Positions 1 to 64,000 of a DNA stretch of 64,000 bases are shown here, piece by piece; positions within the stretch are counted from its first letter, which is position 1, and the number at the start of each line of letters is the position of its first letter. The stretch is from an uncultured Candidatus Actinomarina sp. GTDB taxonomy: Bacteria; Actinomycetota; Acidimicrobiia; Actinomarinales; Actinomarinaceae. The position numbers and the translations under genes are program-made. The DNA lies in assembly GCA_902619825.1 (NCBI GenBank), contig CACNFT010000004.1, positions 62,001 through 126,000 of the forward strand. Reading direction: 5' to 3'. The notes under the pieces were generated by a model. The model did no database searches, was not told the origin of the DNA, and saw only the letters and a program-made list of their open reading frames with translations.

Positions 1-363
1 TTGAAAACTCAATTAAAAAAATTTAGTTGGCTTAATGTCATTAGAATCTCTGCGCTTACTACTAAGGGTCTTAATAAATTTTCAAAAACTTTGAATGAAG
101 TAAATACTCAATTAAATAATAGAATTAATACATCTGATTTAAATTTATATTTTAGAGAATTGTGGGTTGCAAAACCTCCTCATCCTTTTAGAGGAAAAAG
201 AGCAAAATTAAAGTATGTAACCCAATATGACATATCTCCTCCTTCATTTTCATTTAATTTGAGTTCTAGAATACCTAAAAATTATTATTCCTTTATTGAA
301 AATAAATTAAGAGAAGAATTTGGATTTAAGAATGTTTCATTAAAGATTAAATATAAGACCTGA
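1..363 (+). CDS. der: C-terminal part of GTPase Der/EngA (KH-like domain), truncated by window edge
   Basis: Translation ...INTSDLNLYFRELWVAKPPHPFRGKRAKLKYVTQYDISPPSFSF... fits the EngA C-terminal KH-like domain; the ORF is open at base 1. Confidence 0.8.
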   Translation: MKTQLKKFSWLNVIRISALTTKGLNKFSKTLNEVNTQLNNRINTSDLNLYFRELWVAKPPHPFRGKRAKLKYVTQYDISPPSFSFNLSSRIPKNYYSFIENKLREEFGFKNVSLKIKYKT

Positions 364-506
364 TATGGAAAATTTCGGATTTAAATTTGGTGTTTTTTTA
401 TTTGGTTTTTACCTCGTGGTTAGAATTTATCAGGTTGTAGTTAACATTTTTGTTAACCTTTAGTGCTAAATTATCAAATGAATGTATAAATTATTATTTA
501 TATATC

Positions 507-534
507 TTGATATCGTCATTAACACACCTAATAT
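507..534 (+). promoter_or_regulatory. Putative sigma70-type promoter for the ABC transporter operon
   Basis: TTGATA (507-512), 16 bp spacer, TAATAT (529-534), upstream of the lipoprotein gene. Confidence 0.4.
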
Positions 535-540
535 AAGTAC

Positions 541-565
541 ATCCACTTTTTAAGTGGATTTTTTG
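541..565 (+). terminator. Stem-loop plus T-run in the 5' leader of the SBP gene (attenuator or 5' stabilising hairpin)
   Basis: ATCCACTT-TTT-AAGTGGAT followed by TTTTT, about 20 bp before the start codon at 585. Confidence 0.5.
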
Positions 566-584
566 TATACAAAAAGGAGAAAAA

Positions 585-2579
585 TTGAGTATAAAAACTA
601 ACTCCAGAAGTTGGCGATTTTTAATGCTTTTTGTCGTATTTGCAATGGTTGTTGTTGCTTGTGGAGATACAAGTGATGACGCTGCTGATGACGTTGTTGA
701 AGAATCATCTGATACAACTGCTGCACCAGCCACAACTACTGCACCTGCACAAGAAGAGTCATCTTCTGCACCAGATGGTGTATTTAAGTTAGCTATATTT
801 CAAGATCCTGCAACACAGAATCTCTTCAAATGGTATGACACAGATACAGATGCTTACTCTCTATATCAGATGACTGGCCAATCTGTTTCATTGTTTGGAA
901 TTTCATATCCAAACTATACACTCATACCATCAATGGCAACTGAGCTAGTTGAAACATCAACCGACAATGGTGATGGTACATTCAGCTATACAGTTCCTAT
1001 TGTTGAAGGATACGAGTGGAGTGACGGAAACCCAATAACAGCTCAAGACTGGGTATTTACATATAACACTGCAAAAGGACTTCCATTGTTAGGTCAATGG
1101 GCTGCAGTGTGGCCTTCAAATTGTGAGGTCGAATGTGTAACCAATGTTGAAGCAATTGATGACTATACAGTTAAAATTTCATTTAACTATGATCCGGGAT
1201 TGACCGGATGGCAATATGGTGCAGCTGTTGCACCAGCTTTATCAAAAGCTTACTGGGAACAATTCGCAACTTCCAGAGAGGATCTACTAGCAGTTTCTGG
1301 TGCTGAAGCACCTGTTGCTAGCGCTTTTGTGTATGACAAGATTGAACAAGGTGCATTTTATACCTGGACATATGATTCAGATACAATGTATTTCGGTGGA
1401 GAGACAACAAACTATGCTAATGGTGGTGTAGCAATATCCCAAGATAACGGGGTTGCACCAGCTGTTTCAGGTGAGTTTGGTGATCTTTCTGGAGAATCTT
1501 TCACATATGCAAATGGACCATTTGTTGGACAAGTAGAATTCTCTATTTATAACGATCAAGATTCAGCTTATCTTGCGTTTGAAAATGGAGATGTTGACTT
1601 CGTTCTTAACCCAAGCGGTGTTAAGAGAGCAACTTATGAGAAGCTTTCCAGAATTCCTGGAACAGAAGTTATTTCTAACTTCTCAAATGGTATGAGATAT
1701 ATGGCGTTTAACACCAGAGTTTTCCCTGGTAGTAATAAAGCTTATAGACAAGCTGTAGGTTGTATTGTCGATAAAAATTATGTTATCAACAATGTTCTAC
1801 AAGGAGTCGCAATCAATATGGATGGACAGATGCCAGCCGCACTTACATCATGGGTTGCACCAGTTACTGGTGTGCTCAATGATTGTGCCGGCCTCTCAGC
1901 ACAAGAAAAATGGGAGAAATCCATTCAGATACTACAAGATGCTGGCTGGCAAGCAACTGACTGGGGTTCACACCCAGGTGGTGCTGAAAGAGCTATAGCT
2001 CCAACCGGACTTAAAGGTCCTAATGGAGAAGCTATGCCAGAAAACATGTTGTTATATGCTCCAGGACCAGGATTCGATCCAATTAGATCAACATTCTCAC
2101 TATTCGTTGCAGACTATATGCAACAATTAGGTGTTGATATAGTTGCTCGACCAACTGGTTTCGGGGTTATTGTTGACAAAGTGTTTACTGCAGCAACTTG
2201 TAAAGATTGGCACGTTTACATGCTTGGTTGGGGATTATCTGCATTTCCAGATCACCCAACTAACTTCTTTGATGGAGCAAACGATACATGCGTAAATGAA
2301 GGATTTAACACAACTGGATATAACGGTCCAGATGGATATAAGAACCCTGAATTTGCTGAATTAGTATCACAATTCAAAGGAGCTAAGAGCGTTAGCGAAG
2401 CACAAGCATTAAGTAAGAAGATGGAAGCTATATTATTTGATGATATGCCTTATTTAGTATTGGTTACAACACCAATTCTTGAGGTATATAAAGAAAATAT
2501 TGAATTTCCATTCACTAATATGCTTGATGGATTACAACAATTAAGCGGTAATCCTGGCAACGTTAAAGTTAGTGACTAA
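585..2579 (+). CDS. ABC transporter substrate-binding lipoprotein (peptide/nickel family 5 SBP)
   Basis: SD AAGGAG before TTG; signal peptide with lipobox (VVVAC|G); 664 aa SBP_bac_5-like; followed by two permeases and two ATPases. Confidence 0.9.
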   Translation: MSIKTNSRSWRFLMLFVVFAMVVVACGDTSDDAADDVVEESSDTTAAPATTTAPAQEESSSAPDGVFKLAIFQDPATQNLFKWYDTDTDAYSLYQMTGQSVSLFGISYPNYTLIPSMATELVETSTDNGDGTFSYTVPIVEGYEWSDGNPITAQDWVFTYNTAKGLPLLGQWAAVWPSNCEVECVTNVEAIDDYTVKISFNYDPGLTGWQYGAAVAPALSKAYWEQFATSREDLLAVSGAEAPVASAFVYDKIEQGAFYTWTYDSDTMYFGGETTNYANGGVAISQDNGVAPAVSGEFGDLSGESFTYANGPFVGQVEFSIYNDQDSAYLAFENGDVDFVLNPSGVKRATYEKLSRIPGTEVISNFSNGMRYMAFNTRVFPGSNKAYRQAVGCIVDKNYVINNVLQGVAINMDGQMPAALTSWVAPVTGVLNDCAGLSAQEKWEKSIQILQDAGWQATDWGSHPGGAERAIAPTGLKGPNGEAMPENMLLYAPGPGFDPIRSTFSLFVADYMQQLGVDIVARPTGFGVIVDKVFTAATCKDWHVYMLGWGLSAFPDHPTNFFDGANDTCVNEGFNTTGYNGPDGYKNPEFAELVSQFKGAKSVSEAQALSKKMEAILFDDMPYLVLVTTPILEVYKENIEFPFTNMLDGLQQLSGNPGNVKVSD

Positions 2580-2589
2580 AATTATTATT

Positions 2590-2620
2590 AAATCGGAACG
2601 GGCTTTGCTCGTTCCGATTT
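2590..2620 (+). terminator. Intercistronic stem-loop between SBP and permease genes
   Basis: 11-bp perfect stem AAATCGGAACG / CGTTCCGATTT, loop GGCTTTGCT. Confidence 0.6.
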
Positions 2621-2652
2621 ATAATTACTAAAATATTTTTTAATGGGGGCGA

Positions 2653-3825
2653 ATGTTACGTTATATAATCAACCGTTTCTTTCAAATGGTTGTAGTGTTT
2701 TTTCTATTTTTAATAATTTCATATTTACTTTTTGATGCTATTCCTGGTAATGCATTTCAAAATTTACTATTAAATCCATCTTTACCCCCTTATGCATATG
2801 AAGAAACAATTGCATTATATGGATTAGATCAACCGCTATCAGTACGTCTTCAAAAATACATCGTGAATTTTTTCAAAGGAGATCTTGGTTATTCATATAT
2901 TCAATTTCCAAAGACAGCAATAGAGTTAATAGGTGAGAGACTTCCAAGAACATTAATGTTATTTTCAGTTGTAAATATATTGGCTTTTTATACTGGTTTT
3001 TTCGTTGGTAAAGTTTTAGCTTGGAGGAGAGGATCTAAAAGTGAGACTTGGATAACAATTACATCAGTTTTCTCCTACACAGTATTTTATCCATGGTTCG
3101 CATTATTAATGCTTTGGTTCTTTGGTTTAAAAATGGGATGGGTTCCAATCGGTAAGTTTTTAACTCCTAACAAATGGTATGATTCACCTTTTGATAGTGA
3201 TGAAGTGTTTTTAGAGATGATAAAATATATGGTTATTTTTTCATTAATTTATTTTGTAATTTCAATACTCACAAAAGAAATAGAATCATTAACTCAAAGA
3301 AGAAATATAAGATTAGGTTCTTTTTTTGGGTTAATTGTTATTTCTAATTTTTACTGGAATACAGGTGTTTTATCCGATATGAGATTTTATGCAGGTGACA
3401 TCGCATATCATACAATATTGCCTGTTCTAACAGTTACTGTAGTTGCTTTTGCCGGCACTGCTTTATTAACAAGAACTACAATGATGGAAGTTTTAAAAGA
3501 TGATTATATTCTAACTGCTCGTGCTAAAGGTTTAAGTCAGAAAAGAATACGTGACAGACATGCTGCAAGAACTGCATTGCTTCCTGTTGTTACTTCATTT
3601 ATTTTCACGATTGTTACTATCATTGACGGTTCTGTTTTAACGGAAACTATTTTTTCATGGCCAGGAATGGGTCAATTAATTTTAGACAGTGTACTTAGAG
3701 AAGACATACCTGTTGCTATGGCAACATTTTCATTTATTGGAGTCTTTGCTTTGATTGCTCATTTTCTGGCAGATGTATCTTATGCTTTCTTAGATCCAAG
3801 AATAAGAATTAAATCACAAGGGTAA
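2653..3825 (+). CDS. ABC transporter permease (DppB/OppB-like)
   Basis: N-term LRYIINRFFQMVVVFFLFLIISYLLFDAIPGNAF; C-term ARAKGLSQKRIRDRHAARTALLPV EAA-type motif. Confidence 0.9.
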   Translation: MLRYIINRFFQMVVVFFLFLIISYLLFDAIPGNAFQNLLLNPSLPPYAYEETIALYGLDQPLSVRLQKYIVNFFKGDLGYSYIQFPKTAIELIGERLPRTLMLFSVVNILAFYTGFFVGKVLAWRRGSKSETWITITSVFSYTVFYPWFALLMLWFFGLKMGWVPIGKFLTPNKWYDSPFDSDEVFLEMIKYMVIFSLIYFVISILTKEIESLTQRRNIRLGSFFGLIVISNFYWNTGVLSDMRFYAGDIAYHTILPVLTVTVVAFAGTALLTRTTMMEVLKDDYILTARAKGLSQKRIRDRHAARTALLPVVTSFIFTIVTIIDGSVLTETIFSWPGMGQLILDSVLREDIPVAMATFSFIGVFALIAHFLADVSYAFLDPRIRIKSQG

Positions 3826-3827
3826 TT

Positions 3828-4907
3828 ATGAATGAAATAAACGAAAAATCTGAATTAAGAAAAATAAGGATCCAATCAATTAAAAGAAACTTTAATTTGT
3901 TTAAACAAAGCAAAATTGGAATCTTAGGTCTTGTGATCGTGTTTATATTTGGATTCCTTGCATTACTCCAACCTTTTTTATTCATGACAAATATTTGGGA
4001 TGAAGCAACTTATCATCCTGTAGTTGGTTATGACTCCCAGAAGATATTAGCAACTGTTGTATCATGTAAAGATATAGAATATCCTACACCAGAATATAAA
4101 ACGCCTAGTGATTGTCCAGCAGCTGATGAAGTAAATATAGTTGCTGTTGCACCATATAATCCTGGTATAAAAGAAGGTGATGTAATTGAACAATTTATTC
4201 AACCTGCTCCTCCGTCAAGTAAACACATTCTTGGCACAGATTCTCTAGGTAGAGATGTATTCTCACAACTTATGGAAGGAAGTCAAGTCGCATTCGTACT
4301 TGGTTTATTGAGTGCAATAGTTGGAGTAGGTATTTCAACATTACTTGGAACTATTGCTGCGTATTTTGGCGGTACCGTTGATGCTTATCTAATGAGACAA
4401 TCAGATCTTGTTCTGATGCTGCCTACATTACCATTATTATTTATTATTTCTGCATTCGCTGAATTAAAAGTATGGCACTTAGCATTAGTTTTGGGTATTT
4501 TTGGAGGACTTGGAGGCAGCGTTATAACCATTAAATCACAAGCGTTACAAGTTAAAGTTAAACCATTTGTTGATTCAGCACGAATAACAGGCGGTTCAAG
4601 AATGAAAATTTTAACTTCTCATATACTTCCAAATGTAGCACCGTTAGCACTACTTTATATGGTATTTAGTGTTACAGGTGCAATAGCGTCAGAATCTATT
4701 TTATCTTTTTTAGGGCTTCTAAATATTGATATGAGTTGGGGATTAATGATATCTGTTGCACAAGCTGATGGATACATTAATCAAGGAATGGAATATTGGT
4801 GGCTTGTAATACCAGCTGGTTTGGCCGTTACTCTTTTGGCTGGTGGGTTTTATCTTGTTGGTAGGGGGTTGGACGATGTTTTCAATCCAAGGCTTAGAAG
4901 AAGATAA
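3828..4907 (+). CDS. ABC transporter permease (DppC/OppC-like)
   Basis: HILGTDSLGRDVFSQLMEGSQVAFVLG and SARITGGSRMKILTSHILPNV motifs. Confidence 0.9.
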   Translation: MNEINEKSELRKIRIQSIKRNFNLFKQSKIGILGLVIVFIFGFLALLQPFLFMTNIWDEATYHPVVGYDSQKILATVVSCKDIEYPTPEYKTPSDCPAADEVNIVAVAPYNPGIKEGDVIEQFIQPAPPSSKHILGTDSLGRDVFSQLMEGSQVAFVLGLLSAIVGVGISTLLGTIAAYFGGTVDAYLMRQSDLVLMLPTLPLLFIISAFAELKVWHLALVLGIFGGLGGSVITIKSQALQVKVKPFVDSARITGGSRMKILTSHILPNVAPLALLYMVFSVTGAIASESILSFLGLLNIDMSWGLMISVAQADGYINQGMEYWWLVIPAGLAVTLLAGGFYLVGRGLDDVFNPRLRRR

Positions 4908-4908
4908 T

Positions 4909-5877
4909 ATGAGTGTAGTTTTAGACGTAAAGAATCTCTCTATGCATTATGAGACATTAGCTGGAAACGTTTCTGCAGTTAAAGATATTTCATTCAGCAT
5001 TAATAGTGGTGAATCATTCGGACTTGTCGGTGAATCTGGATGTGGAAAAACCTCAGTTGCCATGACTTTATTACAATTACAACCTGAAAATTCGGTTATA
5101 ACTGAAGGGAGTATAAAGCTGGAAGGAAAAGAATTAGTTGGTTTATCTGAAGATGAGCTTAGAAAAGTTAGATGGGACAGTATTAGTATTGTTTTTCAAG
5201 GAGCAATGAATGCTTGGAACCCAGTTATCAAAATTGGTGAACAGATTAGAGAAGCTTTAAGAGAACATTATCCCGATAATTCTAAACAAACAAATATACA
5301 AAAAATTCAAGAATTATTCAAAATGGTGGGACTTGATGATACAGTTGCTGATAGATATCCGCATGAACTTTCTGGAGGAATGAAGCAACGAGCAGTAATA
5401 GCATTAGCACTTTCTTGTGATCCAAAAATAATTATTGCTGATGAACCTACTACTGCGTTGGATGTTGTTATTCAGGATCAAATTCTTAATGAAATTAAGA
5501 AAGTACAAGAATTACTTGGTTTAAGTTTAATTTATATATCTCATGATATTGCTGTTATCGCTGAAATGACCGATAAAATTGCGGTAATGTATGCAGGATC
5601 AATAGTAGAAATGGGACCAACTAAAAAGATTTTCGAAAATCCTGTTCATTCATACACTCGTGCTTTACTTGATTCAACACCATCAATAAGAGGTGAAAAG
5701 AAAAAGCTAAAATCACTAGACGGTGAGCCACCAAGTTTGATTAACAAAATCGATGGCTGCTCGTTCGCACCTAGGTGTCCTGATAAAGAAACTAGGTGCA
5801 ATCCAAATGAACATATGAGATTAGTAGAGATTGCAACCGATCATTTTGTTGATATTTGTAGTCAAGGTAAAGAATAG
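4909..5877 (+). CDS. ABC transporter ATP-binding protein (DppD/OppD-like)
   Basis: Walker A GESGCGKTS, signature LSGGMKQR, Walker B IIIADEPTTALD, C-terminal CSFAPRCPDKETRC. Start trimmed from 4843 to ATG 4909 (MSVVLDVKNLSMHY). Confidence 0.9.
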   Translation: MSVVLDVKNLSMHYETLAGNVSAVKDISFSINSGESFGLVGESGCGKTSVAMTLLQLQPENSVITEGSIKLEGKELVGLSEDELRKVRWDSISIVFQGAMNAWNPVIKIGEQIREALREHYPDNSKQTNIQKIQELFKMVGLDDTVADRYPHELSGGMKQRAVIALALSCDPKIIIADEPTTALDVVIQDQILNEIKKVQELLGLSLIYISHDIAVIAEMTDKIAVMYAGSIVEMGPTKKIFENPVHSYTRALLDSTPSIRGEKKKLKSLDGEPPSLINKIDGCSFAPRCPDKETRCNPNEHMRLVEIATDHFVDICSQGKE

Positions 5878-5879
5878 TT

Positions 5880-6839
5880 ATGAGTGATAATTTAATTGAA
5901 GTTAGAAATTTGGTAAAACATTTTGAAGTATCTAATAGTTTTTTTTCTGGTAAAAAAAATGTAGTAAAAGCTGTAGATGGAATCAGTTTCAATATCAAAC
6001 CTGGCGAATCTTTGGGGCTAGTTGGACAAAGTGGTTGTGGAAAAACAACTACTGCTAGATCACTTTGTCTCCTAGATCCAAAAACCTCTGGAAGTGTCAA
6101 TTTTTTTAATCCAGAAAAACAATTAATGGAATCAATAGATAACATTGATGATGATTCTTTAAAAATATTCAGACGTAATATTCAAATGATATTTCAAGAC
6201 CCTTATGAGTCCTTAAATCCAAGATGGACAATCAAGGACATTATTAAAGAACCTTTAGATATTCATAATATAGGTAATTTAGCTGAGAGAGAACATACTA
6301 TTGTAGAAATATTACGAACTGTCGGTTTAACTCCTCCCGAAAACTATTTAAATCGGTATCCACACGAAATATCTGGTGGTCAAAGACAAAGAGTGTCAAT
6401 AGCTAGAACTCTAGTAATGAAGCCTAAATTTGTAATTTGTGATGAGCCAACATCAATGCTGGACGTTTCTATCCGAATATCGATTATGGACTTAATGCTT
6501 AATTTAGCTAAAGAACTTGATGTCTCTTATTTATACATAACTCATGACCTTGCTGTTGCAAGATATATGTGTAATAGAATAGCGGTTATGTTTAATGGAA
6601 AAATTGTAGAAATAGCAGAAACAGAGGAATTACTTCAAAATCCTATCCACCCATATACTAAAAGATTAATTTCATCAATTCCTATTCCAGATCCTCAATT
6701 TGTTAGGGAAAGATACGAAATTAATTTTGAAGGATTAGATAAGATCGTTAGAGATAACCCTAACGAGCAAATGGTTGATATAGGTAATAATCATTTTGTT
6801 GCTACTCATGAGACTAAGGAATATTTGATTGAATCTTAA
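5880..6839 (+). CDS. ABC transporter ATP-binding protein (DppF/OppF-like)
   Basis: GQSGCGKTT, ISGGQRQR, FVICDEPTSMLD. Confidence 0.9.
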   Translation: MSDNLIEVRNLVKHFEVSNSFFSGKKNVVKAVDGISFNIKPGESLGLVGQSGCGKTTTARSLCLLDPKTSGSVNFFNPEKQLMESIDNIDDDSLKIFRRNIQMIFQDPYESLNPRWTIKDIIKEPLDIHNIGNLAEREHTIVEILRTVGLTPPENYLNRYPHEISGGQRQRVSIARTLVMKPKFVICDEPTSMLDVSIRISIMDLMLNLAKELDVSYLYITHDLAVARYMCNRIAVMFNGKIVEIAETEELLQNPIHPYTKRLISSIPIPDPQFVRERYEINFEGLDKIVRDNPNEQMVDIGNNHFVATHETKEYLIES

Positions 6840-7356
6840 AGATTTATTTCTTTTACCTAATCTAATCACAGTTGGAAGATTATTTGCTTCAATATATTTA
6901 TTCACTCAACACTTAATTTCAAACTTTTCAATATCAACTTTAGTGTTGATAATTGCTCTTATAGGAATCTCTGATTCCATTGATGGAATTGTCGCAAGGC
7001 GATTAAATCAAGTTAGTAAGCTTGGAACTATTTTAGATCCTGTATGCGATAGGATTGTCTTTTTATTATTGCTTTTTTGGTTGGCTGAAATATTCCCAGA
7101 TTGGTTTTTTTATGGAATATTAATTAGAGAAATATTAGTAATGATAGGGTCTCTGTACGTTTTAACAAAAACTAAAACAATTAAAGTTTCTAATATTGGA
7201 AAGATTGGTACAGTATTAATATTTTTCTCTATATGTTTTTTTGTTATAAATTCAGGAAATGAGCAATCAATCTTTTTACTTTTTGGTATATTTTCATTGA
7301 TTTTTTACTATTTTGTAGCGCTAGAATATTTTTATAAAATATTTATAAAAAAATGA
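6829..7356 (+). CDS. CDP-alcohol phosphatidyltransferase (PgsA-like)
   Basis: Motif SDSIDGIVARRLNQVSKLGTILDPVCDR matches DGx2ARx8Gx3Dx3D. Confidence 0.85.
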   Translation: MNLKDLFLLPNLITVGRLFASIYLFTQHLISNFSISTLVLIIALIGISDSIDGIVARRLNQVSKLGTILDPVCDRIVFLLLLFWLAEIFPDWFFYGILIREILVMIGSLYVLTKTKTIKVSNIGKIGTVLIFFSICFFVINSGNEQSIFLLFGIFSLIFYYFVALEYFYKIFIKK

Positions 7357-7703
7357 ATAATGACACTGTACCATTTGAAGACTCGATCTTCATAAACCAA
7401 GAAGCTAAATACATATTATCTTTATTAAATGATGAAACCAAATCTTCATCTTGGTTATTAACAAACGGTATACATAAGATTGGAAGACTTGAAACTAAAG
7501 AAATTATTCTTGATGACGTAACTGTGTCTAGAAACCATGCTTTTATAAGTGTTGACGATCAAACAGTCATAATAACTGATGAAAAATCAACTAATGGTAT
7601 ATTTGTAAATGGTGAATTGACAGATGAATCCGTTTTAACGTCAGGTTCTAGAATTCAAATAGGAAAATTTAATTTAATAATTACAAAAGTTGATAAGAAA
7701 TGA
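7353..7703 (+). CDS. FHA-domain protein, GarA/OdhI-like
   Basis: IGRLETKEIILDDVTVSRNHAFISVDDQTVIITDEKSTNGIFVNG FHA core; neighbourhood matches the Rv1827-Rv1830 order. Confidence 0.8.
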   Translation: MNNDTVPFEDSIFINQEAKYILSLLNDETKSSSWLLTNGIHKIGRLETKEIILDDVTVSRNHAFISVDDQTVIITDEKSTNGIFVNGELTDESVLTSGSRIQIGKFNLIITKVDKK

Positions 7704-8275
7704 ATATAGGAGATACTGTAAAGCTGATTAAAAAAGAGTATCCATCAATTACAATTTCACGTATCAGATTTTTAGAAAAAGAAGGTTTAATTAAACCAAA
7801 AAGATCAAAAGGTGGAACTAGGTTTTTTTCTGATAAAGATATAGTAAGAATTAAGAAAATCTTAGATCTACAAGAAAACCAATTTTACTCATTAAAAGCA
7901 ATAAAAAACAATCCTAAGTTGCTAACTGGCAATACATCTAATTCAAAAATTGTAATAAGAGAATATTCTCAACATGATGCATTAAAAAAGGCAGGCATGA
8001 GAGAAGAGGATTTTAACGAACTAATAGAGTATAAATACGAAGAAAATAAAGAAACCTATAGTCAACTTGACGTAGAAAGGTTTTCCTCCCTTGCATACCT
8101 TTTCTCACTAGGTCTTGGAGTTAAGAATTTATCAGTTATTAAATCAATGTCAGACAGGGGAGTTGGTTTTTTTGAGACATACTTTAATAATTCTGACAAT
8201 GATCCTGAAGAAATAAAAATTGCTATTCATAAATTTTCTGAAATCATTGGGAGTTACATATTAGAAGATTTATAG
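7700..8275 (+). CDS. MerR-family transcriptional regulator (FtsR-like by position)
   Basis: N-terminal MerR HTH TISRIRFLEKEGLIKPKRSKGGTRFFSDKDIVRIK. Confidence 0.8.
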   Translation: MNIGDTVKLIKKEYPSITISRIRFLEKEGLIKPKRSKGGTRFFSDKDIVRIKKILDLQENQFYSLKAIKNNPKLLTGNTSNSKIVIREYSQHDALKKAGMREEDFNELIEYKYEENKETYSQLDVERFSSLAYLFSLGLGVKNLSVIKSMSDRGVGFFETYFNNSDNDPEEIKIAIHKFSEIIGSYILEDL

Positions 8276-9339
8276 CTATCTATTTATTTTCAATTTTATT
8301 ATTTACAAACATTGCCTATGCAACGGAAGTTGATGAAGAATTATTGACAACCGAATTTTATTTATCATATGATCTAGATAATGAACAGTTGATGTACTTC
8401 AAAAATATTAACGCAACCATTGCACCAGCTTCACTTACTAAATTAATGACTTCATTGATTCTTATTGAAAATTACAATTTAAGTGATTACATAGAAATTT
8501 CTTTACCTTCTGACTACATTTACGAAGGAAAAGTAGCATATCTTAAGTCTGGACAAAAAATGACTGTAGAAAGCTTATTAGAATTTATACTTATATATTC
8601 AGCAAATGATGCATGTTTTGCTGTTGTCCAATTATTTAATGAAAACACTGATGATTTTCTAGCATTAATGAATAAACGAGCTAAGCAACTTGGAATGAAC
8701 AATACTAATTTTAAAAATCCTGATGGTTTAGATCAAGATGGTCACTATACAACTTTGAGTGATTTATTAATTCTTTCAAAAGAAGTCATAGACAATTATG
8801 AATTATTGTCGATAATAATGAGAAAAAGTTTCATATCAAATATTGAAGGTGAGGATAAAGTATATCTTAATACTAATAAGTTAATCGAACGTAACTTTTA
8901 CGGTTTAAAGACAGGTTGGACTAATGAGGCAGGATTGACATTTATTGGTTTAAATCAATCAAATGATAGAAATATTTTAACTATAGTAAATAGGTCTTTT
9001 GTAAATGAAAAAAAAGACAATCACTTTGTTGATACACAGAAACTATACTCAGCTTCAATTGATACATTCATAAACAATGTTGTTATTGATAATAATGTTG
9101 ATATATATAAAATACGAAATAACTTTGAGACATTAACATTTAAATCTACAGTTTCCTGGTTTGTGTTTGGTAACAAACTAGACATTTCTAATATTACACT
9201 AAATGAATTTAGTGAAACAAAATTTGATTATGTTGTAAATGATGATTTATATAATGTAAGAATTTCAGACTCTGTAAATTCAGTCAAATGGGATTTTAAT
9301 TTATCGAGCTTTTTTTCATTTTTTGCAAATAATAATTAG
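8260..9339 (+). CDS. D-alanyl-D-alanine carboxypeptidase (peptidase S11) with signal peptide; proposed AUU start
   Basis: Catalytic motifs SLTK, SAN and KTG (APASLTKLM / IYSANDA / LKTGWT). The track ORF starts at TTG 8344; the in-frame extension encodes IRRFIAIYLFSILLFTNIAYA with SD GGGAG 6 nt before ATT 8260. Confidence 0.75.
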   Translation: MRRFIAIYLFSILLFTNIAYATEVDEELLTTEFYLSYDLDNEQLMYFKNINATIAPASLTKLMTSLILIENYNLSDYIEISLPSDYIYEGKVAYLKSGQKMTVESLLEFILIYSANDACFAVVQLFNENTDDFLALMNKRAKQLGMNNTNFKNPDGLDQDGHYTTLSDLLILSKEVIDNYELLSIIMRKSFISNIEGEDKVYLNTNKLIERNFYGLKTGWTNEAGLTFIGLNQSNDRNILTIVNRSFVNEKKDNHFVDTQKLYSASIDTFINNVVIDNNVDIYKIRNNFETLTFKSTVSWFVFGNKLDISNITLNEFSETKFDYVVNDDLYNVRISDSVNSVKWDFNLSSFFSFFANNN

Positions 9340-9392
9340 TAAATTAAATATATTGTTAGAAAATTTTTTATGAATCTATCTATTCTTAAACT

Positions 9393-9872
9393 ATGAAAAA
9401 AAATATTAACGTTGAAGTAAACAGCATAAGATTGGAGGAAAATACCGAAACACCAATAATGCTTTTACTTGATCCAAATAGTCAAAAAGTTTTACCAATT
9501 TGGATTGGTACTATTGAAGCAGTATCAATTGCATATGCACAAGAAGGAATAAAACATCCAAGACCACAAACTCATGATTTAATTATTGATATTATTGAAT
9601 CTCTAAATGGAAATATTGATGAAGTTGTTATCTCAGATCTTCACGATAATACTTATTTCGCAGAAATTATAATCCTTGGGGACCAGGGTAGAGTTTCGTT
9701 ATCTGCTAGACCAAGTGATGCAATAGCTCTTGCATTAAGAGCAGATACTACAATTTCTGTTAATGAAGATCTTTTTTTAAACAACTCAATTGACTTGATA
9801 CATGATAAAGCCAATGAAATTGAGGAATTTAAGAGTTTTATTGAAAATATAAATCCAGAGGATTTTGCATAA
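9393..9872 (+). CDS. Bifunctional nuclease family protein (DUF151)
   Basis: ILLDPNSQKVLPIWIGTIEAVSIAYAQEG... RPSDAIALALR motif. Confidence 0.9.
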   Translation: MKKNINVEVNSIRLEENTETPIMLLLDPNSQKVLPIWIGTIEAVSIAYAQEGIKHPRPQTHDLIIDIIESLNGNIDEVVISDLHDNTYFAEIIILGDQGRVSLSARPSDAIALALRADTTISVNEDLFLNNSIDLIHDKANEIEEFKSFIENINPEDFA

Positions 9873-9910
9873 AACCTTGATTATATATTTTTTGCTAGTA
9901 AATTAACCTT

Positions 9911-10354
9911 ATGCAACAGGGTTACACAGGTCCAGAAGTTTGTAAAATTACTGGAATATCATATAGACAACTCGATCATTGGACAACAACATCACTGGTT
10001 GATGCTTCAATTAGAAATATAAAAGGTTCTGGATATCATAGAATTTATTCATTTCAGGATATTATAAAGATTAAGTTAGTAAACAAATTGAGAGAAGCTG
10101 GAGTTAGTCTTCAAAAGATAAGAATTGCTCTTAAAAATGTTAAGCAAATTTTAGGGAAAAATATTAATATTTCAGACGTCTCAATATTTTCCGATGGTAA
10201 ATCAATATATGTAATAACAAACAATAATGAAATGTTAGATTTAATAAAACAGGGACAAGCTGTCTTTGGTATTTCACTAGGGCCAATTCACACTGAAACG
10301 AAAGCAGAAATTTATTCTCTTTATCCAGAAAAAATTTCTGTAACGAATGCATGA
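9911..10354 (+). CDS. MerR-family transcriptional regulator
   Basis: GYTGPEVCKITGISYRQLDHWTTTSLVDASI... HTH. Confidence 0.85.
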   Translation: MQQGYTGPEVCKITGISYRQLDHWTTTSLVDASIRNIKGSGYHRIYSFQDIIKIKLVNKLREAGVSLQKIRIALKNVKQILGKNINISDVSIFSDGKSIYVITNNNEMLDLIKQGQAVFGISLGPIHTETKAEIYSLYPEKISVTNA

Positions 10355-10683
10355 AATTTGCTCATCCTTCCGAAAAAACATTTTCTGAACACTTAGATTT
10401 ATTTGACATTGAATGGGTATATGAACCTGTTAGTTTCCCTTTAGAGTGGGGTAGTGGGTCAATAAAAAAAATGTTTACACCTGATTTTTACTTGCCAACG
10501 CTCAATTTGTTTGTGGAGATCACGACAATGAATCAAAATCTTATAACAAAGAAACGAAAAAAGTTAAAAATGGCTCGTAAACTTTATCCAGATCTTAACT
10601 TCAAGCTTTTCAATGAAGAAGATTTTTACAATATACTTAGTAAGAATAATTCAGAAATTGTTCAAGAAACTATAGCTAGCTGA
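10351..10683 (+). CDS. Small PDDEXK/restriction-endonuclease-fold-like protein (uncharacterised)
   Basis: FTPDFYLPTLNLFVEITTMNQNLITKKRKKLKMARKLYP resembles PD...(E/D)xK-like core; ATGA overlap with upstream MerR gene. Confidence 0.45.
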   Translation: MKFAHPSEKTFSEHLDLFDIEWVYEPVSFPLEWGSGSIKKMFTPDFYLPTLNLFVEITTMNQNLITKKRKKLKMARKLYPDLNFKLFNEEDFYNILSKNNSEIVQETIAS

Positions 10684-11601
10684 TTCTTCTAACAATTTAT
10701 TTACATTTTTTATATCTAATCTTTCTGCAATAGTAATTTCTTTTGATATATTAGTGTTGCTCATAAGTCTGTTATCTGTATTAATCGTAACCGTAAATTC
10801 TAGTTCTAAAAGATTTTTTATCGGATGATCTTTATAGTCAGAGTACATATTTGTATTTATATTTGAAGTTATACAAATTTCTAGTGGAATATTATTTTCT
10901 TGTATATATGATGCTGTAGGCCCAAATAAACCTGTTTCTAGGTCAATATCTTCAATTATTCTTACACCATGGCCAATCCTTTTTGCACCATTATCTAATG
11001 CTTCTTGAATGGAGTTGACTCCATCACCTTCACCAGCATGTATTGTTAAATTCACATTGTTTTCAACCAACTTATTAAATTGTTCACTGAATAATGAAGG
11101 TAAATAATTTAGTTCAGGTCCAGCAATATCAAAGCCAATGATTTTGTCTTTGTAATCAATTGCAATTTCAGAAACTTGTTTTACGTTATTTAAATCATTT
11201 CTCATCCCACACAAAATAAGACCAGATTTTATACCATATAACTTCTCAGCTTGTTTAAAACCAGAATTTATAGCATCTATTACATCTTCTGGCGTTAATG
11301 AATTGTTAACCGAATAAAGGGGAGCGTATCTACTTTCATAATGTGTAATCCCATGATTATGCATATCTTCTGCTGCTTCAAATGCAATTCTTTCAAGATT
11401 TTCATAACTATTCATTAAAGCTGTTGTATGAACAAAGGCTTCAAGATAATCTTCAAGAGATTCAGATGATTCTCTGTTAAAAAAATTTTCAATGTCGTCA
11501 ACATTAATTAATGGTAGATAATTGTCCTTAACTGCAAGTTCTTTTGCGGTTGAGGCTCTTAATCCACCGTCTAAATGATCATGTAATACAGCTTTATACA
11601 T
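10651..11601 (-). CDS. add: Adenosine deaminase family protein
   Basis: HDHLDGGLRAST, HAGEGDGVNSIQEALDNGAKRIGHGVRI, TINTDNRLMS motifs. Confidence 0.9.
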   Translation of the reverse strand: MYKAVLHDHLDGGLRASTAKELAVKDNYLPLINVDDIENFFNRESSESLEDYLEAFVHTTALMNSYENLERIAFEAAEDMHNHGITHYESRYAPLYSVNNSLTPEDVIDAINSGFKQAEKLYGIKSGLILCGMRNDLNNVKQVSEIAIDYKDKIIGFDIAGPELNYLPSLFSEQFNKLVENNVNLTIHAGEGDGVNSIQEALDNGAKRIGHGVRIIEDIDLETGLFGPTASYIQENNIPLEICITSNINTNMYSDYKDHPIKNLLELEFTVTINTDNRLMSNTNISKEITIAERLDIKNVNKLLEESASYSFLNNF

Positions 11602-11645
11602 TACGCAACATAATATATATTATAGGACAAATAGAGATTACTAAT

Positions 11646-12539
11646 TTAAACATATATTTCCTTTAAAACACTCTCCCTGTGGGTAATTGGTAGCCAATGT
11701 CCAGCACCGAGTATCTCTGTAATCTTAACATTGGTTCCACTAGACATAAGTCTTTCTCGCATTTTGTCATTTAATTTTACAGCAGCATCAACTTCACCAA
11801 ATATAAAATGTACAGGAATATTTACTTCCTTTCTCCAAGCTGAGCTTAGTTCTGAGTTTAAATCTATATTCGCATACCATGCAATTGGTTGATCAATTGA
11901 AGATTCATCAAAGTGTTGAATTAAGTCGATAATTTCATTTTCATTCAAGACACAACTTTCTGATATGTAATTTATAAAAACGTTTTCTAGTGAAAGGTCT
12001 ACATTCTCTCCTATTTGGTTATTCCTTCTATATGCAGATCTAAAGAAAGACTCTAGATTATTATCAATAATATTTGCAGACTCTCTAACATTTTGAAATG
12101 ATGAAATATAATGAGGTTTTTCTTTGTAAGTTAAATTACTGTAAACAGCCGATAGAGGAAATTCAGTTCCACCACATATAGAAACTACTTTATTTATATT
12201 AACATTTTCACGTGATGTTACTGCCCATGCGACTATAGATCCCCAATCATGCCCGACAATTGTTAAGTTTTGATCAAGGTTCAGTTTTATTATTAACTCT
12301 TCAATATCTTTTGAAAGTTCTTCAATGTTAAATGAAAGTACATCAAAATTTTTTAATCTTGATAACGGATATCCCCTTTGTTCTACGATTGTAACCTTGT
12401 AACCATTTTCGATTAATTCTTTTTTTATTTCATTCCACATGTACATACTCGATGGAAATCCATGAAGTAATAAGACATCACTCCCCTGACCCTTTGTTTC
12501 ATAAGATAAAGAAACGTTGTTTAAATTTATTTTTTCCAT
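11646..12539 (-). CDS. Alpha/beta hydrolase (epoxide hydrolase/dehalogenase-like)
   Basis: LLLHGFPSSMYMWNEI, VGHDWGSIVAW nucleophile elbow, catalytic GAGHWLP. Confidence 0.85.
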   Translation of the reverse strand: MEKINLNNVSLSYETKGQGSDVLLLHGFPSSMYMWNEIKKELIENGYKVTIVEQRGYPLSRLKNFDVLSFNIEELSKDIEELIIKLNLDQNLTIVGHDWGSIVAWAVTSRENVNINKVVSICGGTEFPLSAVYSNLTYKEKPHYISSFQNVRESANIIDNNLESFFRSAYRRNNQIGENVDLSLENVFINYISESCVLNENEIIDLIQHFDESSIDQPIAWYANIDLNSELSSAWRKEVNIPVHFIFGEVDAAVKLNDKMRERLMSSGTNVKITEILGAGHWLPITHRESVLKEIYV

Positions 12540-13222
12540 GTAATTAAATTATTTCTCCTTAGAACAACAATTGTCAGACACAATGCAAAAAATGCCCATT
12601 GAAACGCGTAACTTAAATGTGGAGCATCATATGGTTCTTCTAAATTTACACACTCTACCCCACCTCCACAATCATCAATTAAGACAATATAGAATTCAGG
12701 AAGATTAACTCCTATTTCACTTTCTATAAATGATTTATCTATTCGAAATAAATACTCTGAATCAGGTATATCATCTTGGCCAACACCCTGAATATCGTAA
12801 TTTAATAATCTTCCTCTAAAAAATGGATTCTTGTATAAAAATGGCTTATTTGCATTTTTATTTAAAGGAACCCATCCATTATTTATTAAAAAATATTCAT
12901 CTAAATTTGTCCTATACAAGCTAATAAGGTGATATCCATTCTCTCCATTATGGACACGTGATCTTAAGTACCAAGTTCTTGCCAGCACTATATCCTCAGT
13001 ATTTTCAGTTAATTGAACCTTCGTAAATTCTTCATATTTATTATTTGCATCAAATAGATCTGACACGGTTATTTCATTTATATTTTCTTTTGAGTCAATC
13101 GAGTCAATTATCTGTTTGTCTTGTTGATACCTCGTTAATTGCCAATATGAAAGACCTATAAATATAAATACAACAATAAAACCAAAATAAAAAAGATTTT
13201 TATGAGGTAGTTTTTCTAACAT
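12527..13222 (-). CDS. SURF1 family protein
   Basis: N-terminal TM, LGLSYWQLTRYQQDK-like and YHLISLYRT...VNNGWVPL, C-terminal HLSYAFQWAFFAL. Confidence 0.8.
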   Translation of the reverse strand: MLEKLPHKNLFYFGFIVVFIFIGLSYWQLTRYQQDKQIIDSIDSKENINEITVSDLFDANNKYEEFTKVQLTENTEDIVLARTWYLRSRVHNGENGYHLISLYRTNLDEYFLINNGWVPLNKNANKPFLYKNPFFRGRLLNYDIQGVGQDDIPDSEYLFRIDKSFIESEIGVNLPEFYIVLIDDCGGGVECVNLEEPYDAPHLSYAFQWAFFALCLTIVVLRRNNLITWKK

Positions 13223-14655
13223 TTCCAGGAAGTATTTCCTCTTCTTTTATCTCCATAGCTAAAAATGTTGTCATAAATACCAGTTACACAAACACCGCCG
13301 AAATACATATCAAAGGAATCAGTAATTGTTGTATTTTCATTGATGTTGTCATATCCTGGTTCTGCTCTTACTCCTCCATCAGCATTTACATGAAATCTTG
13401 GCATATCAATTGAATCTTTCCATTTGTTGCCATTTGTGTAATTTGTTAAAACTTGAGCAATAGCTGAGCTTATTCTGTCAGCACCTGGAGAACCAATAGT
13501 ACTGACACCCTCATTTGATTCAATAATTAATGGGCTCATGTTCGATATCAATCTATCTCCCTTAGTGTCTCCAAGAAAACCTTGGGGATTTAGCTCAATT
13601 TCTCCTAAAGAGTTATTGAAATACATACCCGTATTTTTACATAAAACACCAGATCCATAACCACTAGAAAAGGTTATTGAAAAATGAAAATTATTTTTAT
13701 CAGATGTGTTTACCTGTATTGTAGATGAAGATTTAGAAATTTTTGATATTTCATTATTGATTAGGTCCCCCCTGCTACCAAAAAACTCATAGTTATTTTG
13801 TCTATCCAAATAAACATTTTTTAGAGTTTCTTCAATATTTTGCGATTCTACAGATAACGCATTTAAGTACTTAAGTACCATTAAGCCACCAATTGAAGGT
13901 CCAGAATGACCTGTTAATTTTAAATGTTTGTATTGATATTCAAACTTATTTCCTTCAATTAATTCATATCCATTGAAATCATCTTGCGTAGCATGACCAC
14001 CTTCGATTTTTAAAGTTTCTACTATAGATTTAGAAATATCCCCAATATAAAAATCATTGAATCCTTCATCTGACATATGACTAAGAGTGTCAGCTAATTT
14101 ATCAAGTTTGACAATTCCATTTTCTAAATCTTCATGCACATCAGCTAAAGCAATTTTTGATTGTTCATGCCACATGAACATAGGTTCTAATGAATGAATA
14201 AAGTAATCTTTTGTTGGTTGGGTTAATTTAAAACCCTCTTTGGCAGTTTTTATAGGAAATTCTAGTAATTTATCCAAAGGAAGAGATGCATATCTTTCGA
14301 AAATGAGGTTAAGAATCTTATAAATACCTGGAACAGCGAATGTATTTGCTCCCTTACATGTTTCAACATGACCACCATAAGTCATAGAAATTCGATGTTC
14401 TTCATGATCATTTCCATCAAATTTTTTTGGGGCTACAAAGTAACCATCTACTGAATGTGTTGAATTATTATCGCCATCATAATAAGTTAAAAGTCCAGAA
14501 GCAGTAGGAGCAACAACACCAAGATCAGTAACCATTGATGTAATTACACTTGTAATCAGTAAATCTGCAGCATTAGGATTTAAATCTTTTATTGATTCAG
14601 CTGCTTTTGAACTGTATTCCGCTGTACTTGCTAATGAAACATTCACTGTAAACAT
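13216..14655 (-). CDS. Gamma-glutamyltransferase-like (Ntn-hydrolase) protein
   Basis: ADLLITSVITSMVTDLGVVAPTASGLLTYYDG, NNSLGEIELNPQGF, STIGSPGADRISSAIAQVLTN. Confidence 0.8.
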   Translation of the reverse strand: MFTVNVSLASTAEYSSKAAESIKDLNPNAADLLITSVITSMVTDLGVVAPTASGLLTYYDGDNNSTHSVDGYFVAPKKFDGNDHEEHRISMTYGGHVETCKGANTFAVPGIYKILNLIFERYASLPLDKLLEFPIKTAKEGFKLTQPTKDYFIHSLEPMFMWHEQSKIALADVHEDLENGIVKLDKLADTLSHMSDEGFNDFYIGDISKSIVETLKIEGGHATQDDFNGYELIEGNKFEYQYKHLKLTGHSGPSIGGLMVLKYLNALSVESQNIEETLKNVYLDRQNNYEFFGSRGDLINNEISKISKSSSTIQVNTSDKNNFHFSITFSSGYGSGVLCKNTGMYFNNSLGEIELNPQGFLGDTKGDRLISNMSPLIIESNEGVSTIGSPGADRISSAIAQVLTNYTNGNKWKDSIDMPRFHVNADGGVRAEPGYDNINENTTITDSFDMYFGGVCVTGIYDNIFSYGDKRRGNTSWKC

Positions 14656-14690
14656 TGTAGTTTATAACTTTTGTATGCAAAAATGTATAT

Positions 14691-15605
14691 ATGAACACAG
14701 ATGTAACAAAGTTTGATGACAAGATTTATCAAATTGATGTTCATATGGAGGGTAAACCTCAAAGAATGTCATGTTATTATATAGATACATCAGATCCAAT
14801 ACTTATTGAGGTAGGACCTTCAAATTCATTTCCATATTTAATTTCAGCATTAGAGTCACTTGGAATACAAGATATAAAAAGAACAGCCATTACACATTTA
14901 CATTTAGACCATGTCGGTGGAATTGGACATTTAAACGAAAAATATAAAGAAAATTTTGTATACGTACATGAGTTAGGGATTAAACATTTACCAAACCCAG
15001 AGAGATTATGGAAAGCAGTTAGTGATGTATATACAGAAGATTGGCTTAAAAAAAACTGGGGTCCAATAAAACCTGTATCCTTAGAAAATATTAAATCACT
15101 GAATGATGGAGCTGATTTAAAGCTTGATATAAATAGAAACCTCAAAGCTTTGTACAGTCCTGGACACGCAAAACATCATTACACATTTTATGATGAATAC
15201 TCTGGAACATTATTTATGGGTGATACACTTGGTTTGATCTATCCTCACGGAGATTTTGTTCAACCAAATCTTCCTCCACCTGATTTTGATAAAGAAATAT
15301 TATTCCAAACTCTTGATAGCTTAGTAAAGCTAGAAATAAATCAATTAGCGATTGCACATTTTGGAATACATAAAAATCCTTATGAGCTTATCACAAGCGC
15401 AAAGGAAAGTATTGAAGATTGGATTTCCTTTATCAACAATGTTAAAAATCTCAGTAATAACGAAGCAAGCAATGATTTAGTTCAGTGGCTGACTAGAAAC
15501 TATGAATCACTAGGTATAGATGATAAGACAATTAAAAATTATATTGGTAATGGTAATTTTGTGATGCAAGTTGATGGTATTAGAAATTATTTAAATAATA
15601 TTTAG
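14691..15605 (+). CDS. MBL-fold metallohydrolase
   Basis: THLHLDHVGG zinc motif, SPGHAKHHYTFYDEYSGTLFMGDTLG. Confidence 0.9.
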   Translation: MNTDVTKFDDKIYQIDVHMEGKPQRMSCYYIDTSDPILIEVGPSNSFPYLISALESLGIQDIKRTAITHLHLDHVGGIGHLNEKYKENFVYVHELGIKHLPNPERLWKAVSDVYTEDWLKKNWGPIKPVSLENIKSLNDGADLKLDINRNLKALYSPGHAKHHYTFYDEYSGTLFMGDTLGLIYPHGDFVQPNLPPPDFDKEILFQTLDSLVKLEINQLAIAHFGIHKNPYELITSAKESIEDWISFINNVKNLSNNEASNDLVQWLTRNYESLGIDDKTIKNYIGNGNFVMQVDGIRNYLNNI

Positions 15606-16034
15606 CTATCTTATTTTATTTAATTTACTACGAAAGAAAATTAGTGTTGGAGCAATCATAAACTCTGTAAGTATTCCAAAAAAGAAATATAGGTCAATTG
15701 TTATATCTCCTCTTGTAAAAATTGATATTATTCTTGATATAAGAACAACAGTCCAAACAATTGTTAAAAAATCAAGGTAGAAGAACTTTTGAGTTCGTAA
15801 ATATTGCACACAACCAAATGTACACATTAGATATAAACTTAATGGATATGTCAATAAGTTTAGATGCCCATTTCCTCCAGTTTCATTCATACTTAATACT
15901 TCCAGATATGTTTGTTGAAAAAAAAGAAAAATTGAATTTGGTAAAAATACTGAGTAAATAACTAACAGCAACATAACTATTAGTAAAAAAATCAAAAATA
16001 TATTTAGTAATTTAAAGTAGTTAACCTTGTTCAT
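15606..16034 (-). CDS. Small integral membrane protein, paralogue A of a three-copy family
   Basis: Hydrophobic; shares YPxxLY...YLRTxKF...W...R pattern with 16052-16465 and 16681-17082. Confidence 0.65.
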   Translation of the reverse strand: MNKVNYFKLLNIFLIFLLIVMLLLVIYSVFLPNSIFLFFQQTYLEVLSMNETGGNGHLNLLTYPLSLYLMCTFGCVQYLRTQKFFYLDFLTIVWTVVLISRIISIFTRGDITIDLYFFFGILTEFMIAPTLIFFRSKLNKIR

Positions 16035-16051
16035 AAAAATACATTCATTTA

Positions 16052-16465
16052 TTACGTTTTTAATTTCTCTCTAAAGTAATAATGTATTATTGGAAAGATA
16101 ATTTCAGTTGGATATACTAATACTGCATAATCATCTAATACAATTCCGTGTACGATTAATGCTATGCCTCTTATTAGAAATAAAATTACCCATAATTGAT
16201 ATATAATATTTACATATTCAAATTTAGATGTTCTCAAATATTTAAAATAAAAATACGGATGTACAATATACAAAAACATAGGATATGTTGCTAAATTTGA
16301 ACGTCCATTTAATTCTCCCGGATATAAATCTAATTGTTCTTGATATGTAAGATCACTCCAAGGAAATAAAGGAATGTCTGGTTGAAACAAAGCACTTAAA
16401 AACAAATAGATCGGACCTACTATCCCAAAATAACATAAATATCTAAAAATTTTTTCAGTAGCCAT
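16052..16465 (-). CDS. Small integral membrane protein, paralogue B
   Basis: NLATYPMFLYIVHPYFYFKYLRTSKFEYVN...RGIALIVHGIVLDDY... similar layout to A and C. Confidence 0.65.
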   Translation of the reverse strand: MATEKIFRYLCYFGIVGPIYLFLSALFQPDIPLFPWSDLTYQEQLDLYPGELNGRSNLATYPMFLYIVHPYFYFKYLRTSKFEYVNIIYQLWVILFLIRGIALIVHGIVLDDYAVLVYPTEIIFPIIHYYFREKLKT

Positions 16466-16481
16466 TTTCTTATTATAAATG

Positions 16482-16504
16482 AAAAACCCCTAGCTACCTA
16501 GGGG
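16482..16504 (-). terminator. Rho-independent terminator (duplicate of rRNA operon terminator)
   Basis: Minus strand CCCCTAG-GTAG-CTAGGGG-TTTTTC. Confidence 0.8.
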
Positions 16505-16514
16505 CTCTTCAATA

Positions 16515-16596
16515 AATATCGGCAGTGTTCTACTCTCCCAGAGGGTTGCCCCTCAAGTACCATCGACGCTAGTGGACTTAACTACCATGGTTAGAA
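16515..16596 (-). pseudogene. 3' fragment of 5S rRNA gene (duplicated)
   Basis: Nearly identical to the 3' part of the intact 5S at 17135-17252, then breaks into MBL-derived sequence. Confidence 0.9.
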
Positions 16597-16709
16597 CTAA
16601 TTATGAAATACTTTTAGCAGATAATATAACAATAAAAAATTACATTAAAAATATCAATCCTGTAATGCAGATTAAAGGAATTAGAAATTATCTAAATTTG
16701 ATTGATTAA
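16593..16709 (+). pseudogene. Remnant of the 3' end of the MBL-fold hydrolase gene (duplicated)
   Basis: Translates RTNYEILLADNITIKNYIKNINPVMQIKGIRNYLNLID*, aligned to the C-terminus of the 14691-15605 product TRNYESLGIDDKTIKNYIGNGNFVMQVDGIRNYLNNI*. Confidence 0.88.
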
Positions 16710-17082
16710 TTTTTTTCCTTAAATAAAGAAGTGAAAATGGAAGAATAAATTCAAGAGGAATCAGTAATACATAGGGAGTAATTTCCATACCATGTAAAGC
16801 GAAAGATAATAATCTTGCACCCATCAATGCATATCCAAATAAAATTATAAAATCTATGTATATGATTGCGTCTGTAGCTAAATAAGAAAAACCCAATATA
16901 CCAAGAAATATGTAAATAACATTTGAGTAAAATACAATATTCATTTCACCAACTTGTGTACCTGGATAGATATCAAAAAGATCGTATGCTAAATCTGAAA
17001 ATAGAGTTGTCATTAATGACAAAGAAATTACACAAACTATACCAAGAACAACTATAAATCTTGTTGCTTTTTTGTGATTCAT
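16681..17082 (-). CDS. Small integral membrane protein, paralogue C
   Basis: Same size and topology as A/B; lies directly downstream of the rRNA terminator; its 3' end overlaps the MBL remnant. Confidence 0.65.
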   Translation of the reverse strand: MNHKKATRFIVVLGIVCVISLSLMTTLFSDLAYDLFDIYPGTQVGEMNIVFYSNVIYIFLGILGFSYLATDAIIYIDFIILFGYALMGARLLSFALHGMEITPYVLLIPLEFILPFSLLYLRKKINQSNLDNF

Positions 17083-17099
17083 AATAAGTAATTATAAGA

Positions 17100-17123
17100 G
17101 AAAAACCCCTAGTTTCCTAGGGG
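17100..17123 (-). terminator. rRNA operon Rho-independent terminator
   Basis: Minus strand CCCCTAG-GAAA-CTAGGGG-TTTTTC just after 5S. Confidence 0.85.
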
Positions 17124-17134
17124 CTCTTCAATAA

Positions 17135-17252
<118 letters not shown>

Positions 17253-17264
17253 ATAATCAACTTC

Positions 17265-17288
17265 TTAAAAATTCTATAGCAAGCGCTC
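17265..17288 (-). promoter_or_regulatory. 3' half of the 23S pre-rRNA processing stem
   Basis: ttaaaaattctatagcaagcgctc pairs with ttgcgcttgctatacaattttcaa at 20378-20401. Confidence 0.75.
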
Positions 17289-17304
17289 ATACGCCGTCTT
17301 CAGT

Positions 17305-20358
<3,054 letters not shown>

Positions 20359-20377
20359 CTATATGAATACTTTGCAA

Positions 20378-20401
20378 TTGCGCTTGCTATACAATTTTCA
20401 A
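20378..20401 (-). promoter_or_regulatory. 5' half of the 23S processing stem (ITS)
   Basis: Complementary to 17265-17288. Confidence 0.75.
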
Positions 20402-20411
20402 AAAGCCGAAT

Positions 20412-20437
20412 GACTTTTTCACAGCTGAGTAATGTAT
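20412..20437 (-). promoter_or_regulatory. 3' half of the 16S processing stem (ITS)
   Basis: gactttttcacagctgagtaatgtat is the near-perfect reverse complement of 22159-22184, including 13 contiguous matches. Confidence 0.8.
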
Positions 20438-20491
20438 CAGTCTTGTAGACAACCGGTGATTAACCTTAGAACTAAATGTTCTATGCTCCTT

Positions 20492-22015
<1,524 letters not shown>

Positions 22016-22057
22016 AACAAAATCTTTGAATAATTTAAATCTGACCAAAGAATCAAC

Positions 22058-22148
22058 ATGGGTTTTACCCATTTCAACTTAAAAAAGTTGAATCAACTTA
22101 ATAAAAAGTTGACAAAAAAAGAGTGCTAGAAAAATTAATTTCTGCACT
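22058..22148 (-). other. Array of four short stem-loops in the 16S leader
   Basis: ATGGG/CCCAT (22058-22072), TTCAACTT/AAGTTGAA (22073-22092), TCAACTT/AAGTTGA (22093-22112), AGTGC.AGAAA/TTTCTGCACT (22122-22148). Confidence 0.6.
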
Positions 22149-22158
22149 ACCGGCGTTC

Positions 22159-22184
22159 ATACATTACTCAGTTGTCAAAAAGCC
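22159..22184 (-). promoter_or_regulatory. 5' half of the 16S processing stem
   Basis: atacattactcagttgtcaaaaagcc, complementary to 20412-20437. Confidence 0.8.
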
Positions 22185-22195
22185 AAAATCTCGTA

Positions 22196-22224
22196 CTTAT
22201 AAGAATAACAGTAATTGGTTTAAA
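22196..22224 (-). promoter_or_regulatory. Putative rRNA operon promoter just upstream of the 16S leader
   Basis: Minus strand TTTAAA-17 bp-TATAAG, immediately downstream of the tyrS stop codon. Confidence 0.45.
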
Positions 22225-22229
22225 GTATA

Positions 22230-23408
22230 TTATTTCTTATTTATTTTAAGGAATTTTCGCTTTCCAACTTGTAAAGTCTTACCAATCAAATCTGATGAAT
22301 TTATATCCAATAATTCAATTTTTTGATCGTCAATTTTTACACTTCCTGACTCAATTAATCGACGAGCTTCGGAATTAGATTTAGTTAATTCATTTTCTGT
22401 TAAAAAATTTGGTAAATGTACATCTATTCCATCATCAATATTGGTTTCTGGCATATTCTCAGGTAAGTTTTTATTAATTGTTATATTTTCAAATGTACTT
22501 TCAGCAACTAAAGCACTATTTTCATCATAGATTTCTGAAACAATTAGTTTACCTAGCATTTTTTTATAATCGAAAGGATTTGTCTTACCTTTATCTACAT
22601 TTTTTTTAAAATTGGCAATTTCTGAAATCTCTAAATCAGTCAGCATGGTGAAATAATCCCACATAATATCATCTGGAATGCTCATAATTTTTCCAAAGAT
22701 GTTTTCAGGACTGTCAGATATGGAAATGTAATTATTTAAGGATTGTGACATTTTTTTTGTACCATCTGTACCAACTAGTAGAGGAAATGTTATTGCAATT
22801 TGTGGTGACAGATTATAAGATTTTTGTATTTCTCGTCCCAACATTAAGTTCCACAATTGGTCATTTCCACCAATCTCAATATCTGCTTTTACGGCAACTG
22901 AATCGTATCCTTGATATAAAGGATAGAAAAACTCTAATAATGAAATAGGGCTGTTGTCGTTAAATCTTTTGGAAAAATCATCACGCTCCATCATTTGGGC
23001 TAAGGTTGTTTTTGATGCTAATTCCATCATGTCTTGAATTGTAAGTTTAGATAACCAGTCTTTGTTAGAGACGATTTCTAAACTATTTTTATTTAAGATA
23101 TTTTTAATTATTGGAAGTACACCTTTAGCGTTATCATCAATTTCGTTCTCTCCCATTACTTTTCTTGTTTCTGATTTGCCTGAAGGATCTCCAACTTGTG
23201 CTGTGAACTCTCCTAGTATTAAAACAGCTGTATGACCATAATCTTGAAATTTTTTTAACATTCTTAAAATTGCATACCAGCCTAATGTGACATCTGGTGC
23301 TGTTGGGTCAACACCTAATTTGACTCTTAGATTTTTTTTACTTTTTAAAAGCTTTTCTAAATCATCTTTTGGATTTATATTTGAGGCTCTTTCAATTAGG
23401 TATTCCAT
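22230..23408 (-). CDS. tyrS: Tyrosyl-tRNA synthetase
   Basis: GVDPTAPDVTLGW, QGYDSVAVKADIEIGGNDQLWN, KMSQSLNNYI (KMSKS-like), C-terminal S4 domain. Start trimmed to MEYLIERASN. Confidence 0.92.
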   Translation of the reverse strand: MEYLIERASNINPKDDLEKLLKSKKNLRVKLGVDPTAPDVTLGWYAILRMLKKFQDYGHTAVLILGEFTAQVGDPSGKSETRKVMGENEIDDNAKGVLPIIKNILNKNSLEIVSNKDWLSKLTIQDMMELASKTTLAQMMERDDFSKRFNDNSPISLLEFFYPLYQGYDSVAVKADIEIGGNDQLWNLMLGREIQKSYNLSPQIAITFPLLVGTDGTKKMSQSLNNYISISDSPENIFGKIMSIPDDIMWDYFTMLTDLEISEIANFKKNVDKGKTNPFDYKKMLGKLIVSEIYDENSALVAESTFENITINKNLPENMPETNIDDGIDVHLPNFLTENELTKSNSEARRLIESGSVKIDDQKIELLDINSSDLIGKTLQVGKRKFLKINKK

Positions 23409-23983
23409 TATAAGACCAGTGTAAATCTCCATAAGTGTTTATCACGAGGTTTAGAATTTTTTCTTTGTTTTGCAATTGCTCTGTCAACAGGATGTATTCT
23501 AGGTGATAAAGCAATTGAACCATCTAATAGGTTCTCTCCATCTTGTTCAATATCAATACCTAATGCTTTAGTTACATTTCCTGGTCCGTATATATTGTCA
23601 TTTTTCATTTTTTGTTTTCTTCTTGTTTCTACATAATTTTTACCTAAAATTACTTTTCCAGATCTAATAAGAACAGCTTGGAATGATCCTTCTTTCGAAG
23701 TTAAAAAATAAAGACTGTTGTTTGAACCATAAGTTTTAAGAACCATTACATGAGGTGGTCCAAGAGGAAGAGATAATGGTATTTTTCTATTTAGCTGATT
23801 CGCTAATGACATTTCATCAGCATTAGCAGTTCCAAATGCTTCAGTTTCGGTAATCATGATTTCAGTAAATTTATTTTTATACTTTGTTGATATCCTCATA
23901 CCTAAAATATCTACAGCAGCTTTTTGTGAGTTTTGTGAAAGAATTTGATAAACTCTATTGTTTAATCCTAAGTTATCAGTCAT
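23408..23983 (-). CDS. mpg: 3-methyladenine DNA glycosylase (AAG/MPG family)
   Basis: ITETEAFGTANADEMS..., LYFLTSKEGSFQAVLIRSG, YGPGNVTKALGI. Confidence 0.88.
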   Translation of the reverse strand: MTDNLGLNNRVYQILSQNSQKAAVDILGMRISTKYKNKFTEIMITETEAFGTANADEMSLANQLNRKIPLSLPLGPPHVMVLKTYGSNNSLYFLTSKEGSFQAVLIRSGKVILGKNYVETRRKQKMKNDNIYGPGNVTKALGIDIEQDGENLLDGSIALSPRIHPVDRAIAKQRKNSKPRDKHLWRFTLVL

Positions 23984-26342
23984 TTTTACTTGAGTTGAGT
24001 GTTATGTTAAATTTAGACTCCAAAGTTTGTGATATATTCATTAGAATCTCTCTTGTTTCATTATCGTCGTATGTTTTCTCATAGCTTCTTGTAATTATTC
24101 TAATTCCTAAATTTCTTGAATTCTCTTGTTGAAAATCATCAAAAATTTCGATTGAATTTTCATTGTCTGTAAGTAAATCATTAATTTCATCAACTAGAAG
24201 ATGAGCAGAAAAATCAATTGGCACAGAAAAAGACAAATCAAATTTTACAAATGGATATTGTGAAAGTGGTACATAATTAATCTCTTTAAGGTTATTTAAA
24301 TTTAGTTTATTAATATAAATTTCACCCAAATATATTTCATTATTAAATTCAAGCGTCATTTGTGTCTCTGTAGCAAGTTGTCCAAAATGTCCGATAATTT
24401 GACCATTTTTAATAATCGAAAATGAATAATTTTGATGAAATCCAGGTTTTGTAATCGGTTCTAGATCATATGAGCTTAATAATTGAGTTAATATGTTTTT
24501 TACATAGTAAAGATCTAACTCTTGATCTTTTAATCTAGTATCCGTATTTGATAAGGTAGAAGATGTCAGGAATCCTAATACAATATTCTGATTAGGTATA
24601 TCCTCGTAGATTTTATTTTTAGAAGTATCAAAAACAGTATTTATTTCGAAATAACTATTTGATAAATTATTTTGATCGTAATTTAATTTGTAAACATCTA
24701 TCAAACTAGACATTAGGTTTGATCGCATAAATTTACTTGATTGATCGATTGCATTAAATACCTCAACATATTTTTTTTCTGGATTAAATAAAAAATTCTT
24801 GACATTATTTACAAAGCTTAATGTTTGGACTTCTTGAAAATTATTGGAAGTAAAAACACTTGATAAGTAACTCTTAAGATCCCAATAACTTCCTTTATTA
24901 TTTTTGTGAACTCCCTGAGGTAGAGTTGATTCAAAATTATTAAAACCATAATGTTTTGCAAATTCTTCTATAAGGTCCACTGGTCTATCTAGATCATATC
25001 GCCATGAGGGTGGTGTGAATTGCACACTCTCTTTGTTAACTTCAGAATCGATCATTAAAAATTTTAGAACTTTCTTTATAAATGATTCTTTTAAGTCAAT
25101 ACCAAGCAGTTTTTTTATTTCAGAATATTTAAGAATTACCTTCTTGTTTTTCAAGTTGCCTTTATCATCTACATTTATTTCTGAATAATTAATAGTTTGA
25201 TTATCTTTTAATTCCATTAAAAAACGCTCTAAGCCATATTTTTGAATTTTATAATCAATACCTCTTTCAAACCGTATGGATGCATCAGATATCAAGTTTA
25301 ATTTCCTTGAAGTTTTCATAATGGATACTTTGTCAAAATACGCACTTTCAATAAGAAGATTTGTGGTGGCCTCTGATACTTCAGTTTCTAATCCCCCCAT
25401 TACTCCGGCTAAAGCAATTGGCTTATCATTGTCAGTAATAACAAGATCATTTGAATCTAAATTTCTCACTTGAGAGTCAAGTGTTGTAATTTTCTCGTTG
25501 TTGTTAGCTTTTCTTACAGATATTGTTCCAAATAATTTATCTCTATCAAAAGCATGTAATGGTTGACCGATATCATATAAAATATAATTGGTTATGTCGA
25601 CCACATTATTTATAATCCTTGTTCCAACCTGTGTGAGCCTGTATCTCATTTCAAAAGAAGAGTTAGTTACATTAAAGTTTTCTATTTCTACTGAACCATA
25701 AGAGTTACATTCTTTAATTTTTCCACTTTCTGCATTCAAAATATTTGCAATCGTTGGTTTAAGATTTGATTTTTTGTTCTTTAGTTTTTTATTGAAATAT
25801 CCCGAAAGTTCCCTTGCAATTCCCAAATAAGACATACAGTCTCCTCTATTTGGTGTAACACCAATTTCCCATATGAAATCATTACTTGAATAGATTGTAG
25901 AAAAATCAGTTCCTGGAAGTAGCTTTTCATCCAATAGAAGTATTCCATCATGATCATCCCAAAGATCAAGTTCTGCAGCTGAACAAATCATCCCATTTGA
26001 TTGAATTCCTCTAATGTCACGTTTTTCGATTTTAAAATTATCTTTAATCTCTGAATTTGGTAACGCAACTGGAACGACTGCTCCTACGTCAAAATTCCAA
26101 GCTCCACAAACAATTTCATAAATATTATTACCAACATCAGTTTTAGTAATTCGAACTTTGTCAGCATTAGGATGTTCATACACCTCAAGTACTTTACCTA
26201 CAACGATGTTTTCATAATTAGGGTTTAGTTCCTTTTTGTTTTCTATTTCGAAACCTAAACTTTCTAAAGCCTCAGAAATTTCAGAATTAGATATGTTTTC
26301 AATATCTATCCAATCGTTAAGCCAAGATTTCAATATCTTCAT
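23976..26342 (-). CDS. pheT: Phenylalanyl-tRNA synthetase beta subunit
   Basis: MKILKSWLNDWI, tRNA-binding domain VVGKVLEVYEHPNADKVRITKTDVG, B3/4 and FDX domains. Confidence 0.95.
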   Translation of the reverse strand: MKILKSWLNDWIDIENISNSEISEALESLGFEIENKKELNPNYENIVVGKVLEVYEHPNADKVRITKTDVGNNIYEIVCGAWNFDVGAVVPVALPNSEIKDNFKIEKRDIRGIQSNGMICSAAELDLWDDHDGILLLDEKLLPGTDFSTIYSSNDFIWEIGVTPNRGDCMSYLGIARELSGYFNKKLKNKKSNLKPTIANILNAESGKIKECNSYGSVEIENFNVTNSSFEMRYRLTQVGTRIINNVVDITNYILYDIGQPLHAFDRDKLFGTISVRKANNNEKITTLDSQVRNLDSNDLVITDNDKPIALAGVMGGLETEVSEATTNLLIESAYFDKVSIMKTSRKLNLISDASIRFERGIDYKIQKYGLERFLMELKDNQTINYSEINVDDKGNLKNKKVILKYSEIKKLLGIDLKESFIKKVLKFLMIDSEVNKESVQFTPPSWRYDLDRPVDLIEEFAKHYGFNNFESTLPQGVHKNNKGSYWDLKSYLSSVFTSNNFQEVQTLSFVNNVKNFLFNPEKKYVEVFNAIDQSSKFMRSNLMSSLIDVYKLNYDQNNLSNSYFEINTVFDTSKNKIYEDIPNQNIVLGFLTSSTLSNTDTRLKDQELDLYYVKNILTQLLSSYDLEPITKPGFHQNYSFSIIKNGQIIGHFGQLATETQMTLEFNNEIYLGEIYINKLNLNNLKEINYVPLSQYPFVKFDLSFSVPIDFSAHLLVDEINDLLTDNENSIEIFDDFQQENSRNLGIRIITRSYEKTYDDNETREILMNISQTLESKFNITLNSSKND

Positions 26343-27334
26343 TAAAACTGCCTTAAAAACCTTAAGTCATTTTCATAAAAGTTTTTTATATGATCAATAC
26401 CATATCTAATCATTGCTAATCTCTCAACTCCTACACCAAACGCGAATCCCTGAGAATCTGTGTTATATCCAACATGTTTGAAAACGTTAGGATCTACCAT
26501 TCCACATCCTAGGATTTCAAGCCATTCTCCATCTTTCCAACTAACTAAAACTTCAGCTGATGGTTCAGTGAATGGAAAAAAATGAGGAATAAACTTTGTC
26601 TTTAAGTCTTTTCCAAAAAATTCTTTAACAAAATACTCCAATGTTCCTTTTAAATCAGAAAACGTTAAGTTTTCATCAACTGCTAAACCTTCAATCTGAT
26701 GAAAAACCGGTGAGTGAGTAGCATCAAGTTGGTCTGATCTGTAAACTCTTCCTGGAGCAACAATATAAACAGGTGGTTTATTGTTTTGCATATGTCTTAC
26801 TTGAACAGTACTTGTTTGTGTCCTTAATAATTTTTCTAGTTTGTTGTCCAAATATAATGTGTCTGATTCATATCTTGCAGGATGCCAGTCTGGTGTATTT
26901 AATGCATCAAAATTATGCCAGGATGTTTCTGCTTCAGGTCCAGTTGCAACTGTATAACCAATAGCTGCAAAAATATCAACTACTTCATTCATTACATTTG
27001 TTAAAACATGATTTTTGCTACCTAAGTTTTTGTACCAATCTATGGAAATATCTTTATTATCATTTAGTTCTTTTTGAATAAAAAATTTAGATTTGAAATT
27101 AGTTTTCTCTTCATTTAATTTTGAGGTTATATTATTTGAAAGATCTTGTAGCAATTTTCCATACTTTTTTCTAGAAACTTCATTTAATGAAGATAATGAT
27201 TTTCTTTCTTCTGACAATAAGGAATTTTTACCAAGAAATTCTTTCTCAATGTCATCGAAATCTTCGATTTGAGCAACTTCTTCAAGTCTTAGTAAAAAAG
27301 CGGCAAATATTTTATCGGTATTAACCTCAGGCAT
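26342..27334 (-). CDS. pheS: Phenylalanyl-tRNA synthetase alpha subunit
   Basis: GPEAETSWHNFDALNTPDWHPARYESDTLYLD, GCGMVDPNVFKHVGY, GFAFGVGVERLAMIRYGI. Confidence 0.96.
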   Translation of the reverse strand: MPEVNTDKIFAAFLLRLEEVAQIEDFDDIEKEFLGKNSLLSEERKSLSSLNEVSRKKYGKLLQDLSNNITSKLNEEKTNFKSKFFIQKELNDNKDISIDWYKNLGSKNHVLTNVMNEVVDIFAAIGYTVATGPEAETSWHNFDALNTPDWHPARYESDTLYLDNKLEKLLRTQTSTVQVRHMQNNKPPVYIVAPGRVYRSDQLDATHSPVFHQIEGLAVDENLTFSDLKGTLEYFVKEFFGKDLKTKFIPHFFPFTEPSAEVLVSWKDGEWLEILGCGMVDPNVFKHVGYNTDSQGFAFGVGVERLAMIRYGIDHIKNFYENDLRFLRQF

Positions 27335-27686
27335 TTATATTTTTTTTAGCTAAATCTACAAGTTTTTTAAATCCATCAGGATCATTGATAGCTAAATCAG
27401 CCAATATTTTTCTATCAACTTTGACTTGAGCGTTTGTTAGACCGTTAATTAATTTTGAATATGACAAACCATGTTGTCTTGATGCTGCATTAATTCTAGA
27501 TATCCATATTTTTCGATATGTTGCTTTCTTGTCTTTACGATGAGCGAAGGCGTCATTACCTGCATGCATCACTTGTTCTTTAGCTGTCCTTAAACGCTTG
27601 CTTCTAGCTCCTGTATAACCTTTAGCTTGTTTAAGAATCTTTTTTCTTGATTTTCTACTACTTACTGATCTTCTTACTCTTACCAT
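27327..27686 (-). CDS. rplT: 50S ribosomal protein L20
   Basis: MVRVRRSVSSRKSRKKILKQAKGYTGARSKRLRTAKEQVMHAG. Confidence 0.97.
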   Translation of the reverse strand: MVRVRRSVSSRKSRKKILKQAKGYTGARSKRLRTAKEQVMHAGNDAFAHRKDKKATYRKIWISRINAASRQHGLSYSKLINGLTNAQVKVDRKILADLAINDPDGFKKLVDLAKKNINA

Positions 27687-27875
27687 CTAACTCAACAACT
27701 TTCTTATTTTTTTTGAATCACCCTTAGAAGATTCAACATCTCTTTTTAGTCTTGACCATGAGTTGCTACCTTTAGCCAATTTATAATGTGATCTGTGAGC
27801 ACGCCTTCGCATGAATTTTCCAGTACCACTAACTCTTATTCTTTTTTTCATTCCTTTGTGAGTTTTATGCTTCAT
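27687..27875 (-). CDS. rpmI: 50S ribosomal protein L35
   Basis: MKHKTHKGMKKRIRVSGTGKFMRRRAHRSH. Confidence 0.95.
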   Translation of the reverse strand: MKHKTHKGMKKRIRVSGTGKFMRRRAHRSHYKLAKGSNSWSRLKRDVESSKGDSKKIRKLLS

Positions 27876-28402
27876 TTTTTACCTCCGTTAGGCGCTAGTA
27901 CCATTGTTAATGATCTACCATCTGGTCTAGAAGTTGATTCAACCATAGCTAAATCAACAAGTTCATCTCTAAAATTATCTAAGATTTTTTGTCCTAATTC
28001 AGGATATTCTGCTTCCCTACCTCTAAATCTCATAGTAAATTTCACTTTATCTCCGTCTTCTAAAAACTTTTTTGATTGATTTAATTTAATTTTGTAATCG
28101 TGTGTATCAATCTTTGGTTTCAGTTGTATTTCCTTTACATTAATTTTTACTTGTTTTTTCCTTGACTCCCTTGCTTTTTGATTAAGCTCATATTTATATT
28201 TGCCATAATCCATTAATCGAGCAACAGGCGGCTTACTTTCCGGAGAGACTTCAACAAGATCAAGTTCAAGTTCATCAGCCAATATAAGGGCTTTTTTAAG
28301 TTCCAATTCTCCAACTTGAACGCCATCTGGTGCAATTACCAATAGCTTCTTGGATTTTATCTCTTCGTTAACATTTAATTCTGCTATTTGTTTTCCTTTC
28401 AT
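27872..28402 (-). CDS. infC: Translation initiation factor IF-3
   Basis: VNEEI...LLVIAPDGVQVGEL, PPVARLMDYGKYKYE, TMRFRGREAEYPELG, MVLAPNGGKK. Confidence 0.95.
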   Translation of the reverse strand: MKGKQIAELNVNEEIKSKKLLVIAPDGVQVGELELKKALILADELELDLVEVSPESKPPVARLMDYGKYKYELNQKARESRKKQVKINVKEIQLKPKIDTHDYKIKLNQSKKFLEDGDKVKFTMRFRGREAEYPELGQKILDNFRDELVDLAMVESTSRPDGRSLTMVLAPNGGKK

Positions 28403-28428
28403 AAAAAAAACAGCACGAAGCTGTTTTT
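28403..28428 (-). terminator. Terminator/attenuator-like hairpin immediately before the infC ATG
   Basis: Minus strand AAACAGC-TTCGT-GCTGTTT followed by a T-run that abuts the ATG. Confidence 0.75.
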
Positions 28429-28479
28429 AATTACCATACTATTTTTCACAGTAGGTGGAACATCGTTCGCTTAGAATTT

Positions 28480-28508
28480 ATTATATAACTTAATTTTTAT
28501 TATGTAAT
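28480..28508 (-). promoter_or_regulatory. Putative promoter for the infC operon
   Basis: Minus strand ATTACA-17 bp-TATAAT; start expected about 70 nt upstream of infC. Confidence 0.5.
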
Positions 28509-28898
28509 GAAAAGATTATTTAAAGCTTGTGCAGATTCAGCACCCTTATTATTTTCAGACCCAGCTCTATCATTTGCTTGGTCAATATTAAGTACGTTTA
28601 AGACACAGTTTGAAATATATACATTTTTTAGTGTTGTTAAATTTAATAATTGATTAGCAATACTCGAAGATAAAAATTCATAATGATCTGTCTCACCTTT
28701 AACAATGACTCCAATAGCTACAAACTTATCGTATTCGTCTATAAGTGAATTAATTTTATATATAATTTCCCAACTACCATTTACCTTAAACTCATCACAT
28801 ACAAAAGTTGCATCAATTGAATTATTGAATCCATCTAATAAACCATTAGTGACATCTTTGTAATAATCTGAATAGACAATTGCTACTTTATTCTTCAT
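28500..28898 (-). CDS. ribH: 6,7-dimethyl-8-ribityllumazine synthase
   Basis: GVIVKGETDHYEF, NDRAGSENNKGAESAQA. Start trimmed to MKNKVAIVYSD. Confidence 0.88.
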   Translation of the reverse strand: MKNKVAIVYSDYYKDVTNGLLDGFNNSIDATFVCDEFKVNGSWEIIYKINSLIDEYDKFVAIGVIVKGETDHYEFLSSSIANQLLNLTTLKNVYISNCVLNVLNIDQANDRAGSENNKGAESAQALNNLFIT

Positions 28899-30090
28899 TA
28901 AAATTATGACCCATCTTGTTTTCTTTTGTCTCAAGATATGAAGTATTTTCTGGTGTTGTTTTTCCCTTAATTGGCGTCCTTTTTACAATATTTAAACCAA
29001 AACCTTCTAAACCTGCTCTTTTGCTTGGATTATTTGTGAGTAAATTCATATTCGTAATGCCTAAATCTCTAAGTATCAGTGCACCAGTTCCATAATCTCT
29101 TTGATCCATTTCAAAACCAAGTTGAATGTTTGCTTCAACCGTATCTGCACCTTCATCTTGTAATGAGTATGCTTTAATCTTATTTCCTAGACCTATTCCT
29201 CTTCCTTCATGTCCTCTCATGTACAGTAGAACACCAGAACCATTATTTACAATAGTTTCTAATGCACTATCTAATTGGTATCCACAATCACATTTATTTG
29301 AACTAAATACATCACCTGTTAAACACTCTGAGTGCACTCTTACCATTGAAGACTCACCTTCTAAGTAATTCTCATATGTCAGTGCAATATGCTCAGTATT
29401 ATCATTATTGTCTTTGTAAACATGCGCAGTAAATTCACCAAATTCAGTTGGTACTTTTGCTTTAGATACAAAAGATACAGGATTTGTTAATTGCAACTTG
29501 TACTCGATTAAGTCTTTAATTGTCCCAATAGCTACATCGTGTTTTTTCGAAAAATTTACTAGATCGTCAATGCGTGCCATTGAACCATCATCATTTATTA
29601 TTTCACAAATAACAGCCACGGGATAATGATCAGCGAGTAAACACAAGTCTACAGCTGCTTCAGTATGACCAGCACGTCTTAATACTCCTCCATCCATAGC
29701 CTGCAAAGGAAAGACGTGACCTGGAACTTTAAAATCTTGTCTGGTAGCATTTGGATCACTAAGACCTTTTATTGTTTTAAATCTATCATCTGCTGAAATT
29801 CCTGTTGAAACCCCATCTCCCATTAGATCAACTGAAGTTGTAAATTGTGTATCTTCTTCATTATCAATACCTTGCATTAATGAAAGTTTTAACTTTGTTG
29901 CTACATCTTTTGCGATTGGTGCGCACACAAGACCCTTTGCATAAGTTATCATAAAGTTGATGTGTTCAGGCGTTAAGTACTGTGAAGATACAATTAAATC
30001 ACCTTCATTCTCTCTGTCTTCATCGTCAACAAGAATGACCATCTCACCTTTTTTAAATTTTTCGATAATAACTTCTATGTCACTTATCAT
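28888..30090 (-). CDS. ribBA: Bifunctional DHBP synthase / GTP cyclohydrolase II
   Basis: LVDDEDRENEGDLI (RibB) and HSECLTGDVFSSNKCDCGYQLD, RGHEGRGIGLGNKI (RibA). Confidence 0.96.
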   Translation of the reverse strand: MISDIEVIIEKFKKGEMVILVDDEDRENEGDLIVSSQYLTPEHINFMITYAKGLVCAPIAKDVATKLKLSLMQGIDNEEDTQFTTSVDLMGDGVSTGISADDRFKTIKGLSDPNATRQDFKVPGHVFPLQAMDGGVLRRAGHTEAAVDLCLLADHYPVAVICEIINDDGSMARIDDLVNFSKKHDVAIGTIKDLIEYKLQLTNPVSFVSKAKVPTEFGEFTAHVYKDNNDNTEHIALTYENYLEGESSMVRVHSECLTGDVFSSNKCDCGYQLDSALETIVNNGSGVLLYMRGHEGRGIGLGNKIKAYSLQDEGADTVEANIQLGFEMDQRDYGTGALILRDLGITNMNLLTNNPSKRAGLEGFGLNIVKRTPIKGKTTPENTSYLETKENKMGHNFNEE

Positions 30091-30658
30091 TTATCATTCT
30101 TTCCATATATTTAGCAAGTATGTCATATTCAATGTTAACTATCGAACCGGTTTTAAGGTACTTTAAATTTGTCCTTTGATAAGTCTCGTTTATAACCGCT
30201 ACACTGAATTCTTCTTTATCGGGATTAACAACAGTTAAAGATATACCATTTATAGTCACAGAACCTTTATCAACTATATATCTTGTATCCGTATTTTTAA
30301 AATGATATGTCCAAAGATTATTATCGTTTTCAACAATGTTTGTTACAACAGATGTATTATCAACATGGCCTTGTACTATATGTCCACTTAAGAAAGTAGT
30401 TAAAGTAGCAGGAAGTTCTAAATTTGTTTTAACATCCTTTTTATATTCTTTAGCCACAGTTCTATTGAATGTTTCTTCAGATACTTGAAAATTTAAGAAA
30501 TCATCCTTGTAATCTCTTAATGTAAGACACGTGCCATCTATGGAAATACTAGTACCTGATTCCAAACCATGATATGAATCATTATCTGTACTTATTTGTA
30601 TTTCATCAATACTTCTTGATTCAATATTTCCAATTGAATTAATAATTCCAGTAAACAT
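30080..30658 (-). CDS. ribE: Riboflavin synthase alpha subunit
   Basis: MFTGIINSIGNIES, SISIDGTCLTL, GHIVQGHVDNTS, GSVTINGISLTV. Confidence 0.95.
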   Translation of the reverse strand: MFTGIINSIGNIESRSIDEIQISTDNDSYHGLESGTSISIDGTCLTLRDYKDDFLNFQVSEETFNRTVAKEYKKDVKTNLELPATLTTFLSGHIVQGHVDNTSVVTNIVENDNNLWTYHFKNTDTRYIVDKGSVTINGISLTVVNPDKEEFSVAVINETYQRTNLKYLKTGSIVNIEYDILAKYMERMINDK

Positions 30659-31641
30659 TACTTATTAGTATAAGTAGTTAATAGATTATCAATAATAGGA
30701 TATTCTTGAATAGAATTAAAGTTATTACTGATATATTCCTCAATTGTTTTATCAATTTTTAATCCATTTTCAAGGCTATCTGATGACTTAAAATAGTAAA
30801 ATTCGTCAATCATATCTTCATTTAAAAAATAAGACAAAATAGAATTACCACCTTCAACTAATCCACTTTTTATAGAATGTCTCTCTAAAAAGCTACTAAA
30901 TGAATCTTCATCATTCTCAACATAAAATATAAAATTATTAAATGAACTAGAGTATTTTTTAAGCTCTTTAGTGTCATTCCCCCACAAAACAACTGGTTGA
31001 GGATTTTTATATTCATAATCCAGACGTACATTCAACTTTGGATTGTCAATTTTTAATGTATTTTTTCCAATTATGACGGAATCTACAGTTGCTCTTAAAT
31101 AATGGGTAATTTCTAATGAATTTTTATTGGTAATATACCTGTTGTTTTCATTGTATATTATATGGTCTGCTGAAGTGGCTACTTTACCAATGAGATATGG
31201 TTTATCATCTGTAATTTTGTATCCAGGATTTAAAAAATCATTTACACCATTTTCAATAGATACATTTAAATCGTTGTTCTTTAAAAGTTCGATACCTTTA
31301 CCATTAGTTCTTTCATCACGATCTATATCCCCAACAACTATATTTTGTACATTTGTTTCCAAAACAGCATTTGCGCAAGATGGTGAGGTGTCATCATGAA
31401 AACAAGGTTCTAATGTAACATACAAAGTATCATTTTCTGAAATATCTGAATTTTTAAATAGATTATATTCAGCATGGTCCTTATCTTTCTCTTTATGTGC
31501 AGTTATCTTTTTTATTTTATTATTTTTATCAACCAGCACAGCACCGACTCTTGGATTTGGATATGGATCATATCTAAGTGCAAATTTAATTGCTTCAATC
31601 ATATGCTCAGAAAAATTGAGATATTGAAGACTATTTAGCAA
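30658..31641 (-). CDS. ribD: Riboflavin biosynthesis protein RibD (deaminase/reductase)
   Basis: PNPRVGAVLVD, HAEYNLF, TLYVTLEPCFHDDTSPSCANAV. Confidence 0.92.
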   Translation of the reverse strand: MLNSLQYLNFSEHMIEAIKFALRYDPYPNPRVGAVLVDKNNKIKKITAHKEKDKDHAEYNLFKNSDISENDTLYVTLEPCFHDDTSPSCANAVLETNVQNIVVGDIDRDERTNGKGIELLKNNDLNVSIENGVNDFLNPGYKITDDKPYLIGKVATSADHIIYNENNRYITNKNSLEITHYLRATVDSVIIGKNTLKIDNPKLNVRLDYEYKNPQPVVLWGNDTKELKKYSSSFNNFIFYVENDEDSFSSFLERHSIKSGLVEGGNSILSYFLNEDMIDEFYYFKSSDSLENGLKIDKTIEEYISNNFNSIQEYPIIDNLLTTYTNK

Positions 31642-32221
31642 ATATAGCTCCTCCCTGAACAGCTATATCAACTTTTAAATCTCTCAGGGTTTGAAGTTCT
31701 TCATTTTTAACCCCTCCATCAACAATTAATAAATTAGAGTAATTAGGATAAGTATTTTTAAATTCAGTAATTCTATCTAATAAATTAACTGCTTTACTTT
31801 GATTTGAAAACCCCGGATTTACTGTAAGCAACAATACGCTATGTGTATTATCAATGTAATCAGATAATACATTTATATCTGTACTCGGTAATATACCAAT
31901 TCCAACGTTATTGTGTTTATTCACTAGTGAACTAAATAATTCAGGTGACGTTGTTTCACAATGTACAGTTACTATATCTGAGCCAAATTCAAACGCTTTA
32001 CTAGTAAATAATTCGTTGTTATTTAACATCAAATGTGTATCAACAATATATTCTGTGTTAGTTTTGATGTACTCAATAATTGCTACTGGTAGTGAAATAT
32101 TATCTGTGAAATTACCGTCTGTAATATCTACATGTAATTGATCAAAACTATCTTTGTAGTTTTCTAATTCATCAAGAAGATTATATATATTTGATGCTTG
32201 AATACTTGCTGATATTTTCAT
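31631..32221 (-). CDS. rpe: Ribulose-phosphate 3-epimerase
   Basis: FDQLHVDITDGNF, TVNPGFSNQ, LIVDGGV. Confidence 0.92.
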   Translation of the reverse strand: MKISASIQASNIYNLLDELENYKDSFDQLHVDITDGNFTDNISLPVAIIEYIKTNTEYIVDTHLMLNNNELFTSKAFEFGSDIVTVHCETTSPELFSSLVNKHNNVGIGILPSTDINVLSDYIDNTHSVLLLTVNPGFSNQSKAVNLLDRITEFKNTYPNYSNLLIVDGGVKNEELQTLRDLKVDIAVQGGAIFAK

Positions 32222-33045
32222 TTGAGCCCACGCATATAATCATTTGCTTTCATTCTTTTTTTCCCTTCAGGTGTTATTTCATCTAAATATAAGAGTCCAT
32301 CTTTTAATTCATATGTAAAATTTGAATTATTTTCAGTATATTTATGAATTTTAATTATTTTTGAATCGTACTTAATAAAAGCAGGACCTAAAACATCAAA
32401 AGCTTTTATTTTATTTTTTGCATTGAATAGTGTATCTTCATTACTTATAAAATAATCATTTTTGGTGAATTTATAACTTCTAGTTACTTCACCGACTTGA
32501 TCTTTCAATGATGAACTAAAGTCGATGCTGTTAAAGTTTATTTTAAAATCTTCAGATAATTCTTCATATACATTTGATGAATAATTGTTAACAATATCAA
32601 TTTGATTTTTAAAAAGTATCGGACCTTTATCGACCTCATTAATGATCTTAAAAATGGTATATCCAAATAGTGTATCGCCATTTAATATTGTTGTTTCAAC
32701 TGGGGATGGACCGACTAGATTAGGTAATATACTTAAATGAATATTGAATATTGAAGGATGTTTATTTAGAAAATCGTTTGAAAAAATAGAACCAAAACTT
32801 ACGCAGATACCAAAATCCATATCATCATAATATTTTGAATTAGAAAAGTAAGTATATTCAACATTATTACTTCTGCAATAATCTTCAACCGGATTATTTA
32901 AAATCTTCCTACCACGGCCAGTATTCCGAGGCTCTGTTGTCACGACTTTTATTGAATCGTAATTTTCTATTAAAGTATTTAAGTAAGGAATACTCCTATT
33001 GTCACTACCAAAAAAATACTTATAAGTCATTTCCTGGAAACCCAT
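32218..33045 (-). CDS. fmt: Methionyl-tRNA formyltransferase
   Basis: SIFNIHLSILPNLVGPSPVETTILNGDTLFGYTIFKI; follows def. True start probably MTYKYFFG. Confidence 0.85.
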   Translation of the reverse strand: MGFQEMTYKYFFGSDNRSIPYLNTLIENYDSIKVVTTEPRNTGRGRKILNNPVEDYCRSNNVEYTYFSNSKYYDDMDFGICVSFGSIFSNDFLNKHPSIFNIHLSILPNLVGPSPVETTILNGDTLFGYTIFKIINEVDKGPILFKNQIDIVNNYSSNVYEELSEDFKINFNSIDFSSSLKDQVGEVTRSYKFTKNDYFISNEDTLFNAKNKIKAFDVLGPAFIKYDSKIIKIHKYTENNSNFTYELKDGLLYLDEITPEGKKRMKANDYMRGLK

Positions 33046-33517
33046 TTAGTGCAATTTTTTTAATTGCTTCTTTTCTCTCTTTTCTAGATAAAGATGATAG
33101 TAAAAGCTTGCCTTTTAAATGGTCATATTCATGTTGCAGAACTCTACCCATAAGATCTTCCCCTTCATATGTAATATCTTCACCGTTTATATCTTGACAG
33201 TAGATTTTTGAATATTCTGGTCTTTCAATTTCCCAATAATAACCAGGTAATGAAAGACATCCCTCTAAAAATACCGCAGAACCCTCAACTTCGATTTTCT
33301 TTGGATTGACTGCTACGTTCGGACCTTCTCCAGCATCAAAAACAAAAATATTTTTATTTATACCAATTTGTGGAGCTGCTAGACCTACCCCAGGCGCCTC
33401 ATACATAATTTTTATCATTCTCTCTGATAATTTTTTTAATGTTTCATCAAATTCAGTAATATTTACTGATTTAAATTTAAGGGATGGGTGACCAAAAGTT
33501 ACAATTTCATTCATCAT
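33020..33517 (-). CDS. def: Peptide deformylase
   Basis: GVGLAAPQIG, EGCLSLPG, QHEYDHLKG. Confidence 0.96.
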   Translation of the reverse strand: MMNEIVTFGHPSLKFKSVNITEFDETLKKLSERMIKIMYEAPGVGLAAPQIGINKNIFVFDAGEGPNVAVNPKKIEVEGSAVFLEGCLSLPGYYWEIERPEYSKIYCQDINGEDITYEGEDLMGRVLQHEYDHLKGKLLLSSLSRKERKEAIKKIALNGFPGNDL

Positions 33518-34869
33518 ATAGAAATAACTTTTCTTGGCTCATACTGTAATAGTTTTGAATACATATTTGTAATTTCATTGTAATTAGTATCTTTTGATAA
33601 ATTTATATTGATTTCGTATTCATATAAATTATCAACCTTTTTAGGTCCTAAAATATATTCATTTTCATATTTAATTATTGAATCAGATGAAAATTTAAAA
33701 ACTTTATGATTAAGGTTTGGTCCCCATTTTTTTCTAGATATTAGCTCTTCTTTACTCCATTTTGTTATATTTTGATTTTTTAAAGATTCTTTTAAGTTTA
33801 TATTTTTTGTTGTAAGTATGATTGTTAAACTATTATTTCGCTTCGACCTCTCTATTTGTCGTAACAGAAAAATTAAACGTTCAGAATTTAATTTACCTTT
33901 AAAAGATATTGTAGGGTTTACTAATAAATTTAAATCGTATAAATCATTCTCACTTTTTACAGCTTTGTAATCATTAAGTAATTCATTTAAAATCTCGTCG
34001 TGAAAAAATAATTTTAAATTTTTATCAGTATGCTTTGTTTTAAATAATTCAATACAATCTTGTAAAGAGTTTCCATGATAAATTTCTACATTACTTAGAT
34101 CAGGAGTTTTATAATTTTCAATTTTATTGAAGTAATTTAGAGATGGATACTCATTGTAATAATGATAATTTCCTCCAAAGTACTTATTTTTAAGTACTGA
34201 CAATTCAATAATGTTTAGAGAATTAAATTTTGGTAAATTGTAAGAATAATCATTGGTATCAAAAAAATGGTAATTTGAAGTTGAATGTGGTTTGATTTTC
34301 ACAAAATTATTCGAAAGTAATATGCAATTGTTAAATTTATTAACTGTACTTAATGCTTTTTGGATTTCCTCTTTGCCACCTGTTTTTTGATAAAAATTTA
34401 TTTTTATTCCTTTTTCTGATAGATTTTTATATAAATTTTTAGTTGTTTTTAAAGAAGGAGTAAAGATTACATTTTTAGAATTAGTGGATAACACTTTGTC
34501 TATTTCTGTATTGTTATAAATACTTAATGAACTATTTTTAATCTTTCTATCTAATTTAAAATGCATATCCTTATATAGATTGAATATTAAAAAACCAATA
34601 TTTAAATAATAAGAAACTGCAACGTGTTTTAAAAAAAGTAACTGATCTTGATCTAACTTACTAATAATCCTTTCAACAGGTTTTAAAGTTTTAATTTTTA
34701 AATCTTTATTATGTATATTTACAACAACAGCAGTTTTCTTTCTATTTCTAAAATTCACTGAAACTATTGAACCAATATCAATTTTATTAGATAGATTTTT
34801 AGGTACTGAATATGTAAAAAGTTGAAACTTATATGTGTTATTTGAGATTATTTCTACATCAGCAAACAA
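33514..34869 (-). CDS. priA: Degenerate PriA-like primosomal protein
   Basis: N-terminal FTYSVPKNLSNKIDIGSIVSVNFRNRKKTAVVVNIH resembles the PriA DNA-binding domain; sits between coaBC and def; no Walker A or zinc cysteines seen. Confidence 0.6.
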   Translation of the reverse strand: MFADVEIISNNTYKFQLFTYSVPKNLSNKIDIGSIVSVNFRNRKKTAVVVNIHNKDLKIKTLKPVERIISKLDQDQLLFLKHVAVSYYLNIGFLIFNLYKDMHFKLDRKIKNSSLSIYNNTEIDKVLSTNSKNVIFTPSLKTTKNLYKNLSEKGIKINFYQKTGGKEEIQKALSTVNKFNNCILLSNNFVKIKPHSTSNYHFFDTNDYSYNLPKFNSLNIIELSVLKNKYFGGNYHYYNEYPSLNYFNKIENYKTPDLSNVEIYHGNSLQDCIELFKTKHTDKNLKLFFHDEILNELLNDYKAVKSENDLYDLNLLVNPTISFKGKLNSERLIFLLRQIERSKRNNSLTIILTTKNINLKESLKNQNITKWSKEELISRKKWGPNLNHKVFKFSSDSIIKYENEYILGPKKVDNLYEYEININLSKDTNYNEITNMYSKLLQYEPRKVISI

Positions 34870-34870
34870 T

Positions 34871-35983
34871 TTAAATCAAAGTATTTTTAATGATCTCTTG
34901 AGCAATGATATGTTTATTTTTTTCTTCTGATTCAAACACTTTGTCTTTTTTATTAATGATGGTTACTTTGTTAGTCTCTGAACCAAATGAATTATCATTT
35001 ATATTATTTATAACTAAAAAATCAGAATTTTTTTCATTAATCTTTTCAAAATTAAGGTCATCATTAGTTTGAGCTGAAAAACTTATTACATTTATCATTT
35101 TATATTTTTCTTTGTACTCTTTCACTATATCAACGTTTGGTGACAGATTTAATGTCATATTGCCTTCAGTTCTTTTCATTTTTCCTTCTACTTTTTCTGG
35201 TATAAAATCAGAAACAGCAGCAACCATGTACAAATGCTTTGTATCATTTGATTCAATATTCATTGCTTCCTGTAATTCCTTTGAAGTATCAAATGAAATA
35301 TTTTTAGCTCCAGCAACAGGAGATATTGTTTTCGAATGTATGTAAACAACATCATATCCTAGACTCATCAATTCTATAGCAACTGCCCTTCCTTGCTTTC
35401 CAGAAGATTTGTTTGTTATCGTTCGAACATCATCAAGATATTCAGAAGTTGGACCTGATGTTACGATAACCTTTTCTTTTTTATTAAATATAATATCAAA
35501 CATTTCTATTGGTTCGATAAGCCTACCTAAACCTTTATCTCCAATATCAAGGTTTCCATATCTGGGACCACAAAATATTACATTGTCGCTTAAATCAATG
35601 ATGTTTGACTGTATTTTATTGTCGATGAACATTTCTTCATGCATTGCAGGAGCAACATAAATTTCTTTATCAAACATCAATAAAGTAGAAAGTAATAAAT
35701 TGTCAGCCAAACCATTTGCATACTTACTTATAAAATTTGCTGTTGCAGGATATATAACGATACAATCAGCCCATCTTGCATATTCTATATGAGGTGATCC
35801 ATCTAATTGATCCCAACTATGAAAAATATCATTTTTGTTTTGAAATTCCTCTGAAATATACTTCAATCCTTCATCAGTTGAAAAGACTACAGTTTCGTTA
35901 TTTTCTGAAAGTAACGAATGTAATCTTTCTGACTTTGAAGCAGCAATACTACCAGTAATACCAAGTAGTATTTTTTTGCTCAT
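34871..35983 (-). CDS. coaBC: Bifunctional phosphopantothenoylcysteine decarboxylase/synthetase
   Basis: MSKKILLGITGSIAASKS, PATANFISKYANGLADNLLLSTLL, APAMHEEMF, VTSGPTSEYLDDVRTITNKSSGKQG. Confidence 0.95.
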   Translation of the reverse strand: MSKKILLGITGSIAASKSERLHSLLSENNETVVFSTDEGLKYISEEFQNKNDIFHSWDQLDGSPHIEYARWADCIVIYPATANFISKYANGLADNLLLSTLLMFDKEIYVAPAMHEEMFIDNKIQSNIIDLSDNVIFCGPRYGNLDIGDKGLGRLIEPIEMFDIIFNKKEKVIVTSGPTSEYLDDVRTITNKSSGKQGRAVAIELMSLGYDVVYIHSKTISPVAGAKNISFDTSKELQEAMNIESNDTKHLYMVAAVSDFIPEKVEGKMKRTEGNMTLNLSPNVDIVKEYKEKYKMINVISFSAQTNDDLNFEKINEKNSDFLVINNINDNSFGSETNKVTIINKKDKVFESEEKNKHIIAQEIIKNTLI

Positions 35984-35987
35984 GGGG

Positions 35988-36215
35988 TTATTCTTTTTCG
36001 CTAACCTCTACTTTTCCAGATGCAATCTCTTCAAAAGCAACGGTAAGTGGTTTTCTACTAAGACTTTGTACTTGAGGTGGTGTATATGCTCCAATACCTT
36101 CACCTAATTGGTTAAAGTATGAGTTTATATCTTTAGCTCTTCTTGCTGACGTTATAACAAGTGCAAATCTGCCAGGTGAGTTTTCTAAAAGTTCTTCAAT
36201 TGGTGGTTTTATCAT
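35988..36215 (-). CDS. rpoZ: RNA polymerase omega subunit
   Basis: RFALVITSARRAKDINSYF...KPLTVAFEEIASGKV; downstream of gmk. Confidence 0.9.
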   Translation of the reverse strand: MIKPPIEELLENSPGRFALVITSARRAKDINSYFNQLGEGIGAYTPPQVQSLSRKPLTVAFEEIASGKVEVSEKE

Positions 36216-36742
36216 TTTTTCTCCAAGTCATATAATATATCTAATATTTCTTTAATAGTAGCCTTTAAATCTATATTTTTAATTATATAGTCAAAGTTGC
36301 CCATAGATTGGCGTTGTTCTTTAGCTAAATTCATTCTTTCTTCTATAAACTGGTCATCATGACCTCGTTCATTTAATCTTTCAATCAAAACATTGTCATC
36401 AATATCTATAAAAATTCCTATATATGAATCATTTGATGTTAACAATTTTGTTGCACCGTTTACTTCGAGATCGAGGATAATAAAATCATCTCGTTCTAAC
36501 TCTTTTTTTGAAGTTCCGTAATAATAGCTACCGTATCTTTCGTATTCTAAAAATTCATCATTACTTATCATTGAATTAAATTCGTCTTCAGATATAAAAT
36601 AATAATCCTTACCTTCTATCTCTGATTCCCTTCGAGGTCTTGTTGTATGTGAAGTAGAAAAATAAAAATTAAAATCATTTGATAAATTGTTAATAATTGT
36701 AGATTTACCAACACCAGAGGGCCCACTGAAAATAATAATCAT
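36212..36742 (-). CDS. gmk: Guanylate kinase
   Basis: IIFSGPSGVGKSTI, STSHTTRPRRESEIEGKDYYF. Confidence 0.96.
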   Translation of the reverse strand: MIIIFSGPSGVGKSTIINNLSNDFNFYFSTSHTTRPRRESEIEGKDYYFISEDEFNSMISNDEFLEYERYGSYYYGTSKKELERDDFIILDLEVNGATKLLTSNDSYIGIFIDIDDNVLIERLNERGHDDQFIEERMNLAKEQRQSMGNFDYIIKNIDLKATIKEILDILYDLEKK

Positions 36743-37020
36743 GAGTTTTTCACATAGTTAGAAATTGATTCAATGTAATTATCGTTTAAGTCATAAAATT
36801 TTGATTTTTCATTAAGTCCTATATCATCTAAAAAACGAGCAGTTTTAACTTTTCCAAGAACACCAGTTTCTGTTAGATATTTATGTATTCTTATTGAATT
36901 TAATTGATTGTCGTTACTAGCTCTAATAAGTTCATTATCTATGTTCTCAATATTTTTTTCAAACGAGTTGATAAAATCTTTTCTTTTATTTTTAATCTCT
37001 AAAATATATGAGTCACTCAT
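36739..37020 (-). CDS. Actinobacterial integration host factor (mIHF-like)
   Basis: IRIHKYLTETGVLGKVKTARFLDDIGLNEKSK matches mIHF C-terminal H2TH-like region; immediately upstream of gmk. Confidence 0.8.
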   Translation of the reverse strand: MSDSYILEIKNKRKDFINSFEKNIENIDNELIRASNDNQLNSIRIHKYLTETGVLGKVKTARFLDDIGLNEKSKFYDLNDNYIESISNYVKNS

Positions 37021-37394
37021 TAAATCTCCTGAGATAATTTATCAAGTATTCCGTTTACAAATTTTGCTGACTGTGAAGAGGAATGTTTATCTGCAAGCTT
37101 TACCCATTCTGAGATAATAACTTTTGTTGGTGATAAATCCATAATTAATTCTGAAATACCCAATGTTAAAGTAATTAATTCTACTTTACCTATTCTTTCG
37201 TAACTCCAATTATCAGAATAAGTTCGGATTGAATTTTCAATTCTCTCACTGTTAATTTTTGTATTACTAAATAACTGGTTTGCTCTTAGATTCTGATTTT
37301 CACTTAATGAAGATATATTAAAATCTTTTTCTTTTAAGCTTTTTAAGCCTTCTTCAAACAATGTTTCAAATGTTATTTGTCTAAAATCTTTCAT
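37020..37394 (-). CDS. nusB: Transcription antitermination factor NusB
   Basis: ISELIMDLSPTKVIISEWVKLADKHSSSQSAKFVNGILDKL. Confidence 0.9.
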   Translation of the reverse strand: MKDFRQITFETLFEEGLKSLKEKDFNISSLSENQNLRANQLFSNTKINSERIENSIRTYSDNWSYERIGKVELITLTLGISELIMDLSPTKVIISEWVKLADKHSSSQSAKFVNGILDKLSQEI

Positions 37395-37951
37395 TAAACC
37401 CTTGTCATGTATGAATTATCTTTAGTGTCAATTTTAATTATTTCACCTTCTTCAATAAACATAGGAACAACAACCTCCAAACCAGTTTCACAAGTGACTG
37501 TTTTAGTAGACGATGTTACAGTATCACCCTTAACTGCTGGTTCTGCTTTTGTCACTTTTAATTCAACACTAGAAGGTAGCAGTACATTTAATGGTTTATT
37601 CTCATACATTTGTATAGTTACCTCGCTATTTGGTATTAATAAAAGTTCTATTTCTGCAATGAGATTTTTATCTAATGATACTTGCTCATAATTCTCTGTA
37701 TTCATAAATATGAAATTTCCAGATTCATTATATAAATATTGAAATTCTTGTTTTTCAATAAAAGCTTGATCAACATTTTCATCAGCTCTAAAAGTTTTTT
37801 CTATAATTCCACCATCAATAAGATTTTTGAGCTTTGTTTTAACAAAAGCTTTTCCTTTTCCGGGCTTAACATGGGCATAATCCATTATCTGATAAATAGT
37901 TCCATCAACCAATATAGACTGTCCTGGCCTCATATCATTTGTAGATACCAT
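37394..37951 (-). CDS. efp: Elongation factor P
   Basis: DMRPGQSILVDGTIYQIMDYAHVKPGKGKAFVKTKLKNL. Confidence 0.97.
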   Translation of the reverse strand: MVSTNDMRPGQSILVDGTIYQIMDYAHVKPGKGKAFVKTKLKNLIDGGIIEKTFRADENVDQAFIEKQEFQYLYNESGNFIFMNTENYEQVSLDKNLIAEIELLLIPNSEVTIQMYENKPLNVLLPSSVELKVTKAEPAVKGDTVTSSTKTVTCETGLEVVVPMFIEEGEIIKIDTKDNSYMTRV

Positions 37952-39024
37952 TACGGAATTACACCTTCCTCTTTTGCTTTATTTTTCATATTAATAAAGT
38001 CTGTATAGTCATTTGTAAATGACATTTTTCCATTTTTATCTGTTAGTAAGTAGTATATAAAATCAGTCTCTGGTGTATCAAATACAGCAATTAATGATCG
38101 CTCACCAAATCCAGATATAGGAGTAGGTGGTAAACCAGTATATTTATATGAGTTATATGGTGATTCTACTTGTAAATCGATTAGTAGTACTTGAGATTTA
38201 CGCTCTTGCAGAGCATATAGTATCATCGCATCAATTTGAAGTAACATATCATCATACAATCGGTTTTTTATAACAGACGAAACAAGTGGTCTGTCTTCTT
38301 CTAGTTTCGATTCAGCTTCAACAAGACTAGCAACTGCAAAAAGTTCACTCGTAGAATTTATCCAATTAGGTGTTGAATAGGTAACGAGCAATCTATCAAT
38401 TACGGCTTCGAGTTCATTAACTAAAATTTGTAAAATTTCTTCACCAGATGCATCTAAAGCTATTTGATAAGTGTTTGGATATAGAAGACCTTCCCAATTT
38501 TGTAACTTTGAAACATCACCTAAATAAACATATTTACTTTCTACATTTCCAGATAAAAGTGAATTCGTAAGTAGATCTACATCGTAACCAGTTTGAGAAG
38601 AGATAGATTCTATTGTTTCAGTTATCCAAAGTCCTTCCGGAATAGTAATTGTGTAAGTTTTTAATGGTGGTCCCTTTAATAAAATATTACTTATCTCTTC
38701 GAACTCTAACTTATTTGAAATTTCATATTCTCCAGCTCGTAATTTGTCACCAAGATTCTCATTCCTTAGATATATTTCAAAAGCTAATGAAGACGATATA
38801 ATTCCTTCTTGTGCAAGTATTGATGAAATCTGTGCCGCTGAGGCACCTTGTGGAATATTTATTAAAATAATTGATTCTTCTATATCGTCATTATTTGAAA
38901 CCATACTTGCTGTTTGGTTTATTGTTGAAGCAATATTTGAAGCAAAATTAATTGCAATAAATACAGTAAATATTGTAAATACAAGAGATATTACAAGTCG
39001 ATTTTTAAAGTAATAATTAATCAT
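37951..39024 (-). CDS. mltG: Endolytic transglycosylase MltG (YceG-like)
   Basis: TITIPEGLWITETIESIS, LEGLLYPNTYQI-like, ASLVEAESKLEEDRPLVSSVIKNRL, YTGLPPTPISGFG. Confidence 0.92.
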   Translation of the reverse strand: MINYYFKNRLVISLVFTIFTVFIAINFASNIASTINQTASMVSNNDDIEESIILINIPQGASAAQISSILAQEGIISSSLAFEIYLRNENLGDKLRAGEYEISNKLEFEEISNILLKGPPLKTYTITIPEGLWITETIESISSQTGYDVDLLTNSLLSGNVESKYVYLGDVSKLQNWEGLLYPNTYQIALDASGEEILQILVNELEAVIDRLLVTYSTPNWINSTSELFAVASLVEAESKLEEDRPLVSSVIKNRLYDDMLLQIDAMILYALQERKSQVLLIDLQVESPYNSYKYTGLPPTPISGFGERSLIAVFDTPETDFIYYLLTDKNGKMSFTNDYTDFINMKNKAKEEGVIP

Positions 39025-39394
39025 TTTTTAAATGTGAATTTAGTATTTCTAATGCTGCTAAGTCATCATTTCTTACTGTTTTATCATTTGTTAACTTTGA
39101 AGTCATTCGTTCATCAATTTTATGTATTGGAACAGTTGTGATAGATTTTAGATCATTTTCAATAAATTCATCTACCACATTACTCATACGTGTTTGATGA
39201 GAATTTAATCCTATTGGATAACCAATTACAATCTCATCTATTTCGTGATCAATTAATGATTGTTTAATTTCATCTAAAACATCCAAAGATTTATTATCCA
39301 GGACCTTATATGCATAAGCCGAATTTATTGATTGCTTTTTTAATGCAAGACCAACGTAACGTTCACCATAATCTATAGCTATTATGTTTTTCAC
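39017..39394 (-). CDS. ruvX: YqgF/RuvX pre-16S rRNA nuclease
   Basis: IAIDYGERYVGLA, IVIGYPIGLNS, DERMTS, NDDLAALEILNSHL. Confidence 0.92.
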   Translation of the reverse strand: MKNIIAIDYGERYVGLALKKQSINSAYAYKVLDNKSLDVLDEIKQSLIDHEIDEIVIGYPIGLNSHQTRMSNVVDEFIENDLKSITTVPIHKIDERMTSKLTNDKTVRNDDLAALEILNSHLKND

Positions 39395-41925
39395 TTGAGA
39401 TTGTTAACAATAGATTCTTTAACATATTTAAGGGTTTCATCTATTGAGTAATCATTAGGACCCCCACCAACTGATAAAACCTGATCTTTTGAGGCTCCCC
39501 CACCAAAATTTTTAGAAGTTTCTATAACAAGTTCAGATACATTCATATCTTTAATAACTTTCTCATTTTTCATAGCAACTATGACAAATTTTGACTCTAT
39601 TTGTGAAATTAAATATATGTAATCAACAACTCCATTGTTGATCGAATTAATAGCTACATTTCTTATATCATCAACTGTATCCATTGAAACTTGATTTATG
39701 AATACTTTATAATCACCAACATTCTCAAATTTATTAGATATCTGTTCAACCATTTCGTTGTTTCTAATTTGTTTAAATTGATCAACCTGTGATTTAAGTT
39801 CCTCATATGAATTAAAGAATGATTCGAGTTTAGTAGGTACATTTTCTATATTTGTATTTAAAAGATTGCTTACACTTTTATATGAATTGTAAGCATTAGT
39901 CATAAAATCATAGGCTTCAAATCCTGAAAGCATCTCTACTCTTCTTAGATTTGAGCCAATTGAAGACTCATTTAATAAAACTATTAATCCTATTTCATTT
40001 GAATTAGATACATGCGTTCCTCCACAAAGCTCTTTAGAGAAATTCCCAATATTTACTACTCTTACATCGTCATCATATTTATCACCAAAAAATGCCAATG
40101 CACCTTCTTTTTTTGCTTCGTCAATATTCATTACTTTTGTATCTACTTTTAAATCAGAAAAGACATTTTTATTACTTAATGTGAAGATCTCATCAAGTTC
40201 TTCCTGTGTCACTTTTTCTGAATGACTAAAATCAAATCTAAATCTTCCAGGAGCAACATATGATCCTGCCTGAGCAACATGGTCACCAAGAATATTTCTT
40301 AAAGATGAATGCACTATATGTGCAGATGTATGACTTTTAGATACAGATCTTCTAAATGATTCGTTTACTTTAGATTCAATTTTTTCTCCTGATTGAATTC
40401 CTATATCTTCTTTTATTACTAAGCCGGTAGCACCAGAGCTAGATTGAACGACATCAGCTACTGTATATTCTTTATCTTCAAATACTATTGAGCCTTGGTC
40501 AGATATTTGACCCCCAGCTTCATAATAAAATGGCGTAGATTCAGTAAATATCGTTGTTGTACCATTTTCATTCAGTACTAGTGTTACTTCACTTATGGTA
40601 TTCGTATTTTCATAACCCGTAAAAACGTTGCAATCTACATCAAATTCACTTATATTTGATACCTCTTTCTTAAATGCACTAGATTTAGCCTGATGATCTT
40701 TAAACTTTTTCATATACTTATCATCATTTAATTGAATATTATTTTCAAATGCAATCTCTTTTGTAAGTTCGTATGGAAAACCGAAAGTTTCAAATAAATA
40801 AAATGCTTTTTCCTCATCAAATGAATCCTTATCTTTAATAAGCCTATTTATTTCAACTGTGCCTTTTTCTAGTGTCTTATGAAAGAGATTTTCTTCAGTA
40901 GTATAAAGTTTCTTAATTTTATCAATATTCTTATAAAGGTCTGGATAGTGATCTTTGTAAATATCAACAATTGGAGATATTAGAAATTCAATAGTATCTA
41001 TTTCATTTGTTAAACCATAATATGCTCTGATTGCTCTTCTAATTAGCCTCCTTAAAATATATCCTCTACCCTCGTTTGTAGGCACAACACCATCTGAAAT
41101 CATAAACGTTGATGCTTTCATATGATCCAATATGATTCTTTCGTATTTTTTATTCGGATTTTTAATTTTTGGCTTTAATTGTTCATAAATTGATTCAAAA
41201 GTATCTATTTCAAATGGTGACTCTTTATCTTGAAGAACCATAGCAATACGTTCAAGACCCATTCCTGTATCAATATTTTTTGCAGGTAATTCACCTACGA
41301 CATTGTAAGGTTCGTCTTGTATTGATTCCATAAAAACTAAATTCCAAATTTCTATGAATCTATCTTCCCCACCACCAATTGGACCACCTTCTTCTCCATA
41401 GTCTGGTCCTCGGTCAATAAATATTTCGGAGCACGGCCCACAAGGTCCAGGGATATTCATCTGCCAAAAATTGTCTTTATCACCTCTCTGTATTCTTTCT
41501 TCAGGAACACCTATTACGTCTTTCCAAATATTGAATGATTCTTCGTCATCTTTATAGACTGTAAACCATAGATCATCTGGATTAATTCCTAGATTTTTAG
41601 TTATAAATTCATATGCATGTTTTATAGCTTGTTCTTTAAAATATTCTCCAATACTAAAATTTCCAAGCATTTCAAAAAAAGTAAGATGACGATCTGTGTC
41701 ACCGATTATATCAATATCAACTGTTCTTATGCATTTTTGTGATGAAACAAGATTTATATGTGGTGGTTTATTGTTACCTAGAAAATAATCTTTAAATGGA
41801 ACCATTCCAGCGGCTGTAAATAGTAAGGTTTCGTCTATAGGTATCAATGAAGCTGATGGCATAATCTTGTGATTATTTTGTTCAAAGAATTTTAAAAACT
41901 CTTCTCTTATTTCATTACTATTCAT
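39391..41925 (-). CDS. alaS: Alanyl-tRNA synthetase
   Basis: IREEFLKFFEQNNHKIMPSASLIP, GMGLERIAMVLQ, SHTSAHIVHSSLR, LCGGTHV. Confidence 0.97.
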   Translation of the reverse strand: MNSNEIREEFLKFFEQNNHKIMPSASLIPIDETLLFTAAGMVPFKDYFLGNNKPPHINLVSSQKCIRTVDIDIIGDTDRHLTFFEMLGNFSIGEYFKEQAIKHAYEFITKNLGINPDDLWFTVYKDDEESFNIWKDVIGVPEERIQRGDKDNFWQMNIPGPCGPCSEIFIDRGPDYGEEGGPIGGGEDRFIEIWNLVFMESIQDEPYNVVGELPAKNIDTGMGLERIAMVLQDKESPFEIDTFESIYEQLKPKIKNPNKKYERIILDHMKASTFMISDGVVPTNEGRGYILRRLIRRAIRAYYGLTNEIDTIEFLISPIVDIYKDHYPDLYKNIDKIKKLYTTEENLFHKTLEKGTVEINRLIKDKDSFDEEKAFYLFETFGFPYELTKEIAFENNIQLNDDKYMKKFKDHQAKSSAFKKEVSNISEFDVDCNVFTGYENTNTISEVTLVLNENGTTTIFTESTPFYYEAGGQISDQGSIVFEDKEYTVADVVQSSSGATGLVIKEDIGIQSGEKIESKVNESFRRSVSKSHTSAHIVHSSLRNILGDHVAQAGSYVAPGRFRFDFSHSEKVTQEELDEIFTLSNKNVFSDLKVDTKVMNIDEAKKEGALAFFGDKYDDDVRVVNIGNFSKELCGGTHVSNSNEIGLIVLLNESSIGSNLRRVEMLSGFEAYDFMTNAYNSYKSVSNLLNTNIENVPTKLESFFNSYEELKSQVDQFKQIRNNEMVEQISNKFENVGDYKVFINQVSMDTVDDIRNVAINSINNGVVDYIYLISQIESKFVIVAMKNEKVIKDMNVSELVIETSKNFGGGASKDQVLSVGGGPNDYSIDETLKYVKESIVNNLK

Positions 41926-43615
41926 CAGCTACCTCAATGTATTTAAGGTTATAATCCTCTAATTCATTTTCATCAATAATAGTTGGCGCGTTTGTTAAAG
42001 GGTCAAGTCCAGATTGTGTTTTAGGAAAAGGTATAACATCTCTTATTGAATCAACATTGAGCATTACAGCAATAATCCTGTCTATACCTAATGCTATTCC
42101 TGCATGTTGCGGTGTCCCATAAGACAAAGCTTCAATAAACCATCCAAAACGATTTTCAATGTCATCATCTGAAAGACCCCACATTTCTAATACTTTTCTT
42201 TGGATATCTGGAGAATTAATTCTTTGTGATCCTGAACCCAACTCTGATCCATTAAGAACTAAATCATAATGTAGAGCTGTAGCATTATTAGGATCTACAA
42301 TAAAATTCTCAGTATCTTTTGGTGATGTGAAAGGATGATGAGAGGGTTGTATTTCTCCATTTTCGACTTCAAAATAAGGAAAATCATAAACCCAAGTGAA
42401 ACTGTAAGTATCTAACGGGTTAAAAATTTCTCTACGAATGATATCTAATACTGGATATATCTCCATATTTCCAGATTGAAATAACAGCATTCCATCACCT
42501 AGTTTTTGTATTTCCTCATTCTCTTTGTTTGTTGTAATTTTAGATAATGGTCCCGATACTGTAGAGTTTTCAATTTTAAACCAACCAAGACCGTTACTTC
42601 CGTTATCTTTAACTAACTCATCTAAAGTATCTATCTCTGATCTTGTCATTATTTTTGATGTATGAAAACCCTTTACGAAACCTGAATTTTCTAATGATGA
42701 TTTTATAAAATTAATCTCTGTATTTTTAAATATATTACTTAAATCTTCAATTGTTTCTGCAATTCGTAAATCTGGCTTATCAGTGCCATAGTTTTCAATT
42801 GCTTCTTTGTAAGTCATATCTCGAAAAGGTACCTCGACTTTAATGGAAAATACATTATCCAATAATTCTTTAACTATCGTTTCAGTAGTTTTTCTTACTT
42901 CATCTGGTGTACCATTTAATATTTCTAAATCTAGTTGCGTAAATTCTGGTTGTCTGTCTTTTCTTGAATCTTCATCGCGATAGCATTTAGCAATCTGATA
43001 ATATTTGTTAAATCCAGAAATCATAAATAATTGTTTATACATCTGAGGTGATTGTGGTAAAGCATAAAATGAACCACTTTGTTTTCTTGATGGGACTAAA
43101 AAGTCTTTTGCACCTTCAGGTGTAGATTTTGTTAACGTTGGTGTATCTAATTCTAAAAAAGATAAACTATCCATTGAATTCCTTATTGATTTAAATGTGT
43201 TTGAACGAGCGAGAATATTTTTTTTCATATCATCTCGTCTCAAATCCAAGTATCTGAATTTCAATCTTATATTTTCATCAGTATCGATAGAGTCATCTAT
43301 TTGGAACGGTAGTGGTTTGCTTTTTGAGATTATTGAGTAACTTTCAGCACTGATTTCGTACTCACCGAATTGCTGAGATTTATTGATCATTGACTTATCT
43401 CTTTTTATATATTTTCCGTTAACACTTATGTAATATTCAGATTTAAAAGTATCGATATCAACATTTTCAGAATCTAAAACGATTTGTATTTTTGAACTTG
43501 TGTCTCTTAGTTCAATGAAAACAAGACCTCCGTGGTCTCGAATACTACTTACCCAACCTCTTAAGTCAGAAACTTCACTATTTACTTTTGATTTTATTAA
43601 ATCTTCTATTTTCAT
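41918..43615 (-). CDS. aspS: Aspartyl-tRNA synthetase (bacterial type)
   Basis: RGWVSSIRDHGGLVFIELRD, FRYLDLRRDDM, QSPQMYKQLFMISGFNKYYQIAKCYRDED, GIALGIDRIIAVM. Confidence 0.96.
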   Translation of the reverse strand: MKIEDLIKSKVNSEVSDLRGWVSSIRDHGGLVFIELRDTSSKIQIVLDSENVDIDTFKSEYYISVNGKYIKRDKSMINKSQQFGEYEISAESYSIISKSKPLPFQIDDSIDTDENIRLKFRYLDLRRDDMKKNILARSNTFKSIRNSMDSLSFLELDTPTLTKSTPEGAKDFLVPSRKQSGSFYALPQSPQMYKQLFMISGFNKYYQIAKCYRDEDSRKDRQPEFTQLDLEILNGTPDEVRKTTETIVKELLDNVFSIKVEVPFRDMTYKEAIENYGTDKPDLRIAETIEDLSNIFKNTEINFIKSSLENSGFVKGFHTSKIMTRSEIDTLDELVKDNGSNGLGWFKIENSTVSGPLSKITTNKENEEIQKLGDGMLLFQSGNMEIYPVLDIIRREIFNPLDTYSFTWVYDFPYFEVENGEIQPSHHPFTSPKDTENFIVDPNNATALHYDLVLNGSELGSGSQRINSPDIQRKVLEMWGLSDDDIENRFGWFIEALSYGTPQHAGIALGIDRIIAVMLNVDSIRDVIPFPKTQSGLDPLTNAPTIIDENELEDYNLKYIEVADE

Positions 43616-44784
43616 ATTAACTTCTTCAAGTTTCGTATATTAAATTCAAATGATTCATTATTTTTTGGATTCTTAATCGTCTTTTCAGTACAGTTTATAA
43701 CATAATCAACATTGTTTTTTATAGCCTCTTTATACTGTGTGTTCTCTTTACTTTTTCTTATTGGTAAAAAATATTTAATTCCACTTTTATCTAATTTATT
43801 GGAAATTGATTTAATATCATCAAAATTTTGACCTATCAACATGATCTTCTTTGAAGAAGGTACATAATTTATACAATTAATTATTCTGTCAACACCAAAA
43901 GCAACACCTACTCCTGCACAATTACCTAGGTTCAAAGATTCAGCAAGTTTATCATACCTACCACCACCACCAAGAACTGTAGCTTTATATACGAACTCAA
44001 ATGTTAAGTCATTGTAGTAATCAAGTCCTCTAACTAATTTTGAATTCTCTACATATTTGATATTTTCATTATTTAAGTTATGTTTTAAATTTTCATATCT
44101 GTTTAAAGTATCTTCCTCTAAATACTGATAAATTACAGGAGCAAGATCAATTATTTCTGAATCGAATGGATCATTAGAATCCAAAATTCGTAAAGTATTT
44201 TTACCAATCTTTTCATTACTTTCTTTTGATAAGTTATTTTTATTCTTTTTAAAGTAATTTTCTAATTCTTTTATATAAAGTTTTCTTTCTCCAATAGATC
44301 CAATCGTGTTTATATTTAGTTTTGCTTTTATATTTAATTTATCTAAAAAATTGATTGAGGATTTAAGTATCTGTAGTTCAGAAAAATCATCAATCGTACC
44401 AATTAATTCGGCTCCTGCTTGAATAAACTCCCTATACCGATTTTTCTGAGGACTTTCATATCGATACATTTTTCCAAAATAGGCATACTTTTTTGATTCA
44501 TTTTTAAAAAACTCGTTATGAAATCTCACAACACTAGCTGTTGCTTCAGGTCTTAATACAAGTGATCTATTACCCTTATCTTTAAATTCATACATTTGTT
44601 TTGTAACAATTTCTGAATTCTCTCCAATAGATTTTATAAACAATTCTTTATGTTCAAGAATGGGTAACTCAACTAATTCATACCCATAATCAGTAAAAGT
44701 ATCACAAAAAGTATTGAATATATGTATATATTTTTCTGATTCTGCACCAAATAAATTTCTAGTGCCTTTTACTTGTTCAATCAT
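43612..44784 (-). CDS. hisS: Histidyl-tRNA synthetase
   Basis: GTRNLFGAES, LRPEATASVVRFH, LVRGLDYYNDLTFEFVY, GGGGRYDKL. Confidence 0.94.
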   Translation of the reverse strand: MIEQVKGTRNLFGAESEKYIHIFNTFCDTFTDYGYELVELPILEHKELFIKSIGENSEIVTKQMYEFKDKGNRSLVLRPEATASVVRFHNEFFKNESKKYAYFGKMYRYESPQKNRYREFIQAGAELIGTIDDFSELQILKSSINFLDKLNIKAKLNINTIGSIGERKLYIKELENYFKKNKNNLSKESNEKIGKNTLRILDSNDPFDSEIIDLAPVIYQYLEEDTLNRYENLKHNLNNENIKYVENSKLVRGLDYYNDLTFEFVYKATVLGGGGRYDKLAESLNLGNCAGVGVAFGVDRIINCINYVPSSKKIMLIGQNFDDIKSISNKLDKSGIKYFLPIRKSKENTQYKEAIKNNVDYVINCTEKTIKNPKNNESFEFNIRNLKKLI

Positions 44785-45403
44785 TCAAATATTCCCTTAC
44801 TAGAATATTATTGTTTTTTATTGATTTTACTGTGTCTTTATCTCCGTGTCCCGGATAGAGAATATAATCATCATGAAATTCTGTAAACACATTATTTATG
44901 GAATAGATCATCTCATTTGTGTCACCAGTTAATAAATCAGTTCTACCAATTCCTTCTTTGAATATAAAATCACCTGTAAATACTATTCCTAAACTTGGAA
45001 ACTCAAATGAACTACTCCCCTTTGTGTGACCAGGATTACTGTGTACTATTAATTCCTCACTTTTAATATCTTTGACTTCATTTAATTCACCTTGATATGT
45101 AATTGAATCAAGATTTAATCCCATAAATGATTTAAGTTGTTCCTCAGGGTGTCTTGCTAATTTCTCGTCATTCAAATCTATATAAATAGATCCATCAAAA
45201 CTACTCATACCTAAGGCATGATCAAAATGTCCGTGAGTTAATAATGCTCCTCCAATACTAAGATTTTCCTTTTTAATGTAGTCAAGTACAGGATCAAGGT
45301 CAGGTGGTAAATCAATGACATATGATATACCATCGGAAAGACTAGGCGTAACTATGTAGCAATTAGAAGTAGTAAAACTTGTGAAAACAAATAAATCATC
45401 CAC
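44777..45403 (-). CDS. MBL-fold hydrolase (glyoxalase II-like)
   Basis: LTHGHFDHALG, NPGHTKGSSSFEF, FTGDFIFKEGIGRTDL, LYPGHGDKDTV. Confidence 0.92.
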   Translation of the reverse strand: MDDLFVFTSFTTSNCYIVTPSLSDGISYVIDLPPDLDPVLDYIKKENLSIGGALLTHGHFDHALGMSSFDGSIYIDLNDEKLARHPEEQLKSFMGLNLDSITYQGELNEVKDIKSEELIVHSNPGHTKGSSSFEFPSLGIVFTGDFIFKEGIGRTDLLTGDTNEMIYSINNVFTEFHDDYILYPGHGDKDTVKSIKNNNILVREYLND

Positions 45404-45405
45404 GC

Positions 45406-47565
45406 TTAGTTTCCTGGATTTGCACGTTGAACGTCGAAAACATTTTCTATATTTTTAGCATCTCTGATTATTGAATCAAGTTGTTCATTACCACTTATTT
45501 CCACTTGAAATAATAAAGTCACTATTCTCTTGCTATTAGTAAGTGATTTGGCAACAAGGATATTGCCACCATTGTCTGATATCGCTATTGTTGCATCTCT
45601 TAGTAAGTAAGGTCTATCAATAGCTTCTATTTCTAACCAAACAATTGAACCAGTCTGTGCATTGAATCCCCATGAAACATCAATTATTCTTTCACCCTTG
45701 GAGCTATCTATCTTAATGTTCAGACAATCAGATCTATGAATTGATATTCCATTAGATATCGTAATGAAACCTAATATATCATCGCCAGGAACAGGAACGC
45801 AACATCTTGCCATCCTTACTTTTATATCATCATATCCTTCTACAATTACAAGTTGATCATCGTTTGTTTGATATTTATCTGGTGATAAAATATCCTCTTC
45901 TTCAGAAATTTCTTCAGGAAATACAAATTTTCTGATTTTATTTCCAACATTGTTTATTTTTATGTTTCCATTACCTAAGTTTTGATAAATCGATTCATTA
46001 TTTGGATATTTAAGAATGTTTAAAAGTTCATTCAAAATATTATCTTTACTTGAATAGTTAAAAATCTCATCGTTTTCTTCTAACCAGGAATTTAATATCT
46101 GCTTACCTTTTTGTATATCTTCATCCTTAAGTTGTTTTTGGTACCATTGCTTAATTTTAGAACGTGCTCTTGATGTCTTTACAAATGTTAACCAGTCGCG
46201 ACTTGGTCCTTTATTTTTTTCATTTGTAGTTAATACCTCAACTGTATCACCAGTAGTTAGCCTTGTACTTAAATTTACTAATTTACCGTTTATTTTTGCA
46301 CCAATTAATTTTTCTCCTACTTGAGTATGAACTGAAAAAGCAAAGTCAACAGGTGTTGCACCCTGAGGTAACGTAATTACGTCTCCCTTTGGTGTTAAAC
46401 AAAACACTTCATCTTCATAAAGGTCTAATTTCATATGTCTTAGAAATTCATTAGGATCCGGATATTCATCTGATAATTCTGATAATGCATTTGTCCATTG
46501 CTGTGTATCATTTTGTGGCTTTTCTTTATACTTCCAATGGGCAGCTACTCCATATTCAGCTCTATAGTGCATATCGTGAGTTCTAATCTGTATCTCCATT
46601 TTTTGACCTGTTTCCGTTAAAACTGTTGTATGTAAGCTTTGGTAAAGATTAAATTTTGGCATTGAAATAAAGTCTTTAAATCTACCAAGTACTGGCTGAA
46701 AGTTTGCGTGGATTAAACCAAGAATTGTATAACAATTTTTTACATCATCAGTTAAAATTCTTAGTCCGATAAGATCATTTATTTCATTAAACGTTAAACC
46801 ATTATTAACAATTTTTTTGTATATCGAATAATTATGTTTTGGTCTTCCAACGACTTCTGCAGATAAAGAATTCGCAGACAAAAGATCTTCAATTACCTTT
46901 AATGACTTATTAATATTTTTGTCTCTATCAGGTGCAGTTTTCTCAATTAAATTTTCTATTTCAGAATTTTGATTTTTAAATATCAAACTAAATGATATAT
47001 CTTCAAGTATGTGTTTTATATTTTGAAGTCCTAACCTATGTGCGAGTGGAGCATAAACATATAATGTCTCATTGGCTATTTTTTCTTGTTTGTAATCTGC
47101 TAGATATTGAATAGTTTGTATGTTGTGGAGTCTATCGGCAAGTTTTAATATTAAAACTCTTATGTCTTTGGACATTGCAATAACCATTTTTCTTATTGCA
47201 TCCGCTTGAGCTTCCTCATTTGAGTTATATTGAATTTTATCTAATTTTGTAACACCATCAACTATATTTGCTATTTCACTTCCAAATTCTTTTTTAATAT
47301 CTTTAAAAGTAACATCTGTATCTTCTATTAAATCATGCAAAATTGCTGATACAACTGTTTCGATATCCATACTTAAATCAGCTAAATAGGTAGCAACCTG
47401 TAAAGGATGAGTGATATATGGTTCTCCAGAAGCTCTTTTTTGATTTAAATGTCCTTCGGACGCGTATAAATATGCTTTTTTTAGTATTTCTTCATCATTT
47501 TTAAATTTAGAATACAAGTTATTAATAAGCTCATCTGCATCAAGTAAATCAAGATTTTTAACCAT
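45406..47565 (-). CDS. relA: Bifunctional (p)ppGpp synthetase/hydrolase RelA/SpoT
   Basis: HD motif LHDLIEDTDV, synthetase RFKDFISMPKFNLYQSLHTTV, TGS and ACT domains. Confidence 0.96.
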   Translation of the reverse strand: MVKNLDLLDADELINNLYSKFKNDEEILKKAYLYASEGHLNQKRASGEPYITHPLQVATYLADLSMDIETVVSAILHDLIEDTDVTFKDIKKEFGSEIANIVDGVTKLDKIQYNSNEEAQADAIRKMVIAMSKDIRVLILKLADRLHNIQTIQYLADYKQEKIANETLYVYAPLAHRLGLQNIKHILEDISFSLIFKNQNSEIENLIEKTAPDRDKNINKSLKVIEDLLSANSLSAEVVGRPKHNYSIYKKIVNNGLTFNEINDLIGLRILTDDVKNCYTILGLIHANFQPVLGRFKDFISMPKFNLYQSLHTTVLTETGQKMEIQIRTHDMHYRAEYGVAAHWKYKEKPQNDTQQWTNALSELSDEYPDPNEFLRHMKLDLYEDEVFCLTPKGDVITLPQGATPVDFAFSVHTQVGEKLIGAKINGKLVNLSTRLTTGDTVEVLTTNEKNKGPSRDWLTFVKTSRARSKIKQWYQKQLKDEDIQKGKQILNSWLEENDEIFNYSSKDNILNELLNILKYPNNESIYQNLGNGNIKINNVGNKIRKFVFPEEISEEEDILSPDKYQTNDDQLVIVEGYDDIKVRMARCCVPVPGDDILGFITISNGISIHRSDCLNIKIDSSKGERIIDVSWGFNAQTGSIVWLEIEAIDRPYLLRDATIAISDNGGNILVAKSLTNSKRIVTLLFQVEISGNEQLDSIIRDAKNIENVFDVQRANPGN

Positions 47566-47586
47566 AAATTAATGGTACTAGTTTTT

Positions 47587-48492
47587 TTATTTATTAATTA
47601 TCCTTGATAAAAATGGAATAGTTACAAATATTGAGCTGTACGTTCCAGATATTATTCCAATAAATAGAGGTAAAGCAAAATCGGTTAGAGTTCCGGATAA
47701 ACCAATTATATTACCGAGAAACAATATAGAAGCTATTGGCACAGCTGAAGTAATTGATGTATTGATACTTCTCATTAAAATCTCATTAAACGTTTTGTTT
47801 AAAGTTTTTATAGATAAATTACTTTCTTTATTCATTCTTTGACTATCTCTTAATTTATCAAAAAGTATCACTGTATCGTAAAGGGAATAACCAAGAATAG
47901 TTAAAAGCGCAATGACTGTAGATGGTGTTATTTCAAAATTCAATAATAAATAAATCGTTGTACAAATTAATAGATCATGAATTAGAGCTATTAAAGCAAC
48001 TATAGAAAACCTAAACTGAAATCTAATTGATATAAGTAAAACTATAAAGGATAAAAATATTACAAGCGCTCGAATTCCCTTAGTTGTAATTTCTTGTCCA
48101 AATGTTGGTCCTACACGTTGGAACTCGATTTCATTACTGTCGACATTAAACTTATTTGCAAGATAATTTAAGAATTCAGATTCTTGGGATTGAGATCCCT
48201 CAACAGCTCTGAATAAAACAGTATCTGAATTTTCATAGGTTTGATATCTTGAAACTTCTAATATGTTGTTGGTAAGTACTTCATCTATGTCAGATTTAGA
48301 ATACTCACTTGTCAATTGATATGTTGTACCACCTGTAAAATCAATTGAGAAATTCAAGTTTAATATACCAATAGCTGCACATATCATCACCGTTAGAAAT
48401 ATTACTATTTCAACAATAAATATTTTTTGAAGCAAGTTTCGTTTATTGTAAAAATCGATATTTGTATTGCCTAAAAATAAGTTTTTAAACAT
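47587..48492 (-). CDS. secF: Protein translocase subunit SecF
   Basis: IDFTGGTTYQL, VGPTFGQEIT, GYSLYDTVILFDKLRD. Confidence 0.95.
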   Translation of the reverse strand: MFKNLFLGNTNIDFYNKRNLLQKIFIVEIVIFLTVMICAAIGILNLNFSIDFTGGTTYQLTSEYSKSDIDEVLTNNILEVSRYQTYENSDTVLFRAVEGSQSQESEFLNYLANKFNVDSNEIEFQRVGPTFGQEITTKGIRALVIFLSFIVLLISIRFQFRFSIVALIALIHDLLICTTIYLLLNFEITPSTVIALLTILGYSLYDTVILFDKLRDSQRMNKESNLSIKTLNKTFNEILMRSINTSITSAVPIASILFLGNIIGLSGTLTDFALPLFIGIISGTYSSIFVTIPFLSRIINK

Positions 48493-49930
48493 TAGTTATA
48501 TCCTTGTTTTTAATTGGAAACAAAAATCTAGTATTGTTAATTCTTGATACAACAATTGGTACAACATTTCTTGTATAAAGACGTGTGAACAATAAATCAA
48601 AAATTGTTGCAATACCAAGTGCTAATGCAAAACCACGTATTGGACCTACAGCTAAAATATAAAGTAAAAAGGCTGCAGACAATGAAACGAAATCAGCTGT
48701 TAATATTGTCTTCCATGATTCATCTACAGCTTTATTAGCTGCGAATTCGAAGGATCTTCCAACTTTAATCTCGTCTTTAAGTTTTTCAAAAGTAACAATA
48801 TAAGAGTCAGCAGCTAAACCAATTGAAACAATAATTCCAGCAATTCCCGCAAGTGTTAATGTAAATCCTTGTAAATTTCCTAAAACTGAAATTACTGAAT
48901 AAAACAACAGCCCAAACATTGATAGACCAAATACGGATATGAAACCTAGAAATCGGTAATAAAGAATGATAATTATTGAAATTATAATTAGACCAATTAA
49001 TCCTGCTTGCAACCCAAGATTTAGTGTGTCCTCTCCTAAACTTGCAGAAACTTTCTGAATGGATGATCTTTCAAAAGATACTGGCAACGCACCATATCTC
49101 AAAATTACAGCAAGATTATTTGCTGATTCCCCTGTATCAGTATTTCCCATCGATATTGCTGCTGTTCCACCTGTTATACCTATATCAGGATTGACATCAA
49201 GAGCTATACCTGGTGCTGATACTATTTCACCGTCTAAGACAATCGCTAGTCGTCTTTTATCACCAGTTTCTCTTGCTAATTGTTTTGTTAAATCTGTAAA
49301 TTTAACAGCTGAAGAGTCTTTAAATTCTAAAGATACTATCCATTCATTCTCAGGGTATGCTGCAATTGCATCTTCAATATCATTACCAGTTAAGACTGCT
49401 GGACCTAGTTTATAAATGACAGGATAACTTGTTGTTATAGATAAAAGATATGACTCAGTATTTGGATCGTCATCTAAAGTAATTCCAATTTCTTCATCAA
49501 CACCAGGTGCTGATACTTTAATAGGATTCTCTGGATCATCGGGATTAGGAAGATATTCAAAAGCAGGTGAATATCCAGTATCAAAAGAGGAAGCTAGTAC
49601 TGGTCTAAATGTCAATAAACCAGTTGCTCCTAGGGCTTCAATTGCGCGTTCTTGATCTGTAACTCCTGGAAGCTGAACTAGTACAGCATTATTCCCACTT
49701 ATAGAAATTTCTGGTTCTTGTACGTCACCAAATGCCTCAATTCTTGTTCTCATTATTTCAACAGACTTTTCTAAAACTTCTGGATCAGTATTTTGATCAG
49801 CTGTAAGTATTACCGAGATTCCACCTTGTAAATCTAAACCAAGTTTTGGTGATAAGGATGATTGATAAACATAAACAAATAAACCAATAGATAGAACTGG
49901 TAGAAAAAGAAATTTAAGGGTTCGTCTCAT
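48485..49930 (-). CDS. secD: Protein translocase subunit SecD
   Basis: LGLDLQGGISVIL, IRTRIEAFGDVQEPEI-like, LTLAGIAGIIVSIGLAADSYIVTFEKLKDE. Confidence 0.95.
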   Translation of the reverse strand: MRRTLKFLFLPVLSIGLFVYVYQSSLSPKLGLDLQGGISVILTADQNTDPEVLEKSVEIMRTRIEAFGDVQEPEISISGNNAVLVQLPGVTDQERAIEALGATGLLTFRPVLASSFDTGYSPAFEYLPNPDDPENPIKVSAPGVDEEIGITLDDDPNTESYLLSITTSYPVIYKLGPAVLTGNDIEDAIAAYPENEWIVSLEFKDSSAVKFTDLTKQLARETGDKRRLAIVLDGEIVSAPGIALDVNPDIGITGGTAAISMGNTDTGESANNLAVILRYGALPVSFERSSIQKVSASLGEDTLNLGLQAGLIGLIIISIIIILYYRFLGFISVFGLSMFGLLFYSVISVLGNLQGFTLTLAGIAGIIVSIGLAADSYIVTFEKLKDEIKVGRSFEFAANKAVDESWKTILTADFVSLSAAFLLYILAVGPIRGFALALGIATIFDLLFTRLYTRNVVPIVVSRINNTRFLFPIKNKDITNV

Positions 49931-50178
49931 GAAATACTGTTAATAAATGAAGTCTTAATTTTTATTTCACCATTTTTGAGAACTAATGTAACTGTATCAT
50001 CACTTATTGATGTTACTCTTCCGTAAATACCTGAATCTGTGATTACATCTTCACCGATTTTTAGGTTTTTTACGAATTCTTTGTGTTTTTTATTTCGTCT
50101 TCGCTGAGGTAAATATAAAACTGCATAAAATACAACAAAAACAAAAACTAAGGGCAATAAAGATACTATGTCACTCAT
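49927..50178 (-). CDS. yajC: YajC preprotein translocase subunit
   Basis: LPQRRRNKKHKEFVKNLKIGEDVITDSGIYGRVTSI. Confidence 0.93.
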   Translation of the reverse strand: MSDIVSLLPLVFVFVVFYAVLYLPQRRRNKKHKEFVKNLKIGEDVITDSGIYGRVTSISDDTVTLVLKNGEIKIKTSFINSIS

Positions 50179-51247
50179 TTATAAATTCCTTTTTAAAACT
50201 ATCAAAACTTGATTTTAATATACTTTCTCTAGCTTCTTCAATAATTTGTTCTGTTTGAATTATATTATGAACAGTTAAATATAACCAAGAAGTTGTATTT
50301 TCATTTGCAAAAAGGTGACGTAAATAAGCTCTTGAATAATTTAAACACGTAAAGCATTTGCAATTAGTATCTATAGGATTTTCATCATTTTTAAATTTTT
50401 GATTTTTTATGTTGATGTATGTATTACGAGTAATTAACTTACCATGTCTTGCGAGTCTTGCAGGCCAAACACAATCAAACATGTCAACACCAGAATCAAT
50501 CAAATCAATTAAACCTATGGTGTCACCTAAGCCCATAACATATCTTGGCTTTCCTATTGGAAGTATTGAATTTAAATGATCTACGACCTTTTTTCTTTCA
50601 GTACTTGTTTCACCGATTGCTAATCCACCAATTGCATATCCATCAAATTCTAATTCAATCATTGATTTTGCTGAAGTTTCTCTTAAATCAAGATTTAAAC
50701 CTCCTTGAACTATGCCAAACAGTTCTTGTTTATTGTTTTTATGTACACTTTTTGCTTTTTCAGCCCACTGACTTGTAATTTCTATTGCTTTCATTTGATC
50801 TTCATCTGATCTGTCATAATCAATTAAATAATCAAAAATCATTGCAATATCACTGCCTAAAAGATTTTGTGTGTTGACTGATTCTTCAGGAGTCATTTTA
50901 AAAAAGGAACCATCATATACATTTTTAAATTCAATACCATCATTTAATAATTTGGTTGGTAATGACCAAGCTTGAAAACCTCCAGAGTCAGTAAGTATTA
51001 ATTTATCCCAATTCATAAATTTATGTAATCCACCTAAATCATTTATTAACTGTGCTCCTGGTCTTAGATGTAGATGGTATGCATTTGCTAGAAGTATTGA
51101 GGTCTTATCTAGATACTGATGAGGTGTAGATTTAATTGCACCTCTTGTAGCAACAGGCATAAATGTGGGAGTCTGTACTTCAATATTATTTATAGACAAT
51201 AACCCAGCTCGAGCATTTTTATCATTTGAAATTAATTTATATGCCAT
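50171..51247 (-). CDS. tgt: Queuine tRNA-ribosyltransferase
   Basis: ILTDSGGFQAWSL, FDCVWPARLARHG, zinc site CKCFTCLNYSRAYLRHL. Confidence 0.94.
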   Translation of the reverse strand: MAYKLISNDKNARAGLLSINNIEVQTPTFMPVATRGAIKSTPHQYLDKTSILLANAYHLHLRPGAQLINDLGGLHKFMNWDKLILTDSGGFQAWSLPTKLLNDGIEFKNVYDGSFFKMTPEESVNTQNLLGSDIAMIFDYLIDYDRSDEDQMKAIEITSQWAEKAKSVHKNNKQELFGIVQGGLNLDLRETSAKSMIELEFDGYAIGGLAIGETSTERKKVVDHLNSILPIGKPRYVMGLGDTIGLIDLIDSGVDMFDCVWPARLARHGKLITRNTYINIKNQKFKNDENPIDTNCKCFTCLNYSRAYLRHLFANENTTSWLYLTVHNIIQTEQIIEEARESILKSSFDSFKKEFINE

Positions 51248-52247
51248 CGTTTTTTATTTTAAACATTACTGCATCACCAAAACTTAGGAACTTCATATTA
51301 TTTTCTAAGGCAAAAGCATAAAGTTTTTTCCAGGAATCGCCATAAATAGCTTGAACAATTGAAAGTAGAGAACTCTTAGGAGCATGAAAATTTGTTATTA
51401 GATAGTCAGCAACATTAAATTTGAATCCTTTTGTTATAAACAAATTTGTATTTCCTTTAAAAGTAGAAGTATTATTTACATGCTCTAAAGTTCTTAATGT
51501 TGTTGTACCAACACAAACAATATTATATCCGTTCTTTTTTTTCGCAATTATTTCATGGTAAGTTGCTTCATTAATCTCATAATCTTCAGAATGTATATCA
51601 TAATCTTCTACGTATTCAGTACTGATAGGTTTGAACGTACCGAGACCAATATCAAGATTAAGGAATCTTATATTAATATCCTTTTTTTCAAGCTGTTGAA
51701 ATAAATTTGGAGTGAAATGAAGAGCAGCTGTAGATGCAGCCAATGAAAATCCATTCTTACTAAAAAAAGTTTTGTAGTGTTCATATTTATAATCCAAATC
51801 ATCAATGTAAGGTGGCAAAGGAGTTGATCCATAATTATTGATTATTTGTTCTAACGGTAAAGAAAATTTTATTCTAAATCCATCGGTTACATTTTTGATA
51901 ATATTTATTGAGAAATTTTCAAGTTCAATTTCTTCTCCAATTTTCTTTTTTCCATTAAATTTAAGTAAACAATCTGCTGAATATTCATCAACTATCTTAA
52001 GTATGAATATTTCTACGTTTCCATTAGTATGTTTTTTAATTGTCTTAACTCTTACATCTATAACTTGAGAATTATTAAAGACCAGCAATGATCGGTTTGG
52101 AATCACATTATCTATATTTTCAAATTTATGAATTATCATACTTTCAGCATCAAGAATTTTTGAATCTTCTGGATTTTGGTATGGATCTTGAGCTATCGAA
52201 GATTTTGGTAGATGATAATCTAAATCAGAAATATGGGTTTTGTTCAA
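51237..52247 (-). CDS. queA: S-adenosylmethionine:tRNA ribosyltransferase-isomerase
   Basis: LDYHLPKSSIAQDP, LPPYI, AASTAALHFT, VGTTTLRTLE, TNFHAPKSSLL. Confidence 0.94.
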   Translation of the reverse strand: MNKTHISDLDYHLPKSSIAQDPYQNPEDSKILDAESMIIHKFENIDNVIPNRSLLVFNNSQVIDVRVKTIKKHTNGNVEIFILKIVDEYSADCLLKFNGKKKIGEEIELENFSINIIKNVTDGFRIKFSLPLEQIINNYGSTPLPPYIDDLDYKYEHYKTFFSKNGFSLAASTAALHFTPNLFQQLEKKDINIRFLNLDIGLGTFKPISTEYVEDYDIHSEDYEINEATYHEIIAKKKNGYNIVCVGTTTLRTLEHVNNTSTFKGNTNLFITKGFKFNVADYLITNFHAPKSSLLSIVQAIYGDSWKKLYAFALENNMKFLSFGDAVMFKIKNDGI

Positions 52248-52601
52248 TTACTTGTTTAAAAGCTTAATAAAAAGTTCATATGACATTGACACAACTTCAG
52301 GCATTCCATCATTTGTTCTTCTCTTGTTGTCACCCTGTCTCTTAAGTTTTTTCCAAAATAACACAGTATTTTCATCGCTTGACTTTTCAATTGCTTTACC
52401 AAGTGATTGATGTAAATTTAGATTTTGTCGAGATTTTGCTTCAATAAAATACTCTTCTCCGTCAACAAACAATTGTATGTCACCCAAATCATTAGAACCA
52501 CCTTCAGCGAAACGTTGAGCTTTCATATTTGAATTTTCGTTCAGTCTTTTTACGATATTTGATTCGTATGTAGTTCCCTGTTTTTTAGCTTTATTAACCA
52601 C
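52248..52601 (-). CDS. PDDEXK nuclease-like protein, Hjc/Holliday-junction-resolvase-like
   Basis: GTTYESNIVKRLNE...KAQRFAEGGSNDLGDIQLFVDGEEYFIEAKSRQN: KG-E...R..G...DI...EAK core. Confidence 0.6.
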   Translation of the reverse strand: MVNKAKKQGTTYESNIVKRLNENSNMKAQRFAEGGSNDLGDIQLFVDGEEYFIEAKSRQNLNLHQSLGKAIEKSSDENTVLFWKKLKRQGDNKRRTNDGMPEVVSMSYELFIKLLNK

Positions 52602-52620
52602 ATAATAATTGTAGCTAAAA

Positions 52621-53364
52621 TTATTCTGTTATTGCTTTTTCTAATAGTTTGTTATCAATGTCAAAATTTGCATATACGTTTTGAACATCATCTAATTCTT
52701 CTAATGCTTCTATCAACTTCGACAATCTGTTAAATTTTTCAATGTCTAAATTGACAGAGCTGGATGGTAAATAAGCAACCTCCGAATTTACTAAGTTAAA
52801 ACCTGAATTTCTAAATAATTGATCTACTTTCTGAAATTCAGAAGGTTGGAATTCAAATGTGACACCCGTTTCATTTTCTTGAATATCTATACAATTATTT
52901 TCTATTGCAAGATCTATTATCTCTTCTTTATATTCATCAAATTGAAATATTGCTTTCCTTGAAAATAAGTAATTAACACTTCCAGGAGAACCGGTATTCC
53001 CTTCATATTTATTAAAAGTTGCTTTTACATCTGATGAAGTTCTATTTCTATTGTCAGTGACGCATTCAACTAATATTGCAACACCATTTGGTCCGTAACC
53101 TTCATATGTAATCTCATCAAATGATTCTGTTGATGAATCACCTGACATTCTCTTTAATGCATTGTCAATATTTGAATTGGGTACTGAGTTTGATTTGGCT
53201 TTACTAATCGCTTGATAAAGTGCAGCATTATTATTTGGATCAGCACCACCATTCTTGGCTGCAACTTCGATACCCCTAATTAGTTTGGCAAATAATTTTC
53301 CTCTTTTAGCATCATTGGCACCTTTTTTTCTTTTTATCGTTGACCACTTAGAGTGACCTGACAT
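52621..53364 (-). CDS. YebC/PmpR family protein
   Basis: [40 protein letters not shown]. Confidence 0.97.
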   Translation of the reverse strand: MSGHSKWSTIKRKKGANDAKRGKLFAKLIRGIEVAAKNGGADPNNNAALYQAISKAKSNSVPNSNIDNALKRMSGDSSTESFDEITYEGYGPNGVAILVECVTDNRNRTSSDVKATFNKYEGNTGSPGSVNYLFSRKAIFQFDEYKEEIIDLAIENNCIDIQENETGVTFEFQPSEFQKVDQLFRNSGFNLVNSEVAYLPSSSVNLDIEKFNRLSKLIEALEELDDVQNVYANFDIDNKLLEKAITE

Positions 53365-53932
53365 TTACACCGTCCTTAAGGAAACTACTTAACCAATCTA
53401 AATAAACTTTATCATTGGTTAATTCTGGATGAAAAGATAGACCGACAATATTATTTTCTATTACACCGACAACTTCATTATCAATTGTTGCTATTGGTGT
53501 TACTGAATCTTCGTAAGAGAGAATTTTGGGAGCTCTTATGAAACAATACATTTCTTTATTACCTAGTAAGTTAACGAGTCCCTCAAATGATTGATTTTGA
53601 CGACCGTATGCATTTCTTTCAACTACTGTATTTAAAACTCCCAATGATGTTTCACCATCAATCACGTCTTTTGCTAATAGAATTAAACCAGCACATGTTC
53701 CTAATGTCGGAATTCCACTTTCTATTAATTTTTTTATTGCAGAAAATAAATCATTATTTTCTTGAATTTTTATCATAGATGTAGATTCTCCGCCTGGAAG
53801 AATTAAGGAATTAACACTAGATAAATCCGTAGTATCTTTAATTAAAACATAATCTTGATCTATAAATTCTAAAGATTGTACATGATTGTAAAAGGAACCT
53901 TGAAGTGCTAAAACGCCAGTTTTCATTACCAA
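53348..53932 (-). CDS. pdxT: Pyridoxal 5'-phosphate synthase glutaminase subunit PdxT
   Basis: [40 protein letters not shown]. Confidence 0.95.
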
Positions 53933-54810
53933 CCTCTTTTAGCTAATTTCTCCGCTTCATCTAAATCATCTATATTTATCCCTACCATTGGTTCACCAAG
54001 GTTTTTAGAAACCTCTATAAGTTTTTCTGGATCATTGTAGTTTGTTGTTGCAATTACAATTGCTTCTGCTCTTTCTTTTGGATCACCGCTTTTAAATATT
54101 CCCGATCCAACAAATACACCATCACAGCCGAGTTGCATCATCAATGCTGCATCAGCAGGTGTTGCTATACCTCCAGCAGCAAAATTAACTACTGGCAATT
54201 TACCAAGCTCATGAATCTCTTTAACGACATCAAATGGTGCTCTTATTTCTTTTGCCAGTGACATCAATTCATTTTGATCAGATGTTTTAATTTTATTAAT
54301 ACCATCAGTCATACTTCTCATATGCTTTACAGCTTCAATAACGTTCCCAGTGCCAGCTTCACCTTTAGTTCGAATCATAGCTGCACCCTCACCAATTCGT
54401 CTGCATGCTTCACCTATGTCAGTTGCACCATTAACAAATGGAGTCTTTATATCATGTTTATAGATATGATTTTTATCATCAGCTGGTGTTAAAACTTCAC
54501 TTTCATCAATAAAGTCAATGCCTAAGGATTCTAACATTTGCGCTTCAACAAAATGACCAATACGAGCTTTTGCCATAACTGGTATTGACACTGAATCTAT
54601 CACTTCTTGAATTGTCTCAACTGATGACATTCTTGCAACACCACCTTCTGCACGAATATCAGCGGGAATTCTCTCTAATGCCATAACAGCAACTGCACCA
54701 GATTTTTCGGCTATAACAGCTTGTTCTGCATTGACGACGTCCATTATTACGCCACCTTTTAACATTTCAGCTAAACCCTTTTTAATTTTAAAAGTTGATT
54801 CAATTTTCAT
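53926..54810 (-). CDS. pdxS: Pyridoxal 5'-phosphate synthase PdxS
   Basis: [42 protein letters not shown]. Confidence 0.98.
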
Positions 54811-54824
54811 ATATTTAATATTAA

Positions 54825-55811
54825 CTACAAATTGTTATAGACATAAATCCAATCATCTAATACTTTTTGTGAATTGTAATTTTTATTTATATGGTCGTAT
54901 TGCTTGTTCCATATTTTGTCTAAATCTGCATTATTTAATTTATTTAATACGTCCAGTAATGATTTGAGATTATTATTCTTAAAATAGATACCACTATCTC
55001 CTAAAAGATCGATAAACGCAGTTAAATTTGAACAAATTGCAATATTTCCAGCATTTATAGCTTCTAAAATTGTTATACCAAAGCTTTCAGAATGTGTTTG
55101 TGGTGCGATAAAATAACCAACATTTTTAATAATTGAATTTTTCTCATCATCTGATAGATCAATTAAGTATTTTATTAAACCATCCTTTGAGCTTTTATTT
55201 GTTATTGCAATAAACTCTCTTGTATCCTCCATAGTCTTTGATAAATCTATGAACAATTTTAAGTTTTTTCTACTTTCATTTCTTCCTATAAATAGAAAAT
55301 TATTATTTGGAATAAAAGAAATATTTTTATTTATATCAATGAAATTAGGAATTATTCTTGTTGTCTTTGATAACGTTAAAGCGTTAGCTTTTGCCTCATC
55401 ACTTACAGCAGTGGAATAAAAATTTTTATTTTTTAAAGTTAAGTACAAAAATTTAAGACCATAATAAATAAACTTGCTTATTTTTGCATGATGAGTAACA
55501 ACAACCTTTTTTGAAGTTTTTATTCTCCAAAAAAATAATGGTATGAAGGGCTCATGAATATGAATTATATCTGCCCATCCCATGGCTTCATTTAAGATTT
55601 TATTATCAGGTATAAGTGATATTGGATTGCTTGAACCATTGAAAGGAATTTTGAATGATTTACCAATATCATAATCAGAAGATTCTGGCGCTAATAGACG
55701 AACATTAAAATTAGAACTATCCAAGCCATTCTTAAAAAGATTAACTTGATTTTGCACCCCACCATAAAAACTAACGTTATATGGTGAAACTAATAATAGA
55801 TTAGTATTCAC
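54825..55811 (-). CDS. Glycosyltransferase family 4, PimA-like by position
   Basis: [53 protein letters not shown]. Confidence 0.85.
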
Positions 55812-56667
55812 TTGTCCACACGGGCTGTATTGAATGCCAATCGTTTATATCTAAGACCAATAATTCTTCAAAACTTTTAGATAGAGTCTTTAAACCGTGT
55901 TGTATACTTGTTGCTTCATTTTCAAAAAAAGGTACATAAAACGGTTTGTTAAATCTTAACTTGTATCCACGTTTTGTTTTTATCATCGCAGTTGGAATAA
56001 TTGGTACCTCAGTTTTTAAAGAAAGTGCAACGGGACCTTTCGGAAAAGCAGCAAGTTGACCAAAAAAATCAGTTGCAACACCTGATTTTTTGATACTTCT
56101 TTCAGATAGAAGACATATATCTTTTCCAGATTTTAATTTATTAACAAGTAAATCAAATGTATTTTGACCTTTACCTCCGATAATGATTTCTATCCCAAGA
56201 GATTCTCGTAAAGATTTAAACCAATTTAAAACATAACTGTTATTTAATGGTTCTGCTACTGCTAGAAGGTTTAATTTTATTGAGTTACCTATTGGGATTG
56301 CAAATTCCCAATTACCAAGATGAGGAAGGGCAAAGATCAAACCCGGATATTGTTTTTTCAACTTATCAACATATTCGTGATTTTCGATTTCAACATGGGG
56401 ACTGATATGTTTTGAGAAATTCTTATTAGTAAGCCACAAAGTTTCCAGCCAATATCGTGTGTAATTAATTTTTACAACTAGTGGATTATAGTTTATTTTT
56501 AATTTCTTAAATATTTTTCTACGTTTAAATAACTTTACTGATGATCTGAATGTCAAAAGAAAATAAAGAGTACCGATTGGTACAGACAATAGTCTTAACA
56601 ATGTATACGGTAAGATTTTTAATATCTTATGGCTCAAACTAATAAATAGATATTGTAAAATTTTCAT
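55801..56667 (-). CDS. Lysophospholipid/PIM acyltransferase (HtrB/LpxL family, PatA-like by position)
   Basis: LPHLGNWEFAIPIG, KDICLLSERSIKKSGVATDFFG, PKGPVALSLKTEVPIIPTAMI. Confidence 0.82.
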   Translation of the reverse strand: MKILQYLFISLSHKILKILPYTLLRLLSVPIGTLYFLLTFRSSVKLFKRRKIFKKLKINYNPLVVKINYTRYWLETLWLTNKNFSKHISPHVEIENHEYVDKLKKQYPGLIFALPHLGNWEFAIPIGNSIKLNLLAVAEPLNNSYVLNWFKSLRESLGIEIIIGGKGQNTFDLLVNKLKSGKDICLLSERSIKKSGVATDFFGQLAAFPKGPVALSLKTEVPIIPTAMIKTKRGYKLRFNKPFYVPFFENEATSIQHGLKTLSKSFEELLVLDINDWHSIQPVWTSEY

Positions 56668-57233
56668 TTAAGATTCTTATATAGAATATTAAATCTTTGA
56701 TAAACAGTAAGCCACAATATAAATGTGAAGATATAAATACTATAAAAAGGCAATTCGAAAAGCATATATATTACAGCAAAAATTACTCGTTCTGGACGAG
56801 CAGCTACACCAACTTTGTTATCTATACCCAACAACTCACCACGAGCTCGTAAATATGGAACTAAATTTGATCCAGTAACGATTGATAATAGAACAAACAA
56901 TTCAAAATCTGTTGAAGTAAACCTAATTGCAACTACGCTCCATATAAAAAGTTCACCAACTCTGTCAATAAATGAATCAAGTAAAGCCCCTTTTCTTGAA
57001 ATCATATTGGTTGTTCTTGCTAAAGGTCCATCTAATCCATCGATTGCGCTACCAATAAAAATTGTTAAGGCACCTATTGTTTTAGTGTCATTTAAAAACA
57101 AATAACATCCAATAATTACTATCAATAACCCTAAAAAAGAAAGAACATTTGGCTTAATACCAAGCTTTATACAAATATTAATAAATGGAACAGCAAATTT
57201 TTCAGAAGCAGATTTAAAATACTTTTCAAGCAT
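56664..57233 (-). CDS. CDP-alcohol phosphatidyltransferase (PI/PIP synthase-like)
   Basis: GSAIDGLDGPLARTTNMISRKGALLDSFIDRVGE motif; adjacent to PimA/PatA-like genes. Confidence 0.85.
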   Translation of the reverse strand: MLEKYFKSASEKFAVPFINICIKLGIKPNVLSFLGLLIVIIGCYLFLNDTKTIGALTIFIGSAIDGLDGPLARTTNMISRKGALLDSFIDRVGELFIWSVVAIRFTSTDFELFVLLSIVTGSNLVPYLRARGELLGIDNKVGVAARPERVIFAVIYMLFELPFYSIYIFTFILWLTVYQRFNILYKNLK

Positions 57234-57717
57234 TAATTATTTCTTCAGTAAATATATCACCTATAAGAACAAGATTGAAAGCATCAATTTCTAAGATAGT
57301 TTTTAAAGATGGTGGATTTTTATGATCATATACAATAACTGTCCAAACTGGATTTAAGAGTCTTAATTTGAATTTGAATTGAAATGTTAAAGCTATGGAG
57401 TAATACCCTATTGAGTGATTGATTTTATCTGTTAAAAATTCAAGAATTTCATTCTGATTTAAAGAGATTTTGTTATCAATAGCATATATAAAAATACTTG
57501 TTATTCCTAAAATTATTGATGATGGTAATAAATTACCTAATTCTAAGGTAAAGTTTAAACCTAACGCAATTAGGGATGATAATAAAACTAAATGGGCAAA
57601 TCTTCTTCTTCTAATAGGATTTGGAATAACATAGCTTCCTACAGCCAAAGAGTTTAAATCATCTGGTACGTTTTCTTTCTGTACGTCCTCTTCATTGATG
57701 TTTATTCCTTCAGCCAT
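57226..57717 (-). CDS. Uncharacterised membrane protein
   Basis: Two central hydrophobic segments; ORF tightly packed between thrS and the phosphatidyltransferase. Confidence 0.6.
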   Translation of the reverse strand: MAEGININEEDVQKENVPDDLNSLAVGSYVIPNPIRRRRFAHLVLLSSLIALGLNFTLELGNLLPSSIILGITSIFIYAIDNKISLNQNEILEFLTDKINHSIGYYSIALTFQFKFKLRLLNPVWTVIVYDHKNPPSLKTILEIDAFNLVLIGDIFTEEIINA

Positions 57718-59645
57718 TATATTTTGAAAATAGGTGTCTTAAGATGAGCTTTTATTTGTTTCATAGCGTCTTCGTACTTAACATTTTGCTGGTTCTCTTG
57801 TGAACGTATATTTATAGCTAAGGTATTTGATAATTCATCTTTTTCTCCAACAATCAGAGAGATGGGTACTTTATCTTTTGATGCATCATGTAATTTTTCA
57901 CCAAGCCTTAAATTTCGATCATCAACTTGATATCTAAATCCTTTAAGTGATTTAGTAATTTTATTTACATAATTACTTACGTCACCAATGGTAAGAATTT
58001 TTACCTGTACTGGTGATAACCAACCTGGAAATTCACCTGCATAATTTTCAATAAGAATTCCAGTAAACCTCTCAATAGATCCAAGCAATGCACGATGAAT
58101 CATAACTGGTTTGACTCTTTTATTATTACTATCAACGAATTGCAGATCAAAATTATCAGGTTGTGCAAAATCAACTTGTATTGTCGATAATTGCCATCGT
58201 CTACCAATCGCATCTTTTACATGTAAGTCTATTTTTGGTCCGTAAAATGCACCTTCTCCATGAGCTGTTACATAAGAAATGTTTTGATTCTCGAGTGCAG
58301 ACTTTAGACTATTTGTTGCTTTTTCCCAATCATCATTATTTCCAATTGATTTTTCTGGCCTTGTAGAAAGATCTGCTTCAATTGAATCAAAACCAAAAGA
58401 TTTAAGTAATTTTATTGAAAATGTTAATAGGTTAAGTATCTCATCCTCAATTTGGTCTGTTGTACAAAAAATATGAGCATCGTCCTGAGTGAAACCTCTT
58501 GCTCTTAAAAGACCATGCAAAACACCAGATTTTTCGTATCTATATACAGAACCTAACTCAAAATATCTAAGAGGCAACTCTTTATACGATCGGATGTCAC
58601 TCTTATATATAAGTATATGGAATGGGCAGTTCATTGGTTTGAGATAATATTCTTCGTCGTTCTCTTCGTTCTTTAATGGAGGAAACATACCTTCTTTGTA
58701 GTAATCTAAGTGGCCAGATGTCTCCCATAGAACTGATCTTCCAATATGTGGAGTGTAAGCATAGTCATAACCATTTTCAGAATGTGCTTTTTTTGAATAG
58801 TCTTCTATGATTTGTCTTAAAACAGCACCTTTTGGCTTCCACAAAAATTGACCCGGACCAGTTTCATCAGTACTAATAAATAAATCTAATTCATTTCCTA
58901 GTTTTCTATGATCACGTTTCTCTGCTTCTTCTTGTCTTTTTAAATAATTATCTAAATCATCTTTATTAAACCAAGCTGTACCGTAAATTCTTTGTAATTG
59001 TGGATTTGTTTCTATACCTCTCCAATAAGCTCCGGCAAGTTTGGTTAATTTGAAATGATTTATCAGACTAGTATTTTGAACATGTGGACCTCTACATAAA
59101 TCACTAAATTTATCATTTTTATAAATGGATATATTTTCTTCGGAAACACCTTCACTTTTGTCAGCTGTATTAATAAGTTCCTGTTTAAATGTTTGTTTGC
59201 TAAACATTTTATATGCTTCATCTTTAGAAATTTCTTGCCTAACAAAATCCTGTTGAGATTTACTGATTTTTCTCATTTCATTTTCAATTTTGATTAAGTC
59301 AGACTCTTTAATATTATCTTTAAATAAGAAATCATAATAAAAACCATCATCGATGGAGGGTCCAACAGCAAATTCTGTACCTGGATAAAGATTTAATACA
59401 GCTTGGGCTAGTACATGAGCAGTTGAATGTCTTAAAGTGTCTAATGAATATTGATCATCTTTAGTAAAAATCTTACAAACCGAGTCTTCTTCAATCAAAT
59501 ATGAAAGATCTTTCAATTCTCCGTTGATTTCTATGCAAACAGCAGATTTGGCTAAGCTATTGCTTATTGATTTTGCCAATTCAAGTCCATTAATACTTGA
59601 TTCATATTTTTTTACTGATTTATCTGGAAAAGTTATATTTATCAT
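57717..59645 (-). CDS. thrS: Threonyl-tRNA synthetase
   Basis: DTLRHSTAHVLAQAVLNLYPGTEFAVGPSIDDGFYYDF, PMNCPFHILIYKS, HRALLGSIERF. Confidence 0.97.
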   Translation of the reverse strand: MINITFPDKSVKKYESSINGLELAKSISNSLAKSAVCIEINGELKDLSYLIEEDSVCKIFTKDDQYSLDTLRHSTAHVLAQAVLNLYPGTEFAVGPSIDDGFYYDFLFKDNIKESDLIKIENEMRKISKSQQDFVRQEISKDEAYKMFSKQTFKQELINTADKSEGVSEENISIYKNDKFSDLCRGPHVQNTSLINHFKLTKLAGAYWRGIETNPQLQRIYGTAWFNKDDLDNYLKRQEEAEKRDHRKLGNELDLFISTDETGPGQFLWKPKGAVLRQIIEDYSKKAHSENGYDYAYTPHIGRSVLWETSGHLDYYKEGMFPPLKNEENDEEYYLKPMNCPFHILIYKSDIRSYKELPLRYFELGSVYRYEKSGVLHGLLRARGFTQDDAHIFCTTDQIEDEILNLLTFSIKLLKSFGFDSIEADLSTRPEKSIGNNDDWEKATNSLKSALENQNISYVTAHGEGAFYGPKIDLHVKDAIGRRWQLSTIQVDFAQPDNFDLQFVDSNNKRVKPVMIHRALLGSIERFTGILIENYAGEFPGWLSPVQVKILTIGDVSNYVNKITKSLKGFRYQVDDRNLRLGEKLHDASKDKVPISLIVGEKDELSNTLAINIRSQENQQNVKYEDAMKQIKAHLKTPIFKI

Positions 59646-59721
59646 TACTTTTGTATATTAATTATTAATTAATTCTACATAAGAAACTATAAATTAATTA
59701 AACATCTGTTTTAATAAATAT

Positions 59722-60288
59722 ATGAGTAAAACTACAGAAATATATCTCAAAAAAAACAAAATTGTAGTTAGTCATAAATCTATAATAAAAAATCAAATTG
59801 TACATCTTGAATTTATACCAATAAACAAATACCAACTTATATGTAATAAAATTACAATTGAAAATAAATCAAAGATTATAAATATAAACTCAACTGATTT
59901 TAGAAAAATTAATATTCACAACTTAGTAAAAACAAGTATTAGGTTGATTGATAAAAATATTGAATTAGATAGAAAAACTTATAATAGAAATTCCCCAATA
60001 TATAACCCGCGAATAGACTCTAAAGATTTAATAAAAAGAATAAATAAAAAAAATTATAGCAATAGGTCTGAACTCCTATCTATGTACTCTTTGTTATACA
60101 TAAATACGGAAAGAGAATATGGTGAAAACATATCAAGAAAATTAAGTGAGAAAATTAAATATAAAGAGTCTTACTTAAAAAACTTAACTAAAGAATGTTT
60201 TACTAAAGGTTACCTTACAAATTCCATTAAAGGTGTTGCAGGTGGTAATCTGACTGATAAATCGTTAAAATTTCTTAATTCTCTTTAA
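59722..60288 (+). CDS. Uncharacterised protein, possible C-terminal winged-helix-like segment
   Basis: 188 aa ORF with its own ATG; C-terminal YLKNLTKECFTKGYLTNSIKGVAGGNLTDKSLKFLNSL. Confidence 0.5.
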   Translation: MSKTTEIYLKKNKIVVSHKSIIKNQIVHLEFIPINKYQLICNKITIENKSKIININSTDFRKINIHNLVKTSIRLIDKNIELDRKTYNRNSPIYNPRIDSKDLIKRINKKNYSNRSELLSMYSLLYINTEREYGENISRKLSEKIKYKESYLKNLTKECFTKGYLTNSIKGVAGGNLTDKSLKFLNSL

Positions 60289-60910
60289 TATCTACACTTT
60301 TTATAAATACATCATCAACAGGTTTGTCCATATCCCCAGTTTGTACATTCGCAATTGCATCAACAACATCTATACCATTCGAAACTTTACCAAATATTGT
60401 GTAGTCATACGGTAAAGGATAATCTACGTGCATTATGAAAAATTGACTTCCATTTGTATTAGGTCCTCTATTTGCCATCGCAACAATTCCTTTTTCATAT
60501 TGCATTGGATTATTCAGTTCATCTTGGAATTCATATCCAGGATATTTACCCATTTCACCGTGCCCTGTGCCACTGGGGTCACCACCTTGTATCATAAATC
60601 CTTTAATAACCCTGTGAAAAATAACATCATCGTAATAACCATCATTGGATAAGTTAACAAAGTTATTAACAGTTATAGGAGCAATATCGGTAAACAACTC
60701 GATTTCAATTGAACCAAGTGAAGTTTCAATAACAGCACTGTAATTTCCACTTTCGTTAATATTCATAGCAGGCAGTTCTGAATATGTTTTATCGTATGTC
60801 ATTTCTATTTCCTCCGTTGTTTCAATTGTTGATTCTAATGTATTTTCTTCTGGTGGATCTTCACCACAGAATATAAATAATAACATGCTTATAATTAAGA
60901 ATTTTTTCAT
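60275..60910 (-). CDS. Peptidyl-prolyl cis-trans isomerase, cyclophilin type, lipoprotein
   Basis: Lipobox LLFIFCGE; VIFHRVIKGFMIQGGDPSGTGHGEMGKYPGYEFQDE, GPNTNGSQFFIMH. Confidence 0.93.
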   Translation of the reverse strand: MKKFLIISMLLFIFCGEDPPEENTLESTIETTEEIEMTYDKTYSELPAMNINESGNYSAVIETSLGSIEIELFTDIAPITVNNFVNLSNDGYYDDVIFHRVIKGFMIQGGDPSGTGHGEMGKYPGYEFQDELNNPMQYEKGIVAMANRGPNTNGSQFFIMHVDYPLPYDYTIFGKVSNGIDVVDAIANVQTGDMDKPVDDVFIKSVDIKEN

Positions 60911-61290
60911 GTTCTGTCTATATTAGTTAATCTGACTGTAGAGCGTGCACATTCTTGATCGTTATTGTAAAGTTTTGCTTCCCAAATTTGTGATCTTTTG
61001 CCTAATTTAATTGGTGTTGCTTCACAAATAATAATTCCTTCCGTTACAGCTTTTATAAAATCTGTATTGTTGTTTACGCCAACCCAAGTACCTTCCTGGG
61101 TATAATACGCAGCATAAGATATTGCCGCTTCAGCCATTGTATCAATTACTCCTCCATGGACCATTCCCATTGGTTGTTTATGAAAATCTTTCACTTCCAA
61201 CGAACTTTTAACATAACTTTCTTTTATTTCTAAAATTTCATGTCCTATGTAAGGATCAAATGTACCCTCTAAAAATTTATCATTATCCAT
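60907..61290 (-). CDS. Hotdog-fold thioesterase (PaaI-like)
   Basis: MGMVHGGVIDTMAEAAISYAAYY... NNTDFIKAVTEG. Confidence 0.85.
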   Translation of the reverse strand: MDNDKFLEGTFDPYIGHEILEIKESYVKSSLEVKDFHKQPMGMVHGGVIDTMAEAAISYAAYYTQEGTWVGVNNNTDFIKAVTEGIIICEATPIKLGKRSQIWEAKLYNNDQECARSTVRLTNIDRT

Positions 61291-61858
61291 TGTTTTGAAA
61301 TATTCTTTCTAATCTTTTCTCGCCTGTACCTGATATGAACCACCAGTAACCAACAACTAGTGTAATAACTGTTATACCTATGACAAAATAAAGGTAAACC
61401 AAATTTAATTTAGCATCATAAATCATGTACATAGACCATAAATATGAAGAAAATCCATAAGTAGTTATAAATAAAGTAACAAAACTAAACCATGAAAAAT
61501 TTTTATTAAGTACAGCTACAACCATTTTTTTTTGTTTTGTTGGGAAAAAATAATCATTCTCTAGTTCGTGAGCTATTAGTATTTTGTTATCAAACTCTTT
61601 GTTAATTTTTTGTTCTATAAATTCTGTGTAATTTCTTGAAAAAATTAGAAAATACGCATGAAAACTCAATATAACTGAACCAAATAATGAAATAAGTGGG
61701 ACAAGATATAATGCATATTCATTGCTTAAAGATAAGTAGATAAAAATTGTATTCAAAATAAACAATATTCTGACATCCAAGAGAAACTGATCATGATAAT
61801 ACCTATTCATTGACCGCATTCTTGATAATTGCTCTTTATAAATCGTAATTTTTTCCAT
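61283..61858 (-). CDS. Uncharacterised membrane protein
   Basis: Four hydrophobic segments; ATGA-type overlap with the thioesterase gene. Confidence 0.6.
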   Translation of the reverse strand: MEKITIYKEQLSRMRSMNRYYHDQFLLDVRILFILNTIFIYLSLSNEYALYLVPLISLFGSVILSFHAYFLIFSRNYTEFIEQKINKEFDNKILIAHELENDYFFPTKQKKMVVAVLNKNFSWFSFVTLFITTYGFSSYLWSMYMIYDAKLNLVYLYFVIGITVITLVVGYWWFISGTGEKRLERIFQNNG

Positions 61859-61879
61859 TTGTTAGAGTTTATATTGGTT

Positions 61880-62248
61880 ATGTTTAATATAAAATTACCA
61901 ATTTGGTTAAATATATTGTTAATTATTACTGTTTTAATTAATATTTTCTCAAGTGTAACTATTGAATATCACACTATTTCATTCCAAGAGTACAGAAATT
62001 ATGAAATTGTATGTGGAAACATATTAGAAGTTATTAGTACTACAAATATAGAAGATTTAAGTAAGGATTTAAGATTAAATTGGAGTTCATGCAGAGAGAA
62101 GGCATTTGTAATACTAATAACAAACCTTGTATCTCTCTCATTTTTAATAATTTTGCTAATATATCTTGTTTATATATATAAAAATAGAAAAGAACGTGAA
62201 GACATAAGTGATCTTTTAACAATTTTAAAAAGGATGAATAGAAAATGA
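61880..62248 (+). CDS. Uncharacterised membrane protein
   Basis: Hydrophobic N and C segments; start moved from 61829 to ATG 61880 (MFNIKLPIW) to avoid overlap with the divergent gene. Confidence 0.5.
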   Translation: MFNIKLPIWLNILLIITVLINIFSSVTIEYHTISFQEYRNYEIVCGNILEVISTTNIEDLSKDLRLNWSSCREKAFVILITNLVSLSFLIILLIYLVYIYKNRKEREDISDLLTILKRMNRK

Positions 62249-63186
62249 AAATTGGTGCAATGGTTCCACAAGGATGGAGAATGGATTTACATGATATTAA
62301 ACCGGAACAGCAATGGGATACAATAATTGAAGCCTCTGCAAGAATTGAAAAATTAAATTATGCTTCTGTTTGGGTGTATGACCATTTTCATACTGTTCCT
62401 TCACCGACTCAAGATCCTACCTTTGAGTGTTGGTCGTTAATGGCAGCATTGTCACAAGTTACCACGAATGTAAGAATTGGACAGATGTGCACATGTAACT
62501 CATACAGAAATCCTGCATACCTTACAAAAGTTGCATCAACGATTGATTCAATGTCTGGTGGAAGGTTAGAATTTGCAATCGGTGCTGGTTGGTATGATCA
62601 AGAATATAAAGCATATGGATATGATTATCCGTCTGCTGGTGTCAGGTTGAAAATGTTAGAAGAAGCATTACAAATTTATATAGCTATGACTACTCAAGAT
62701 AAAGCATCATTTGAAGGTGATTACTACAAGATAAAAGATGCAATCAATCAGCCAAAACCCTTACAGAAACCTTACCCTCCACTTTGGGTCTGTGGTGGTG
62801 GTGAAAAGGTAACACTAAAATTGTTAGCTAAGTATGGTGATTATGGGAATTGGGATGTTGATGTTGAGGGTTTTATTCATAAATCTAAAATTTTAAAAGA
62901 TCATTGTGAAATTCAAAAACGTAATTATGCCGATATTAAAAAAACACTACATACAAACGTAATTATTGGAAATGATGAAAAAGACTTAGATGCAAAAATA
63001 AATAAAATAGTGAACATAACAGGAATCCCTAAAGAAATGTATATAGACAGACCATTAGTGGGAATAAAAGAAAAAGTTTTTGACACTATTGATGAATTTT
63101 CCTCAGTTGAATGCGAATATTTAATTGCATACATTCCAGATATTGTATGGGGTGATACTTTAGAAATTTTATCAGAGAAGCTCTAA
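62245..63186 (+). CDS. LLM-class (F420-dependent-type) oxidoreductase
   Basis: YASVWVYDHFHTVPSPTQDPTFECWSLMAALSQVTTNVRIGQMCTCNSYRNPAYLTKVASTIDSMSGGRLEFAIGAGWYDQEYKAYG. Confidence 0.88.
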   Translation: MKIGAMVPQGWRMDLHDIKPEQQWDTIIEASARIEKLNYASVWVYDHFHTVPSPTQDPTFECWSLMAALSQVTTNVRIGQMCTCNSYRNPAYLTKVASTIDSMSGGRLEFAIGAGWYDQEYKAYGYDYPSAGVRLKMLEEALQIYIAMTTQDKASFEGDYYKIKDAINQPKPLQKPYPPLWVCGGGEKVTLKLLAKYGDYGNWDVDVEGFIHKSKILKDHCEIQKRNYADIKKTLHTNVIIGNDEKDLDAKINKIVNITGIPKEMYIDRPLVGIKEKVFDTIDEFSSVECEYLIAYIPDIVWGDTLEILSEKL

Positions 63187-63216
63187 AAAACGGAAGCCCC
63201 CAAAAAGGAGGCTTCC
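63186..63216 (-). terminator. Rho-independent terminator between convergent genes
   Basis: Minus strand GGAAGCCtCC-TTTTT-GGgGGCTTCC-G-TTTTTT. Confidence 0.8.
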
Positions 63217-63291
63217 CAACAGGGCTGCGTATCACACTTAATTGAAACGCACTCTTAGATTACCACGAACAATTCTAAAAAGTAAAGCTAT

Positions 63292-63999
63292 TTAGCCAAA
63301 AGAAGGATTTTTTGTGTTCGGAACAAGTGAAATCCAGACTTTACCTTTAGGGACATACAATATATTGTTGTTGCTGTCTGTAATATGAAACGGATCTAGG
63401 TTTGATCCTCTTGTCCATTTAGCTTCTAGCATTTTTCCACCATGTAAAATTATTGCTCGTCCTTCACCAACTGTTTTAACAGAAGGTAACTGTAGAGGAT
63501 GAACATATGGTTCACAAAAAAGGGCAATAACAGTATCGACTGAAATTTGTCCAGTATTGCCGTTTTCATCTAACCAATTGTGTATATTATTCTTATTTTG
63601 ATTTTGATAAGCATCATAGTAAGTTCTAATATATGATGATCCATTCCATGTCCATGTTGTCTCGGTATAACCAGAAAAAACTAAATTCAAAAATGAGTTG
63701 TTTTGCCAATTTTCAAAAGTTGGATCTCCCCATGGAAACAAAGGTTGAGGTATATTAACTTTCTTATAACCTTTTGATATAGCTATAGATTTTAATTTTG
63801 CTGTATCTGCATATAAATTATGTGGAGCTTTTCTAGATGATATTCTGAAATATTCAGGTCTTCTGTCAGTAATTACTGGAACACCCATATCATTTATTTC
63901 GGGAATTAATCCACCAGTAGCGCCACTGGCAACCAATACACCGCCCAAAGGTCTCAAAACTGTTGGATCAGTAGGTCGTGCAGACCTAATGGGCCCGTG
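63292..63999 (-). CDS. DUF3048 (YerB-like) domain protein, N-terminus beyond window
   Basis: ORF continues past 63957 in frame as HGPIRSARPTDPTVLRPLGGVLVASGATGG, typical of DUF3048 (GPxRSARPTD). Confidence 0.7.
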   Translation of the reverse strand, partial: HGPIRSARPTDPTVLRPLGGVLVASGATGGLIPEINDMGVPVITDRRPEYFRISSRKAPHNLYADTAKLKSIAISKGYKKVNIPQPLFPWGDPTFENWQNNSFLNLVFSGYTETTWTWNGSSYIRTYYDAYQNQNKNNIHNWLDENGNTGQISVDTVIALFCEPYVHPLQLPSVKTVGEGRAIILHGGKMLEAKWTRGSNLDPFHITDSNNNILYVPKGKVWISLVPNTKNPSFG

Positions 64000-64000
64000 A

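Follow-up and report, generated by a model that had tools for sequence, protein, structure and literature searches.

Candidatus Actinomarina, an abundant free-living marine clade, has lost RuvA, RuvB and RuvC, and a nuclease gene of a phage family stands at the site of the operon. On balance, we think it probable that this is a free-living genus which natively does without the whole RuvABC resolvasome and carries out late homologous recombination with a phage-style, Hjc-like nuclease, encoded at the lost operon's site, together with RecG. If true, the genus would provide a natural counterpart to the RusA and RecG bypass known from Escherichia coli genetics, and would make a question from those genetics testable in nature, namely whether a resolvase and RecG are enough in the absence of RuvAB.

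The window, by which we mean the whole 64-kb stretch of DNA analysed, is part of a draft genome of 1,080,982 bases in 13 contigs, 90.6% complete. Its named relatives assign it to Candidatus Actinomarina/OCS155 in the class Acidimicrobiia, a streamlined marine clade of tiny, free-living ocean bacteria.

Loss of RuvABC and the gene in its place

The gene under study encodes a protein of 117 residues. Its coding-strand neighbourhood reads pdxS-pdxT-yebC-[117-aa ORF]-queA-tgt-yajC-secD-secF (Table 1), and both the ORF call and the naming of the neighbours with Pfam and NCBIfam bear out the original prediction that a single small ORF separates yebC from queA-tgt-yajC-secDF. Only 19 bases lie between the yebC stop and the start of the ORF, while the TTG start of queA follows directly on its stop codon, so that the three genes probably form a single operon and are probably co-transcribed. 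Elsewhere in the window, a 188-residue ORF at 59722-60288 (+) is encoded on the other strand from its neighbours and has no NCBIfam match, and a 163-residue ORF at 57226-57717 (-), downstream of a threonyl-tRNA-synthetase-like gene, matches nothing in Pfam or NCBIfam.

Table 1. Features of the nuclease locus and of yqgF, in window coordinates
Feature	Position	Strand	Remarks
Hjc-like PD-(D/E)XK nuclease gene, proposed Holliday-junction resolvase	52248..52601	-	117 aa, GTG start, TAA stop
E13 codon, motif I (G-x3-E)	52563..52565	-	Invariant in 36/36 covering genus homologues and 69/69 rows of the family alignment
D41 codon, motif II (GD)	52479..52481	-	Invariant in 37/37 genus homologues; at least 90% of the 69-row family alignment
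E54 codon, motif III (E-A-K)	52440..52442	-	Genus-invariant; Q in some phage relatives
K56 codon, motif III lysine	52434..52436	-	Invariant in 69/69 rows of the family alignment
yebC, upstream neighbour	52621..53364	-	Pfam/NCBIfam; precedes ruvC in most class relatives
queA, downstream neighbour	51237..52247	-	Pfam/NCBIfam; follows ruvB in most class relatives
tgt, conserved flank	50171..51247	-	Pfam; locus comparison
yajC, conserved flank	49927..50178	-	Locus comparison
secD, conserved flank	48485..49930	-	Locus comparison
secF, after secD	47587..48492	-	Named from sequence alone
pdxT, conserved flank	53348..53932	-	Pfam; locus comparison
pdxS, conserved flank	53926..54810	-	Pfam; locus comparison
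YqgF/RuvX, at the alaS-yqgF-mltG place	39017..39394	-	Only other resolvase-named nuclease found in the window's genome

Comparison with 17 relatives from the class shows what formerly occupied this position. There, the ruvC-ruvA-ruvB block lies within a pdxS-pdxT-yebC-ruvC-ruvA-ruvB-queA-tgt-yajC-secD neighbourhood, with some variation: queA/tgt or yajC are missing from the site in some, others have extra DNA between yebC and ruvC, and in one (G043) the stretch is without yebC or the pdx genes. In each of the 35 named Actinomarina loci, yebC and queA enclose the nuclease ORF and the flanks are the same, the outer flanking genes being cut off in some by short contigs. The nuclease ORF thus occupies the former ruvCAB place in the genus. 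In another genome (G021:C47, UBA1281, L079) yebC is matched in separate parts, residues 1-85 and residues 117-247, with about 400 bases between them, so that the gene has either taken an insertion or been misassembled.

Family searches for the missing genes give a consistent picture across the genus. RuvC is found in none of 42 Actinomarina genomes but in 76 of 77 other members of the class; genuine RuvB, scoring at least 126 bits, in none of the 42 but in 75 of the 77; and RuvA in none of 35, compared with 23 of 24 class relatives. The best matches to RuvB_N within the genus reach no more than 41 bits, and the one examined proved to be DnaX, the gamma/tau subunit of DNA polymerase III, rather than RuvB. 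No ruvC, ruvA or ruvB was found by family in the window's own genome, at its 90.6% completeness. The absence of all three genes, noticed originally at this locus, therefore extends to every genus genome searched. The original proposal of a non-orthologous replacement of RuvC is supported but was too narrow, since RuvA and RuvB have gone as well.

Since all genomes of the genus are incomplete drafts, with a mean completeness of about 80%, the absence of ruvCAB could in principle stem from a gap in assembly or binning, with the nuclease ORF simply an added gene. This reading is already contradicted and we give it practically no credence. Many of the genomes are from single cells and contigs run unbroken across the locus; ruvC, ruvA and ruvB are missing everywhere, yet RecA, RecG and yebC are recovered as would be expected. 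Based on completeness, and if gaps are independent, the chance of a universal gene being missed in all 42 genomes is around 1e-31. Loss of RuvABC across the clade is thus clear.

The nuclease gene itself is present in 37 of the 42 genomes, where about 33.5 would be expected from completeness were it universal. Three of the five genomes without it also lack yebC, so that in these the whole locus is absent from the assembly. Its dN/dS of 0.034 is the second lowest of seven genes in the neighbourhood, the others being pdxS (0.020), secD (0.039), yebC (0.044), tgt (0.091), queA (0.160) and pdxT (0.199). The gene is under strong purifying selection and behaves like a housekeeping gene.

An Hjc-like nuclease of PHROG 244

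The 117-residue protein matches PHROG 244 with an e-value of 1e-11, residues 1-116 aligning with positions 4-111 of the 186 in the profile, and the same family is matched by all 16 rows of an alignment that includes phage relatives (A3). Among the 36-37 genus homologues covering each position, K6, G9, E13, R30, D38, G40, D41, E54, K56 and K87 are invariant; in a broader family alignment of 69 rows (A8), G9, E13 and K56 show no variation at all. The three motifs listed for the Hjc/Mrr group (PMC8805305) are present as G9-x3-E13, GD41 and E54-A-K56, the spacing in motif I being x(3) here and x(4) in that work. Their placement is that of archaeal-type Hjc: G9-T-T-Y-E13 falls in the helix 4-21, D41 just before the strand 42-46, and E54-A-K56 within the strand 49-58. 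The likeness of the E/R/GD/EAK core to Hjc, noticed originally in the bare sequence, has thus held up and, given the PHROG 244 match and the residues invariant in the genus, the motifs are not a chance occurrence. At position 54, the glutamate of Actinomarina and many other sequences is replaced by glutamine (QAK/QCK) in phage relatives L105, L107, L109, L111 and L113.

A profile built from the 69 relatives connects the family with solved structures of Hjc, matching the Sulfolobus solfataricus enzyme at e-values from 3.9e-7 (1hh1) to 7e-7, ST1444 at 2.6e-5 and Hjc_15-6 of a Thermus phage at 0.0018. The connection requires a profile made with the phage relatives, as the single sequence matches solved Hjc at only 0.6. 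Nor is it evident from Pfam. The protein has no match to the Hjc entry (PF01870) at E<=1, and none by HMM to RusA (PF05866), leaving the PHROG name 'RusA-like' unsupported by Pfam, or to RecU (PF03838); direct HMM matching does not make it a member of RuvC (PF02075). A match to PDDEXK_15 (PF24608), a putative phage endonuclease family, reaches 22.9 bits (E=9e-5), below the gathering cut-off of 27 bits. Because Pfam yields no direct match to Hjc, RusA, RecU or RuvC, the careful name for the protein is 'Hjc-like PD-(D/E)XK nuclease of PHROG 244'.

Structure prediction leads to the same family. An AlphaFold2 model made from the 69-row alignment (pLDDT 87.1, pTM 0.80) has as its best Foldseek matches in the PDB the Hjc enzymes of Pyrococcus furiosus, S. 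solfataricus and A. fulgidus (1gef, 4tkd, 1ob9, 2wcz), at probabilities of 0.98-1.00 but with e-values of about 0.003-0.008 (best 0.0026) and TM scores of 0.38-0.51; model and matches together place the protein in the Hjc fold. Its matches among viral structures include phage Holliday junction resolvases. The model supersedes a first one, made from nearly identical sequences, which had a pLDDT of 62 and a weak first match to Hjc. The protein could have fallen into an unrelated family and did not: profile and model point to Hjc, and PHROG 244 to phage resolvases. The predicted Hjc-type likeness nevertheless needs one amendment, in that the closest relatives are actinophage proteins and not archaeal Hjc.

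Hjc and Mrr belong to the same superfamily, and the nuclease might instead be an Mrr-like, restriction-like or general branched-DNA enzyme, serving defence or DNA clearing rather than recombination. Two phage relatives match Mrr_cat weakly, and the restriction enzymes SwaI and HincII are among the PDB matches of the model. The best structural matches are nonetheless to Hjc, and the protein is a single domain with no recognition domain. We weighed a role in defence and discarded it, there being no PADLOC match; the conserved locus is also without a methylase partner, and, in contrast to genes for defence, this one is fixed at the ruvCAB position throughout the genus. We consider this explanation very unlikely, and favour junction cutting as the probable function of the nuclease in Actinomarina, as family and motifs suggest.

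Relationship to actinophage proteins

Outside the genus, relatives of the nuclease belong to prophages or to the replication modules of actinophages. The prophage-like copy carried by one genome (G055) has relatives in 265 actinophage records, and most of the phage relatives examined adjoin genes for a helicase (DnaB), primase/helicase, polymerase, SSB or RecE/RecT. Sampling of 397 genomes from the phylum gave, besides the window's genome, a single match (G456), beside an ORF judged by eye to be a phage-type primase-helicase. In a midpoint-rooted tree, all genus sequences group in a single clade with support 100, nested as drawn among those of phages, on a long branch of 2.4 changes per site that makes its placement there uncertain. 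Transfer from phage to host is the likely direction. No close phage donor was found: scanning viral contigs with the single protein gave no relative, and the genus profile found only one distant virus there (L053). A plasmid search produced no match. The mixed phage alignment contains no stretch conserved enough for scanning.

The PHROG 244 proteins of actinophages annotated as 'Holliday junction resolvase', such as gp84 of Mycobacterium phage NelitzaMV and gp85 of Gordonia phage Asapag, are of equal length to the Actinomarina protein and share its core, with K6, G9, E13, D38, G40, D41 and K56 invariant in the 16-row alignment and an HMM match over the full length. Identity, however, is 20-32%. 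The Actinomarina protein has some five additional residues between the final two strands and lacks the Trp that follows motif III in most phage relatives, and its gene lies at a chromosomal housekeeping position rather than in a phage replication module.

Junction processing with RecG and comparison with known systems

The window's genome contains RecA and also RecG, the latter at 679 bits against a curated cut-off of 659. RecU was found in none of 59 genomes searched, so that the search proposed originally for these two proteins finds RecG kept and RecU absent. RusA is likewise absent from the genomes searched, one broken match excepted: at G012:C58:3007-3321 a match to the RusA family is interrupted by a single in-frame TGA, and the genome itself has 5% contamination.

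In E. coli, RusA efficiently replaces RuvABC when RecG is present, and viability requires a resolvase rather than migration by RuvAB (PMC5055574). It is likely, in our judgement, that RuvABC was displaced at its own locus in Actinomarina by an Hjc-like resolvase from a phage family, and that this resolvase acts together with RecG, as RusA is able to do in E. coli. A gene for a PHROG 244-type resolvase, of the kind found in actinophage replication modules, would have entered the chromosome of the ancestor of Ca. Actinomarina and replaced ruvC-ruvA-ruvB within the yebC-ruvCAB-queA-tgt operon; the same ancestor would have given up branch migration by RuvAB. Joint molecules made by RecA, along with reversed forks, would give rise to four-way junctions, and RecG would be the likely translocase moving junctions and forks for the nuclease. 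The latter may be pictured as a PD-(D/E)XK endonuclease of small size, dependent on Mg and probably dimeric, making paired cuts in Holliday junctions that a ligase would seal. We infer alike the cleavage of four-way junctions, the dimerisation, the partnership with RecG and the phage donor.

Alternatively, after the loss of RuvABC, the junction job may have passed to YqgF (RuvX) or to RecG alone, the PD-(D/E)XK protein being an unrelated, gap-filling nuclease. YqgF is present in the window's genome and carries 'resolvase' names; Rocha et al. proposed it as possible cover in genomes lacking RuvC and RecU, although its resolvase activity had not been demonstrated (PMC1193525). It occurs, however, in every one of the 24 class relatives examined for it, RuvABC being present in 23 of these, and is therefore no specific substitute. 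It also scores lower in Actinomarina (68-89 bits) than in class relatives (100-150 bits), while the 117-residue nuclease is both matched by family to resolvases and strongly conserved. We hold this alternative to be unlikely. The window's YqgF scores 35.4 bits, under the NCBIfam cut-off of 43.25, which together with the scores below those of class relatives marks the protein as unusually diverged in the genus.

Several known systems resemble in part the proposed displacement of RuvABC by an Hjc-like nuclease. Archaeal Hjc (S. solfataricus 1hh1, P. furiosus 1gef) has the same order of catalytic motifs, fold and size and, by inference, the role of RuvC; the sequence alignment with it, however, covers only the N-terminal two thirds, there is no direct PF01870 match and the Actinomarina host is bacterial. 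Hjc_15-6 of Thermus phage Tth15-6 (7bgs/7bnx) is a phage enzyme of Hjc type for which junction cleavage has been demonstrated (PMC8805305), but it is phage-borne, has 163 residues and bears E-SD-EVK motifs where the Actinomarina protein has E-GD-EAK. RecU of Firmicutes and Mollicutes is also a non-orthologous nuclease in place of RuvC. Unlike the Actinomarina protein, it replaces RuvC only, in genomes that retain RuvAB, with recU mostly located elsewhere (PMC3403352, PMC1193525). RusA, from an E. coli prophage, is similarly phage-derived and substitutes for RuvABC given RecG (PMC5055574); it belongs to another Pfam family and is normally silent in E. coli, whereas the Actinomarina gene is fixed and constrained.

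RuvA and RuvB have been reported in all but under 2% of sequenced bacteria, the exceptions being mostly parasites (PMC3403352). No earlier report linking Actinomarina with the Holliday junction was found in a literature search that was thin on subscription journals, and a genome paper on the order makes no mention of ruv or resolvases. The system is likely to be in use, since homologous recombination is said to maintain the cohesion of Actinomarina species (PMC7771536).
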